From the NCBI GenBank assembly GCA_030710605.1, contig CP092874.1, positions 42,652,965 through 42,716,964 of the forward strand: a DNA stretch of 64,000 nt, written 5' to 3'. Each line of letters starts with the position of its first letter. Within the stretch, counting starts at the first letter, position 1. The stretch comes from Cordylochernes scorpioides. Its lineage: Eukaryota; Arthropoda; Arachnida; Pseudoscorpiones; Chernetidae. A program made the position numbers and the translations under genes. Shown here one piece after another: positions 1 to 64,000 of the stretch. The notes under the pieces are model-generated. The model was not told the origin of the DNA. It did no database searches and saw only the letters and a program-made list of their open reading frames with translations.

Positions 1-59
1 TTTAATTTTAAGAACTATGAATGCTGGCTAGGTAACCTCTGTCTTCATGAAAATGCTCC

Positions 60-480
60 AAAGAGATAGGTTTTATAAATATCACATATTATAAAATAGT
101 ATTAAATGAACAAGAGTGCCTTTCATACGTATATTGAATGAAGAAAAAAATCTATCTCCTTATCGTGCAACTGAAAGTTGCTGATGACTTACAATTCATT
201 TGCACAATAAAGAGATGCCATTTGTTCTTTATTAATCTATACACCTTATCCCAGTACTATTATCACATTTGTATCATTCTTTCAAACGTATATTAAGTAA
301 TATGAAAAAAAAAAGGCATCACCTTATCGTGCAACTGAAAGTTGCTGATGGCTTGCGATATCTATCGGAATAAATATAAACTATTTTCCTTGTTTTTTAA
401 TTTTAATGACGCAAGCCATCAGCCTTATGCACCTTGTCCCAGTACAATATTACATCTGTACTATATTTTTCGTGGAATGA
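60..480. repeat. Degenerate end fragments of the hammerhead element
   Basis: Two stretches near 155-250 and 315-475 carry the terminal block of the element seen at 3711-6095: the hairpin GCAACTGAAAGTTGC followed by TGATGGCTTGCG, and the block CACCTT(A/G)TCCCAGTAC. The second stretch also has the opposite-strand GCAAGCCATCAG near 413, so the pieces form a diverged inverted pair. No hammerhead core remains. The assignment rests on shared words and order; exact ends are uncertain. Confidence 0.6.
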
Positions 481-1596
481 TGTACTTTTAAATCTTCATC
501 TACTCAATATTTTTCAAGATTCTATTATTTCTCAATCTGTTTTCGCCTCTGACCACCAACTCACATATAGAATAGGATAGATGTTACAACTGTGCACAGT
601 GATAAATTAATAAATTTCCCTCTAAGATTGTCTAGGAATAGGACATCCAATTTACTTCTGACGTAGATAAATGAAGAATCCAAAAGGAATAAATAAATAA
701 ATGACTGCGGTTCTATTTATTTGTTGGCATAGTACCATCCATCAAAGACTGGGTGTCCAGGGTTTTTTTTTTATATATAATAATTTATTCAGTTCATAAA
801 TTTTTTATATATGTACCCTGCATGAAATGGTATTTTAAAATTTGTGAAATATCGTGATGTATTGAGGAATATTATGAAAATAGAGAAGGTTTGTGAAAAT
901 TTTATATATTTACAAAATAGAATATCGTGGTATATTTATGAACACACAACCTTTATAAAAATAGCTAACTATTTTAAAAGATAAAGATGCCTCACAAAAC
1001 ATCGAAGTACTAAGCACAAATTAAGCGAAATTTACAAAAAAAAAAAGCTAAATGAAGCGCAAAAATTGAAAAATAAAAATTAATTATGTTGAGAGTATAT
1101 CATGTAAATATACAAAATAATTTATAAAAGTAGGATATTTTGTGCTTAAAATAAGTAAAAGTACGAAATCAGAGGGATTAACACAAGTTAAAAAGAAATA
1201 ATAAAATTTTATAAATAGCGAAATATCGTCTCTAATATTAAGGAATAAAATACAAAATTAGTGAATGTCGTGCCAAATATAAATTGAAATTACAAAATTA
1301 ATGAGATATCAGGAAAAAAAAAAGAAAACATACATTTTTTGAATATGGTATAAAAATTTGAAACAAAACTTATAAAATTAGCAGAATATTCAATGTATTA
1401 AAAAGATAAAAGTAACTAATATAACCGATTGAGCAGCTATATCAATGTAGCCGATATCCAGGTAGATTACCACAGTTTACAAATGATCAATTTCATTTAA
1501 GGAAGAAACTTTTCTTTTAATCCAGCATATTTGTGTACAAGCTTTCCAACTCAATAGGTATTCTTTTAATGTAAATAATTAACCATATATATTTAT
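481..1596. other. AT-rich noncoding stretch
   Basis: No convincing gene is visible on either strand. The sequence is strongly A/T-biased, with short loosely repeated phrases such as TTGTGAAATATCG and TACAAAATTA between about 830 and 1400 that suggest a decayed low-complexity repeat. No mobile-element ends were recognised. Confidence 0.5.
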
Positions 1597-1792
1597 GTGA
1601 AAAATTAGTACAAATGTAATATTGTACTGGGATAAGGTGCATAAATTAAGAAAAAGGCTTCTTCTTATCGAGCAACTGAAAGTTGCTGATGGCTTGCGCC
1701 ATCTATCGGAATAAATATCAACTATTCTCGTTGATTTTTAATTATTCCAGAATTGGCCAAATACCCATTCTTGATTAATCAAGAAAAGCTAA

Positions 1793-1832
1793 CCACGGAC
1801 GCGTTTCGGGCTGTTGGCCCTTATCAGCGTGG
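1793..1832 (-). ncRNA. Hammerhead ribozyme, type I, G8-mutated copy
   Basis: On the minus strand the layout matches the plus-strand copies: stem I CCACG/CGTGG, core, stem II GGGC-CAACA-GCCC, GAAA, a two-base-pair stem III and GTC at the cleavage site. The conserved CTGATGA reads CTGATAA, so the base equivalent to G8, a catalytic residue of hammerheads, is A. This copy is predicted not to cleave. Confidence 0.8.
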
Positions 1833-2074
1833 TGCAAGCTGTACCTCAACGATTTATATTTTTGTTTAACGGGCTACTAACCAAAAGTAATGATTTTTGA
1901 GCCCATGCGCGATGTGAGGAGGCAAGGAATAGGGGTATGTAGCGGCAGGAGAAGACTCGCAGGGAAGTGGAAACGTTGGGAAAGCAGGGGAACAGCGCCT
2001 GGGAGAAGTGAGGCAGGGGTCCAGTAACCAGTAGAAGGTGGCGGGAGGAGTTGGAGGCGGAGGGTTTTTGAAGC

Positions 2075-3340
2075 CTAAAACGGGCGGGCCTTAGACTTCA
2101 GGATGGAGCAGATTGAGGCTCTCGCCTCGTGGTTGTCTGAGAGGCCTTTTTGGCAGCAGTTGGCGCATTTGGAAGTGTTCTGGTCAGCTCTGATTGGGCA
2201 GGAGCGGCCTTCATGGCCGTCTTCACCGCAGTGGAAGCACTTGGGAGCTCTGGAACAGTGGGTGGAGTTGTGGCCGAAGCCGCAACAGCGGAAGCAGACG
2301 CGGGCGCGGATGGACGCCTCGAAGTTGAGTATCACACCGTCAACCACGATTCTTCCGCGGTTGCCCAGGGCTCCAAAGGTCTTGAGGTCCACCTCGATGA
2401 AGGCGGTGCAGGTCCCGTTTCTGAGTGCAGAACGGTGCGCCACGCGCACCACTTTGTTCCCGGGGAGCTGGCTGACAGCGGCGGTTGCCAGGAAGGTCTC
2501 CTCGATTGTGGAATTGGAGGTCTCCTCATCCACTCTGAAGAGGCAGATTCTTGGCAGGAATTCCTTCTGCTGGCGGACCTTCATTCCCGTTAGCTTGCTG
2601 GCCAGGGAGGTGGTCACCTCAGGGATGATGTTGGGATTGCTGGAATGGAGGACCAGCTTCCCCTTGGTGCGCAGAGAGGCCCAAACACCTTGGGGTAGGG
2701 TGTGGGCAGCGCGGACAGCCTTGTAAATGTCCCTGGGGTCAGCCTGTGGGTCGTCAAAGACGACCACTGTGTGGGCCGCCGATCTTTCCCCCATGGAGGA
2801 CCACTTGGGCGGCCGCAGGCTTGGAGACGCGGGATGACGCAAGTTTGTTTGGACCTTTTAGGTTGGGTCTTTTTGCGGGCGGGTTGATAGCCTCAAGCTG
2901 CTTCCTCTTGGTTGCAACAGGAGCAGGCAGGGTGGAGGCAGGCTTGTCAGCAGGAGAAGGAGTGGCAGGCTTGGTGGGGTCAGTCTGGGAGCTTTGGCAG
3001 GCAGTCTGTGGCATGATTTCGTCCAGTTCCTTAAAGTACGCGAGGGTGCCAGAGAGGTTCTCTACCTCGGCAATGAGGGCCTTGATCTGCTCGTTCCGAT
3101 GGCTGGTGATATTCGTAATGATTTCGCACAGGCATTCTTGGGAGGTAGGATGAGGATAGCGTAATGCTTTCTCGACGTCCTTCATATAATCTCTATTCTC
3201 CGACTCTAATAGGGCAAGGGTTACGAGGGGCTCCTCGGCATTTTTCTTCTTCTGGGTTACGAGGGGCTCCTCGGCATTCTTCTTCTCCTGGGTTACGAGG
3301 GGCTCCTCGGCATTCTTCTTCTTCTTCTAAAGGGAGCCAT
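2075..3340 (-). pseudogene. Gag-like zinc-knuckle protein of the hammerhead element (broken copy)
   Basis: The reading frame starts at the minus-strand ATG at 3340, codes a Lys/Glu-rich repeated N-terminus, a Pro/Ala-rich linker with a basic patch (KRPNLKG), a central domain of about 150 residues and a cysteine-rich C-terminus, and stops at 2075. Two CCHC knuckles are clear (CFRCCGFGHNSTHC and CFHCGEDGHEGRSC), followed by a third Cys/His cluster (CANCC...H...C). This matches ORF1/gag proteins of Jockey-like LINEs, which bind element RNA. The frame is broken near 2790, where a run of five G replaces four in the sister copy, and again near the start codon. The sister copy keeps the frame at those places, so the lesions arose after duplication or are sequencing errors. 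No reverse transcriptase follows. Confidence 0.75.
3206..3325 (-). repeat. 36-bp coding minisatellite, three copies
   Basis: Three near-identical tandem units encode a 12-residue KKNAEEPLVTQE-type repeat at the N-terminus of the gag-like ORF. The plus-strand sister gene (about 4100-4172) has two. The acidic/basic repeat is low-complexity and its copy number is evidently labile. Confidence 0.7.
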
Positions 3341-3710
3341 GGTAGGGATGGAAAGTATGGTAAGTAGTAAGTATGGCCAGCCGGAGGTAAGTATGGTAAG
3401 TATGGTAAGTATAATAAGTATAGTACCTCAACGACCAAAAAAATTGGTCATTAAGGCATCCTGAAAAATCATGAAACGGGTAGTTAAGGCCAGAATTGCG
3501 TGAGAACGCTACACAATGTGAAAAATTAGTACAAATGTAATATTGTACTGGGTAAGGTGCATAAATTAAGAAAAAGGCTTCTTCTTATCGAGCAACTGAA
3601 AGTTGCTGATGGCTTGCGCCATCTATCTGAATAAATATCAACTATTCTCGTTGATTTTTAATTATTCTAGAATTGGCCAAATACCCATTCTTGATTAATC
3701 AAGAATTGCA

Positions 3711-3750
3711 CCACGCTGATGAGGGCCAACAGCCCGAAACGCGTCCGTGG
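3711..3750 (+). ncRNA. Hammerhead ribozyme, type I (intact core)
   Basis: Stem I is CCACG (3711-3715) with CGTGG (3746-3750). CTGATGA is at 3716-3722, stem II is GGGC-CAACA-GCCC (3723-3735) and GAAA is at 3736-3739. A minimal stem III AC/GT encloses GC, and the triplet GTC is at 3743-3745, so cleavage is predicted after 3745. A very short stem III is typical of hammerheads in animal retrozymes and Penelope-like elements, which usually need a dimer to cleave well. This copy sits exactly at the centre of the palindrome and lacks the outer AGCT helix on its 5' side. Confidence 0.88.
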
Positions 3751-4041
3751 TTAGCTTTTCTTGATTAATCAAGAATGGGTATTTGGCCAATTCTGGAATA
3801 ATTAAAAATCAACGAGAATAGTTGATATTTATTCCGATAGATGGCGCAAGCCATCAGCAACTTTCAGTTGCTCGATAAGAAGAAGCCTTTTTCTTAATTT
3901 ATGCACCTTATCCCAGTACAATATTACATTTGTACTAATTTTTCACATTGTGTAGCGTTCTCACGCAATTCTGGCCTTAACTACCCGTTTCATGATTTTT
4001 AAGGATGACTTAATGACCAATTTTTTTGGTCGTTGAGGTAT
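3711..4041 (+). repeat. LTR-like hammerhead unit 1
   Basis: First of three direct repeats of the hammerhead element. It shares its whole length with 5561-5890, including the closing GGTCGTTGAGGTA, then diverges where the gag-like body begins (CCCCGCTGGCC). Confidence 0.8.
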
Positions 4042-4086
4042 CCCCGCTGGCCATACATACTACTTACCATACTTTCCATCCCTGCC

Positions 4087-5315
4087 ATGGCTCCCTCTAG
4101 GAAGAAGAAGAAGAATGCTGAGGAGCCCCTCGTAACCCAGGAGAAGAAGAATGCCGAGGAGCCCCTCGTAACCCTCGCCCTATTAGAGCTGGAGCATAGC
4201 CAGTTTATGGAGGACGTCGAGATAGCATTACGCTATCCTCATCCTATCTCCAAGAATGCCTGTGCGAAATCATTACGAATATCACCAGCTCACGGAACGA
4301 GCAGATCAAGGCCCTCATTGCCGAGGTAGAGAACCTCTCTGGCACCCTCGCGTCCTTTAAGGAACTGGACGAAATCATACCACAGACTGCCTGCCAAAGC
4401 TCCCAGACTGACCCCATCAAGCCTGCCACTCCTTCTCCTGCTGACAAGCCTGCCTCCACCCTGCCTGCTCCTGTTGCAACCAAGAGGAAGCAGCTTGAGG
4501 CTCTCAACCCGCCCGCAAAAAGACCCAACCTAAAAGGTCCAAACAAACTTGCGTCATCCCGCGTTTCCAAGCCTGCGGCCGCCCAAGTGGTCCTCCATGG
4601 GGAAAGATCGGCGGCCCACACAGTGGTCGTCTCTGACGACCCACAGGCTGACCCCAGGGACATTTACAAGGCTGTCCGCGCTGCCCACACCCTACCCCAA
4701 GGTGTTTGGGCCTACCTGCGCACCAAGGGGAAGCTAGTCCTCCATTCCAGCAATCCCAACATCATCCCTGAGGTGACCACCTCCCTGGCCAGCAAGCTAA
4801 CGGGAATGAAGGTCCGCCAGCAGAAGGAATTCCTGCCAAGAATCTGCCTCTTCAGTGTGGATGAGAAGACCTCCAATTCCACAATCGAGGAGACCTTCCT
4901 GGCAACCGCCGCTGTCAGCCAGCTCCCCGGGAACAAAGTGGTGCGCGTGGCGCACCGTTCTGCACTCAGAAACGGGACCTGCACCGCCTTCATCGAGGTG
5001 GACCTCAAGACCTTTGGAGCCCTGGGCAACCGCGGAAGAATCGTGGTTGACGGTGTGATCCTCAACTTCGAGGCGTCCATCCGCGCCCGCGTCTGCTTCC
5101 GCTGTTGTGGCTTCGGCCACAACTCCACCCACTGCTCCAGAGCTCCCAAGTGCTTCCACTGCGGTTAAGACGGCCATGAAGGCCGCTCCTGCCCAACCAG
5201 AGCTGACCAGCACACTTCCAAATGTGCCAACTGCTGCCAAAAAGGCCTCTCAGACAACCACGAGGCGAGAGCCTCAATTTGCCCCATCCTGAAGTCTAAG
5301 GCCCGCACGTTTTAG
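4087..5315 (+). pseudogene. Gag-like zinc-knuckle protein of the hammerhead element (right copy)
   Basis: The start is the ATG at 4087, just after unit 1; the frame would end at the TAG at 5313-5315, about 409 codons. The N-terminus is basic with two KKNAEEPLVT repeats, followed by a helical segment, a Pro/Thr-rich linker, the central domain and the zinc knuckles (CFRCCGFGHNSTHC, then CFHCG). Two lesions are visible by comparison with the minus copy: loss of one C near 4247, which shifts frame, and a G-to-T change making TAA at 5166-5168 inside the second knuckle. The protein resembles ORF1/gag of Jockey-group LINEs. Its position between hammerhead repeats suggests it packages hammerhead RNA; that is inference. 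GC content is clearly higher than the surroundings. Confidence 0.75.
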
Positions 5316-5550
5316 GCTTCAAAAAACCCTCCGCCTCCAACTCCTCCCACCACCTTCTACTTGTTACTGGACCCCTGCCTCACTTCTCCCAGGCGCTGTT
5401 CCCCTGCTTCCCCAACGTTTCCACTTCCCTGCGAGTCTTCTGCTGCCGCTACATACACCTATTCCTTGCCTCCTCACATCGCGCATGGGCTCAAAATCAT
5501 TACTTTTGGTTAGTAGCCCGTTAAACCACATATAAATCGGTCGTTGAGGT
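5316..5550 (+). other. Pyrimidine-rich trailer of the hammerhead element
   Basis: This stretch is rich in CCTCC/CTTCC tracts and shows no ORF. It is present in both arms (about 1850-2070 on the minus strand). It ends in TCGGTCGTTGAGGTA, the boundary that precedes each hammerhead. Confidence 0.6.
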
Positions 5551-5560
5551 ACAGCTTGCA

Positions 5561-5600
5561 CCACGCTGATGAGGGCCAACAGCCCGAAACGCGTCCGTGG
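5561..5600 (+). ncRNA. Hammerhead ribozyme, type I (intact core)
   Basis: CTGATGA at 5566-5572, the same stem II, GAAA and GTC as the 3711 copy; cleavage is predicted after 5595. Here stem I can extend: AGCT upstream (5553-5556) can pair with AGCT downstream of TT, leaving an internal loop TGCA/TT that could provide the loop contacts hammerheads use. Confidence 0.88.
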
Positions 5601-5899
5601 TTAGCTTTTCTTGATTAATCAAGAATGGGAATTTGGCCAATTCTGGAATAATTAAAAATCAACGAAAATAGTTGATATTTATTCCGATAGATGGCGCAAG
5701 CCATCAGCAACTTTCAGTTGCTCGATAAGAAGAAGCCCTTTTCTTAATTTATGCACCTTATCCCAGTACAATATTACATTTGTACTAATTTTTCACATTG
5801 TGTAGCGTTCTCACGCAATTCTGGCCTTAACTACCCGTTTCATGATTTTTCAGGATGCCTTAATGACCAATTTTTTTGGTCGTTGAGGTATAGCTTGCA
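5561..5899 (+). repeat. LTR-like hammerhead unit 2 (339 bp to next hammerhead)
   Basis: A complete unit from one hammerhead core to the next, 339 bp. Together with unit 3 it forms a tandem hammerhead dimer, the arrangement expected if the RNA circulates as multimers or circles before reverse transcription. Confidence 0.8.
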
Positions 5900-5939
5900 C
5901 CACGCTGATGAGGGCCAACAGCCCGAAACGCGTCCGTGG
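5900..5939 (+). ncRNA. Hammerhead ribozyme, type I (intact core)
   Basis: Third plus-strand copy with an unaltered core; CTGATGA is at 5905-5911 and cleavage is predicted after 5934. It heads a unit truncated at about 6095, shortly after the GCAACTTTCAGTTGC hairpin. Confidence 0.88.
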
Positions 5940-6095
5940 TTAGCTTTTCTTGATTAATCAAGAATGGGTATTTGGCCAATTCGGGAATAATTAAAAATCA
6001 ACGAGAATAGTTGATATTTATTCCGATAGATGGCGCAAGCCATCAGCAACTTTCAGTTGCTCGATAAGAAGAAGCCTTTTTCTTAATATATATTT

Positions 6096-6689
6096 ATGTT
6101 ATAAAAAAATGTTATTTTATTTTAAAATTATAACTTTTAGTACAAACACTACTCTATAAAGTCGACCGCCAGATGCCACGGCTTTCCCTATATAAATCTA
6201 TTGTTGTTGTTTCCCGTTGGCCAGCTCAAAATATTTTTAATTATGTAAATACGTCTTTTTTTTTTATTCTCTACTCGCCTTAAGTCAGGTAGTACTTTCT
6301 CAATTGTGAACTCAATGCTTCATTAGCACAATTAAAGCAAATTTTGATTCAAAGTTGATTTCATTTTATTTTACAAGACTACATAGAAATACCATGTTAC
6401 TCGTGTATCCTCAAAATAATCATCATCAGCAAATAAATAATTTTATATCTCAATAATATTCTAAAATCAGCAGAAAATATTTATAATATATATAAAGAAA
6501 ATCACAAAACTCCATTCAATTCTCTTTAGTATATAATCTATTATATTAATAAGAGAATACACACATGTAGAAGGTGAATCAAGTTAGAAAGCTTTTATAA
6601 ATACTCATTTAATATGAGAACAATGTTATGCACTATAGGTACTATAAATTTGCAAGTCTTTGATGTCGCCGGTTCTATTTTTTTTAAGG
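6096..6689. other. Noncoding AT-rich spacer
   Basis: No gene or recognised repeat. It contains long A/T tracts and a poly-T run near 6257. Confidence 0.5.
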
Positions 6690-6785
6690 CGACAGAGACA
6701 TTTTTGTTCACACTTGGTTATCAAGTGTTTCTTCAATAAGGGTCACTGTAAATCAAATATCTTTCAGAGTTATTGTCCCGATATA
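6690..6785 (+). repeat. Left half of a short repeat split by a mariner
   Basis: The words TTTTTGTTCACA, TTGGTTATC and TCTTCAATAA...GTCACTGT recur uninterrupted at 35575-35650. The right half resumes at 8106-8147 (ATAACTTCCTTTAGTTTTGTCCATGAGT). At 35506-35706 the whole has inverted ends around CTCATGGACAAA, so it is probably a Tc1-type MITE. Confidence 0.65.
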
Positions 6786-8105
6786 CGAAGTGTGTTCAAA
6801 AAGTATCGGAATTTTGAATTTTCGCGGGTTACGTATATTCGAATTTCGATCTTTTTGTGGCTTTATGTTGGTACTCATGTCTCTCACTTATGCCGACATG
6901 CTCGGCCATTTTGAATGTTCACTTAATTGTTGACAGCTGCTTTGCTTTCAGGTGTTTTGGATCGTCTTCGATTTTTACCTATTAAAAAAATGGATCAAAG
7001 AACCTGTATCAAATTTTGTGTGAAAAACGAAATTAAGTGCGCGGATGCATTCCGAATGTTGACTGTGGCATACGGAGAAGCTACCTTGGACCGAATCAAC
7101 GTTTATCGGTGGTACAAAATGTTCTCAGAAGGCCGAGAAGATGTGAACAACGAAGAGCGTGCCGGACGCCCGAGCACTTCAACAACAGACGAAATAATTA
7201 ATGAAGGGGAGAAAATGATATTGGCCAATCGTCGAATCACCGTTAGAGAAGTTGCTGAGGACCTAAACATATCGATTGGCTCGTTCCATTCGATTTTCAT
7301 CAATGATTTGGGCATGAGACGGGTCGCCGCGAAATTCGTACCAAAATTGCTCAATTGCGACCAAAAACAGCATCGCATGAACATTGCTAATGAGATGTTG
7401 GACTCTGTCGGCGACGATCCAAATTTGCTCCAGAGGGTCATAACTGGTGACGAAGCGTGGGTTTATGGTTATTACGTGGAAACCAGAGCTCAATCATCTC
7501 AATGGAAGCTGCCGCACGAACCAAGACCGAAAAAAGCGCGCCAAGTTCGGTCGAATGTGAAAGTTTTGCTGACAGTTTTCTTCGATTGCAGGGGCGTGGT
7601 GCATCGTGAGTTCTTGCCACAGGGTAGAACGGTCAATAAGGAATATTACCTGCAAGTTATGCGCAAATTGCGCGAAGCAATCCGCCAGAAACGCCCGGAT
7701 TTGTGAAAGAACAAAAATTGGCTTTTGCACCACGATAACGTCCCTGCTCACACATCGTTGCTTGTGCGCAACTTTTTGGGCAAAAACAACACACTAATAA
7801 TGCCGCAGCCACCGTATTCTTTAGATCTGGCCCCCTGTGGCTTTTTCTTGTTCCCTAAACTGAAGAGGCCCATGAAAGGACGACGTTACGCTACGCTTGA
7901 CGAGATAAAGATGGCATCGAAGGAGGAGCTGAAAAATATTTTTAAAAATGATTTTTTGAAGTGCGTCGAAGATTGGAAAAACCGTTGGCACAAGTGTATA
8001 ATATCTCATGGGGATTACTTTGAAGGGGACAAAATAGGTATTCATGAATAAATAAATAATTTTTGAAAAAACACAAAAGTCGCGATACTTTTTGAACACA
8101 CCTCG
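6786..8105 (+). mobile_element. Mariner transposon (1320 bp)
   Basis: The ends GTGTGTTCAAAAAGTATCG and its inverse at 8082-8101 form terminal inverted repeats. The element is flanked by TA on both sides (6784-6785, 8106-8107). The length is typical of mariners. It interrupts the repeat at 6690-8147; the related sequence at 35.6 kb shows the empty site with a single TA. Confidence 0.92.
6990..8051 (+). pseudogene. Mariner transposase, one nonsense codon and lost catalytic Asp
   Basis: The frame from the ATG at 6990 to the TAA at 8049-8051 would code 353 residues, full length for a mariner transposase. The N-terminal paired-type HTH region and the motifs ITGDEAWV (first Asp), HHDNVPAHTS (second Asp) and the third-Asp region are visible. 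One in-frame TGA at 7704-7706 interrupts the frame, at a position that is Trp in relatives. The third catalytic residue, Asp in the usual APSDY-type motif, is Gly here (APCGFF). The enzyme is therefore dead twice over although the frame is otherwise intact. Confidence 0.9.
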
Positions 8106-8263
8106 TACATGTTAAAAACTATAACTTCCTTTAGTTTTGTCCATGAGTGTATATATAAATAGATGGAAATTCTCCAAGCAGGAAATTGATCTATAAAAGC
8201 AAATGTTGCCTCTCCCGACAAAATACACGTCAAAACTAGAGGTCATCTATTGACCTTCACCGC

Positions 8264-8363
8264 NNNNNNNNNNNNNNNNNNNNNNNNNNNNNNNNNNNNN
8301 NNNNNNNNNNNNNNNNNNNNNNNNNNNNNNNNNNNNNNNNNNNNNNNNNNNNNNNNNNNNNNN
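8264..8363. other. Assembly gap (100 N)
   Basis: Exactly 100 N, the conventional size for a gap of unknown length. The apparent ORF reading through it has no meaning. Confidence 0.99.
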
Positions 8364-8389
8364 AGATTTTATTATTTCCATATAACCCA

Positions 8390-9290
8390 ACACAAAGAGC
8401 TGCAAAATATTGGTAGATAGTATAATACATGGCAGCTTATATAAAACATGAGGTAACTGCCTTCTCTCTTGTATTAGGTCACAATCCTTGCTCAATGTGG
8501 CGCCCTTCATTCTCAAACACCGCCTGCAGACGATAGATGACAGAATGGTCAGCATTAAATAATATTTCTGTTGAAATTTATAAAACGTGCCATCTTATAG
8601 AAGCCTTCAACATGGCCAATGTGGTAGGCCGGCATCGATAAACACGGGACTTAATGTACCCCCATAACCGAGAATGTAAGGCGTCAAGTCTGTAATATTA
8701 GAGGCCAATGGTATATAAAGTGGCGACTTATCCCACGATCTTCACCGAACGTATCCTTCAGCATTGATTTTTTCAAAGAATCAAGTGGCGTTTTGAATGT
8801 TAAATTCTACCTTTAGTGAAAAGTGAGCATCATCTGTCCACAGAACATTCGACAGCCAGTTTTCATCAATATCAATTTGCCGGAAAACCCATTCAGCGAA
8901 TTCTTGACGCTTCTCAAAATCTCTGACTTCAACTCGTGAAAACTTTGAATTTTATTTGGGTATTTTTTAGGAAAAGTCTGTGTGTTCTCTCCAAACTGTT
9001 CCATACGAAATCCCCGTTTGTTGAGAAACTTGTCGAGTACTTACTTCTCCATACGTGGATAACGTTTCAATAGCTTCAACATTCTGAAAACCGTAACAGC
9101 CACTGACTTGCATGTCGATGGTCTTCCACTCCGAGGTTTCGCTTCCAGAGATCCAGTTTCCTCAAAATTTTTAATCATTCGCTTTAGAGAGTAGCAACTC
9201 ATGGGTCTTTTACCGCTTCGAATATCTTTAAAGGAACGAAACGCTCGTAAAGCTTCAGTGGCAGATTCTGAATAGCAATAAAAGAAAATT
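8390..9290 (-). pseudogene. Decayed IS630/Tc-like transposase (minus)
   Basis: Read on the minus strand in changing frames, the region gives an N-terminal HTH-like segment (RPMSCYSLKRMIKNFEETGS), then VSTRQVSQQTGISYGTVWR, a linker, and a DDE-type motif (VLWTDDAHFSLK). Farther on are TDLTPYILGYGGTL-type residues that correspond to the SPDLTPxDFxLWGxLK motif of these transposases, and a C-terminal helix. This is the arthropod IS630-Tc relative often annotated as DD37-like. Many frameshifts and stops are present. The C-terminal end runs towards the gap at 8264-8363. No TIRs were found. Confidence 0.65.
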
Positions 9291-9450
9291 CACCAAGAGT
9301 GCTTAATTCTGTAGCAACGGCATTCCAGGGGGGGGGGGGGAGGTAAGTCCGACCACACCTGCTTGCGGTGTCCCCTGAACCCTTGGAATATTTGACCAAA
9401 TTCTGGTTTGTTTCCAAGGTGACTAACGTGGCAACGGCACCCATATTCCA

Positions 9451-11183
9451 ATGAAGAGCAAAACCGATATATTCAGTAATGCTACCGCGTCCGGGGTAAC
9501 CGCCGCGTCAGGAGCTGCAGCCCGGGCTCCTGATGTGAAATCTACTACGAGGACACAATTGAACCTATTACAGCTCAATATAAATGGCACCCAGAGGAAA
9601 ACTGAAGAGCTGACTTGTCTTCTCCGTGACAACAATGTACATATTGCTTGTCTTCAGGAGACAAAATTGAATCAGAATCTGAGATTCAATATCAAAGGTT
9701 ATACAACACTACGAAAGGTAGACCGGGAAAATTTGGAGGAGGACTTGCCTTTTTGATTAAAACTCTAGAAATCAAATTTAATGAAATCGCCTATAATAAG
9801 AGTGAGCCTAAAGAAAGCACGACAGAAGCTCAGGCAATAGAAATCTATATCCCAGATAAAATAATAACAAACCAAAATGTTTATCACCTCGATAATACTA
9901 GCATCAATACAGGCCTGATAGAGACATTAAGTGAAGCGTCTTCGGATATCACAATCATACTCGGTGATTTTAACGCCAAAAGTCCAACTTGGGGTCACCT
10001 GTCCAGGATAAAAAAGGTCAGCAGGTTGAGGATATGTTAACCGACCTCTACCTTACACCGTCAAATAACGAAAAGAACACCTATCTATCCAAGTCCACAG
10101 GAACATAATCCGAAATGGGCATCACAACGATAAATTACAACATCGCACCCACAACACAATGGAAAATCCTGAAAAGTGGAATCAGTGACCATAGACCAAT
10201 TTTAACAACCCTAAACTTCAAAATTGAGAATGTCCAACAGAATAAAAGAACACTGGAAAATAATTCAAAGAAAAGCTTGAAGAACTGTGCAACGAAGAAT
10301 TAAATCACAGAACGATTGACAAAAACTTGGAAAAATAATCTTCGAACATATCCAAAGCTGAAAAAGCATCGATAACTAGAGGTAGACGTGAAGACCTGTG
10401 AAAACCTTACTGGAAGGACCACAACATCGAGGTAATGATTGCAGAGAGAGACAATATCAATGAACTTCTTAAAACAAATAAAACAGAAGAAACATAAAGG
10501 AACTCATTGAAATTAGTCACAAAATAGAACAAGAAATTTGGATATTCAAACAAGAAAAATGGCAGAATTCTGCGAAAAAATGGATCCAAGAAAGGACAGC
10601 CAACACTGGAATATAATTAGATTGTTATAAAACAATTAAAACCAACACTAATCCTCCAAAACTCTAACCGATATGAATAGAACAGCGAGAACGAAGAAAC
10701 AGATGGCTGACATAATTGCTGAATATCTTTCAAGCACTTCTCAGACTCAGCTATACGAATGAAGACAGGACTCTAAAAATAATATAAACAAGTTAGTTGA
10801 AAAAGCAAGAAATTATCATCAACAAGATATTTACTCGAGAGAGACTTCACACTGAATGAGATAAACTCATCAATAGAAAAGTTAAATCCAAGAGGTCACC
10901 AGGAGATGATCTAATCTTTTGTCAAATCTTTGAAGACAAATCTAAAAATCAACTCCTACGAATACTGAACATTTCATGGCAAACTGGTTCTACTTCTGCC
11001 AATCAATAATAGATTATTTCCAGGAAAAACCGCCAAAGAAGTCAACGGCTATATTCCTGGATATGACCTCAGCTTTTGATCGAGTGTAGAGGGAGAAATT
11101 ATTTGAAAGGCTGCACAACATCGGAGTAAAAGGAAAAATCTTAATCTGGATTTCAGACTTCTTAAGGGGAAGAAGGATAAAGG
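9451..11183 (+). pseudogene. LINE ORF2 fragment (endonuclease plus partial RT), Jockey/R1-like
   Basis: The start reads into an apurinic-type endonuclease: LNLLQLNINGTQRK, then IACLQETKL, and after a frameshift near 9715 GGGLAFLIK and IILGDFNAKSPTWG, the GDFN catalytic motif. The RT part is shredded by stops; a recognisable piece is MTSAFDRV followed by LHNIGVKGKILIWISDFLRG near 11060-11170. It ends abruptly at the truncated 5' LTR of Gypsy-1, so the junction reflects insertion plus deletion. There is no functional product. Confidence 0.8.
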
Positions 11184-11299
11184 AAAAATATATGTGTATA
11201 TAAATTGGAAATTTGTTGTAGGCAAAAGGTGAAGAATAAGAGCTAAATAAAGAGTCATGGTCAAGTTCGAGCTGTTGTACGTCTAATTACGACACAACA
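11184..11299 (+). repeat. Gypsy-1 5' LTR, truncated
   Basis: It matches the last ~115 bp of the 3' LTR (16255-16366): TATATGTGTATATAAATTGG, GTCATGGTCAAGTT, TTGTACGTCTAATTA and the closing ACACAAC. The first ~55 bp are missing at the junction with the LINE. The bases that follow, AGTCGCGACGAGGATG, lie where a tRNA primer-binding site is expected; I cannot assign the tRNA with certainty. Confidence 0.8.
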
Positions 11300-11426
11300 A
11301 AAGTCGCGACGAGGATGCGGGATCTACAGAGCCAGTAAAAATCTGAGAAAAACGGCGTCTACGCAAGTATAACTAATACATCTTTGAAACTATCTGGATA
11401 AAAAAAAAGGAGTAGAAAAGATCAGC

Positions 11427-12150
11427 ATGACAAGTTCAAAGTTAAGAGTACCTTTTAAATGCTATAGTCCAGTGGAGGATATTTTAGATCTTTTTGTACA
11501 CAAATTTGAGGCTTCCTTTATGGCGAATGATCTGAAGGAGGAGAATAAAGTGCCGATTTTTACCTTGCTACTAGATTCTGAAACTTTGAAACTGGGAAAT
11601 TACTTTTCTTCCCGGCCTAATGAAAGATCAACCCTATGATATTATCTTTCAAATAATTAAGCTGCATTTGGATCCAAAAAAGAAAGTGATACCACAGCGA
11701 TGCATATTTTTGAAGAAAATTCAACAGGAAGGAGAATCAAATTCGGAATATCTTAGAGAATTGAAACATTTAGCAATAAATAGTAATTTCGGCGATATGC
11801 TGGGAACCAAGTTGCGAGACCGTTTTGTGGCTGGAATCAAGTCGGAAAGCTGCAAAAGAAGCTACTACAAGAGGACGACGATGTCACCCCGGATAAAGTT
11901 TTTTTTGCAGTGGCGATCTCGTTCGAACTGGCGGAGATAAATATAAGAGAATTACAAGATAAATTAGTGGCCAAGATATCCCCTGTGAATGAAAAGGATA
12001 AAAAGGGTGAGTACAATAATAGTACGGCGCAGCATAGGCCTTTCAGGCAAAGTGGCAAAGGTAAAATAGTGTGTTATAGATGTGGTGAAAGACATTCACA
12101 CGTGGCATCTGTTTTGCCTCAAAGAACAAAGACTTGTTTTAAAATGTAAT
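11427..12150 (+). pseudogene. Gypsy-1 gag remnant
   Basis: The ATG at 11427 opens a gag reading frame (FKCYSPVEDILDLFVHKFEA) that shifts near 11625 and continues as a capsid-like segment (FLKKIQQEGESNSEYLRELK). A further shift near 11910 leads to a truncated zinc knuckle (CYRCGERHSH) with no final Cys in place. At least three frame breaks exist. It belongs to a Ty3/gypsy element with short LTRs. Confidence 0.75.
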
Positions 12151-12199
12151 AAACTGGGTTATTTAAGTAGGGTCTGCAAAGCTAGTAAAAGAATGTGGA

Positions 12200-12552
12200 G
12201 ATGTAAATTTGTACAAGAGAACTCTATATATTCTGTACAGGGCGAAACTGATGCCACAATAAATTTAACAGTAGATGATTATTCTTTGTGCTTTACAATA
12301 GATACAGAAGGTCCAGTTAATTTAATACCTAAATATATTTATAAGAATTATTGGCAAGGTAAATATTTATTTCCCACAAATTCAAGATTGAAATCCTTTT
12401 GTGGTAAATCAATAGAGATTATAGGTCAAAGAAAAGTTTTTTTCTTTAAAGAAGCCAACCAATATTTACGATTAATAGTTGTAAATGAAAAAATCCAGGT
12501 AATTTTATTAGGAAGAGAATGGCTCAAACAGTTGAAACTTGATTATTCTATA
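12200..12552 (+). pseudogene. Gypsy-1 aspartic protease remnant
   Basis: The segment CFTIDTEGPVNLIP is the retropepsin active site with DTG changed to DTE, followed about 80 residues later by VILLGREWLKQLKLDY, the ILG-type flap/C-terminal motif. The catalytic triad is therefore lost. The coding frame is cut at 12552 by the Helitron-like insertion. Confidence 0.75.
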
Positions 12553-13405
12553 CTAGACGAATGGCCCGGGCAACGCCCGGGTTTTACCCGAGTGCGAATA
12601 TATTTTAAAAACGTTTTAATCTTCATCTAGATCTTCATCTTGTCTACACCTTGTATACATCTTGCTTCCTAGGGTTGCCTAGAGTGGCCGCTATAGACAG
12701 GGTGGTCTGAATAGACAGGTGGATGTATCACACAGCTGATAATAGGGTTGCCTAGAGTGGCCGCTATAGACAGGGTGGTCTGTATAGACAGGTGGATGTA
12801 TCACACAGCTGTAGAGTGGTCGCTAAAGACAGGGTGGTCTGTATAGACAGGTGTATGTATCACACTGCTGATAACAGGGTTGCCTAAAGTGACCGCTATA
12901 GACAGGGTGGTCTGTATAGACATGTGGATGTATCACACAGCTGATAACAGGGTTGCCTAGAGTGGCCGCTATAGACAGGTGTATGTATCACACAGCTGAT
13001 AACAGGGTTTTCTAGAATGGCCGCTATATACAGGTGGTCTGTATAGACAGGTGGATGTATCACACAGCTGATAACAGGGTTGTCTAGAGTGGTCGCTATA
13101 GACAGGGTGGTCTGTATAGACAGGTGTATGTATCACACAGCTGATAACAGGGTTGCCTAAAGTGACCGCTATAGACAGGGTGGTCTGTATCGACAGGTGG
13201 ATGTAACACACTGCTGATAACAGGGTTGTCTAGAATGGCCGCTATAGACAGGTGTATGTATCACACAGCTGATAACAGGGTTGTCTAGAGGGGGGCGGAC
13301 AGGGAGGTCACGTGTTTGCTGGCAGCCAATGGGCGCGCATTCTATCCGTGAGCTTCAGACAAACAGACAAACAAACAGACAGAATAAGGCAAATATATAA
13401 GTTGA
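12553..13405 (-). mobile_element. Non-autonomous Helitron with minisatellite, copy 1
   Basis: On the minus strand it begins with TC (complement of GA at 13404-13405) preceded by A. It ends with a GC-rich hairpin, CCCGGGCGTTGCCCGGG, then eight bases and CTAG followed by T, exactly the Helitron 3' structure and A^T target. The interior is a 73-bp minisatellite plus a short GC-rich 5' region with CAGCCAATGGGCGCGC. It carries no helicase. It splits Gypsy-1 between protease and RT, so it is younger than that element. Confidence 0.85.
12665..13300. repeat. 73-bp minisatellite in Helitron copy 1
   Basis: About eight to nine units, some internally deleted, of the type CTAGAGTGGCCGCTATAGAC ... CACACAGCTGATAACAGGGT. 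Short ORFs rich in Cys/Tyr/His in this region arise only from the repetition. Confidence 0.92.
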
Positions 13406-14155
13406 TTGTGATTTAAAATTTTAAATAATGAATCTAATAGAAATAGTTTGATGGATAGGTATGCAGATTTGTTTAAAAAGATTTGGGCTGTCTGAAAGAT
13501 GTTAGAATAAATTTTAATTTAAAAAGGATGTGACTCCTGTGTTTTGTAAGGCCAGAAAAGTTTACCTTTCTCTTTAAAAAACAAAGTATAGGATGAAATT
13601 GTTCGTTTAGTGAATTCTGGAATTTTAGAACCTATAGTTCATGCAAATTGGGCCGCTCCAATAGTACCGGTATTAAAAAAGGATGGTAGAGTGTAAGGAT
13701 ATGTGGTGATTTTAGATGTACAGCTAATAAAGCAATAGAATTAGATAGGTATCCCCTTCCATCGATCAATTAAATTTCTCAAAATTATCTACAAGCACCG
13801 TACTTTCGACTCTAGACCTATCACAGGCTTACTTACAAGTAATGTTAGCGGAGGAAGCCAAAGCTGTTAATATAAACACAACAAAGGGGTTGTTTTCTTA
13901 TAAAAGACTACCATATGGTATAGCGGTAGCACCAAATAAATTTCATAGGATTATGGAAGGTCTATTTGCTGATTTGCCAGGTGTGGCCTGCTACATGAAT
14001 GATATTTTGGTTACAGGAAAAGACTTTGAAGATCATAAACAAACGTTGAATCTAGTGTTTAGAAGATTGTCAGAAAAAGGTTTAAAGTTAAACAGAGATA
14101 AATGTAAATTTAAAATGGATTCGGTTATATGGACTGCATCCATTAGAAAATAAAA
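13406..14155 (+). pseudogene. Gypsy-1 reverse transcriptase remnant
   Basis: The pieces in order are an N-terminal RT segment with stops, ELDRYPLPSI, DLSQAYLQVMLAEEAKAV, GLFSYKRLPYGIAVAPNKF and the polymerase motif CYMNDILVTGKDFEDH. The last has ND where the catalytic DD pair is expected. The open part is 13842-14153. The element is dead. Confidence 0.8.
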
Positions 14156-14960
14156 TTAAAGCAGTGATAGAGGCGCCTGAACCTAAAAATGTTTCGCAAT
14201 TGAGATCTTTCATAGGACTCTTAATTTATTATTTTAGATTCATAAAGAATATAGCAAACAATTAGCACCATTCTATCAACTTTTGAATAAAAATTGTAGA
14301 TGGAATTGGACGAAAGAAAATCGAATGTAATTTTTAAAATGTGAATCATTATTAACTAATAAGTCTGTTTTGTCACACATTACGATGCAAACAAAGAATT
14401 TGTTCTGGCTTGTGACTCATCGAGCTATGGACTAAGCGTAATTCTGAGTCATAAAAATGATAGAAAGGAAGAATGCCCTATAGCCTTTGCTTCTAGAAAA
14501 AAAAACTGAAGCGGAAAAACGGTACTCTCAACTAGAAAAGGAAGCGTTGAGCATAACTTATGGCGTTGAGAAATCAAGACAATACTTACTGGGACAAAAA
14601 CTTGTATTAGTCACAGACAACCGACCCTTAATTCATATATTTTCACCTCAGAAACCAATTCCCATATGTTTAGCATCCAGAATTAAAAGATGGTCCTTAA
14701 AATTAGCTGCATTTAATTATACTGAGGAGTTTCGAAAAAGTAGTGATAATTCCAATGTTGACCCATTGTCACGTCTTCCTTTAAAATCGAATGTCAGGGA
14801 GTCTCTTGATAAAGACCAGATACTTCTTCTCAAGAAGTTGAATGAGGTACCGTTCTCTTTTAGGGAGGTGGCATATGAGACGTCCCGAGATAAAATACTG
14901 TCTATAGTATTAAGGAATGTTAGAGAAGGCAACTGTGTGTGTGGAAATTCACAAGGGTAC
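14156..14960 (+). pseudogene. Gypsy-1 RNase H remnant
   Basis: The connection domain (SQLRSFIGLL-type) is shifted out of frame. The RNase H region from 14390 has VLACDSSSYGLSVIL-like residues and, in the open part from 14487, YSQLEKEALSITYGVEKSRQ, LVLVTDNRPLIHIFSPQKP and NSNVDPLSRLPL, the conserved E, D and final D/SR motifs. Confidence 0.8.
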
Positions 14961-14999
14961 TGAGGGAAAACCCACTAGCTCCTCATTATAAGATCAATG

Positions 15000-15930
15000 A
15001 GGAATTAAGTTTAAGTTTGGATGTCTTCAATGGCGTGAAAGAGTGGTAATTCCCCAAAAATTAAGATCTTTAATTTTAAATGACTTGCATGAAATGCACA
15101 TGGGGATTGCTAAAATGAAGATGATTGCCAGACGGTATTTTCTGGTGGCCAGGCATAGACAGTAACATCGAGGAGTTAACTAGAGAATGTAGAGTATGCC
15201 AAGAATCGGCAATCTTGCCCCCGGCTACCACCTCGGAATGGACTTGGCCCGAAAAACCGTGGCATCGACTTCATCTTGATCTAGCGGGTCCGTTCATGGG
15301 AAGAATGTTTTTGGTTCTCGTGGACGCATAATCAAAGTGGATAGAAATTTTTATCCTCAGAGATATTATCAGCAAAACGATTATAAGTCATCTTGGAGAA
15401 ATTTTCGCCAGATTTGTATTGCCCGAATTTTTGGTTACAGATAACGGAAGACAGTTTGTCTCCGGTGAATTCGAGCAATTTACCAAAATGAATGGTATAC
15501 AGCACACTAAGACTAAACCGTATAATCCTTGTACAAATGGCTCAGCTGAGAGATATGTAAGAGAGTTTAAAAACTTTTTGAGAAAGAATTATGGGAAGGA
15601 TTATTTAGAGACGAATCTACAAAGATTCCTATTTGCTCATAGAGCATTCCCCCAAACTGTAATAAAGGAATTTCCCCGCGGAACTGCTAATGAAGAAAAG
15701 TTTGAGATCAATATTTTCGAATTCAATACCAAGATAGGAAATCCGCGAGAGGTATTTCACGAGGCCGTAAGAAGACAGAAGCAGTTTACTACAGGTTGCG
15801 AGGTTTATTTCCGCATCTATGCAACTGGACCTAAATGGAAAAAAGGTACCATTTTGAAATTATTGAGCTGTCATCACTACCTTATAAGTTGCGAGTGCCT
15901 CGTCTATAAGAGGCAAATCAATTAATTGCG
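15000..15930 (+). pseudogene. Gypsy-1 integrase remnant
   Basis: The zinc-binding part (ECRVCQES) and the start of the catalytic core (PWHRLHLDLAGPFMGRMF) are open at 15125-15331. A stop after VLVDA is followed by a second open part (15419-15925) with FLVTDNGRQFVSGEF (second Asp) and NGSAERYVREFKNF (Glu). The C-terminal tail continues with frame breaks to the polypurine tract. A paralogous minus copy lies at 47.5-48.7 kb. Confidence 0.82.
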
Positions 15931-16184
15931 ACCTGTGAGAAATAAACAAGTGGAGACAAGAAAATTGATATTTCCTCGAATATAAGGAGAGTAGCCTGTA
16001 GGTGGAAGTCAGAAAGAAAGTGAAGAGGAGGTTCCAGAGGTTACATCAGGAAACAAGGAGGAGACTGCTTCTGTGCAAGTGCCCTCCTGCAGTCCTAAAC
16101 CGGAGACTGCCGCTGTGCAAGTGCCCGTCCGCAGTCCTAGCCCTCAGAGAGCTAGGAAACCCCTAGACCGACTGGAATATTATT

Positions 16185-16197
16185 AAGGGGGGAGATG
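16185..16197 (+). promoter_or_regulatory. Gypsy-1 polypurine tract
   Basis: AAGGGGGGAGATG lies directly before the 3' LTR start TGTTGTG at 16198, the expected place for plus-strand priming. Confidence 0.7.
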
Positions 16198-16366
16198 TGT
16201 TGTGTTTGTAAATAGATGAAGATTATTTGCATTCTTTAAAGTCTCATTATGTAAAAATATATGTGTATATAAATTGGACATTAATTGTTGGCCAAACGAA
16301 AATAATAAGAGCTAAAATAAGAGGCATGGTCAAGTTTGAGTTGTTGTACGTCTAATTAGACACAAC
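16198..16366 (+). repeat. Gypsy-1 3' LTR (169 bp)
   Basis: It runs from TGTTGTGTTTGTAAATAG to GACACAAC; terminal TGTTGTG and CACAAC are inverted. Matching LTRs are at 11184-11299 (partial), 47369-47477 (partial, minus) and 63762-63930 (solo, minus). Confidence 0.88.
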
Positions 16367-16499
16367 CTTAACGACAAAAAAATAAACATACAGAGCAAAA
16401 GGAACCGTACATGATTAAATATTTAAATTTAAGTACCAATGCTTAGAATATGTCAAGGTTAATATATCATTGAGAGGGCTAGTGTGGAATCAGCCGCAT

Positions 16500-17560
16500 T
16501 CAATCTTCGCTTTCCTCCTCCGAGCAAACCACGACATTCAGCGAATCCATCATTCTCCAACGGACATTGACTGCGGCCTTGTAGAATCTATATAAACCGA
16601 GGGAGAGACCCTGATCAACCATCAGTGTGTTCATCCAGCTGCAAATTTGTTGGCAGTCAGGTTGAGACCAGGGTAAGTCGCCCAAAATTTCTTTCCTCTG
16701 TTTCTCTAAGCAAGAGCATTCAAATATTATATGCATAATTTCGTCTTGGATTCTGTTTTCACACAGATCGCAAGTTAGAGTCAAATCAATCTTCCAGCGC
16801 TTTGAACGATTTTCTGGGAAGATCGTCCAAAGGAGTCTCAGTTGTGTAAAAAAATTTTAATTGCTAGAGGAATAGTGGTGAATAAATATCGTTCTGCTGT
16901 AATTGAATTTTTTAGCTATTTGAAGTGACTGTAATGTGAAGTATTTAGAATTTTCGCCATGTCGTTTTGGATGCTTTGTTCGGTTGCTATTCGAATTATA
17001 GCAGGGATTTCAGTCAGTATTGCAGTGTAATCCGGACAACCCTTCAGGAACGAAAAACCGTTTGAGTCTAAAATGGTTGACAGGTTTTCGACAACACAGC
17101 AAGGAGTTTATTGTAAAATTGCTGCCAGTCCGATATTGAGATATTGCCTTGTGTATAGTTTATTTTTCTGAAGCGAGCTATTGTTTTCCAGAATTCACTT
17201 GAGTCGTATGTATTATTTAATTTTTCTTGTATTTCACAGAAATATTTTTTCCTTTTATTTTTAATAATCGATGTGTATTTGTTCCTTGTTTTAACATATT
17301 CCAAACGATCTAGATCCCTATTAGATTTAATGAATTTTGTCAGAGTTGATTTCATCACCAAGGCTTCGACAGTGAGTTATTCGCTTTTATTTCAATTTGC
17401 ATACCATTTTGTACCATTGCGCTTTTGATCTGATTAACCATGTTGTTCATTATATTCTCAATCGAGTTATTCCAAAATCCATAAGCTCCTCCTAAGTCCT
17501 CTACAAATAGCGTTACTCTTTCGGGTAACCATATATATTTTTTCTTTACCCGTGAAGTCG
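16500..17560 (-). pseudogene. LINE ORF2 fragments (minus)
   Basis: The C-terminal zinc motif CDLCENRIQDEIMHIIFEC is encoded at about 16784-16690. Upstream on the same strand, 17560-17068 encodes the endonuclease-RT linker (NKYTSIIKNKRKKYFCEIQ, SSEFWKTIARFRK). The catalytic RT core between them is missing, so this is an internally deleted copy of a Jockey-like LINE. Confidence 0.7.
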
Positions 17561-17589
17561 GGTTCATCACTTGTTGCAATACTATAATC

Positions 17590-18780
17590 ACACAGAAAAT
17601 ACACTGGTTACTTATCCAACTGGAATCATTGGAGAATAACTGCATTCTACAATGGATTCCTGCCCGTGTTGGGATCGGGGGTAATGAAATGGCAGTTGAA
17701 TTGGCAAAGGAAGCCAAAATGTTTTCCAAAGGAAAGAACAAATGTCATATTTGGCGCTAATGCTTTTGTAAAATATAAGATAATTAAACAAAAAAATAAG
17801 AAAAGATCAAAATGTGAAATAAACTCTGAGAGAAAAATGACAAAACTATAACAAGACTTAGAACAAAACACTATAAAGGAATGACAATGCATCCAGATGG
17901 CACAACGAGAACCTATAGGACATGCAACAACTGTCCTGGTGTGGAACTAACACCTACCTAAATATTCTCATGCCCAGCAATGGCCGCAGCCTTGCAGAAA
18001 ATTGACATAGACCCAGAGTAGCAGCTTTACACACGCAAGATAGTGGACATTGCTGCTGCTGTGATAGAGATGCATGGGGACATCTGAGGTTCTTCATTGG
18101 ACACGACAACAACAGAAAGTTGACATAGACCCAGAGCAGCAGCTTTACACACCCAAGATAGTGGACATTGTTGCTGCTGTGATGGAGATGCATGGAGACA
18201 TCTGAGGCTCTTTATTGGACACGAGAACAACAACAACGGCATTCCAGAGTAAAATAAATTATCAGAGATAGATAAATATTTTAAAAATGAATTAAAATAA
18301 ATATAATTGATAGTAAGTTGAATTTAAAAAAATAGAAATTGGTTATCTTCGAAAACAAACCGCATCTAAAATATCATTTTTTTTGTTACATGTTTTAAAT
18401 TGCATTTACCTATTTTATATATCTCCGATTATATTTGAAAATCGTCAACCAAATCTTCTAATTTTGGCGAAGTGGTGTTTTATTAATTTGTTATTTGATA
18501 TTATTAGGGTTCTTTCCTGGTATTCAAAAAGGAAAATTACGTGTCGATCAGTTATATTTTTCAATTTATCAAACAATTTGGCCGCTAAAGCTCTGATTCT
18601 GGTAGAGCGCCATCTGGCGAATAAAATTGTAACTAAAATCAATTTCGAATATTTCATTATTTGCCATTAAAATATCCATAGCATCCTGAACACAATGGTG
18701 TTAACCGCATTGTTCCAGGGCAAATATTCGCGGAGTTATTAATATTTTAAATAGTACAAGACTTTTGGATCACCCTGTAC
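17590..18780 (+). mobile_element. LINE 3' end (RNase H tail, C-terminal zinc motif, 3' UTR), copy A
   Basis: The plus strand encodes an RNase H segment (CILQWIPA/VGIGGNEMAVELAKEA-like), then in shifted frame RTYRTCNNCPGVE and HILSCPA, a CCHC-type C-terminus. After it, a ~110-bp piece is present twice (18003-18110, 18119-18240). A 540-bp 3' UTR ends in TTTTGGATCACCCTGTAC. The same 3' UTR occurs at 46760-47368 and 61468-62040 on the minus strand. Confidence 0.75.
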
Positions 18781-18789
18781 ATATATAGA

Positions 18790-19260
18790 TCGAAAGGGCC
18801 TGGCTCATCAGTAATGAATCCTCTCATTTAATTTCCAATTTGAACTACCAGACCTTATAGCTCCGATTATAATATAATTGTTTTGCCTCATAGTCTATAT
18901 ATTGCTTCCTAATTAGGTAATAGTATTAATATTTTATGTGTTTTTGTAATTTTATAAATTATAAACATTTTGATCTCTTCAGAAGGATATCGATAAGTAT
19001 AAGTCTATTGGGCCACCTTATTTGATATAATGATATTTGGCGCCCTCTCTTTCTGTGAAAATTTGGAGCTATAATTATTATTAACGCTAGTTATTTGTTG
19101 TAATCAACAGACATATAAATAGTATTTAAATAAAAAAATTCTTAATTACGAAACAAAATATAGAATATAAGTAAAAGAGACGTTACAATAATTGAAGCTG
19201 AGGTCTGGTAGATCGAATTGTCGAAACATATTAATGGGTTTACCACTGATGAGTTTATTA
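18790..19260. repeat. Inverted pair of the CTGATGAG/GAAAC short family
   Basis: Left: CCTGGCTCATCAGTAATGAATC ... GAACTACCAGACC. Right, inverted: GGTCTGGTAGATC ... GTCGAAAC ... ACCACTGATGAG. These are the arms of the family whose perfect palindrome is at 51865-52150. The interior of about 350 bp has no ORF. Confidence 0.55.
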
Positions 19261-19284
19261 TATATATCACACACACAATGGTTA

Positions 19285-19850
19285 TCTATATATATATATA
19301 AAATTGAATATCTGTCTGTATATGTTTGTACTTTATAGACTCAAAACCCATACATCCAATCGCCGTGAAAAAAAAAAATATAAAATTGAATGTCTGTCTG
19401 TATGTTTGTACTCTATAGATTCAAAAACTATACATTCAATCGCCGTGAAAATTTGGGATATTATTAGGTATATCCCCGGGAAGGGTTTTCAAAAAGAATT
19501 TCTTGAATATCTTGAATATCCTTAGAGTTATTTGCAGATTTGTATATTTAACTCGCAAGCTGATAAGACCAAAACTATGATAAGGCACAATTTGGGTTAT
19601 AGATTATAAACACAAGGTAATAAGACCAATGCCATGATAAGGCACAATTTGGATTATAGATTATAAACATAAGGTAATAAGACCAAATCCATGATATGGC
19701 ACAATTTGGATTATAGATTATAAACACAAGGTAATAAGACCAAATCGATTATATGGTACAATTTGGATTATAGATTATAAACACAAGGTAATAAGACCAA
19801 ATCCATCATAAGGCACAATTTGGAATATCCTTTTTCTTTATATATATAAA
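19285..19850. repeat. Helitron-like leader and 57-bp tandem array
   Basis: The phrase AAAATTGAAT(A/G)TCTGTCTGTAT...CAATCGCCGTGAAAA occurs twice (19302-19370, 19381-19450). Five tandem 57-bp units with ATAAGACCAAATCCATGATA and GGCACAATTTGGATTATAG follow (19555-19830). Such leaders are common at arthropod Helitron 5' ends, but I find no partner end. Confidence 0.65.
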
Positions 19851-20529
19851 AAGGAAATCCAAAATCGATGTTTGTTATTGCGTTGCGAAATTTCTACAGA
19901 ATCAATCAATATGAAATTTCGCATGTAGGTAGCTGAAGATTTCGTTTAACATATAGGCTATACAAAAAACTAAAAAGGTTAAAATGCTTTTTTTATGTAA
20001 AACCAAAAAGCGTTAGTTCCAGCATTTTACCAGTTGGCTATATTTAAAGAAAATATCTCATTTAAAATTTAATTAATTAAAAATATATATTGTTTCAAAA
20101 ATATATTTAAACGCATATAAAAATATTTATTTATATGTGTTTAAAAATCTATATATAGATGGATTGGATGATTTCTAGAATCGTTTTAACAAATGTTCGT
20201 TAGGCAAACTTTTACTCGGGTAAAAACCGGGCGAAGCCGGGTGCATTCGCTAAATACAGTTATTTACAAATGTTCGTTTGTGGCAAGATACTATTCCTTC
20301 AACTTCAAATTACCGAGTGGACCAATTAATATTGATTTTATTCAACTTATCCGAGTATTTTTAAAGGGGCCGGGAAAAAATTTCAAATTATCGAGAGTAT
20401 AAACAAGTATAGAATCAGTATGGATTGGATGTTTGCTAGAATCATTTTGACAAATGTTCGTTAGGCAAACCTTTATACTCGTAAAAACTGGGCGAAGCTG
20501 GGAACATATATATATATATATATATATAT
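19851..20529 (+). repeat. Helitron fragments with decayed 3' hairpins
   Basis: Two copies of TTCGTTAGGCAAAC followed by a (C)CGGGCGAAGC(C)GGG hairpin end near 20245 and 20500. Neither keeps a clean CTAG. The same word precedes the intact 3' end at 23614. A TA microsatellite closes the stretch. Confidence 0.55.
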
Positions 20530-20851
20530 ATACTAGCGGGTGTACCCGGCTCCGCCCGGGTTTTACTCGAGGGAATGTTTGTAGTCTAGTATGTTGTTGA
20601 TATAATAAATCTATCTGAATATTAGGAAAGGTCAGGTAATTTTTTGTAGGGTGTTGCTCTGAAAAAGAACGCTATACCACTTTTTCACTAAACAAATTGG
20701 CGAGTCAAAAATAAGCAACCTAAACAATCCATTAGCTTTGCAAGATAAGGAAAGAAATAGAGAAATACATGCAAAATTCTCAACACAAATCAAAATCTTT
20801 AATCCTCAGAAGTAATGTATATTAGGTAGGATGAGGTTTATTTTGTTTCTA

Positions 20852-21175
20852 TTACATTACATCATCTTTAAATCTCAAAGCAGAGCTAAACTGGCATACC
20901 CGAGACATTTGGCCTATATCGACAGATGAATCAGCTTTATAATCAATATGGGCATTATACTGCAAACCTGAAAACGGCTTATGAGTCCAAATCTGAATAC
21001 GCTGAACAGGAACTTGCATAGTTTGTGTAGCTGCGAAGCGGGCTTCAGAATACCTAAGACGGCGAAGCGCACGACGCGTCTCACTTTGAAGTGGTGTCTC
21101 AATAGCTCTAGCATTCCTATATCTCCTGGAAGCAGCCGTATTCCTACCAAGTAAACGTCGGCTGTGGCGAGTCAT
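20852..21175 (-). pseudogene. Helitron Rep-Hel N-terminal fragment
   Basis: A 107-residue open frame, very Arg-rich (ETRRALRRLRYSEARFAATQ), ends with VDIGQMSRVCQFSSALRFKD and then stops. In Helitron Rep-helicase proteins an Arg/Glu-rich leader followed by an IGxMxxVCxxCxALKFK motif precedes the Rep domain; here the second Cys is Ser. The Rep HUH motif and helicase are absent, so this is a truncated relic. Confidence 0.65.
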
Positions 21176-21289
21176 ATTCTGAAAAAAAAATTAGATTGAG
21201 ATTAATAACAAAAGCTTCAAAACCAGCAATTTCTAAACAAAGCATAAAAATTTCCTGTCTTTTGAGGTAAAAATCAAAATTTTTAAATT

Positions 21290-22800
21290 TTTTATTCAAA
21301 ATAACCTTCAGATATGTTAAAAAGATTTTAAAAAACTAAAATCATAATATTATTACCAAAAAAATAATGTACAAAGCCAGTTATCATTAAAAAGCTACAA
21401 AAATAGACCAACGGCTGAATATGGCAATGAAAAAGCATGCTTTTTTGAAGTAAAAAATAGAAATAATTTTCTAAAATACAAAATACAACCCCTATATGTT
21501 AAAAAAAACTATAAATAATCTAAATATAAAATATTTAATCAAATAAATTAAAATATCTTTAAAAAAAATTTGAAAAAGGACTTCAAAAAGACAAATAAAT
21601 GAATCCGTAAAAGAAATCCCTTGCTTATTTAAAAATATAAATAACCTATTTTTTAGACACAACCCATATATGTAGAAAATATAATAAATAAACTGTATTC
21701 AAAAGATCAAAGCAATAATTAAAAAATTCCATAAGAAAATTTAAAAAAGGACCTCAAAATGACCCATAATTGAACACAATGAAATTGCTTGCTCTTTTTT
21801 GCGATTAATAATAAAAAACCCAAATATTTTAAAAAGACAACCCCTATATGTTATAAATACCACAAATAATTTGTATTTGAAAGATCTAAATAATTAAATA
21901 AAAATTTCTTAAGAAATATTTGAGAAGGGCCTCATAATGACAATCACATAAACATATCAATAAAATATCTTGCATCTTAGTGAAAAAAAATAGAAATAAC
22001 CCAAAATTTGTTTACAAAACAACCCATATATGTGGAAAACACCATAAATAATCTACTTTTAAAATATCTAAGCAATTAATTAAAATTTTGTTAAGGTCCT
22101 CAAAAAAGACATAAAATTGAGCACATTAATGAAATTTCAAGCTTTTTAGTGAAAAAAAATTAGAAATAACCCAATTTTTTTTTACAAAACAACCCATATA
22201 AGTGGAAAACACTATAAATAATCTGTTATTAAAATATCTAAACAATTAATTAAAAATGTTGTTAAGGTCCTCAAAAAAGACATAAAATTGAGCACATTAA
22301 TGAAATTTCAATCTTTTTTTGTAAAAAATAATATAAATAACCTTAGTCTTATAAAAATACTAACCACGTAAGTTAGAAATAGCATATATAATCTGTATAT
22401 AAAATAAAAAGAAATTAATTAAAATTAGCCTAAAAATTTATCTAAAATATAAAATTGATCTCATCAAGTAAGGCTTCAACTTTTTTTGGTATAAAATTTG
22501 AAAACTATAAAATAAAAGTATCTTACCATGAATAAAAGTTATTAAAAAATATATATAAAAGATTAAAACTAATTTTCCAAGAAGCGCAAAAGTGTAAACA
22601 CTTTTGAAAAGCCTAAAAATTTATCTAAAAAATAAAATTGATCTCATCAAGTAAGGCTTCAACTTTTTTTTGGTATAAAATATGAAAACTATAAAATAAA
22701 AGTATCTTACCATGTATAAAAGTTATTAAAATATATATAAAAAAGATTAAAACTAATTTTCCAAGAAGCGCAAAAGTGTAAACACTTTAACTCTGTTGAA
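21290..22800. repeat. Diverged ~175-bp tandem array
   Basis: The phrase ACAACCC(C)ATATATGT ... ATAAATAATCT recurs at about 21488, 21661, 21839, 22021, 22191 and 22362, spacing 170-182 bp. A less diverged pair of similar length (22432 and 22612, GCCTAAAAATTTATCTAAA) follows. There are about eight units in total, none coding. Confidence 0.75.
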
Positions 22801-23340
22801 TTTTTTTTGTATTTTATCGATAACAGCAAAGTTATGTATGTTAAAGTTAGGTAAAATATTTTGATGTTAAGCAAAACCTGCTCCATCTCGTTTTACATAA
22901 ATGTTGAAAATTTGGTCGAAATTGATGCATCGTAACGAAAGTTTTTAGTGATGTCCACTTATGAAATTTCCATTTTATTAATATAGATATATTTTTTTTT
23001 CTTTTCGGCTATGCACGCACTCAATATGTAACTAATCTCGCTGAAATTTGAAAAGGACAGAGAGTTAAATCTGGAAGAGTTTTTTTCCCGCACTTTTAAC
23101 CAAGAAAAAATATAATAAAAAGTACTGAGCAACAATATTTTTTTCAGTCAGAAATGATGATGACAATATTGCTGTATCATGCTTGATTGACATGACCAAA
23201 ATATTTTAGGGGAATATTCACTAAAGTAGACCATGGTCGAAACCAGATAATAATTTTCAGTAGTCAGGGACAAAATTCTACCAGCGAAACATTCACTCGA
23301 GCTGAAGACACACGAAGCCAGGTCATGTCTATATTTAAAA

Positions 23341-23380
23341 TTTCGTTTCTCGGCCTTTTGGCTGAGATCATGTAGTATTT
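23341..23380 (+). pseudogene. U2 snRNA 5'-end-like fragment
   Basis: The words CGTTTCTCGGCCTTTTGGCT and GAGATCATGTAGTAT match the first ~37 nucleotides of U2 snRNA, with a few substitutions and a small deletion before TGTAGTAT. Similarity stops before the branch-point-recognition and Sm regions, so it is a truncated pseudogene or a U2-derived retroelement head, not a working U2 gene. Confidence 0.75.
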
Positions 23381-23489
23381 CTCTAGATATTTTTATTTAT
23401 ATATATATATTTTTTAAATCTATTCAGTAGAGAGAGTGGATATGTTTGCTCGGAAAATATATTTTATATATTATATATATATTAAATGT

Positions 23490-23614
23490 AACGAATATTA
23501 TTATCAATATTATCATAATATTCTGTGTGTTCCTGAACATTACTATCAATAATATTCATTAGGCAAACTTTCACTCGGATAAAACCCGGGCGAAGCCGGG
23601 TACACATCTGCTAG
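23490..23614 (+). mobile_element. Helitron 3' terminus
   Basis: TTCATTAGGCAAACTTTCAC, then ACCCGGGCGAAGCCGGGT hairpin, nine bases and CTAG (23611-23614) followed by T. It is the best preserved plus-strand Helitron 3' end here. Its 5' end is not identified. Confidence 0.65.
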
Positions 23615-23681
23615 TTAAAATATATTTTAAAACATACCTTTTTGAATTTTAACTGTGATTACGGTAGTCTTTCATGAACTA

Positions 23682-24831
23682 CTAGACGAATGGCCCGGGC
23701 AACGCCCGGGTTTTACCCGAGCGCGAATATATTTTAAAAACGTTGTCTTGGGTGGTCGCTATAGACAGGGTGGTCTGTATAGACAGGTTATGTATCACAC
23801 AGCCGATAACAGAGTTGTCTAGAGTGGCCGCTATAGACAGGGTGGTCTGTATAGACAGGTGTATGTATCACACAGCCGATAACAGGGTTGTCTAGAGTGG
23901 CCGCTATAGACAGGGTGGTCTGTATAGACAGGTGGATGTATCACACAGCTGATAACAGGGTTGTCTAGAGTGGTCGCTATAGACAGGGTGGTTTGTATAG
24001 ACAGGTGTATGTATCACACTGCTGATAACAGGTTTGCCTAAGGTGTCCGCTATAGACAGGTGGATATATCACACAGCTGATAACAGGGTTGTCTAGAGTG
24101 GTCGCTATAGACAGGGTGGTTTGTATAGACAGGTGGATGTATCACACAGCTGATAACAGGGTTGTCTAGAGTGGCCGCTATAGACAGGTGTATGTATCAC
24201 ACAGCTGATAACAGGGTTGCCTAGAGTGGCCGCTATAGACAGGGTGGTCTGTATAGACAGGTGGATGTATCACACAGCTGATAACAGGGTTGTCTAGAGT
24301 GGTCGCTATAGACAGGGTGGTCTGTATAGACAGGTGTATGTATCACACAGCTGATAACAGGGTTGCCTAAAGTGACCGCTATAGACAGGGTGGTCTGTAT
24401 AGACAGGTGTATGTATCACACTGCTGATAACAGGGTTGCCTAAGGTGTCCGATATAGACAGGGTGGTCTGTATAGACAGGTGGATGTATCACACAGCTGA
24501 TAACAGGGTTGTCTAGAGTGGCCGCTATATACAGGGTGGTCTGTAAAGACAGGTGGATGTATCTCACAGCTGATAACAGGGTTGTCTAGAGTGGTCGCTA
24601 TAGGCAGGGTGGTCAGTGGTCGTTTTAGACAGGGTGGTCTGTATAGGCAGGTGGATGTAACACACTGCTGATAACAGGGTTGTCTAGAATGGCCGCTATA
24701 GACAGGTGTATGTATCACACAGCTGATAACAGGGTTGTCTAGAGGGGGGCAGGGAGGACACGTGTCCGCCGGCAGCCAATGGGCGCGCATTCTATCCGTG
24801 AGCTTCAGAATAAGGCAATTATATAAGTAGA
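23682..24831 (-). mobile_element. Non-autonomous Helitron with minisatellite, copy 2
   Basis: It has the same ends as copy 1 at 12553-13405: CTAG at 23682-23685, the CCCGGGCAACGCCCGGG hairpin and, at the other end, the CAGCCAATGGGCGCGC block and TC (complement at 24830-24831). Flanks give A on one side and T on the other. It is longer than copy 1 because of more minisatellite units. Confidence 0.85.
23745..24745. repeat. 73-bp minisatellite in Helitron copy 2
   Basis: About fourteen units of the same 73-bp repeat as at 12.67 kb, with variants (GGATG/GTATG, AGAGTGG/AAAGTGA) and partial units. Confidence 0.92.
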
Positions 24832-25490
24832 TTTACCTAAATGAATCATCATCTCCATGACCAAGTGTTTTCCATGTGATCTACAAGAATTTGTTAATTG
24901 CCTTTAAGTTTTCATTCAATAAATTGATAAAGAGGGAGAAATCCTCCGAATATTTTGATGAAATTTGTTTTTATTTAACACAACCAGATACGACCTTTTT
25001 ATATAATTTAAGAATAGCGCGAATACTTTATGTTAAATATTATGCATTTATTTGTTTTTATATGGTTATGGGAGTGGAGAGGGGCGGGGAGACAGATGTC
25101 ACACACACATACACCGTGGTATGTTTCCCGCCAAAAGATCCAGCCACCGATGTCTGGAGAGTCAGAGACCACTATTCAATATATTGAAACAAATGCTTAC
25201 AAAAGTAAATCAAAATGCTTAAAAAGCGTGCTTGGACACCATTTGAGAAAATCATCCTGCACCTTATTCAATCTCTTCTACAGTCCTACCAATGATACAT
25301 AAAGAAAGAAAAAACAAGTAGTTCGATACTCTCTCAATACAATCGATCATACCTCACATCTCTACAGCCCATCATCCGCAGTTATTCCAATAAATAAACT
25401 AGTTTGTATGTGTATCGTCACTCTTCTTATGAGATGGCCTTTCACCTGCGTTGTAAATAAATTTAGCCTGTTCCCTGATATTTGGCCAAC
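24832..25490. other. Anonymous sequence downstream of hillarin
   Basis: Short open stretches exist (24876-25187, 25030-25302), but no family is recognised and composition is unremarkable. Probably noncoding. Confidence 0.4.
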
Positions 25491-25526
25491 CCATTTTCTT
25501 GATAAATCAAGAAAAGCTAACCACGA
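25491..25526 (-). repeat. Hammerhead-element fragment
   Basis: TTTGGCCAACCCATTTTCTTGATAAATCAAGAAAAGCTAACCACG-type words match the stretch just after the hammerhead in the 3711 element, read on the minus strand. It is cut exactly at the stem I CCACG, close to the ribozyme's predicted cleavage site. Confidence 0.6.
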
Positions 25527-25827
25527 TTTTTTTAAATTAGTTTTTCACAATATATATATATGTATTTATATGATAATAAAGTATTTATTTGATTGAATAA
25601 AATATTTATTTGTCAATATTTCGGTTGGCTGAACGCCAACCTTCGTCAAGGCATTACACTTTTGTATAAACTATATACATGTAAATATATAAAATAATCA
25701 CAAAAATTAAAGAGAAACAGTTTATTAGGATTCATTACAAAATTCAAAGAGTTTGAAGATAAAGACCAAAAGAGAGGGAAGAAGAAAATGATATTTACAT
25801 GAGGCAATCTGGAGATAAGGGAGTACA

Positions 25828-26707
25828 TCACCGTATGAATGCTATACGGATTCTTTTCTTTTCTTTCTTAGGCTTTTCAGGCTCAGCAGTAGCTGAGTCC
25901 TTCTTCTGGACTGGGGGTCCATCATCATCATACATCTGCCTGGTGAACTTGCAATCGATCAGAAATGTCGCAATCAGGGGAAGTCTCAATTTGCCTTTGG
26001 TCTTCGGCTTTGGCATACCAAAGAGCATCAGCTTATACATACCAACTTGATTAGGTGTGATATTGAAGCTTATCTTTGTCCCTTTGTCTTCTCGTTGGAT
26101 AATCCCCTTTGTATCCATCTCAACACCCTCGATGTCAAAGAGTTGATAGGTGATTAGCATCGTTTCGACAGCTTCAAGAGCAAGACGTCTTTTACCACCC
26201 CATGTTACAACCATAGGACCTGCCTGGTTCAATAATTTGAGTTTGCAATCGTAAAAAGCTTGAGTAGGTCCCCAAGGAACATCGTTTGATGGATAAGGTT
26301 GGAGGTACTTCCTTGCAACCTGGCATTCTAATAATAGTATGATAAGATTATGGAGAGAAGTGTCTTCATTACCACGCATTTCTCTCTCAGGTCGACCGTA
26401 GACTTTGAAGAAATAACGACCTTCGGTTGGAGGTGTAACAGAAAAGGATCCAACCAGACGATCTTCTTTCAGTTGAGAGAAGACATAGTTGTTTAGAGAG
26501 CCATTTTCCAGTTCATCTGCGGTGTAGAGCTTGTACTTGTAGCGCATAGGCTCGTGGGAAGATAACTTCAGCTCCTTGTGGACGCGGAAGACAACAGGAT
26601 TCTGAGGCCGCGATCGAATCTTAAGATGGTACTCAAAAAAATAAGGTGTCACCTTAGGCAAGTCGTTAAATTCCTCTAATGTAAGGGAATGATCCAGTAG
26701 CTGCCAC
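25828..26707 (-). CDS. Hillarin/KY-like protein, last coding exon (292 codons)
   Basis: The exon begins after the acceptor ...TGATGTGTAG and ends with TGA at 25830-25828. Joined in phase to the 27866 exon it restores an Arg codon before WQLLDHSLTLEEFNDLP. Content: repeated beta-rich segments typical of the KY/hillarin C-terminal Ig-like region (KVTPYFFEYHLKI, EGRYFFKVYGRPE, ISFNITPNQVGMYKLMLFG), ending in a lysine-rich tail (EPEKPKKEKKR). The family acts at the cytoskeleton; Drosophila hillarin interacts with septins. The N-terminal boundary is firm by phase and homology. There are no stops or frameshifts, unlike every transposon nearby. Confidence 0.88.
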
Positions 26708-27865
26708 CTACACATCACACAACACGAGGGGTGTTAGAATTCATAATATATTGGTAGATGTAAATAGGTAGTATGTAAATGTTTGCCATTATACAACAGC
26801 AAAAAACGCCTTTCCTCCTTGTATTGATTCGCCATTAAAAATAATGAAAAATGGAACCAAATATTTACATAATTAAAGGAATGAGAAGAGAGATATTTTA
26901 TATATACATATTTTGACTTGTATATATTGTAAGAATAATTCCCCAAGCCCTCTTTATGATAGTTATATATTGGGTTGTAATGAAAGTTCGTTCGGTTTTT
27001 GTATCCCTTTGTTTCATAACGGTTTTTTTGTTATATAGTAAAGTTCGGAACATTTTTCCCCTTCCTTTCTCCATATAAATACAATCAGATAGATAGTAGA
27101 ACTTTTCGTTTGTAATTTTTAATCCTCAAAGCTTGTAATAAATGGATTCATTTTTTATGATTTTGAAGTGATCTTATTTTAAGGTTGATGTAATACGAAC
27201 TGATAATCTTTATAAAAGAATAAATATTGTTAAGATTATTCTTTTTGTGATTAGGTTTATTTTTATATTCTCTTCGGAGATGGTTAAGGATTTTGTGCGT
27301 GTGAATTCTCCGATACTTTGTATGAGGTATATATTATTTCTTACTTTACAATATAAAAATGGAAGCATAGTTGGACTAATGACAAATATCATCGTAATGA
27401 ATAAAAGAGATTAGGTTTGTTAACACATTAAAAATTAATTAATCTTCGGAAAAAAAGTAGCCAATAAGTAGCCAATGATGGTTATATATTACAAATGAAA
27501 ACAACAAAACGCGAATGTTTCTTTACACAAATAAATCAAAATTCTGCTGTCCTTACTGCGATGAAAAATATTGGGGGGCTTGACTCATCAGTGGTGAACC
27601 CTCCCAGCGGTTTCGCCAATTTTTTTAATCTACCAGACCGCTTCTTCAAAGCTCTAATACTATATTGGATCATTCTGCCTTTATATGCAACACTGATGGT
27701 TATATATCAAATTTAAAATATCACCATTAACTTAGCGACCTCTATCATTGAAATTTATATGTTTTTAACGCTACCTTGATAGGTAGATGTGTAGAAGATG
27801 AAAGAGACCTGGGTTATCTATGTAGACTGTAGATTAATGTAGATAAGTAGAGAGTGAATAGGTAC
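26708..27865 (-). other. Hillarin intron (1158 bp)
   Basis: GT at 27865-27864 and AG at 26709-26708 on the minus strand. It holds a short member of the CTGATGAG/GAAAC family (27545-27650) and a mariner-end-like phrase near 26970 (TTGGGTTGTAATGAAAGTTC). Confidence 0.75.
27545..27650 (+). repeat. CTGATGAG/GAAAC short family, single arm
   Basis: CTGTCCTTACTGCGATGAAA, then CTCATCAGTGGTGAACCC, TCCCAGCGGTTTCGCC and AATCTACCAGACC match one arm of the palindrome at 51865-52150. The pairing segments differ (TTGGC/GTCAA against CTGGC/GCCAG) but remain complementary. Confidence 0.65.
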
Positions 27866-27986
27866 CTGCTGTAGTTGCTTTCCATCTCATCATACGGGAA
27901 ATGCGACCAGATGAGAACTTCTGGATCAGTCAGGAAAAAATGCTCATTCAGTTTCTTCTGGAATTTTCCAGTATGGTCCGTGTAGC
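27866..27986 (-). CDS. Hillarin/KY-like protein, internal exon (121 bp)
   Basis: Acceptor ATGTTACAG just before 27986, donor GTACCT after 27866. It codes YTDHTGKFQKKLNEHFF and TDPEVLIWSHFPYDEME, the end of the transglutaminase-like domain, very well conserved in animal hillarins. Phases fit both neighbours: it begins with two bases that complete the Gly codon opened in the 38074 exon, and ends with AG of the Arg codon completed in the 25828 exon. Confidence 0.9.
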
Positions 27987-28749
27987 CTGTAACATTCAAA
28001 TATTTTAGAAAATATTTCAATAGGGGCATTGAATTCTGATACAAAATATGAAAATCCTTCAAGTTGTCGAAGTTATCAATCCTATATGTCAAATTATTTT
28101 AAAATTTATCATTGTTCCTTCCCAGTAGTATAGTAAATAAATTAATCGACTCGACGGTCGTTGGACGTGCGTCGCTTGGATCTGCTAACTCCGGTAGGCT
28201 TTGTCTACAAAACTTCTTCCTTGCCTGTTATAAAACTAACATATCTTTTATAAATAGCTTAAATCGAAAATAATACTGACTTTTGATCGTCAATTGCTGT
28301 TTGAGATTTTGAAGGTTTCCTATTAAATATGTAAAATTTAGAAAATTAATTCTTTAATTGTAGAACGATTGGATGAATTATGCAAATATTTTACTGATAA
28401 ATTTGATAACAATTAAAAAAAACATAAAATAAACAAGATGTAGGATATTTAGGGGAACAATAAAACCGATAAAGGATATTATAACAGAATTACTTAAAAT
28501 TGTCATAACATAAACAAAATCGAAGAATGTATGCAAAATAACTTTACGGTAATCAATAACAATTTATCAAAGATAATTGGGCAGAGTTTAAGTAAAGATT
28601 CGTATGCAGGATTACTTACTTACACAAAAGGTAGGACAAAATACTAAGAAACAAACCATTATTATAACGGCTAATGAAATTTAAGCAATATCACAGGTAC
28701 AACAAAAGGTAAATGAGGGTATCAAATTTCTTAGACAAGAGGGTAATAA

Positions 28750-29573
28750 AACAAGAATCAATAGAATAATAAATACAAGAAAAGGGACGATCCTTAAACT
28801 GCCTAATGATCAGAATATAGACAACTGATTGAAAGTTTCAAGAAGCTTGACGAATTCAACCAAATCAGCAAAATATCTAAGCCAAAACTAAGAGATACTG
28901 CAAATTTATTTGAGTCGATCAACAAAATAACAGATATAACAAATTTGGTAACGATTATTTGTGAGATGAACCCAGAACTTGCTGGGCTAAATAATGAGAT
29001 CAAGGTCTTATTTCCTATTAAATCTGTAAAGGCTGAGCAAGATGTAGTTCTGAGGGTCCCTCCGGGGGCCTATGCTAGTACAGTAGGACTTGGATAATTC
29101 GAACTTCTTTAATTCGAAAACCTCTTTAATTCGAATATTTATCTTGGTCCCTAGAATTTCCTATTAATAGAATTTCCGTTTTTAATTCGAATTTTTTTTA
29201 TGGTCCCTTGGGGTTCGAATTATCCAAGTTCGACTGTATTAACAAACTTGGCAAAATATATACGGATATCCAACGGTGCGATATTAGGTATAAAATGCTT
29301 GTTGGCCAATACCAAAACTGTTACTTATTCCACCTTGGACATCGGAGCAGAAACTGCCCAATATAAAAAAAATGCGTAAAATATGGAATGGAGGGACAGC
29401 ATCACTGCTCCGAAATAATAAGATGCAGCAATTGCTGCAAGCATCCTTATTTTAAGAACGGAAATTTAGGTCACAAACCAAATACCCAAGCTTGCCCGAT
29501 CTACGAAAGAGATAAAAACACGATGCAGCGTACCGACTATTCAACAATTCAAGAAAAAGAGAACAAGAATTAA
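28750..29573 (+). pseudogene. LINE ORF1 (gag-like) remnant
   Basis: Open without ATG for about 255 bp before the MITE (ANLFESINKITDITNLVTII, DVVLRVPPGAYAS). After the MITE, shifted frames give HRSRNCP- and CVKYGMEGQHHC-like knuckle residues and CSNCCKHPYF...CPIYERDK, the usual Cys-rich end of LINE ORF1 proteins that bind RNA. Confidence 0.65.
29081..29236. mobile_element. Pogo/Tigger-like MITE (156 bp)
   Basis: CAGTAGGACTTGGATAATTC at one end and the inverse of CAGTCGAACTTGGATAATTC at the other, flanked by TA on both sides. It sits inside LINE ORF1, so it is younger than the LINE. Confidence 0.85.
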
Positions 29574-29589
29574 AACACCATTTGAAGGC

Positions 29590-30380
29590 TGATAGAATTA
29601 AAATTATTCAACAAAATGTTAGGGAAAGCAATAACTGCATAAGTGAACTATGTTCATACAAAAACTTAAAAACACAGACTTAATTTTGATACAGAAGTCT
29701 TATAAAAGAAGAGATAATATTTCCAGAAAACAATATAATATATCATCAGGAGAACAGTCCAAATATAAATGCAGCAATAATTTTTAGAAACAATCCGTTA
29801 CAAATTAAACTAATAAAAGAATTTACTAACTCCTTCGCCACAACCATTACTATACAAACAGAAAAAGAGAAAATTGCTATATCAAACATTTATATTCACC
29901 CTAATTCTATGAGAAAGCAGCACGAAACATTCTTCAGAGCACTAACTGACATATTTATAAACACGCCCCTAATTATAAGTGGTGATTTTAACGCCAGATC
30001 GTCATAATGGTATGATTCAACAAAAAATTACAACGGGCATTGATTGATCCCCATCATTGACGAAACGAATTTAACCACACATAATAATAAATCCACTAGT
30101 GGGATTGATCTTATGCTGACTAACAAACAAGCAATAGCAGCTATCAGAGACTGGCACACAGAACAAATATCGCAGATCTCTGATCATGTAGCAATAATCT
30201 ATGAAGTACATACAACTGATAATTTCACCACAGCTACTAATTATTCTACATGGAAATTCAGTGAAGAAAAAGCGAACTGGTCAAATTTTGGTCAGAATTT
30301 AAATAGAATAGGTCAAAATAATATTGAAAACCTTTTTAGATACATACAGCAAATACAAGGAAAGACGTCGATAGCGCGGT
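29590..30380 (+). pseudogene. LINE endonuclease remnant
   Basis: Reads KIIQQNVRESNNCISEL, then IISGDFNARSS (GDFN motif), SGIDLMLTN and ISDHVAIIYEV (final Asp-His pair) across several stops. The open part is 30044-30382. Confidence 0.75.
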
Positions 30381-32204
30381 AAAAGAATTTTCAAACACGC
30401 TCATTGAAGCAGCATATAATACTCTTAAACCAAGAAAAAATAAACCAATAAAAAAAAGATAAACAGATAGTGGAACACGGACTTGACACGTTTTGAGAAC
30501 TATTGTAAATACCTCCGTAACTTCTATTATCGGGCAAAAAATCCCTCTATCCTTATTGAACAACTGTATAAAAGTGCAAGAAACAAATACTTTAGGGAAA
30601 TAAATAAGGCTAAAAGAATGTCTTGGAGGTTTTTCTTAGAGGACATCAAATAAAAAAACCCATATGGAAATTTATACAGGGTATACAAAAATATTAAAAA
30701 GGGTTCTAACCGAAAGGGATTTTTGGAAATTTTAGAAGTGAATAAAGATGAAGAACGATTCCAGAAGACAGCGAAACTTTTGAACAACCTTTTCCCCGAT
30801 GATAGAGATAATGAAGACAAAACCTTCCACAAAAACATAAGGCACTATACCTTAGGATTTCATAATAAGGAAAATATAATAATAACGCCCAATGAAGTAA
30901 ATAGAATAATTGATGAGCTAAACTCAAAGAAAATGCCTGAAATTGATAATATTTCTAACAATAAGATAAAACATACTAAATAACTAATAGTTCCAATATT
31001 GGTGAAACTATTTCAAAAATGCTTAGATTTAAATTATTATCCGAAAAAATGGAAAAAAGCAGAGGTAATAATTATTCCCAAACCAGGTAAAACAGACATG
31101 AAAGGTATACAAGCTACAGTCCCATTTGTCTTAACTCAAACATTTCCAAAATATTTGAAAAAATAATTAACAACAAACTAATAAAATTTTATGAAGACTC
31201 GAATCTGCTTAACAATCGTCAACATGGATTTAGAAGATCAAGATCTACCATCTCTACATTAAATGAAATTGTCAAAATAGTCCTAGAACATAAAAACAAA
31301 GAATATACAGCTATAATCGCAGTTGATATAAGTGGAGCGCTCGACAATGCATGGTGGCCGATGGTGCTAAAAAGACTAGAGGACAACGTTCAAGCTTCAA
31401 TAATAAAACTACTACAGTCTTTCTTTGATAATAGAAGAGTGAGATTTAGATATTTATCAAATGAAACCCGTAAAAATTATGCAAGGGATGCGCACAGGGT
31501 GGGCCTATATCCCCTACAATATGGAATATTATTCTAAACGATTTATTGGATAAATATTCAGAATCAAACAGTGAAATCATTGCTTATGCGGATGATATAA
31601 CTGTGATATGTTGGGGAAACAACTTGACAGAACTTTGGAATACAAAACAGGAAAGGTCATGGGTAGAATATTAGACTGGTGTGAGAACAATAAGTTGACC
31701 TTATCTGAAGAGAAAACGAAAATCCTATACTTGTTCAATAGCAAAATAGCTGCAAAAAATCCGAACACTATCACTGCCAATCGGATGGAAAAACTGAAGA
31801 TTATGGGAATAACTTTTAAAAATCACAGAAATAAAAATAAACTGGATTTTGTGCCCCATATTGATGAGATTATTACTAAAACAGATAGAGCTAGTGGATA
31901 CTTAATTGGATTAACGAGGAAAGCATGGGGACTGGAAATTAAAAGAAGAATAGTACTTTATAAGATATTGTTTCGAAGTACACTAACTTATGGTTCCGCG
32001 ATCTGGTACTACTTTATACCCAAAAAAGCCAAATATAAATTATACTCTCTGCAGTATAAAATTTTGAAGCACAGTACACAGGTTTATAATTCAACATCGT
32101 CAAACTGTACTCATATTGTTGCTAGAACACCAAAGCCCACGGATTTTTTCGAAACAAATATACAAAAAATAAATATTGAATATAAAAAAATCAGATCCGA
32201 CTAA
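30380..32204 (+). pseudogene. LINE reverse transcriptase remnant
   Basis: Visible motifs: KWKKAEVIIIPKPGK, NRQHGFRRSRSTISTL, AIIAVDISGALDNAWWP and IIAYADDITVICWG. The catalytic YADD is still intact although frames shift around it. From 31608 the thumb region is open for 198 codons (GRILDWCENNKLTLSEEKTK and onward). Confidence 0.8.
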
Positions 32205-32218
32205 AAGAAAAATATATA

Positions 32219-32488
32219 TCTAATTTTATTAACCAGAAATTTGAGAAATACATGGTGGACATGGTGACTTCAACACAAATTTGTTTAGAATTGGCAAAAT
32301 TGGTTCACCTGCATGCACTTGTGGAAATGAAAATCAAAACCCTAATTATCTCTAATTTTATTAACCAGAAATTTGAGAAATACATGGTGGACATGGTGAC
32401 TTCAACACAAATTTGTTTAGAATTGGCAAAATTGGTTCACCTGCATGCACTTGTGGAAATGAAAATCAAAACCCTAAACACCTTCTAA
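32219..32488 (+). repeat. 132-bp tandem duplication in the LINE C-terminus
   Basis: The stretch from TAATTTTATTAACCAGAAAT to GAAATGAAAATCAAAACCCT occurs at 32221 and again at 32353, nearly identical. It duplicates the start of the zinc motif (SPACTCGNENQNPKHLLINC). The near-identity against the decay elsewhere suggests a late event or an assembly duplicate. Confidence 0.85.
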
Positions 32489-32880
32489 TAAACTGTCCGT
32501 TAACTTCTGATCTAAGGGAAGAAAACCAACTTTACCTGACAAATACAAAACAAGTTGTTTACACACACAATAAAGACCAATACATCAAGTTTAATAGATT
32601 CTGCAGGCTGTATATTTCAAGGCGAAAGTATTCAATTCTTTCAATGAAGCCTGGTTGTAGAAATAAGTATTTCTAATAAAACAATTGGTATAACATTAAT
32701 GGATACCATTGTTACATTAAGACCTTTGACCTAATATAAGTGATATATGAAATATTTCTGCCATAAAGCCCAATTTTCTTTGTTTATTTGGAATATTAAA
32801 AAATATAAAGATATCATAAGCATAGGATTATATTTCAATGTGGCATCATTAAAATATTTAGCTTTTTATATTAATAAACA

Positions 32881-33040
32881 CAGTAGAATCTCCCTGTAAA
32901 TGAAACCTAATTGCAGAGCCAAAGTGTCCTTTAGGGAGAGGTGTCCTTTTGCCGTAAAATTGCTAAATAGCAAAAATGGTAATTTTGCAAATGAAAACTG
33001 TCCTTTGTAGAGAGGTGTCCGCTAAAGGGAGGTTCTACTG
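32881..33040. mobile_element. Pogo/Tigger-like MITE (160 bp)
   Basis: CAGTAGAATCTCCCTGTAAA at the left and the inverse of CAGTAGAACCTCCCTTTAGC at the right, followed by TA; the left flank reads CA. Internal GAGAGGTGTCC repeats are inverted. Confidence 0.8.
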
Positions 33041-33409
33041 TATGTACTAATTATTTTTAAAATACTTCCACAAACTTTAATTGAAGTGTAATAGACAAAA
33101 TTAAATCATCAAAGTCTTCTAATGCAATTTATATCCCTACAATAAGGTTGCAGAAGTAGTTTTTATATAGTTTATTAATTAACTTTATTAACATCCTATA
33201 GCGCGCGATATTCCAAACTAAAGGATATTTTCGTCAAAACATTTATTTACATTTTAACCAATTGGCTATATTCAGGTTATACAATTCAATTAGTTTACAT
33301 AATTATCCAAAGAAAATTGGTCAAGGAGAAAAACATATAAAATAAATTCCCTCAAAATTTCCTTCCCTCTCTTTCCCAGTTCAAAAGTGAGTTGTATATA
33401 TATCTACAA

Positions 33410-33581
33410 AATTGATTAAAATTATTATATGTTTTTTTCTTGTCTACGAATTGATGTAGCTGTCTGATGCCACCAATTTTCTTTCCCTATAATCCCGAAA
33501 AATTGGGCATTCCAGATGCTTCGAGTTTTGAATTTCTCCTCTGCAGAAGCATCCCGGTTCCTTCAGCGCGCAATTTAAATA
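33410..33581 (-). pseudogene. LINE C-terminal zinc-motif fragment (minus)
   Basis: Encodes GCFCRGEIQNSKHLECPIF, the CxC...H...C tail of LINE ORF2. The Tc1 element at 33582 interrupts or abuts it. Confidence 0.55.
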
Positions 33582-34949
33582 CACTGCTGGCCACCCAAAT
33601 TGCAACACCAAGAAAGACAAGAGATAACACAACAAATTTTATTTTGTAGGTAACATGTTGACAAAGTATCGAATTATTTAATTTATAGACTTCTGCGGAG
33701 TGAGGTTCCTGCCAGAATTAGTAGCCAGAGTAGCCGCCATTGTTGATCACCGCTGCCACACGCCTCGGCATTGATTCAAAGAGACTTTAGATGTGGTCTT
33801 GGGTACAGCAAACCAAGCAGCTTCCATACGTTGCCAAAGTTGATCTGGTGTGGCAATTTGGCGATGTAACCTGGGTCAATCGTAGAGCAATCATGAACCA
33901 CATGTTTTCTATCGGCGATAGATCCGGAAAACGAGCGGCCAGGGTGGCAATTCAATATGGCGATTGACGAAGAACCTCTGAACAATGCGTGCCACGAGTT
34001 GTTGTGCATTATCATGTTGAAATATCGCTGTAGGCAAGCCCTTAAGGTAAGGAAGGACAACTGGTTCCAACACCTCGGAGATGTAGAGTTGGCTGTTTAA
34101 AGTACCAGCAAATCGTACTAGAGGAGTGCCAAAGTGATATCCAATACCGCCCCATACCATAATACCCGGTGCAGGACCAGTGTGGTAGTGCATAACGCAG
34201 CTGTTCAGCATCCGCTCTCCACGGTGTTTCCAGCCTCGAATCGGACCATCGTGGTGTCGCAGACAGAAGCGTGCTTCGTTAGTAAAGACAAATTCATTCC
34301 ATTCTGCCCACCACATCCTTCTTTCATCGCACCATTGGCATTGGACGAAGCAATGGACGTCTTGCAGACAGACCACTCTGCTGTAAACGACGTCGAATGG
34401 TACGCGCAGACCATGTATGATGCGCTACAGACTGAATGTGCTGTGCTACGGTTTGTGATGTGACAGAGCGATCTGTCACTGCCATGTGCACAATTTGCCT
34501 GTCAGTACGTGAAGTGGTGGACTGAGGTGGATGCGATCGAACACGTCGGTCCGTCGTACTTTCCTGCATCCAACGATCACATATCCGCATTACAGTTGTT
34601 TGGTCTCGTCCAACACGGCTACCGATTTCCCTGAAAAATAATCCACAATCTCTGTAAGCTACTGTCCTTCCTCTGTCGAACTCGGAAACTTGATCGAAAG
34701 ATGATCGCTGTTTTCTACGAGGCATGATTGATCTTTTTTTTTTAAACAAAATAAAAACAAAATTACCGAACTTGAAATTGTCGAAATCTCCAAGCCTTAA
34801 ATAATGCTTTGTAGTGGAGCCACAGGCACGCGTGATGTGCGTCTGCACTCAAATACATTTGCATATCTCACCTCCGCTAATGCATGTTGTAAATATCATG
34901 TTAATTGCATGCTTCTTTCAGGGTATTGCATTTACTGTGGCCAGCAGTT
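33582..34949 (-). mobile_element. Tc1-like transposon
   Basis: Ends CACTGCTGGCCACC (left) and CCAGCAGTT (right, preceded by GTGG) are inverted, and TA flanks both (33580-33581, 34950-34951). Length is 1368 bp. A Tc1 family with CTGCTGGCCAC ends is widespread in arthropods. Confidence 0.88.
33718..34725 (-). pseudogene. Tc1 transposase, frameshifted
   Basis: Starts MPRRKQRSSFDQVSEFDRGR at the minus-strand ATG at 34725. Two HTH domains follow (REIGSRVGRDQTTVMRICDR), then FTNEARFCLRHHDGP (first catalytic Asp replaced by Asn), GIMVWGGIGYH, FQHDNAQ (second Asp) and a C-terminus ending at the TAA at 33718. A deletion with frameshift lies near 34340 and another near 33910, where the ELPPWP stretch runs off before the DD34E Glu. 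It is dead. Confidence 0.85.
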
Positions 34950-35505
34950 TAGTTTATTTATGAATAAATCATATTTGACAGAAAATTTTAAAATTAATTT
35001 ATATATTAAAAGATTTTATTATATTTTATTAAGTTGTGTTAGAAAGGTTTTGTTATATGTTAACATGTATTTTACATTTATTTTTCTTATTTATTAATCA
35101 ACCAGGCGCGATATTGAAATATTTGCGCATAATACAGAGGTCACAAAACAACAAATTATTAGAACTTATAATTAAATATTTACAAATTTACATGTATTAT
35201 TATACAGAGTTAATAAATTTCATATAGAAAAAAATGGCTAATGTAAAAGAGTTAAATCATTTAGATCAGGGAACAATCGATGTCTCACTTCTGCAAAGTT
35301 CGGACAGTCGTAGATGAGATGAAGAGAGTTTGTTCAGTTTCTCCACAGGAAAAATTTGGCGTATGTATATATGTATGCTACATACTTGTATGTTTAACTA
35401 TAGAGTTTATCTGAAAGAAATTGAAAAACCCTATGTCAAAACAAAATTATATACAATGGCAAATCGTAGTCTTTCATTAGAATTCGCGAAAAAGACGGTA
35501 TGCAC
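34950..35505. other. AT-rich spacer with a LINE C-terminal scrap
   Basis: 34950-35225 has no feature. 35225-35345 on the minus strand reads CGETEQTLF and DIDCSLI-like residues, matching the CxC/H/C end of LINE ORF2, with stops. Confidence 0.5.
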
Positions 35506-35706
35506 TCATGGACAAAACTTAAAGAAGTAAAGCTTCTGATTTCGCCCTTTTTTTTTTTGTTTTTTGGAGCCATGATTTTGTTCACATTTGGTTATCTCGT
35601 GTGTCTTCAATAAAAGTCACTGTGTATCAAATACATTTCAGAATTATTGTCTGAGTCCCGATATACATGCTAAAAGGTATAACTTCCTTGAGTTTGTCCA
35701 TGAGTT
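35506..35706. repeat. Tc1-type MITE, uninterrupted relative of 6690-8147
   Basis: The left end ACTCATGGACAAAACTTAAA and the right end CTTGAGTTTGTCCATGAGTT are inverted. The middle matches the sequence flanking the 6786 mariner and preserves the empty TA site (CCGATATACATG). Confidence 0.75.
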
Positions 35707-35712
35707 TATATA

Positions 35713-37034
35713 CACGGTAGGATCAAAAGGTTCCCGAACTTTTAAAAAATAAAATATGAAACAACTCTTGAAAAATGTAAAATCAATTTTACTATAAATA
35801 ACAAAGCCTAAACTATATTTTAATTTAGCAACGCCAGTAAATGAGAATGCCTAGTTTACATTTTAGGTATATATTTTTTGCAAGTATTTAGCTCGCGTCG
35901 GTTTCTCCATGGTCATCATTTGAGCAAAGGGCAAATATAAAATTTTGTGTAAAATTAAAAAAGGTATTTAACAGAGACATTAACATTAATGAATGAAGCT
36001 TATGGAGACGAAAAATTGTCACGAACGCAAGTTAAATTTTGGTATAAACGTTTTAAAGATGGACGTAAGAGCATCGCAGATGATTCAAGGTCAGGTCGGC
36101 CATTGACGTCAAAAACGGATCGCAATATTGAACAGGTACGTGATTTAATTGTTGCTGATAGAAAAATTACTAATGATAATATATCAGAAATACTTAGAAT
36201 TTCGTATGGTAGTTGCCAAAAAATTATTGGTGAACATTTAAACATGAAAAAGTTCTGTGGTTATTTTGTCCCACAAAATTTAACAGATCAACAAAGAGAA
36301 ACCAGATTATTAATTTGCAAAGAATCAATTAAAACTGCACAAAGATGATTCTGATTTTTTAAAAACAATAATAACTGGTGATGAAACATGGAGCCTTCTT
36401 TTTGTCCACAAACCAAAAAACAATCACTCGAATGGCACATATCAAGTTCTCCTAGGAAGATGAAAGTTCGTCTTGACAAGTTCAAAGGAAAAGTAATGCT
36501 TGTAGTGTTTTTCGATTATCAAGGACTTGTCTATTATGAATTTATTAAAGAGGGGGTTAGTATTAATAAACAGGCATACAAAGAAATACTTGTGCGCCTT
36601 CGTGATGTGATAAGAAGAAAAAGAAACCAACTCTTTAAATTAAAACAGTGGAAATTGCTACAAGATAATGCACCTGCTCATAGAGCCATTATTGTTCAAG
36701 ACTATTTAGCCAAACACTCTGTATCTGTCTTGCCGCATCCTCCTTACTTTCCTGATATCACCCCATGGGATTTCTTCTTCTTTCCAAAACTTAAAATGAC
36801 GTTAAAAGGGAGGCGCTTTTCATCGTCATCAGAAGTAATTGAAAATGCGAAGGTGGAGCTAAACAATCTTAGAAAAATTTACTTTGAACTAGCATTTTAA
36901 CCGCTTTTTTTCACGCTGGAAAAAATGTGTAGATAACCAAGGCTCTTATTTTAAAAATATGATGTTTAAATTACTATACTATGAATAAATAATTAATTTT
37001 AAAAATATTTTGGGAACTTTTTAATCCTACCTTG
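35713..37034 (+). mobile_element. Mariner transposon (1322 bp)
   Basis: Terminal inverted repeats GGTAGGATCAAAAGGTTCCC and (inverted) GGTAGGATTAAAAAGTTCCC, with TA on both sides. It sits inside the large hillarin intron. Confidence 0.88.
35925..36988 (+). pseudogene. Mariner transposase, several frameshifts
   Basis: Open part 35989-36348 covers the N-terminal HTH (LSRTQVKFWYKRFKDG). ITGDETW with the first Asp is out of frame near 36375. Open part 36388-36900 has LVYYEFIKEG, LLQDNAPAHRA (second Asp) and TPWDFFFFPKLK (third Asp kept). The end RWKKCVDNQGSYFKNM is again shifted. At least three frame changes are needed, so it is inactive, though all three Asp codons survive. Confidence 0.85.
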
Positions 37035-38073
37035 TATATAACAGCAAATAAAGCACTAACGATCTGTAAAATAAGTATTCCCTGTAAACTCCGAGTATCG
37101 GTAGAAAGTAATACTGTCTAAGAAATTTTAAAAACAGAATTAATAATTATTAGAATCTAGAGCCATGAAACCTAGCCAAATTCACATGTATAAATAATAT
37201 ATTGCTGACGAAACTTACAAACAATTATGCAAATTGGTCAATAAATATTTAAAATAGTTAAGAGAAGACAAGAAGTTTCTTAAGTATAAAAAAAAGTTAA
37301 GTTATTTTTTAAAATCGGATTAAAATCACATATAAAGTACTGAATCTTTATAGATACCTTTCTAAGAAATGTATGTAGCTAGATTTACTTTGTACGTTTA
37401 CAAAAAAGAAGCATTTGACTTCTCTATTTTATATACAACGATAATATCTTCTTGCGTATCATCTTTGTGTATTTAATGAAGCCCTGTTATAGTGAGAAAG
37501 AGAGATAGAGGTTTTGAAATAACATGGCAATGTCACACTCCACATAGTCTCTGCAATATGTCATATGCATTACACTTGAGGCATTGATTGTTCACATCCA
37601 GATAGATTGATAGGGAAGTTTTAGCTGAGCGCTTCATGCAATCTGACATGTCTCCACATATGGTTATCAGCTAGGTCCCGATGTCTGCCTTTCAAATAGA
37701 CTGATTTAACCATAATCTTTATTTCTCTAATAATGGTAATGTAATTAAATAATTCAAAAGGTTTCTGGACATGAGTTTCCTTTTATTTTATTCAAGTTCT
37801 CTCAAGCTTTCGGGAATATCTGCCCTTCTACAAGAGAACATATATAAAATAATAAAGCGCCATCTGATGCCAAATGAAACCTTTTTAATTATTTAATAAT
37901 TGTTAGGAGAATTCAATTCAATAGATTGTAATGCAATTGGATATGTTCGTGGTTCTTTTAGCATTTTCGAGCGTCTTCCAATACAAGTATTGAATATAGT
38001 TTGGTATGTAATGGCCTATTCGTGTTCAAAGCCGTCATATTTAAACAGATTGTGAGGGTGAACTATCCCTCAC

Positions 38074-38231
38074 CTGTACCCCAGGTACAGTCAATCAACC
38101 TCCAGGCTCCAAAGATGAAAACAGCATTCCAGGCATGAGTGACATCAGCACCAGGGCTAAAAACATGGCCCGGCCGATAATCGTAGCCCTTGGCGAATCC
38201 GTTGACAGTCTTCACTCGGATCCCAGCTACC
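38074..38231 (-). CDS. Hillarin/KY-like protein, catalytic-domain exon (158 bp)
   Basis: Acceptor CATGTCCAG before 38231, donor GTGAGG after 38074. Codes VAGIRVKTVNGFAKGYDYRP, then DVTHAWNAVF (catalytic His) and WRLIDCTWGTG (catalytic Asp). The length is 1+52 codons+1, matching the AA|G junction with the upstream exon and the G|GC junction with the 27866 exon. This is the transglutaminase-like core. Many family members lack cross-linking activity, so enzymatic activity is not claimed. Confidence 0.92.
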
Positions 38232-38288
38232 CTGGACATGGGTCAAGTTGTAGACAGGTTTCTGCAGATATCTTAACCTGAAACCTAC
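38232..38288 (-). other. Hillarin 57-bp intron
   Basis: A minus-strand GTAGGTTTC...CCATGTCCAG intron, very short beside the 10-kb one downstream. Removing it restores the codon AAG between MC and VAGIRV. Confidence 0.85.
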
Positions 38289-38393
38289 TTGCACATCTCG
38301 CTGAAGAGATTACAGTAGTCACGGCATACTCCTTCCTTCCTCTGGAGAATCTCGTCTGGTCCCATCTGGGTCTCCATGTACCTCCAGTCATAC
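38289..38393 (-). CDS. Hillarin/KY-like protein, exon with the catalytic Cys (105 bp)
   Basis: Acceptor GTGTGCTCCAG before 38393; donor GTAGGT after 38289. Codes YDWRYMETQMGPDEILQRKE and then GVCRDYCNLFSEMC, where the first Cys is the transglutaminase-like nucleophile. Length is 1+34 codons+2. Upstream exons coding the N-terminus must lie at higher coordinates; I could not find them, and none is evident between 38394 and the window end. Confidence 0.9.
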
Positions 38394-38868
38394 CTGGAGC
38401 ACACACATAGTTACAGCATCACAGAACCATCTCAATATAAGAAACCATTTTAGAGGATTTGTTTCCAAATAAACAACGTCTACTGTACTTACTGCGAATA
38501 ACAAATATTTGGAAGAACTGACTCTACAATGGTGACCCCTTACAGCGGCTTCACCAGTTCAATTTACCATATAACACTCTATATTTTGTACTGAGCTATC
38601 CTGATTATATATTCGGAGAGTGATATTTCGTTAATAGGTTTATAAACCACTGGACATAAAAATTTTGAGAGGACTGTAGAAATATATGTCGAAACTTGTC
38701 GTTGTGAAATCCAGTCGACTTAAGCTATGATGTGATATTACATATGATGATGTAATGACACATGTAAATCATGCATATAATTATTTATAGATGCGTTTCT
38801 ATTATACAACATGAAAATGTTGTTATATTATATACAATATGAGGTTGTTGGTTTAAATTACCATATAC
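38394..38868. other. Intronic or intergenic repeats upstream of the hillarin exon
   Basis: 38480-38640 is a diverged member of the CTGATGAG/GAAAC family (TCTACTGTACTTACTGCGA, CAGCGGCTTCACCAGTTCAA). 38735-38866 recurs inverted at 55665-55800 (GATGATGTAATGACACATGT). No coding signal. Confidence 0.55.
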
Positions 38869-40180
38869 AAGGTGGGATCAATAAATAAGGTGAATTATAA
38901 TTTATTAAAAAAAATAAGAACGATATTAAAAATTAAGACTTGATTTATTCAAAATAATCACCTTGGCTTTCTATACATCGTCTCCATTGTTCTGGCAACT
39001 TGTAAATACCCTCTTTATAGGCACTCTTAGGAAGCGTGTGAAAAAAATCTTGCACCACTTTCTGGACATCTTCATCCGAGTCAAATCGCTTTCCCTTTAA
39101 CTCCTTCTTTAGTAGTCCAAAAAGGAAATAGTCAGAGGGGGCTAGGACTGAACTATATGCAGGATGTTCTAAAACTTCAAAACCTAATTTAATGATTGTA
39201 GATACAGTTTTACATGATGTATGCGGCCTTGCATTATTATGAAGGAAGAGAACACCTTTACTAAGCTTCCCTCTTCTTTTGTTTCTTATACCGGGCTTTA
39301 GCTTATTTACAAGAATGTCACAATAAAGGTCGCTGTTCATACGTTGCCTTGAGGATAAAAAATCAAGACAGATTGGTCCATCAACATCCCAAAAAATTGT
39401 TAACAAAACTTTACCGGCCGAACGTTGAGTCCTGATTTTTTTTTTTTTGGTCTTTGAGAGTTGCCTCGTTTCCATTCCATAGATGCACGTTTTGTCGAAG
39501 GATCATAATGATAACACCAACTCTCATCTCCAGTTACAATTTGGTCAAGAAATGATCACCTTCCTCTTCATATCGCTTTAACAGAGCCTTTGAAACCCGA
39601 ATACGGTTAGGTTTTTGGTCCGAATTAAGGAAATGTGGAATCCATCTGCAGCATATTTTTCTAAATTGCAATTGTTCTTTAATAATGGTGTGCACATTTC
39701 CATAGCTTATATTCAAATTGTCGGCTTTGGTAAAAATGGATATTTTTCTATCCTCCAAAATTAAGTTTTCAACCGCATTTATCGTGCTTGGCGTCGCTGT
39801 AACACTTGGTCGTCCAGGTCGCTCAATATCGGTACATGTAATTCGTCCATTTTTGAACTCGTTAACCCATTTATAAATGTTTTTTTAAGACAAACAAGAC
39901 TCACCATAGATTTCCTTACTTCTTTGGCATATTTGAGATGTTTGAATACCTTCTGCATTCAAGAAACGAATAACTACACGTTGTTCAAGCGTGGTGCAAT
40001 CCTTCAAGGGAGCTTCCATTTTAGTTTATTTATAAGTCTCGCGCCGCGCGTGGGAAAAAAGAACAGAACACCTTAAATAGTCTCTCGATGTTATATTTTA
40101 ATATTCTGTGGTTTAAATTATTTTTGCTTTTTAATTTTTAATAAATAAGATAAATCACTTTATTTATTGATCCCCCCTTG
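38869..40180 (-). mobile_element. Mariner transposon (minus, ~1312 bp)
   Basis: Ends CAAGGTGGGATCAATAAATA and, inverted, CAAGGGGGGATCAATAAATA; TA flanks. It inserted into the end of the repeat that recurs at 55665-55800. Confidence 0.88.
38945..40019 (-). pseudogene. Mariner transposase, broken
   Basis: Minus-strand ATG at 40019 (MEAPLKDCTTLEQRVVIRFL), a stop within the HTH region near 39890, an open stretch to 39534, a frameshift at ITGD (about 39530), then 39475-38945 open to the TAA. Motifs: FLHNNARPHTS, where the second catalytic Asp is Asn, and VLAPSDYFLFG, where the third Asp is kept. It resembles the SETMAR-type mariner lineage. Confidence 0.85.
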
Positions 40181-40269
40181 TATATATATATATATAATAT
40201 TTATCGATTTGGGGTGATTGGTCGTTTGGATTGGACCCTTTTTGGTTTGTTGATTGTTGTAAGGCCCTG

Positions 40270-40850
40270 TTAACTTACTGTATGGCGCAGTCGTCTGGTC
40301 GAAGGGGTAGGTTTGTCACAGGGGAAATAACGAGAAGGAACACTGGATGGGATTGAAAGAGGACCTAGCGATCAAGGGAGAGAAGGTTTTGAGAGACTAA
40401 TGGGGCACTTTGACTATGCTATGCTCAGAGAAATAGAAGTTACCTGGGTGATAAGGAGTTAAGCGCGTCCTGCTTCTTGTGATGTCGAGCTCCCAACTGA
40501 CTAACTTGAGTCCGAGATTTACCTCGTTAACTCTCTATTGCTCCCATTGGTTGAAATCGTCTACGTGGCGACTGTGGATTGGATGTTAGCTATTCATACT
40601 CAACTCTGATTGGATATTGGTGCCTCCATTGTCTTTGTCATGATTACCATCCTCCAGGTGAAGAAGGCCCTTGAACCTAGTTTTATTGTTCCTGGGTAAT
40701 AACCCTTACTTCCTGGATAATGAAATCCTGGTAATGGTTGTTTCTTTCCCGTTCGCTAGGCCTAACCTTTATTAAAACCTTTTGGATCATACATTGCATA
40801 TATATTGTGGTGGGGTTACATCTTGTTATATACAAATTATGACATATACA
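40270..40850 (+). repeat. ~580-bp dispersed repeat, copy 1
   Basis: Shares with 45190-45770 the words ATGGCGCAGTC, GGGAATAACGAG/GGAAATAACGAG, GCCTCCATTGTC, TTTATGGGTCCTGG/TTTATTGTTCCTGG, ACTTCCTGGAT and CATTGCATA...TTGTGGTGGG. Same orientation, 4.9 kb apart, clearly diverged. No ORF. It could be an LTR pair of a lost element or a segmental duplication. Confidence 0.65.
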
Positions 40851-43800
40851 TATATATATGAAGATTAAGAAAAATCCATAATAACTATATTTCAAAAAGA
40901 AAATGCATATATTGGATTTAGAAATTTGCGTGGGACGCATGTTCACGTGTTTTAGTGCAAAACACAAACATCCTCGATAAAAAGAGGCGAGTTGCCCCTC
41001 GAAATATTGTAAGAATAAAAAATTCTAAATCAAATATATGCATTTATATACCTAATAAGGTTATGATATTTGATTGATATAATCCATATTTGACAACAAT
41101 AGCGCATTTTAAACAATCTCATGATAAAACTTATTCAAGTTTAATAAAGACATTTGCGTAACACGAAATATTTTGTAAATTGTAAATTATATTATACTTA
41201 TTACCTCTTTTGTTCTCTAGTAGTGATAATTATTTCAAAGAAACAACAAAACCGAATTGTTCTATAGAAAATCTTACAATAGAATATTTAAAAAAGAACA
41301 ATATATAACTACAACACTTCTAACATCCAAACAAATACAGAGAAACTTTCTATTATACGTTCATACATCATATAGGCTCAGCGAACACACAGAAGGAAAA
41401 CAATATATTCAATATATAAGGTATAACAAGGTTATCTTGAAGATATAGGTTGCCTGGTCAGCATTCATTATTCTTAAATAATAGACACTTAGGCTAGTAA
41501 AGGGTTTTATTTTCCTGACGTTTCGACAATAATTTTTGTCCTCTTCAGGAGAAATAAAAAGGGCATTTGACAAGGCTTTTAAGCGTTGAAACATCGTGAA
41601 AAATAAATACTTCTACTAAAAGAAGTATCTTTTATTCTAGAAATATCAATCCCAAAACACAGGAAAATATATGTTTATGCGACAATTTGGCTGAAACAAC
41701 CCGGCTACAAACTTCCACAATTTGAGACTAGCAGACAAAATGATCCCGGAGCGGCCCCTTTTAATATAATTAAAAGCTGCCTGGTGAATATAAATTGACT
41801 TGGCAAAATTACTGATGACAGGGATGGATTTTTTTATGGGAGATTCTCTTTCCTACTGATGACCTTTTCATAGTTTCATTTACGTATTATTATGTCGTTC
41901 TTCTCTTTAGGTACTAGGCATCGATTTTCTTATGAGTCTGTTCAACGATAACCAATATGTAGTATATTTCTATTCAAGACCACGCCAAGAGAAACGAAAA
42001 ATTCTCGGTTTCGAATTCAGTATTTTTAAATGCACCATTAAGTTATTACTAAGCACAAATGAAAAATAATTTGCACAAGTAACTTAACCCTGGAAGCTTC
42101 ATATATTTTATAACAAATGTAAATAAAATTCGAGATAATTGCATGATATGAATATCCCATCTGTATTTAAAATAAAAAATATTTACGCGCATGCGTCTTT
42201 CTTTTTAGAGAATAAACGATTCTCTACTTCACTTATTGCAGTTATAAGATTAATAGAGCCTGGTTCATCAGTGGTGAGGCCTCCAAATATTTTCTCATTG
42301 CAGCAAGAGCAGTAGAATTTTTTTTATTATTTTAAGACGAAACATATACGCGTTAAAACAACAAAACACACCTCATCTCTTTTCCTCCCATCTCTTCGAA
42401 ATATAGATATTAGTCGCTCAAATTATTGCAAGAACATTTAAATTTAAATAATATAGAGTTTCAAATTGTTATTTCGGTGTTTCAATATGTTTATTTGATT
42501 CTTTGTGATCTTCTTGCGACGCATTCATCGATCCAGCGACCTAGGCAACTACTCCGCCTTCGCGGAGGCTCCGATTACAGGACCTGGTTTCAGCAGGACA
42601 ATGAAGAATAAACATGAGTCATCACTTGAACGAAATTGGATACACCAGTCATGCTCTAAAGTCTCTTCTAATTATTTTTGCACCAATGCCTGAAATTTGG
42701 CGACGTCTTCAAGGCAAAAGGCCTCCCTGATGGGTAAATGTATGTTTTACGTTATTTTAAGGAATCTAGGAAGCACATACTGTGGCTGTAGGACTTAGCC
42801 TCTGATGATATCGAGCGTGACAAGCGGAACAGACATATCGTCAAAAGCATTAAATCGTGAGTCGAAAGTTTTCTTGTAATTACAAGAATATTTTGTTCCA
42901 GGTTATTGTCCAACTTATGATTAAAGAGCAGGCATCTCTACTACCGATCTTGATATAGGGTCAGACGCTGCTGTTGTTTCTTGGCGCTTACTTAAATGGC
43001 GGCTCATAATTTCACCATTCACTCAGTAACCTTATCGAATATTGTGATTTTGTATAGGTCTAACTCCTCCACAGGTTAGTCTACGGCAATCTATTGACGG
43101 CTGTTGCTTTGGGAATGCTTAATAGATATCCACAGCTAACTATCCTATCTGATGGCCATTTTCCTGTTCACCACCTGGGGACTCACCTGGTAGAATTCAG
43201 CTATTCCCTAAGGCATATTTCTCCAAGAGAAAGGGACAGGATCAAAGAGGATGGAACTCCTGACTGACAATCTTCAGATGAGAATCAGAAAATCCTAAAT
43301 ATAATAATCAGAACAAATTATTTGATACGGTTACAGATTTTATCACGCTGATGATGGTCAATTGTCTGAAACTCGAATGTAGTAAACTTTCTTAATTTAA
43401 CCATCTCTTGAATAATTAAAAAATCAACGATTAGTTGATACTCATTCCGAAAGATAGCGCAAGCCATCAGACATACTTCTTGCACTATCAGATGCCTTTC
43501 TCTTAAATTACGGAATAAAATGTCCATTAATACGAAAGTATACTCTCAATTCGAATAATTCAGGTTTTTAGGATTCGAATGGACGAAACAGCAACTGTAT
43601 ATTGGTCGTAGTTATGTTAATAAGATTCAGAAAAATGAAAACTATCGATTTTTGTATAAATGATTTTCTCTTATCGTAGATATTGGAGAATGACGTCATT
43701 GAAATGATCAATTGATAAGATAGGAACTTCTCTCCTAACAAACTAATTATTTTATTATTTATTCGATAGTTAGTATGTTTATTGTATTTAATCAATCAGT

Positions 43801-45189
43801 TTCCTGATGATAGTTGATAGTTAAGAAGATAGGAGTGAGATTTGAATAGAAGATATACATATAATAACTGCAATCCACTAAATAACATGTTTTTGTTACT
43901 TTTTATTGAAGTATATTACGCTCAAAGGCAACTTTACATAGTTTTAATAAGGTATAATTTAGAATATATCAATGTAGCGCTATGTAATATTTCCTAAATA
44001 TTGTTTATATACGGACTAAAAGCATACACATGATCAGGACAATTCTTAAATACCACTCGTCTTGTAAAATTTATAATGAATCCCATGAAGAGATATGTAA
44101 ACTTTGTAAATTTCCGGATTTTAAAGATTTTTTCTTTTTTATTTATTTATACTGTGTTTATTAATCTCTTGAATATAGAGGTTGCCTAGCCGGCATTCAT
44201 ATTTCTTAAATGAGACACTTCGGCCAGAAATTGTTTATATTTATCGACCTTTCGACAAAAATATGGTGTCCTCGTCAAGAAAAATAAATATTTATTAATA
44301 CAGATGACTATTTTTTTCTTTGTTTCAACTAATTTCTAATATTATCAACATACAGCGCTCAATTCTTTATATTTTGTTGCTTCACTATAACTATATATAT
44401 ATATTGGTATAAGTTACTTCCTTTCTTTAATTCTTATTTATAATTTCACCAATACACAATAAAACTTTAGTAGTGTTTACATTGCTATCTCTGAAATAGA
44501 AGCAAAACTATTCGCGATTTAGTAGACTTGGGTTAGAGACAACAACTGTTTCGGAAAATTCAGAGCGCCAACCTGGAAAGTATGGTGTTGAGCTATGGCC
44601 ATCGTTAGTCCAAGAACAGCTTTGATTCCATAAGAGCCACAAGTTATTCAGTAAATATTAAAAAAATTTAAAATGAAGGTGTTTATAGTAAAGTGATCAA
44701 GGTATTTCTGGTGTTGTAAGTTTGTCCCCGAGTCTGCTAATTTTCAGGGAAAGTCAATAGATGGCGTATAGGGTTAAACGGAGGAATTCGACAATTATTC
44801 CTATAAAATTAATGTTTCAAAAACAAATATTCCACCTTTATTTAAACAGCTATATCTGCTAAACACCTTTTTGGAAAATTCTGAAGATTGGATGCCTTCC
44901 ACATGAAACCCATGTAATCAAAGTCTGCCCAGGATTGACGATATCTATTAACCCGAAACATGGTCTCCAAATGAGTATTTTGAACTTCAACAATGCTAGT
45001 GTTGTCAATGAATCGAATCTGACAATTTTCAAAGACGGTCATCAGATAGCGCCTTGGTTTTACAAGTACATATATGTAATAATCGGGTTGATTCTGTCGA
45101 CTCTCTGTAATATTTGGATTGAATCCTACCGACTTACTGTGAGATTGGTGAATTGTGGTGAATCCTATGTCGGATTCTGTTGCATTGGT
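40851..45189. other. Anonymous AT-rich region with scattered repeat relics
   Basis: No gene. Recognisable scraps are hammerhead-like relics near 40974, 41517 and 44245, a pair of related blocks (41448-41560 and 44178-44290, GGTTGCCT...GCATTCAT), an inverted pair of the CTGATGAG/GAAAC family at 42209-42350, and a decayed hammerhead-element copy at 43340-43520. The short ORFs here have no recognisable family. Confidence 0.5.
43340..43520 (+). repeat. Decayed hammerhead-element copy
   Basis: CACGCTGATGATGG...CTGAAAC keeps traces of the ribozyme core, but stem II no longer pairs well and the GTC site is lost. The downstream CTTGAATAATTAAAAAATCA, GCGCAAGCCATCAG and CTCTTAAATTA follow the order of the 3711 unit. 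Confidence 0.7.
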
Positions 45190-45770
45190 GATTGATGGCG
45201 CAGTCTTGGTCGAATAGTGGGTACAAAAAGGGAATAACGAGCACCCCTGGATGGGATAGAGAATAGACTTTGCGAAAGGGAGAGTGATGAGACTGGAGGA
45301 GGTACTTTGCCTTTCACATGATCGAGAGGAAACTACCTTGGTTGGAGCCTAAGTTGAGCACACCTTGCTTCTAGCCCGGTCACCTACCTTCTCTTTAACT
45401 TCTTGTCCGAGATCATCGTTATTAAATCTCTCGGCTTCTCTTTGGTGGAAATCTTTCCACGTGCTTGCTGCTGATTCGCTATTAGTTGGTCATGCTTAAA
45501 GGTGATTGGTTGTTGATTTGTCATGCTTAAATGTGATTGGCTTAGTACCTCCATTGTCGCCATGATTGCAATCTTTCAGGAAGAAGAAGGTCTTTGAACT
45601 TTAGTTTTATGGGTCCTGGGCAGTTACCTTTACTTCCTGGATGATGCAATCCTGTTAATTGTTATTCCCTTTTTCGCGAAGCCTAACTTTTATCAAATCC
45701 TTTGACGATACATTGCATAGATTGTGGTGGGATTACATATTGCTATATACAAATAATCACATATATTAGA
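45190..45770 (+). repeat. ~580-bp dispersed repeat, copy 2
   Basis: Partner of 40270-40850. It contains an internal duplication TTGGTCATGCTTAAAGGTGA / TTTGTCATGCTTAAATGTGA. Confidence 0.65.
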
Positions 45771-45829
45771 TGGAAAGTAACCTTTTATTTATATATAATT
45801 TTTATAATATTAACATTTCTTTGTATATC

Positions 45830-46500
45830 GATAATCTCCTCTAGACGAAAATTTCATCTATCTATTTCAGGTTTCTGCTTTAATTCTACATCAAAGACAT
45901 TGATTTCAGTCCGCTTTAACATTTCTTAAATTCAAACCTGCTATATGCCACGAAACCACGGCAAAATATTTGTTCGCTCACCTCCTTATATATAGTGGGA
46001 AATACCAGTAACAAATACTGTCATGGCTTGTCATTTAACCGAGTTTGCTAGTTTTCAAAGACGGTTGATGGCGCCTTGGTTTTACGTTGAATTAGACAGG
46101 AATAGTAGCCTTTTCTTTATACTATATATATCTTTCAGAATAAATTGTATCTATCTCCTTAAGTTTGCTGTTTCACTATTACATGAAAGACATTGCTTTA
46201 AGTCTACTTGAACTTGTCTAAAATTCAAACCTGCTATATGCAACGAAATACCGTGAAAATATCGTTCGCTCACCTCCTTATATAGTGGAAATTACCAGTA
46301 CCAAATACTGTTATGGATTTTCATTGAACTGAGTTTGCAAATTTCAAAAGACAGTTATATTAGATGGCACCTTGGTTTTTCGTTTACAGGAAAGGAAGCA
46401 TTTTCTTTATATCTATTATTACCCTCTTTTAGAAGAAGGATATCTTCTATATAGATAATAGGCTAACAGAGTTTACAGTTGTAAAGTTTTAAGCTATCTC
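45830..46500. repeat. ~297-bp tandem repeat, about two copies
   Basis: CAAACCTGCTATATGC(C/A)ACGAAA begins units at 45931 and 46228; GTTCGCTCACCTCCTTATAT, CAAATACTGT and GCGCCTTGGTTTT/GCACCTTGGTTTT follow in both. A third diverged piece is at 45010-45065. No ORF. Confidence 0.7.
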
Positions 46501-46759
46501 CTCCAAAGATACTTAGCTATAAATAGCCATTTATATGCCAAAATTTTCGTTATTTTTTGCTTCACATGATTGTTTTAATTTTATTTTCCAAATATTAATA
46601 GATTTATTTATTTATAATTTGTTTGATTTTACAATCGTAAATTTTTTGCCTTCAAATGTTGTTTATATTATCTTATTTGTTTTTTTTTTCATCATCGAAT
46701 TGTATATTTTTAAAGCACGCTTTTTTTGTATTATTACTTTTTACTAATTTTTATTATAT

Positions 46760-47368
46760 ACAGGGTGATACAAAAGTCCCGCACAACTTTAAAAATTAAT
46801 AACTCCGCGAATATTTGCGCTAGAGCAATGCGGTAAACACCATTGTGTTCAGGATGCAATGGGTTTTTTATGGCAAATAATAAAAAATTCGAAATTGATT
46901 ATAGTTACAACTTTATTCGCTAGATTGCGCCCTACCAGAATCAGCGATTCAGCGGCCAAATTGTTTGATGAATTGAAAAATATAACTGAACGACACGTAT
47001 TTTTACTTTTTGAATACCAGGAAAGAACCCTAATAATATCAAATGATAAATTAATAAAACACCATTTCGCCAAAAGTTAGAAGAAATGGTTAACGATTTT
47101 TAAATACAATCTGAGATATGTAAAATAGGTATATGCAAATTAAAACATGTAGCAAAAAAAACAACTGATATTTTAGATGCGGTTTGCTGGAATCCTCTCA
47201 GCTATTTATATTTCGAAAATAATAATTTGCTATTTTTTTAAATTCAACTCTCTCTCAGTATCGATTATATTTATTTTAATTCATTTGAAAAATATTTATC
47301 TATCTGATGATTCATTTTACTCTGGAATGCCGTTGTTGTTTTTGTCGTGTCCAATAAAGAGCCTCAGA
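46760..47368 (-). mobile_element. LINE 3' UTR, copy B
   Basis: Starts CAGGGTGATACAAAAGTCCC and runs to GTCCAATAAAGAGCCTCAG, the coding-end boundary seen in copies A and C, on the minus strand. It is cut there by a truncated Gypsy-1 LTR. Confidence 0.75.
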
Positions 47369-47487
47369 TTCTTTTCGTTTGGCCAACAAAAATGTACAAT
47401 TTATATACACACATATATTCCTACATAATGACACTTTAAAGAATGCAAATAATCTTCATCTATTTACATACACAACACATCTCCCCC

Positions 47488-48770
47488 TTAATAATACTCC
47501 AGTCGGTCTAGGGGTTTCCTGGCTCTCTGAGGTCTAGGACTGCGGACGGGCACTTGCACAGCGGCAGCCTCCGGTTTAGGAGTGCAAGAGGGCACGTGCA
47601 CAGCAACAGGCCCTGGTATAGGAGTGCAAGAGGGCACGTGCACAGCAGCAGTCTCCTCCTTGTTTCCTGATGTAACCTCTGGAACCTCCTCTTCACTATA
47701 TTTCTGACTTCCACCTACAGGCTTCTCTCCTGATGTTCGAGGAAGTATCAAATTTCTTGTCTCCACTTGTTTCTTTCTCACAGGTCGCAATTGATTGATA
47801 TGCCTCTTATACACGACGTCCTCACAACTTATAAGGTAGTGACGGTAGCTCAATTATTCCAAAATGGTACCTTTTTACCGTTTAGGTCCAGTTGCATAGT
47901 TGCGGAAATAAACCTCGCAACCTGTAGTAAACTGCTCCTGCCTTCTTACGGCCTCATGAAATACCTCTCGCGGATTTCCCATCTTGGTATTAAATTCGAG
48001 AATCTTGATCTTAAACTTCTTTTCATTAGCAGTTCCGCCGGGGAATTCCTTTATTACAGTTTGGGGGAATGCTCTATGAGCAAATAGGAAACTTTGTAGA
48101 TTCGTCTCTAAATTATACTTTCAATTATTCTTTCTCAAAAGGTTTTTAAACTCTCTTACATATCTCTCAGCTAAACCATTTGTACTAGGATTATACGGAC
48201 TGGTCTTAGTTTGCCGTATACCAATCATTTTGGTAAATTGCTCGAATTCACCGGAGACAAACTGTCTTCCGTTATCTGTAACAAAATATTAGTGCAATCC
48301 AATTCTGGCGAGAATTTCTCTAAGATGACTTATAATCGTTTTTCTGGTAATATCTTTGATGATAAAAATTTCTATCCACTTTGAGTATGCGTCCACGAGA
48401 ACCAAAAACATTCTTCCCATGAACGGACCCGCTAGATCAAGATGAAGTCGATGCCACGGTTTTTCGGGCCAAGTCCATTCCGAGATGGTAGCCGGGGGCA
48501 TGCTTGCCGATTCTTGGCATACTATACATTCTCTAGTTAACTCCTCGATGTTACTGTCTATGCCTGGCCACCAGAAAATACCGTCTGGCAATCATCTTCA
48601 TTTTAACAATCCCCATGTGTATTTCATGCAAGTCATTTAAAATTAAAGATCTTAATTTTTGGGGAATTACCACTCTTTCACGCCATTGAAGACAACCAAA
48701 CTCCAAACTTAATTCCTCATTGATCTTATAATGAGGAGCTAGTGGGTTTTCTCTCGGTACCCTTGTGAAT
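47488..48770 (-). pseudogene. Gypsy-1 integrase and C-terminal tail (minus copy)
   Basis: Open 48591-48289 (ECIVCQESASMPPATISEWT, PWHRLHLDLAGPFMGR, AYSKWIEIFII) carries the CxxC and first catalytic Asp. The second Asp/Glu region is frameshifted near 48290-48090. 47853-47488 is an open Pro/Val-rich tail with the repeated phrase AVHVPSCTP and ends RKPLDRLEYY. The first part is better preserved than in the 11-16 kb copy, where a stop follows VLVDA. Confidence 0.8.
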
Positions 48771-49274
48771 TTCCACACAGTTGCCTTCTCTAACATTCCT
48801 TAATACTATAGACAGTATTTTATCTTTGGGTGTCTCATTAGCCACCTCCATAAAAGAGAACGGTACCTCATTCGACTTCCTAAGAAGAAGTACCTGGTCT
48901 TCATCAAGAGACTCCCTGACACTCGATTCTAAAGGAAGACGTGACAATGCGTCAACATTGGAATTATCACTAGTTTTTCGAAATTCCACAGTATAATTAA
49001 ATGCAGCTATTTTTAAGGACCATCTTTTAATTCTGGATGATGCACATATGGGAATTGGTTTATGAGGTGAAAATATATGAATTAAGGGTCGGTTGTCTGT
49101 GACCAATAAAAGTTTTCGTCCCAGTAAGTATTGTCTGAATTTCTCAACGCCAAAAGTTATGCTCAACGCTTTCTTTTCTAGTTGAGAGAAACGTTTTTCC
49201 GCTTCAGTTAATGTTCTAGAAGCAAAAGCTATAGGGCATTCTTCCTTAATAGTCCATAATAGTCCATGGTCCAT
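48726..49274 (-). pseudogene. Gypsy-1 RNase H (minus copy)
   Basis: Open 182 codons: ECPIAFASRTLTEAEKRFSQ, LEKKALSITFGVEKF (Glu), LLLVTDNRPLIHIF (Asp), NSNVDALSRLPL. It is intact across this domain but disconnected from any RT. Confidence 0.82.
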
Positions 49275-49355
49275 TAATAATGATTTACATTTTTAAAATA
49301 ACATTCGATATTCTTTCGTCCAATTCAATCTACAATTTTTATTTAATAGTTGATA

Positions 49356-50430
49356 GAAACCCTTCTATATTTTCGGGGGAACCGGGCCAAAGCCCGGAGA
49401 AATGGTTGAAAGAGTACCATCGTGTAGCTCGGTACAACTGCTGGGACAGTTCCATGTGCCTAGTAAATGTTTACTTCTTCCTCTCAGGAACGGCCACAGT
49501 CTGGTTCGAGAATGTAGAGGAACAAATAACCTCATGGGAACTTTTTGAGACAATGTTGTCTCAGGCCTTTGGGCATTACGCAAGCGAAAAAGACCAACTT
49601 TTAGAAAAACTAAAAGCCAGGGCCCAAGGAAAGGGAGAGTCTAGTGAGACGTATATTCAAGACGTCCCCTATTTATGTCGGCAAATTAATCCCAACATGA
49701 ATGAAAATGAAAAAGTTGCACATTTAGTCAAGTGGGTCTCAGAGGAAATTTACAGGGCAATTGTAACCTTTGAAATTGCCACCACCGAGGAGTTTATAAG
49801 GTAGTGTCGAAAAATCGAACTATCTCAAAAGAAGCGTGTGAATACGCGGATAGTTTTTGACATACTGCCGAATGCTGCCTCCATCAACCCAGCAGAATCG
49901 GAATCTATGGAGGATCTCATTAGACGCATCGTCCAAGAAGAAATCCACCATGCATTGAATCCCGAGCCAGCCACTCTCAAACCATCTTCCCTGGATCTAA
50001 TTATCCGAGAGGAAGTTGAAAGGAACCTGTCTGCAATTTCGCAGCCCGTTCAAAGGCCAATGCCACGACAGCAGTACTCTAACCGACTCCAAATATTCAA
50101 ACAGACGCCATGACAGCAGTTCCTGAACCAAAGAACACCGGCACCCAACCAGACACCACCACAGAGAAGAACTGATGAATGGAGGACACACGAACGTTCC
50201 AATATGTTTCCATTGCGGTCGCCCGGGACATGTAGCCCGATATTGCTGGGACAGAAGGCGTGTTTTCGAGGAAGCCAGGGTAAGAAGGCCGACCTACTCT
50301 AATAATCACAACACCTGGTTCAATCAAAATTCCGAAGAAGTTGAGTTTGTAGATCGCCGCTTTCGAAACCCGTCGCCCTCTCGTCGATCCAGTCAATCTC
50401 CTCGCCGTCTAAGCCAGGGAAACTAAGGAG
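49356..50430 (+). pseudogene. Gypsy-2 gag remnant
   Basis: A capsid-type segment FSGEPGQSPEKWLKEYHRVA, TATVWFENVEEQITSWELFE and ETYIQDVPYLCRQINPNM is followed by a TAG at 49802. A second frame is open from 49838. A third frame (50175-50426) holds one CCHC knuckle, CFHCGRPGHVARYC, and an Arg/Ser-rich end. The knuckle is intact. Confidence 0.85.
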
Positions 50431-50499
50431 AGAGACCGAGACTGGAGGTAAGACCGCTTACGAGAAAGTAGAAATCCTCCCCCTATTATAACTGCTAAC

Positions 50500-51270
50500 A
50501 TGAAACGGAACTACGTTGTTATCATCATAAATGGACAGAATGTTGAAGCCTTAGTCGATTCTGAAGCCGATTATTCCGTAATCTCGGAAAGTTTTCGGCG
50601 ATATTTGAAAATTCCGTTCTTTGCAGAAAAAGGGCCTGTACTGAGTGTCGCCAATAGGAAGCATATCGAAACTCTGGGGCGCTGCAACTTAAAAGTGTCG
50701 ATTGAAGAACTTGAGATTTATTTTACTTTTGTTGTCTTCTCTGAATGTAGCCATCACATAATCCTTGGTCTTGATTTCTTTCGAGCCACAAGTGCAGTGA
50801 TTGATTGTGGAAGAGGTGAAATACATTTGAAGGAAAGTGTGAACGACGGCCTAGAAGAAGATCTGCCTACACATGCATTAGAAGACTGTTTTATTCCAGC
50901 TCGCTCAATTAAGAAAATCACTGTAATTAACGAAGAGATTCGAGGCGGAAAAGATCTAAAGATAGAAGGAAGCAAAGATCTCATCTTAAAAAAAGAATTG
51001 GTCATACCATCATTCATAATTAACTTCCATCACGGCAGAGGGGAGATATGGGTAACTAATGGGACTTTTCAGAATCAAATAATCCCAGCTCGTATGCTTG
51101 TAGGATACTTGAGGAAATTTGGAAGTAGCGGAATCTACAATGTTGACACAGCTGAAGACGTTAAAACTCAATCAAACATTAAGAGTGAGGATAGACGCCA
51201 ACAAATCTTATCTCTGGTAGACGAGAGATTAGATAAAGAACAAAAGTCAATGATTGCAGAATGTCTATAA
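50500..51270 (+). pseudogene. Gypsy-2 aspartic protease
   Basis: 256 open codons. ALVDSEADYSVIS stands where DTGADYSVIS-type active sites occur; Asp is kept but TG is SE. ECSHHIILGLDFFRATSAVI is the second conserved block. Predicted inactive. The linker to RT ends at a TAA at 51268-51270. Confidence 0.85.
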
Positions 51271-51326
51271 AAGTACTCGGAGGTTTTTGATTTTGAGAGA
51301 GAAAATCATTCAGTACAACCTCCAAT

Positions 51327-52340
51327 GTGAAACATAAAATCGACACCTCAGACAGCCGTCCTATTAAACAACGACCATACCGGGTGTCTCCTGTCGAAAG
51401 ACGAGCTATACAAAATGAAGTCGATAAAATAATAAAGATGGGAATTGTACAACCGTCCGAAAGTCCTTTGTCGTCTCCAGTAGTTCTGGTTAAAAAGAAA
51501 GATGAGTCCTGGAGATTTTGAGTAGACTACCGAAAGCTTAACAAGGTCACCAAAAAGGATGTGTATCCGTTACCTAGAAATGATGATGTTTTGGATAGCT
51601 TAACAGGAGCTAAATTCTTTTCCAGCATGGACCTACGTACAGTATACTGGCAGAGAGAAATCGACGAGAAAGATCGGGAAAAGACAGCTTTCATCACCCC
51701 TGATGGCTTATATGAGTTCCGGGTGATGCCCTTCGGTCTATGCAACGCACCGGCAACATTCGAAAGAATGATGGACAAGCTACTAGCAGGATTGAAATGG
51801 ACAATTTGTCTTTGTTATTTAGGCGATATAATTGTTTATGCTACATCCTTTAAAGAACATATTGAATTATAAAACTATTTTTGAGGCGTATTATTCTTTT
51901 TAAAATAAAACAATTTCTACTGTCCTTACTGCGATGAAAAAATTAAAGGGAGGGCCTGGCTCATCAGTGGTGAACCCTCCCAGCGGTTTCGCCAGTTTAA
52001 TCTACCATGGTAGATTAAACTGGCGAAACCGCTGGGAGGGTTCACCACTGATGAGCCAGGCCCTCCCTTTAATTTTTTCATCGCAGTAAGGACAGTAGAA
52101 ATTGTTTTATTTTAAAAAGAATAATACGCCTCAAAAATAGTTTTATAATTTGATAACAGATGGCGCTCTAGTACATCGTAACATATTGAATGTCTAGGGA
52201 AAGTTCTCAGATGCATCCAGCAAGCAGGCTTGTGTATTAATCATGAGAAGTGCCGTTTTGGGTCATAGAAATCAAAGTGTTGGGACATCTGGTTACAGAA
52301 AGCGGCATTCGCCCTGATCCCGACAAAATTGAGGTGATTA
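51327..52340 (+). pseudogene. Gypsy-2 reverse transcriptase, interrupted
   Basis: PIKQRPYRVSPVERRAIQNE, GIVQPSESPLSSPVVLVKKK, a TGA just after WRF, VDYRKLNKVTKKDVYPLPR, FSSMDLRTVYWQREI, FRVMPFGLCNAPATF and CYLGDIIVYA. The active-site YLDD reads YLGD, so polymerase is dead. At 51867 the frame is entered by the palindrome insertion and resumes at 52190 (CIQQAGLCINHEKCRF). Confidence 0.88.
51867..52179. mobile_element. Palindromic short element in Gypsy-2 RT
   Basis: 313 bp between two copies of AACATATTGAA (51856-51866 and 52180-52190), an 11-bp target duplication. 51865-52150 is a perfect 286-bp palindrome centred on CCATGG at 52005-52010. Only the right end extends beyond it (TGATAACAGATGGCGCTCTA and a few more bases). 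Each arm contains CTTACTGCGATGAAAAAATT, CCTGGCTCATCAGTGGTGAA and CCCTCCCAGCGGTTTCGCCA. No ORF. Single arms or imperfect pairs occur at 18790, 27545, 38480 and 42209. Confidence 0.88.
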
Positions 52341-53029
52341 CAAATTTCTCGACTCCAAAAACAGCAACTGAAGTAAGAAGCTTCATGGGATTGTGTTCAT
52401 ATTACAGGCGATTTGTGAAAGATTTTGCAAATAAAGCAAAGCCGTTACACGACCTTCTGAGGAATAACGTGAAGTACTTTTGGTCTAACGAACAAGAACA
52501 ATCTTTCCAAATATTAAAATCAGCCCTAACTACCGATCCTGTGCTTGGCCATTTTAAGGAAGATGCTGAGACACTTGTACATATCGACGCGAGTGGATAT
52601 GGCGTCGGACCAGTGTTGACCCAACTGGTAGAAGGAAAAGAAAAGCCTATCGCCTATGCATCAATAACCCTTAACGCCGCAGAAAAAAATTATTCCACGA
52701 CGGAGAGGGAATGCCTGGCTGTAGTTTGGGCCATTTACAAGTTCAGACCATATTTGTTTGGAAAACACTTCACCGTCGTCTCCGACCATCATTCCCTATG
52801 TTGGCTAGCTAATGTAAAGGATCCATCGGGAAGGCTAGCCAGATGGGCCTTGCGACTTCAAGAGTTCGACATATCTATTGTGTATAAGAATGGTAAAAGA
52901 CACCAAGATGCGGATTGCCTCTCAAGAAGTCCTCTCCCCCAATCCAACGAAGATAACATACCAGAATTGTCTTCAATTACCGACATAAGAAAAGAGCAAA
53001 GAAGCGATGTCCAGACAAAAAGAAAATAA
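52341..53029 (+). pseudogene. Gypsy-2 RNase H
   Basis: Open frame with ATEVRSFMGLCSYYRRFVKD (connection), TLVHIDASGYGVGPVLTQ, STTERECLAVVWAIYKFRPY, VVSDHHSLCWLANVKD and HQDADCLSRSPLPQ: all four acidic RNase H positions are present. The frame ends at 53027-53029; integrase continues in another frame. Confidence 0.88.
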
Positions 53030-53106
53030 TTCAGGAAATTGATTCCAAAAGTGAAAGTGGATACAAAATAATCGACGGCATCCTCTACCGCAAAAACTAC
53101 GATCCC

Positions 53107-54231
53107 ATGGGCAAACCTTGGCTCTTAGTAGTGCCCAAACAAATGAGGGTTGACATTTTGAGGGAAGCCCACGATGCACCAATGGCGGGACACCTGGGAT
53201 TTGCAAAAAGATACGACCGCATTAGAAGAAAATATTTCTGGCCAGGCTTGCATAGATCTGTGCGACAATATGTGGCTCATTGTCGAGAATGTCAACGGCG
53301 AAAAGGTTCTACCGAACGTCCACCAGGACAACTTGTGCCAATTCCGCCGGTTGCACGACCTTTTCAGAAAATAGGGATAGATTTGTTAGGAAGATTCCCT
53401 ACCTCGAACGATGGCAATAAATGGACCGTAGTCGCGACAGACTATCTAACAAGGTATGCTATGACCAAAGCCATACCAAATGGAAGTTCGGAAGAAGTAG
53501 GAAAATTTATAGTAGAAGACGTGATCCTTAAACATGGAGCCCCCAGAGAATTGATTTCAGACCGAGGTCGAACGTTTATATCTCACACAATACGGGAGAT
53601 TAAAAACCTCTGTGGAACCGTACATCGCTTTACATCTGCCTACCACCCCCAAACAAATGGCCTGACCGAGAGACTCAACAAGACACTTGGCGACATGTTG
53701 TGTATGTATGTTGACGTAGACCAAAGAAACTGGGACTCGGTTCTCCCCTACGTAACTTTTGCCTATAACACCGCCAAAGGGGAAACCACTGGGTTTAGCC
53801 CTTTCTATCTTGTACACGGACGCGATGTCGAGACCCCATTGGACACCATCCTGACGTATAGAGAAGAAGCTAATCTGGAAGACTACGTGGAGTGTTTGAT
53901 GACAAATGCCGAGGACGCACGCCAGCTGGCCCGTTTGAACATTTTGAAGGCGCAAGAAAAAGATAAATCTCGATACGACAAAAGCCACAAACCTGTCCAG
54001 TACCGTGTGGAAGACCTTGTGTGGGTGTATACACCTGTGCGTAAACAAGGACTGTCGGAGAAGCTACTTAAAAGATACTTCGGCCCCTATAAAGTTGTGA
54101 GACAACTGTCTGAAGTAACTTATGAAGTAGAGGCCTTGGAGAGGAGACCCCGACAGCGGAATATCAAAGACATCGTCCACGTCCTGCGGATGAAACCATA
54201 CAGAAGCCCAGAAGAACAAACACAGGACTGA
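53107..54231 (+). pseudogene. Gypsy-2 integrase (open, 374 codons)
   Basis: The longest open frame in the window. Zinc-binding part: His22, His29, Cys59, Cys62 (AGHLGFAKRYDRI, AHCRECQRRK). Catalytic triad: Asp92 (IGIDLLGRF), Asp152 (LISDRGRTF), Glu188 (NGLTERLNKTL), with 35 residues between the last two as in retroviral-type integrases. A chromatin-tether-like C-terminus ends VLRMKPYRSPEEQTQD. All integrase residues are intact. It is listed as a pseudogene because gag, PR and RT upstream are broken. Confidence 0.9.
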
Positions 54232-54286
54232 TCTCAGAGTGTAGAATTTATTTTTTTTTTCAAGCAGCGGGTCGCTGCTTATTTTT

Positions 54287-54300
54287 GAAAAGGGGAGTAA
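54287..54300 (+). promoter_or_regulatory. Gypsy-2 polypurine tract
   Basis: GAAAAGGGGAGTAA is immediately before the LTR start TGTCATAACC. Confidence 0.75.
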
Positions 54301-54674
54301 TGTCATAACCAAAAATGTACATAGCTTGTAACTGTAAATAATACATCGGCAGCTTGGCGAATGCTATGTACCTAAGCCCCGATAGGTGGCGTGCGCTGTC
54401 AGCTTGGCAAGTGTTATGTACCTAAGCTCCGATAGATGACGGGCGCGCTAGGCGGGAAGTTTGGTAAACAATAGTCGCCATCTTGAGATGTGTAGCCGAT
54501 CGCCAGCCGTTTGGGTCTCTGACATTACTTCCTTAATTTACCATTATTTTTATCCATCTAACTTAGTTTACCTCTATTTCTTTTTATCCCTCAAACTTAT
54601 TAACTATTTAAAGTCATCTAATAAATTATTAATTTATTCTACCCAATCGACTCGTCACCTTCATTACTGTGACA
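54301..54674 (+). repeat. Gypsy-2 3' LTR (~374 bp)
   Basis: TGTCATAACC ... TTACTGTGACA with inverted TGTCA/TGACA ends. It holds a partly duplicated U3 block (CAGCTTGGCGAATGCTATGT / CAGCTTGGCAAGTGTTATGT) and AATAAA near 54620. An alternative end at the later GTGACA (about 55214) is possible. Confidence 0.7.
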
Positions 54675-56412
54675 ATATATATGTAAAATTGTTGCAAATG
54701 ATCCTGCCGACGTATGGATAAACTGGCAGTCGTGTACGTGAGGCGAGTGTTGATATTCTTCCTACACGACAACAAGAAGCAGAGGCAGAGCTTGATGTTA
54801 GCACCGAGAGTGATCGGGAACAGCCCACGGGACAGAGGTAGAGGCCATGATACAAACTTGGATGCCTATCACCGAGATATGGAGAGAGAGCGCGAGAGAG
54901 ACAGAAGCGGTCTGCCGATCGATACCATGTTAGAACAACTGCCGACCCCTTGCTAAAACCTGTCCTGTTTACAGGGGACGTCTATAAAAAGTCCCTGGAT
55001 GGGGCCACACCTGGGCTGGGCGTTGCTATTTCCCTCCTCTCTGACCCACAGCTGCCACCAGCTGACCGACCATCTAGTCAGATCACCTACTGTCGCTACA
55101 ACAATTCTACTTACTTCTAATTACGCATGGCTCTATTTCACCATTTTTCCCATCATATTAATGAACAACTTTTCCTTCGACAACTTTTAACCCAATAAAT
55201 ATAAAATTGTGACAAAGCACTGTAACCCTCACATAGGATCGCAAGTGAAACATTGCCTAGGAAGACGCTCAAGTCTTTTTCCTCGCTTAGCACCTGGATC
55301 TAAGTATTTGGTTGCATGTGTAATACTTACAATTGCATATTCTTTAACCCCTAATTCTTTCCAACGCCCGCCAATAATCTCTTAGAATGTCAATTATTTA
55401 TTTTATCATCATTTTTATCTAATGAATTTTTATTCATCAGTTTTATCTAAATTTAACTTTTATATAATGAATATCACAACTTTTGAATTAAACATAAGTT
55501 TAATTATTATTATTTTCAGGTATATTCAAACAAATCATCTTGTTATAGCCCTTTTTAACCCTAACAGTTTAAGTTAATTAAAATAAATTTTAATTACTTA
55601 CCTGTGTTAGAGAGGCTTTACCCGTTTAAACCCGGATAAACCCTTTCACTCCCGGGGCCCATCTATGGTAATTTAAACCAACAACCCCATATTGTATAAT
55701 ACTTATAAAAAGATTTTCAAGTTGTATAATAGAAACATATCTATAAATAATTATACGCATGATTGACATGTGTCATTACATCATCATATGTAATGTACTT
55801 TCTACAAACTGAGGATAAATAAATAAAACTATGTAATAGATTAAGAGTTGAGCTAAAGCAAGAGATCAAAATAGAAGTCCAATGAGGCCTAGAAGATGTC
55901 AGGGCGTTGCCAGAGTGTACAATATCGCTTCCGATCCACGCCCTTGTTGTATTCCCTGAAATTCAATACTTCCTCTCGGGAAAGATATATAAGCCTCCAA
56001 GAGGGCCAGAAATAAATAGTCCTCACCATCAGCGGAAGCCCTCGTCGGTTGTGTCCAAGGTCCACGTTATCAACCATGTAGACCAGTAAGAACTCTTCTA
56101 TTTCCATCTTTCGCTCCTAGCTCGACTTTCATATGTTCACGGAACTTGCCTAGTACAACTGTGTCTCTTCGTTTTTTGTGTATGAACATTCCCAAGTCTT
56201 CCACTATGCCTCGACCACGACTTCTGTACTCCGTGAGAACTGTCAAAGGTCTTCCAAGGTGCAGAGAGGTACTGGAAAACTATCCACGCCCTGAGTGTCC
56301 CTTTCGGTTACTTCAGGTTTGCCCCTCTCGGTTACCACACCACAGCGAGAGACCCCCGGTTATCACAGTATAGCGAGAGTCGACAGGATCTCACATCACA
56401 GATATATATATA
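54675..56412. other. Unassigned region between Gypsy-2 and a mariner
   Basis: 54700-55215 is less AT-rich, with a TATAAAAA at about 54985 and AATAAA near 55195; short frames (54714-54956, 54999-55190) resemble nothing I know. 55665-55800 is the inverted partner of 38735-38866. 55889-56400 has short open stretches on both strands without recognisable family. Part could be another LTR or an untranslated exon. Confidence 0.35.
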
Positions 56413-57735
56413 CAAGGTATGTCCCATAAGTTCCCGGACTGGGTCCATAAAAAAATAAATAAATGAAAATTGTAAATAAATTTGACAGTTTATTATAGAA
56501 AAAAGATCTGGCAACACGGTGGTACCAATATCGAGGCGGTACGTGCGCGTGCGCCAAAGTTATTCTAATTTATTTAAAGGTTACACCTTGCGCTGCGGCG
56601 ATTTTACGATGGAACAAAAATTGAAGCAGAGGATTTGCATAGATTTTTGCGTGAAACTTCGAATATCAGCAACCGAAACTTTTGAAATGCTTAATAAAGC
56701 ATTCCCCAATGACACCCCAAAGAGAACAACTGTTTTTAAATGACATTCTAGATTTAAAGCTGGCAGAATTTCCATTGAAGATGATCCTAGTCAAGGACGC
56801 CCAAAATTTCAAAGGACTGATTAAAATGTGCAAAAAAATCACCGATTTGATAAAATAAAATCCTCGAACCACTTTTCTGGAGCTATAGCAAGACACAGGC
56901 ATCTTTAAAACAACGATTGGAAGGATCGTAACCGAAGATTTGAGGCTCAAAAAGACTCCTGCAAAATTCATCCCAAGATTCCGCACTAATGAGCAAAAAC
57001 TGTGTCGGCTTGCAACCTGTGAGGACATGCTGGAAATGACAAGAACGGTTCCGGAATGGAAAGACAAGATAATCACAGGCGACGAGACATGGGTCTATGG
57101 CTATGACCCTGAAACCAAGCGTCAATCTGCCGAGTGGAGAGGTCAGGGTGAGCCTAGACCCAAAAAATCCAGGATATTGAAATCCAGAAACAAGGTGTTG
57201 CTGGTCGCTTTTTTGGATAACAAGGGCATTGTTCATCACGAGTATCTTCCTGCAGGCCAAACAGTTATTAAGGAAATGTATTTGAGCATTCTTCGCCGTC
57301 TAAGGGAAGCGATTCGAAAAAAAGGCCAGAAAAATGGACTAATGGTGACTGGATCCTACACCATGACAATGCCCGCCCTCACACAGCGCACTTGGTGACG
57401 AGTCTTTTGGCGAAAAACGGGACAGAAATCCTACCTCAACCACCCTATTCCCCAGACATCGCACCAAATTACTTTTTCCAGTTCCCCAAACTCAAAGCAG
57501 TTCTAAAAGGAAGACATTTTGACACCAGGGAAGACATAATAGAAAAATCGCTGCTGGCATTGAAGAGCATTCCAAAAGAGGCCTATAAAAACTGTTTCGA
57601 CAATTGGGAGAAACGATGGCGCTGGTGCGTTGAAGCAAGGGGGGATTACTTTGAAAAGTTTTAATAAAAAAAAATTAAAAAAATCTTACTTTTTTTTTTA
57701 TGGACCCAGTCCGGGAACTTATGGGACATACCTTG
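56413..57735 (+). mobile_element. Mariner transposon with perfect 43-bp TIRs (1323 bp)
   Basis: Both ends read CAAGGTATGTCCCATAAGTT and stay identical for 43 bp; TA flanks at 56411-56412 and 57736-57737. Identical TIRs contrast with a badly broken transposase gene. Confidence 0.92.
56609..57664 (+). pseudogene. Mariner transposase, stops and frameshifts
   Basis: ATG at 56609 (MEQKLKQRICIDFCVKLRIS). TGA at 56741-56743 and TAA near 56822 interrupt the HTH region. A frameshift leads to the open 56940-57398 part (FRTNEQKLCRLATCEDMLEM, ITGDETWVYGYDPETK with the first Asp). Near 57350 the frame shifts again across HHDNARPHTAH (second Asp) into 57392-57664 (PPYSPDIAPNYFFQFPKLK). The third Asp position is Tyr. 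It is related to the 6786 mariner. Confidence 0.88.
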
Positions 57736-58861
57736 TATATATATATGACCCGTTATTGCTTTATGTTAGATAATAACAAAGATGCATTTCAAGATAGTCG
57801 ATCTACAATATTCTGTCGAAGGTTATCTTCTCCAAAAGTCTTCTTTTCCTTGATTCCTCGCAGAGGTGATCGTTCCTTGTATCATTGAGTGGCGATAGTG
57901 GCAAGCCAAATATTTGTATATAATCATTTCTTTCTTCTCTAGGTTTTCTTGTATTTGCGTAATAACCTGTTGAAGGACATTATTGTCCGTGATCTCGCAT
58001 CTCTTCAATAGAGAAACTTGTCGCGTTTACCTTTGGTCCCTTCTTAGTAAAGTAATATTTTATTATTAAAAGTAAAATACACTTCTAATTTAAAATAATA
58101 GAAGGCCGAATTAGTAATCAGTCCGTATTCAAGATTGATTTCTATATTTATAATTGATGCTCCAACATCATTCTTTGAGGGCCAAACATCTTCTTTTGAT
58201 GGATATCCTCATTTTCAGAGAGAAAGATCGAGAACAGCAAACACCTTACACAAACCTAAAACACATTAAAGGTTTTCCCATTAATAATTCGTAAAAACGA
58301 GCAAAATATCGCGGTGTTTTGTTTCACACTATTTATTTATGATTATTCTAGGCACATAATTATTTTAATCAACGTTAATTTAAAGAATTTGAAATATGTT
58401 AAATGTCTCTCCCCCTCTGGTAATAAACTATTTATGTAGAAATATTATCTCTATTACTCTACAAATACTATTACTTTACAATATGCCAAGGAATTTGATG
58501 CATCGAAATGTCTAAGATAATTAATAAATGAAGGTATTGTTATGCTCCAAATGCTCCAATGGCCCCCGATTCTTGCAAAAGTCCAACCCCACCAGCGAGT
58601 GCAAGTAACCAAACGGGGCTCTGGCATTTGTAAGTGCAAAGTCGAACTGCTTTTCACATGTGTAGATATGTGGTGCGCTTACAGTAAAAGCAGTCGCTAA
58701 CTACCCACCATGATTATCATGGCCTGTACCACGTGTACTAGGGATAAGCAAAAAAAAATGATTTTATCATTTTAAGAGATGTTTTTTATTTAAAGACCTA
58801 TTACTCCAACATTCCCAATAGACGACAGAGACTTATCACGGAATCTATCATATCGAGAAAC
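57736..58861. other. Noncoding stretch before gap 2
   Basis: No recognised gene. A minus-strand frame at 58454-58657 is short and unlike any family I know. Confidence 0.4.
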
Positions 58862-58961
58862 NNNNNNNNNNNNNNNNNNNNNNNNNNNNNNNNNNNNNNN
58901 NNNNNNNNNNNNNNNNNNNNNNNNNNNNNNNNNNNNNNNNNNNNNNNNNNNNNNNNNNNNN
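58862..58961. other. Assembly gap (100 N)
   Basis: Exactly 100 N. The sequence just after it (58962-59030) repeats at 59493-59560 (ACAATAGCAT...GCAGAAGAAT), which may have caused the break. Confidence 0.99.
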
Positions 58962-60000
58962 ACAATAGCATTAACAGAAGAATAGACCTTCCAGGAATTT
59001 ATAATATACTATTCCTTGAACCCACCCTATAACCTTCAAATGAAGATATCGCCTATAAATATCTAAGTCGATAAGCAACGCGCAATAGAGGCCCGTGTTG
59101 ATTCTGCATTCAAATAACTGTAAACACCCAAAGCATTTTATTTGATTTTAACTCTTATTCTATTGGCGATATAATGTAAAATATTTTCTCCTGTAGAAGG
59201 GCGTTCATGCCCGAAAGTTAGAGATTTGTAATTGAAAAAAAAAACTTTTCCCTGGAGGCTTAATGTTTTTACTTTAATAAAAATCTATTTTATATAATAC
59301 TCTCATAGAAATTATGTCGTTTACTTTCAAACGATTTCAGAGTCCCTAATAAGAGTATATATAAGAAAGAAATTACTACGATAGCAACAAAACTACCAAT
59401 TCATGTACTAATCAAAAAAAAAAAAAACATTACAAATATTTCTTAAAATGAATATATATTTTCTAAAAATCAAATTTCAATAGTCTTAGTACAATAGCAT
59501 CAGCAGAAGAATGGACATTCCGGAAATTTATAATATACTATTACCTAAACCTATCAATGCAAGTACTCTGTGCTTGCTCATGGGATGTACAACCAGCCGA
59601 AACTATCACTAAATTGTACTAAGAAAATGCATTCTGACAATTTATTTATCTTTATTTAACTATAACAACAAAGCGGGATGTCCCTATAAGGGCACTTTAT
59701 TTTCCTCACACTATAATTCGATAGTTTTAATTCTATTTCACTTGCTATTTTTAATGCTGTTAGTTATATATTCCAGTCCCATGATATATCATCCGCATGT
59801 AAAATCAACTCAAAATTACACACTTTAAATTCCATCAGCAAATCATTCAGTAAAATTGACCATAGAAGTAGAGAAATGCATTATGCTACCTACAAACAGT
59901 TTCTGATATAGAAATATTCAAGAAGTAAAAACAATAATTATATAAATTAAATATTACCTTTAGAAAAGAGCACTCATCAACTTTATTAACTTTTTTTATA
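58962..60000. other. AT-rich noncoding region
   Basis: It contains the direct repeat 58962-59030 / 59493-59560 and a hammerhead-like relic at 59185-59215 (GTAGAAGGGCGTTCATGCCC then GAAAGTTAG). No ORF of note. Confidence 0.45.
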
Positions 60001-60415
60001 AAAGTTTATTGTCCTTTGACGTTTTGGCGTCCCACGGTCGCCCTTTTAAGAAAATGTGGAGAGCTTCTAGTTGAATTATACTACAGCGAGTCGCCAAGAC
60101 GTCAAAGGACAATAAACATTTATCAAAATAAAGAAGCATCTCCTGATCGTGTAACTAAAAGTTGCTGATGGCTTTTGCCATCTGTCGGAATGAAAATAAA
60201 CTTGTTGATTTTCAATTCCAAAATAAGCCGAATGAATTAAATAGGTATTTGGCCAATTCTGGAATATATAAAAATATCAACAAATAGTTGATATTTATTC
60301 CGACAGATGGCGCAAGCCATCAGCAACTTTGAGTTGCAAGATCAGGAGATGTCTTTTTCTTAATTTATCCACCTGATTTCAATACGATTTCACACTTTTG
60401 TACTATTTTTTCACA
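60000..60415. repeat. Nested inverted repeats: hammerhead-like relic and hammerhead-element ends
   Basis: 60005-60030 (GTTTATTGTCCTTTGACGTT) is inverted at 60095-60118. Next, 60124-60230 and 60240-60410 are inverted copies of the hammerhead-element unit after its ribozyme (GTTGCTGATGGC / GCCATCAGCAAC, CATCTCCTGATC / GATCAGGAGATG), joined head-to-head without an intact hammerhead. It is a diverged version of the palindrome at 1.6-5.8 kb. Confidence 0.7.
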
Positions 60416-61467
60416 TTTCTAAAAATATTAATTAAGGCTTACCTTGGTTTAATTCAAATCCAACTAGGGATTCTCTTTACTCAAAGAGATGTTACGACTT
60501 GATAATCAATTTGAATTCAGATTCCAATACCATTAATAGATAGAATCTGCTATGTTATGCGTAGAATTCACATATTTTTATGGAAAACAAAATTCTATTA
60601 ACAAAAAAAAATATCAAGGTGCATTAACTATAGTAATAGTTGTTTCCGTGACCTTTACGCCACAATCGATAAAGAATAATTTGCTTAATAGCCAGAAACA
60701 TAGAAGTCAATCAAAAAATGAATTACATCTCAACATTTCGATAATAATATCTTTACTATTGGCTTCCTGACAGTATGTACCTCTAATATAAATTAAATTT
60801 ATAAATTTAATTATAGAATTTTTGTAACAAATTAATTTACTAGCATTGTGTTTATTTTCAATAATATCATCAAATATTATTCATAGATGGCAATTAAATT
60901 TATCAATTTAATTTACTAATATATATTTCTGAATATAGAGCAATCCATAGTATATGTATATTTTAAAAATAAGGCTCATTTTGGATTGTAATAAGATTAT
61001 TTAATAATCCGATATTTCGATGGACCAATCTTCCATCTTTTACGATGTATTTTGCCGTGAAGCACGTAGCAGGTCGCGTGCCCCAGGTGAGCCACTAGAC
61101 GTCTTCCAAGCTTATTGGGCGATAAACCATCTAATATATACATTTTAAACAGAGTAAATATAATCAAAAGAAAAACAATGTGATATATGTAAATAACTAT
61201 TGAAATTTAAGAGATATCGAATTAATTGAACAAATAAAATATCATAAAAATTGAAATAACTGTGAAATAAATAAACAAATATTAGTAATAAATATCCGAT
61301 TTAAAAAAGAAATATAATAAACATGTAAATAGCATAATCATCTAAGAGGTTCTAAACTGAGTATATACATCTGGCAAGTCAATCTTTCTATTGATACTAT
61401 TTTTATTTCCTAATGAGCTCCAGCTTTCTAAAAATAAACGGCAATGTTTTTCTTTTATATTTTGATG
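60416..61467. other. AT-rich noncoding region
   Basis: No gene seen. A hammerhead-like relic lies near 61015-61050 on the minus strand. 61140-61330 is A/T repeats of the kind seen at 830-1400. Confidence 0.45.
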
Positions 61468-62199
61468 TACAGGGTGATCCAAAAGTCCCGCACAACTTTA
61501 AAAATTAATAACTCCTCAAATATTTGCGCTAGAGCAATGCGGTAAACACCATTGTGTTCAGGATGCAATGGGATTTTTTATGGTAAATAATGAAAAATTC
61601 GAAATTGATTTTAGTTAAAATTTTATTCGCTAGATGGCGTTCTACCAGAATCAGATATTCAGCGGCTAAATTGTTTGATAAATTGAAAAATATAACTGAT
61701 CGGCACGTATTTTTTTCTTTTTGAATACCAGGAAAGAACCCTAATAATATCAAATGATAAATTAATAAAACACCATTTCGCCAAAAGTTAGAAGAAATGG
61801 TTAACGATTTTTAAATACAATCTGAGATATGTAAAATAGGTATATGAAAATTTAAACATGTAGCAAAAAAAAAGATATTTTAGATGCGGTTTGCTGGAAT
61901 ACTCTCAGCTTTTTAAATTTCGAAAATAAAAATTTTCTATTTTTTTTAATTCAACTTTCTCTCAGTATCGATTATATTTATTTTAATTCATTTGAAAAAT
62001 ATTTATCTATCTCTGATGATTTGTTTTACTCTGGAATGCCGTTGTTGTTTTTGTTGTGTCCAATAAAGAGCCTCAGATGTCTCCATGCATCTCTATCACT
62101 GCAGCAGCAGCATTGTCCACTATCTTGGATGTGTAAACCAGCTGCTCTGGGTCTATGTCAATTTTCTGCAAGGCTGCAGGCATGAGAATATGTGGGTAG

Positions 62200-63720
62200 G
62201 TGTTAGTTCCACACCAGGACAGTTGTTGCATGTTCTATAGGTTCTTGTGCCATCTGGATGTATTGTCATCCTTTATAATGTTTTGTTCTAATTATTGTTA
62301 TAGAGTTTTGTCATTTTTCTCTCGGAGTTTATTTCACATTTTGATCTTTTCTTATTTTTTGTTTAATTATCTTGTATTTTGCAAAAGCAGTAGCGTCAAA
62401 TAATGACATTTGTTCTTTCCTTTGGCTCAACCTTCTGGCTTCCTTTGCAAATTCAACTGCCATTTCATTACCCCCGATCCAAACACTGGCAGGAATCCAT
62501 TGTAGTGTGCAGTTATTCTCCAATGATATCAGTTGAGTAAGTAACGAGTATGTTTTCTGTGTGATTATAGTATTGCCCTTCTGAATTGCTTCTAGATCGG
62601 ATATGAAGTCGTTGTACCGTATATTATAATTCCTTCTGCTTGATGCAGGGATGGTTGGTTCAGGCATACATCAAGAGCTTTCCAGATAGCTGTCAGTTCA
62701 CAAGTGAAGTTTGACGAAATCTTCCTTGCTCCTTCTTTGATTTTGATGTATGTTCCATCTTGCAGTATTATGTTAATTCCAGCCCCTCCATTACTTATGG
62801 TAAGGTCTGATGATCCATCTGTATATGCTGTTAAATAATTTATCTGATCGCATAAACCAATTGTGTCAAGTCCTTTCTTTTTAAGTATGTTTTTGTTCTC
62901 TTTTTTTTATTGCAGGGTTCATTCAGTTTAAGATTGATGATTACATTTGATGGCAATGGGGTAGGAAATATTGGTTATTCTCGAATTTGAAATTCATTAT
63001 GTTTCATTTTTATGCTCTTTCTAATATTGTTGTTGTACTGAAGTGTTGAAGATCTTTTGAGCCTTTCTTTTTGTGTCCAGTTTAAATAGGTTCTATGCGA
63101 TATGTGTTCGGTTTATTTAGTTTTTAAGCTATTGGTGAATTTTATTGTTTTTAATTGTCTTCTGCTTTCAAGTAGGTCTAGATCACATTCTCTCTGAATT
63201 TTCTAATTGTTGGTATATGAAATAGAACCAGTGATTAATTTGGCCGCTTTAGCTTGAACACTGTCTAGTCTTCTTTTTAGTGATGAACTTGAGGGAGCCC
63301 AAACAGGTGTTGCATATTCCATTATTGGCCTTATTAAGGTGATATATGTTGTTCTGAGAATTTTGGGTTTTGTCCCCAATTTTTTCCACATAGCCTTCTC
63401 AGAATGTTTAGGTTTCTGGTAGCTCTATTTGAGGTGCTAATTATGTGTTCTGTAAATCGCAATTCCTCATCAAGTATCACACCTAGGTAATTTTCAGATC
63501 AAATTTTATCAATTATATGGTTGTTTATGCTTATTTTGGAGTTGATTTCGTGCCTTTTTTCCTGTCAGTAAAGGAGACCTATATGTTTGTGTTTATTGGG
63601 TTTATTGTCATTTTGAGTTTCATTGCCCACTTCTCCAGTCCTCTCATTGATGTGTTCAGTATTTTTCTGATATTTCTGTACTGCTACTTGTGTGCCATAT
63701 GGCTATATAATCTGCATAAC
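62200..63720 (-). pseudogene. LINE copy C, RT thumb, RNase H and C-terminus
   Basis: 63391-63203 is open (ILRTTYITLIRPIMEYATPV, then WAPSSSSLKRRLDSVQAKAA). 62667-62329 is open with NCTLQWIPASVWIGGNEMAV; the SVW replaces an SHV/HVG-type RNase H motif. The tail near 62280-62160 carries CNNCPGVE/HILMPA-like residues in another frame. Stops and shifts separate the parts. Confidence 0.75.
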
Positions 63721-63761
63721 AGGCAACTTTTGTGTCTTCAGTGAGGATGGATATTGTTAAG

Positions 63762-63930
63762 GTTGTGTCGTAATTAGATGTACAACAACTCAAACTTGAC
63801 CATGACTCTTTTTTAGCTCTTATTCTTTTCGTTAGGCCAACAACAAATGTCCAATTTATATACACATATATTTTTACATAATGAGGCTTTAAATAATATG
63901 AATAATATTAATCTATTTACATAAACAACA
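63762..63930 (-). repeat. Gypsy-1 solo LTR (169 bp)
   Basis: On the minus strand TGTTGTTTATGTAAATAG ... CGACACAAC, the same length and word order as 16198-16366. It sits inside LINE copy C. TAAC occurs on both sides, a possible short target duplication. Confidence 0.85.
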
Positions 63931-64000
63931 GTTATTATATAGCGAGATGAGTAGAGGACTGAGCACAGATCCCTGAGGTACACCAGCCCATGTTCTTCGG

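Follow-up and report, generated by a model that had tools for sequence, protein, structure and literature searches.

The window, a stretch of 64,000 nucleotides from the pseudoscorpion Cordylochernes scorpioides, carries at 1595-6091 one insertion of a 339-bp hammerhead retrozyme in head-to-head arrangement, with a separate gag insertion in each arm of the palindrome (Table 1). The apparent new mobile element resolves into two, one inserted repeatedly into the other, and the window holds one retrozyme palindrome struck twice, once per arm, by a gag-bearing element referred to here as gag1. The preliminary description of the window was correct on the hammerheads, the direct repeats and the gag-like ORF, and overlooked the minus-strand half (1595-3705), in which a second gag copy and further repeat pieces are 90-100% complementary to the plus-strand half. 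No target duplication was found around an older head-to-head insertion at 307..471.

Table 1. Features of the retrozyme palindrome and of the older retrozyme insertion in the window (sites A and B are defined in the text).
Feature	Position	Strand	Remarks
Older head-to-head retrozyme insertion	307..471	.	minus 95-190, plus 194-239; one A and one B end
Target duplication of whole palindrome, left copy	1585..1598	.	14 matching letters, some maybe element end
Outermost retrozyme copy of minus arm (monomer positions 1-243), ending at site B	1595..1837	-	damaged hammerhead
3' copy of 11-bp duplication TCGTTGAGGTA, flank of minus-arm gag insertion	1842..1852	-	
gag1 LINE-like insertion, subfamily m	1853..3423	-	ORF pieces 2075-2857 and 2754-3326, two frames
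5' copy of TCGTTGAGGTA, minus arm	3424-3434	-	
Retrozyme copy of minus arm, about positions 53-335	3424..3705	-	5'-truncated at head-to-head junction
Retrozyme copy of plus arm, intact hammerhead	3706..4040	+	core from 3711, predicted cleavage after 3745
5' copy of target duplication TCGTTGAGGTA, plus arm	4030..4040	+	
gag1 LINE-like insertion, subfamily p	4041..5540	+	broken ORF pieces 4009-4329 and 4200-5168
3' UTR of plus-arm gag1, with GGGCT..AGCCC	to about 5536	+	
3' copy of target duplication TCGTTGAGGTA, plus arm	5541..5551	+	
Complete 339-bp retrozyme monomer, intact hammerhead	5556..5894	+	predicted cleavage after 5595
Retrozyme copy truncated at site A (aligned to positions 1-197)	5895..6091	+	intact hammerhead, predicted cleavage after 5934
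Target duplication of whole palindrome, right copy	6086..6099	.	

As first described, three intact type I hammerhead cores lie on the plus strand (CTGATGA at 3716, 5566, and 5905), each heading one repeat (copies 3706-4040, 5556-5890, and 5895-6091), with cleavage predicted after 3745, 5595, and 5934 (assigned by eye); the minus-arm hammerhead is damaged (CTGATAA at 1827). The direct repeats had been given as about 335 bp, and the complete monomer measures 339 bp. The core reads GAAACGCGUC, so that helix III could have no more than two base pairs (by eye), a minimal, Penelope-like form that departs from the classical type I hammerhead, in which helix III is present. Hammerhead_HH9 (RF02275) matches two of the plus-strand hammerheads (E 0.003 and 0.0045; Rfam, positions 1-12000) at 27.1 and 26.5 bits, far under its gathering score of 52, and no Rfam family reached its gathering score in the window. 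A whole-genome search with RF00163 returned 0 matches in C. scorpioides and also 0 in 14 controls, and is therefore uninformative on the absence of hammerheads. The 339-bp monomer has a folding z of -8.2, and the hammerhead folded alone is not outstanding (z = -1.1). Searching the genome (2.62 Gb) for the retrozyme yielded at least 990 candidate places, of which 40 were scored, giving 122 matches; the hammerhead core is kept in 47 of 65 distinct copies, and in one locus (L037) an array of at least 17 near-complete and two partial monomers extends past the stretch read. By these counts and the monomer fold, the repeat is more than a chance resemblance.

The repeat therefore combines a type I hammerhead, small tandem repeats, and the lack of an ORF, the features that define animal retrozymes. 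Excerpts of Cervera and de la Pena (2020, PMC7229834) and of PMC7761336 describe animal non-LTR retrozymes as genome-scattered, protein-less tandem repeats of a few hundred nucleotides with a type I hammerhead, and propose that a Penelope RT moves them. The C. scorpioides repeats share the protein-less tandem type I hammerhead arrangement, but their hammerhead is nearly devoid of helix III, as in Penelope elements, most of their insertions are head-to-head and have two fixed ends, and the monomer is the target of a gag-only LINE.

The two outer ends of a retrozyme insertion fall at different fixed points of the monomer, 48 nt from each other, and the insertions occupy AT-rich sites. Site A lies at monomer positions of about 190-192 and site B at about 239-241, and one A and one B end were found in 19/19 loci with both outer ends inside these intervals, a count that leaves out arms ending elsewhere (L026/L051 at 174, L059 at 173, L042 at 128, and L040 at 289). 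The flanks are 83% AT, and in the 19 loci their matches exceed those of re-paired flanks (median 12 letters, permutation p 5e-5), with at least 7 matching letters in 18/19 loci vs. 43% of mismatched pairs. Inverted arms, two fixed ends, one of them tailed, and an AT-rich target duplication are the marks of Penelope-type insertion, and the retrozyme bears them all. The initial assignment of the repeats to a Penelope/retrozyme-type hammerhead element is upheld. The first impression that the minus arm begins at monomer position 41, directly after the hammerhead cut, proved to be an artefact of helix I, which is self-complementary; in other retrozyme loci, the 5'-5' junctions are scattered over many monomer positions. 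While the ends, arms, and duplication are directly observed, the steps that would produce them are proposed as follows. Retrozyme RNA would be transcribed as multimers, and a Penelope-like RT/GIY-YIG protein would copy the 339-nt retrozyme into AT-rich DNA. Both target strands would be cut, each priming on retrozyme RNA, one at A and the other at B, and the two cDNAs would then join head-to-head, leaving a duplication of about 8-14 bp.

A Penelope-like element is present in the same genome (2706 candidates, 40 of them scored; best copies 95-99% identical), and in all four loci read (L076, L107-L109) it is inserted head-to-head, with one short end and the other about 30 nt longer (by eye). Because this two-end architecture is the same in 4/4 loci, Penelope machinery very probably moves the retrozymes of C. 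scorpioides, by analogy of insertion structure. The GIY-YIG domain in L076 is barely above the Pfam cut-off (22.9 vs. 22.6 bits). The Penelope element read contained nothing resembling the retrozyme, and the hammerhead-like stretch in it lacks a canonical core; hence, the enzyme is assigned by signature only. By eye, the mariner-like and Tc1-like transposase ORFs of L076 and L077 appear to be unrelated neighbours. In excerpts of PMC11167929, Penelope cDNA begins at two adjacent sites and both strands are cut at AT-rich DNA; in excerpts of PMC3846280, one inverted pLTR bears a 31-bp tail and duplications are 8-10 bp. Hammerhead repeats, inverted copies, AT-rich targets, an optional 30-40-bp one-end tail, and 8-10-bp duplications are common to Penelope-like elements and the retrozyme. 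In contrast to Penelope-like elements, the retrozyme lacks an RT/GIY-YIG ORF and has two starts about 48 nt apart, and the ORF between the C. scorpioides repeats is a LINE gag arriving by another route. No ORF with RT and GIY-YIG was found between the window repeats (Pfam) or, by eye in ORF lists, between those of L033, L034, L042, L036, and L045. The RT inside L031/L032 (about 5.9 kb extra), a candidate for the element's own, belongs to a nested Gypsy LTR element.

LINE RTs have also been proposed for animal retrozymes (PMC7229834, in part), and the retrozyme and LINE layers occur together in C. scorpioides, so LINE machinery rather than the Penelope element might mobilise the retrozymes, with the gag LINE merely sharing the RT. 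We consider this very improbable: the one-of-each head-to-head signature agrees with that seen in 4/4 loci read of the resident Penelope element and with published Penelope elements (excerpts of PMC11167929 and PMC3846280), whereas LINE insertions, at the junctions read, terminate in their own 3' UTR and lack an inverted arm.

The plus-strand ORF had been described as about 410 codons long, with two CCHC knuckles and no RT. It is indeed gag-like and RT-less, as no RT domain was found in ORFs between the window repeats; it is not open, being broken into frames 4009-4329 and 4200-5168 with an in-frame TAA at 5166 within the second knuckle, and gag1, an RNA-binding, gag-like protein, has three CCHC-like motifs by eye, one of which is seen by Pfam below the cut-off. 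No Pfam family scored over its cut-off for gag1. Profile comparison matched gag1 to ORF1 of the Jockey/X-element type (probability 96.8, E 2.2e-10), mostly over the knuckles, which identifies it as a homolog of LINE ORF1, and a PDB sequence search gave matches around the knuckles only. Coiled coil and RRM-like folds are predicted with low confidence, in a structure model of mean pLDDT 46; gag2 resembles tandem RRM proteins. All six matches to relatives of gag1 come from this species. The matched stretch is stop-free in 129/147 scored gag1 matches, and dN/dS is 0.20-0.38 in six gag1 pairs from different loci; by these sequence measures, purifying selection acts on gag1, an abundant LINE-like family with ORF1 only. 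The 5' UTRs contain variable ATACTTACC-type repeats. Copies were ranked by how closely they matched a query ending in the insertion site, a ranking biased toward site copies and ORF2-less copies, so that ORF2-bearing relatives may exist; in the 40 top-scoring copies the gag end passes straight into the 3' UTR with no ORF2 between, and no endonuclease encoded by gag1 was seen. Since gag1 shows no ORF2, it would borrow a LINE RT/endonuclease; the earlier suggestion that RT is needed in trans thus probably applies to both layers, retrozyme and gag1.

Among the same 40 copies, 29 end at TCGTTGAGGTA (the window; 9/12; 19/27) and 11 lie outside this site; L093 and L094 seem to be duplicates of a single locus. 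The cassette is inserted in sense orientation and bounded by an 11-bp duplication of the monomer, the 5' duplicate being present in 6/8 site copies read on the 5' side. Private variants of the target occur on both sides in L034, L053/L065, L056/L068, and gag2 of L045, and insertions are stacked at the site in L064, L073, L065, L086, L089, and L103 (the last three by eye). A target duplication, a variable 5' end, a constant 3' end, and no LTR are characteristic of non-LTR elements, and they are seen here with the exceptions of L033, which has no matching duplicates at the gag site, and L074 and L075, which have no 5' copy. The 29/40 insertions at one position of a repeated target also resemble those of target-specific LINEs. 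Gag LINEs might instead insert anywhere and hit retrozymes because these are common, as the 11/40 copies elsewhere and one gag2 copy at a different place of the repeat (L036) might suggest. This is extremely improbable given 29/40 copies at a single position, repeated stacking at the regenerated site, and at least 990 retrozyme candidate places in 2.62 Gb. A Jockey-type LINE also uses the TCGTTGAGGTA site, and LINE fragments with ORF2-like ends there (L038; L065 by eye) are candidate RT donors; no complete ORF2-bearing LINE was found at the site among the loci read.

The preliminary description had proposed a third layout, a gag-only hammerhead element, which in its full form would move as one unit with the repeats as pseudo-LTRs and RT in trans. 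The first gag cassettes seen shared monomer position and orientation, the outer target duplication of the window surrounds both gags, three copies (window plus copy, L064, and L065) have the 5' start TCCCCGCTGG in common, and Penelope pLTRs can carry foreign cargo in trans, such as an NRPS gene in a rotifer (excerpts of PMC3846280). Such a unit nevertheless appears very improbable. The 11-bp duplications reproduce private target variants, the 5' ends differ between most gag1 copies, copies are stacked, one palindrome holds two gag subfamilies (m and p, one per arm), and 11/40 copies are off the site. The gags are also mostly much older than the surrounding repeats, with dS of 0.37-0.53 in 4/6 between-locus pairs vs. 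2-5% between the repeats; the two pairs with L034 have dS of 0.24 and 0.04, the latter being L031/L034. Given the common 5' start and the similar L031/L034 gags, not every copy shows independence by itself, but most loci read contradict the composite reading, and the gag and the repeats are separate elements. A single multi-copy composite family, based on four loci sharing the repeat, was likewise overturned by the 11-bp duplications and the end survey. The converse case, a LINE inserted once with no other copies sharing its junctions, does not hold either: the junctions recur among copies because gag1 is site-preferring. The gag insertions are many independent LINE-type events at one preferred target. 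Overall, two nested retroelement layers, a Penelope-moved retrozyme and a site-preferring ORF1-only gag1 LINE, are highly probable.

R1, R2, TRAS, and SART insert recurrently at one position in repeated sequence, with constant orientation, stacking, and target duplication. The gag1 insertions resemble them in all four respects; by contrast, the target of gag1 is itself a self-cleaving mobile repeat, its preference is not absolute (29/40), and the surveyed copies have ORF1 only. HeT-A (Jockey clade) and HAL1 are gag-only LINEs whose ORF1 is kept under selection without RT. Like HeT-A, whose gag is treated in excerpts of PMC3357415, and HAL1, gag1 combines an ORF1 under selection with the lack of an RT, whereas it homes to retrozymes, is not known to be telomeric, and has relatives that, among 6 matches, are all from this species. 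Neither a hammerhead repeat as LINE target nor a gag-coding retrozyme appeared among the literature matches listed, at the level of titles and abstract openings and with subscription papers mostly outside the search.

The LINE lies 15 nt ahead of the next monomer, and its transcript would read into TCGTTGAGGTACAGC and the hammerhead, which would cleave about 55 nt beyond the LINE end and give a uniform RNA 3' tail. This tail would be complementary to the primer strand left by a nick in any other retrozyme monomer. It is conceivable, though unlikely, that gag LINEs in this way exploit the hammerhead of their target for RNA 3' end formation and homing; if so, a self-cleaving parasite would provide both functions to a second, gag-only parasite. 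The C. scorpioides genome bears on the open question of which enzyme moves animal retrozymes, as its retrozyme insertions share their two-end, head-to-head signature with a Penelope element in the same genome. It also presents a hammerhead repeat as the preferred target for gag-only LINEs, whose protein has stayed under selection without a polymerase, and through these retrozyme-targeting gag LINEs, RT sharing and ribozyme-made RNA ends become testable.

Self-comparison reveals that window 1595-6091 is a head-to-head palindrome, and the 14-letter match flanking both of its outer ends indicates a single insertion. By motif check, the three hammerheads that the preliminary description had placed in this region are genuine, with intact cores. 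The gag-like ORF is likewise present in the plus arm, but a TAA at 5166 and a shift of frame break it; the minus-arm copy is also broken, by a frame change. Adjoining the palindrome is a mariner/Tc1-type transposase (window 6927-8051; Transposase_1, E 5e-19; HTH_48), broken over two frames, and Gypsy-like pol pieces, with protease-, RNase H- and integrase-like ORFs recognized by eye, occupy 50452-54231. All six relatives of the window gag protein found in the protein database belong to Cordylochernes scorpioides, whose genome comprises 2.62 Gb in 24 contigs.

Arms of the palindromic insertion in the window
Feature	Coordinates	Strand	Content
Minus arm of palindrome	1595-3705	-	hammerhead repeats enclosing gag cassette
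Plus arm of palindrome	3706-6091	+	hammerhead repeats enclosing gag cassette

The repeat is a retrozyme with a 339-bp monomer. A genome search with a 335-bp monomer query gave 990 candidate places; 40 of these were scored and yielded 122 matches. Retrozyme-only arrays occur at many loci (L-numbers), including 17 near-complete monomers within 7 kb in L037, and the core motifs are kept in 47 of 65 distinct copies carrying the monomer start (L001-L034 plus the window). The monomer folds far better than shuffled sequences do (z -8.2). Its hammerhead has a minimal helix III and in this resembles Penelope hammerheads, for which the feature is described in PMC7761336. Beside a retrozyme insertion in L023 lies a diverged tandem family (347-1185; period ~351 bp), 68-75% identical to the retrozyme.

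Retrozyme arrays end outwardly mostly at two monomer positions, A (…TTTTTCTTAA, ~190-192) and B (…TTTTTCA, ~239-241), and the central 5'-5' junctions are scattered over many positions. One A and one B end were found in all 19 independent loci with both outer ends inside the A/B windows, where duplicated or overlapping loci (L022/L027, L031/L032, L009/L010/L015, L018/L045, L024/L050) count once, L024/L050, whose A end lies 1.2 kb off, would bring the number to twenty, and where single-armed loci, extra ends of neighbouring copies (L014, L033, L043) and arms ending elsewhere (L026/L051 at 174, L059 at 173, L042 at 128, L040 at 289) are left out. The flanks of the 19 loci match over 4 to 18 letters (median 12), a count that includes the element end and TA repeats, and these matches exceed those of permuted pairings (p 5e-5). 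No flank match was found at the old retrozyme copy at window 307-471.

A comparable pattern is displayed by a Penelope-like element met by chance in L076, with a GIY-YIG domain barely above the Pfam cut-off. A genome search with this element returned 2706 candidates, of which 40 were scored; the top copies are 95-99% identical, and at least ten of these lie in opposite pairs. By eye, the arms meet head-to-head in all four loci inspected (L076, L107, L108, L109); one end is short, the other ~30 nt longer, and direct repeats flank the insertion. Such an arrangement is the signature published for Penelope elements, which comprises cDNA beginning at two adjacent internal sites, cutting of both strands at AT-rich targets (PMC11167929), a 31-bp tail on one inverted pLTR and a 9-bp duplication (PMC3846280). 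This abundant element (L076 2646-3563; L107-L109) also bears a hammerhead-like, non-canonical stretch (CTGTAGA..CGAAA) near its end; no retrozyme-like sequence was found inside the Penelope element read. A retrozyme lying beside the Penelope element of L108 likewise stops at 197 and 246. The protein database contains further Penelope-type proteins from C. scorpioides, a subset of them carrying RVT_1 and GIY-YIG. PMC7229834 proposes Penelope RT as a mover of animal retrozymes, and the end signature described here gives this proposal support from genomic sequence.

The gag1 cassette, an ORF1-only LINE-like insertion in the monomer, occupies the same position (the site) at all compared loci, with TCGTTGAGGTA on both sides except at the 3' side of L033, which has no match. 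Private variants of this 11-bp sequence are copied on both sides in L034, L053/L065 and L056/L068, and likewise around the second cassette, gag2, in L045. Searching the genome with the 3' portion of gag1 gave 1219 candidates; 40 were scored, and 41 places resulted, one of them partial. The 3' junction lies at the site in 29 of the 40 best-scored copies (the window copy, 9/12 and 19/27 in two sets; L093 and L094 are possibly duplicates of a single locus) and elsewhere in 11; 16 of the 19 continue into a hammerhead and three into an apparent other gag element. In the first set, six of the eight site copies whose 5' side was reached, of nine, carry the 5' duplicate. Off-site copies read on both sides show 9-11-bp duplications of other sequences in L054/L066 and L057/L069, and none in L058/L070. 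The 5' ends differ in most copies, and the few nt between 3' UTR and site vary as well; the window plus copy shares its start with L064 and L065, as expected of full-length copies. Insertions are stacked at the regenerated site in L064, L065 and L073, with further cases behind L086, L089 and L103. A Gypsy LTR element is nested within the gag1/retrozyme locus of L031 (2417-7429) and L032, which resemble duplicates of one locus ~31 kb apart.

The two window gag1 copies differ at 57 positions plus 86 gap columns. These positions mostly group L062/L074 and the first L064 copy with the minus arm, and the other 11 copies, compared at their 3' ends, with the plus arm. Since the arm copies side with different gag1 groups, the arms were hit independently.

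A protein search gave 15,286 loose first-look candidates for gag1. Of the 147 scored matches, 129 have no stop within the matched stretch and 18 do (stops were counted without frame changes). The two window copies, both broken, give a dN/dS of 0.54. Six between-locus pairs have dN/dS of 0.20-0.38, so the protein is conserved. Their dS is 0.37-0.53 in four pairs, 0.24 for L034 vs L042 and 0.04 for L034 vs L031; because the repeats surrounding the same gags diverge by 2-5%, most gag lineages predate their host retrozyme copies. By profile comparison, gag1 is distantly related to the ORF1 of Jockey-type LINEs. In the 40 best-scored copies among the 1219 candidates, a ranking that leaves room for ORF2-bearing relatives, no ORF2 was found, and the gag end passes straight into the 3' UTR. 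Annotated gene models (P0001-P0006) fuse gag1 pieces with integrase, synaptobrevin or RNase H domains, and these fusions are probably annotation artefacts.

The gag2 cassette encodes a Jockey-type ORF1 (PRE_C2HC, E 1.4e-9), followed by an apparent ORF2 start (by eye) and a 3' UTR. It occupies the gag1 site in L045; in L036 it lies elsewhere in the repeat, flanked by an 11-bp duplication of its own. A LINE end in L038 lies at the site (here TCGCTGAGTTA), with the same 3' UTR as gag2 and ORF2 similarity (25.9%, E 2e-7), and another, with an ORF2-like stretch (by eye), lies at the site in L065. Both are candidate RT and endonuclease donors for gag1.

The preliminary description observed the window well, and the target duplications it proposed seeking are present, at gag1 as at the palindrome. 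Its gag-only hammerhead element moving as a unit with borrowed RT is unsupported: the gag1 cassette is a second, independently inserted layer. Established here are the Penelope-like signature, selection on gag and, for the insertions, their ends, orientation, duplications and independence. On the proposed mechanism, the retrozyme would be moved by Penelope RT and gag1 in trans by a LINE of like target preference, with the gag protein binding its own RNA. More speculatively, the hammerhead immediately downstream may trim the LINE transcript, leaving it with a tail matching the next target. The arrangement in this genome, of which no prior account appeared among the literature entries listed by our searches, is one of gag-only LINEs homing to a Penelope-type retrozyme.
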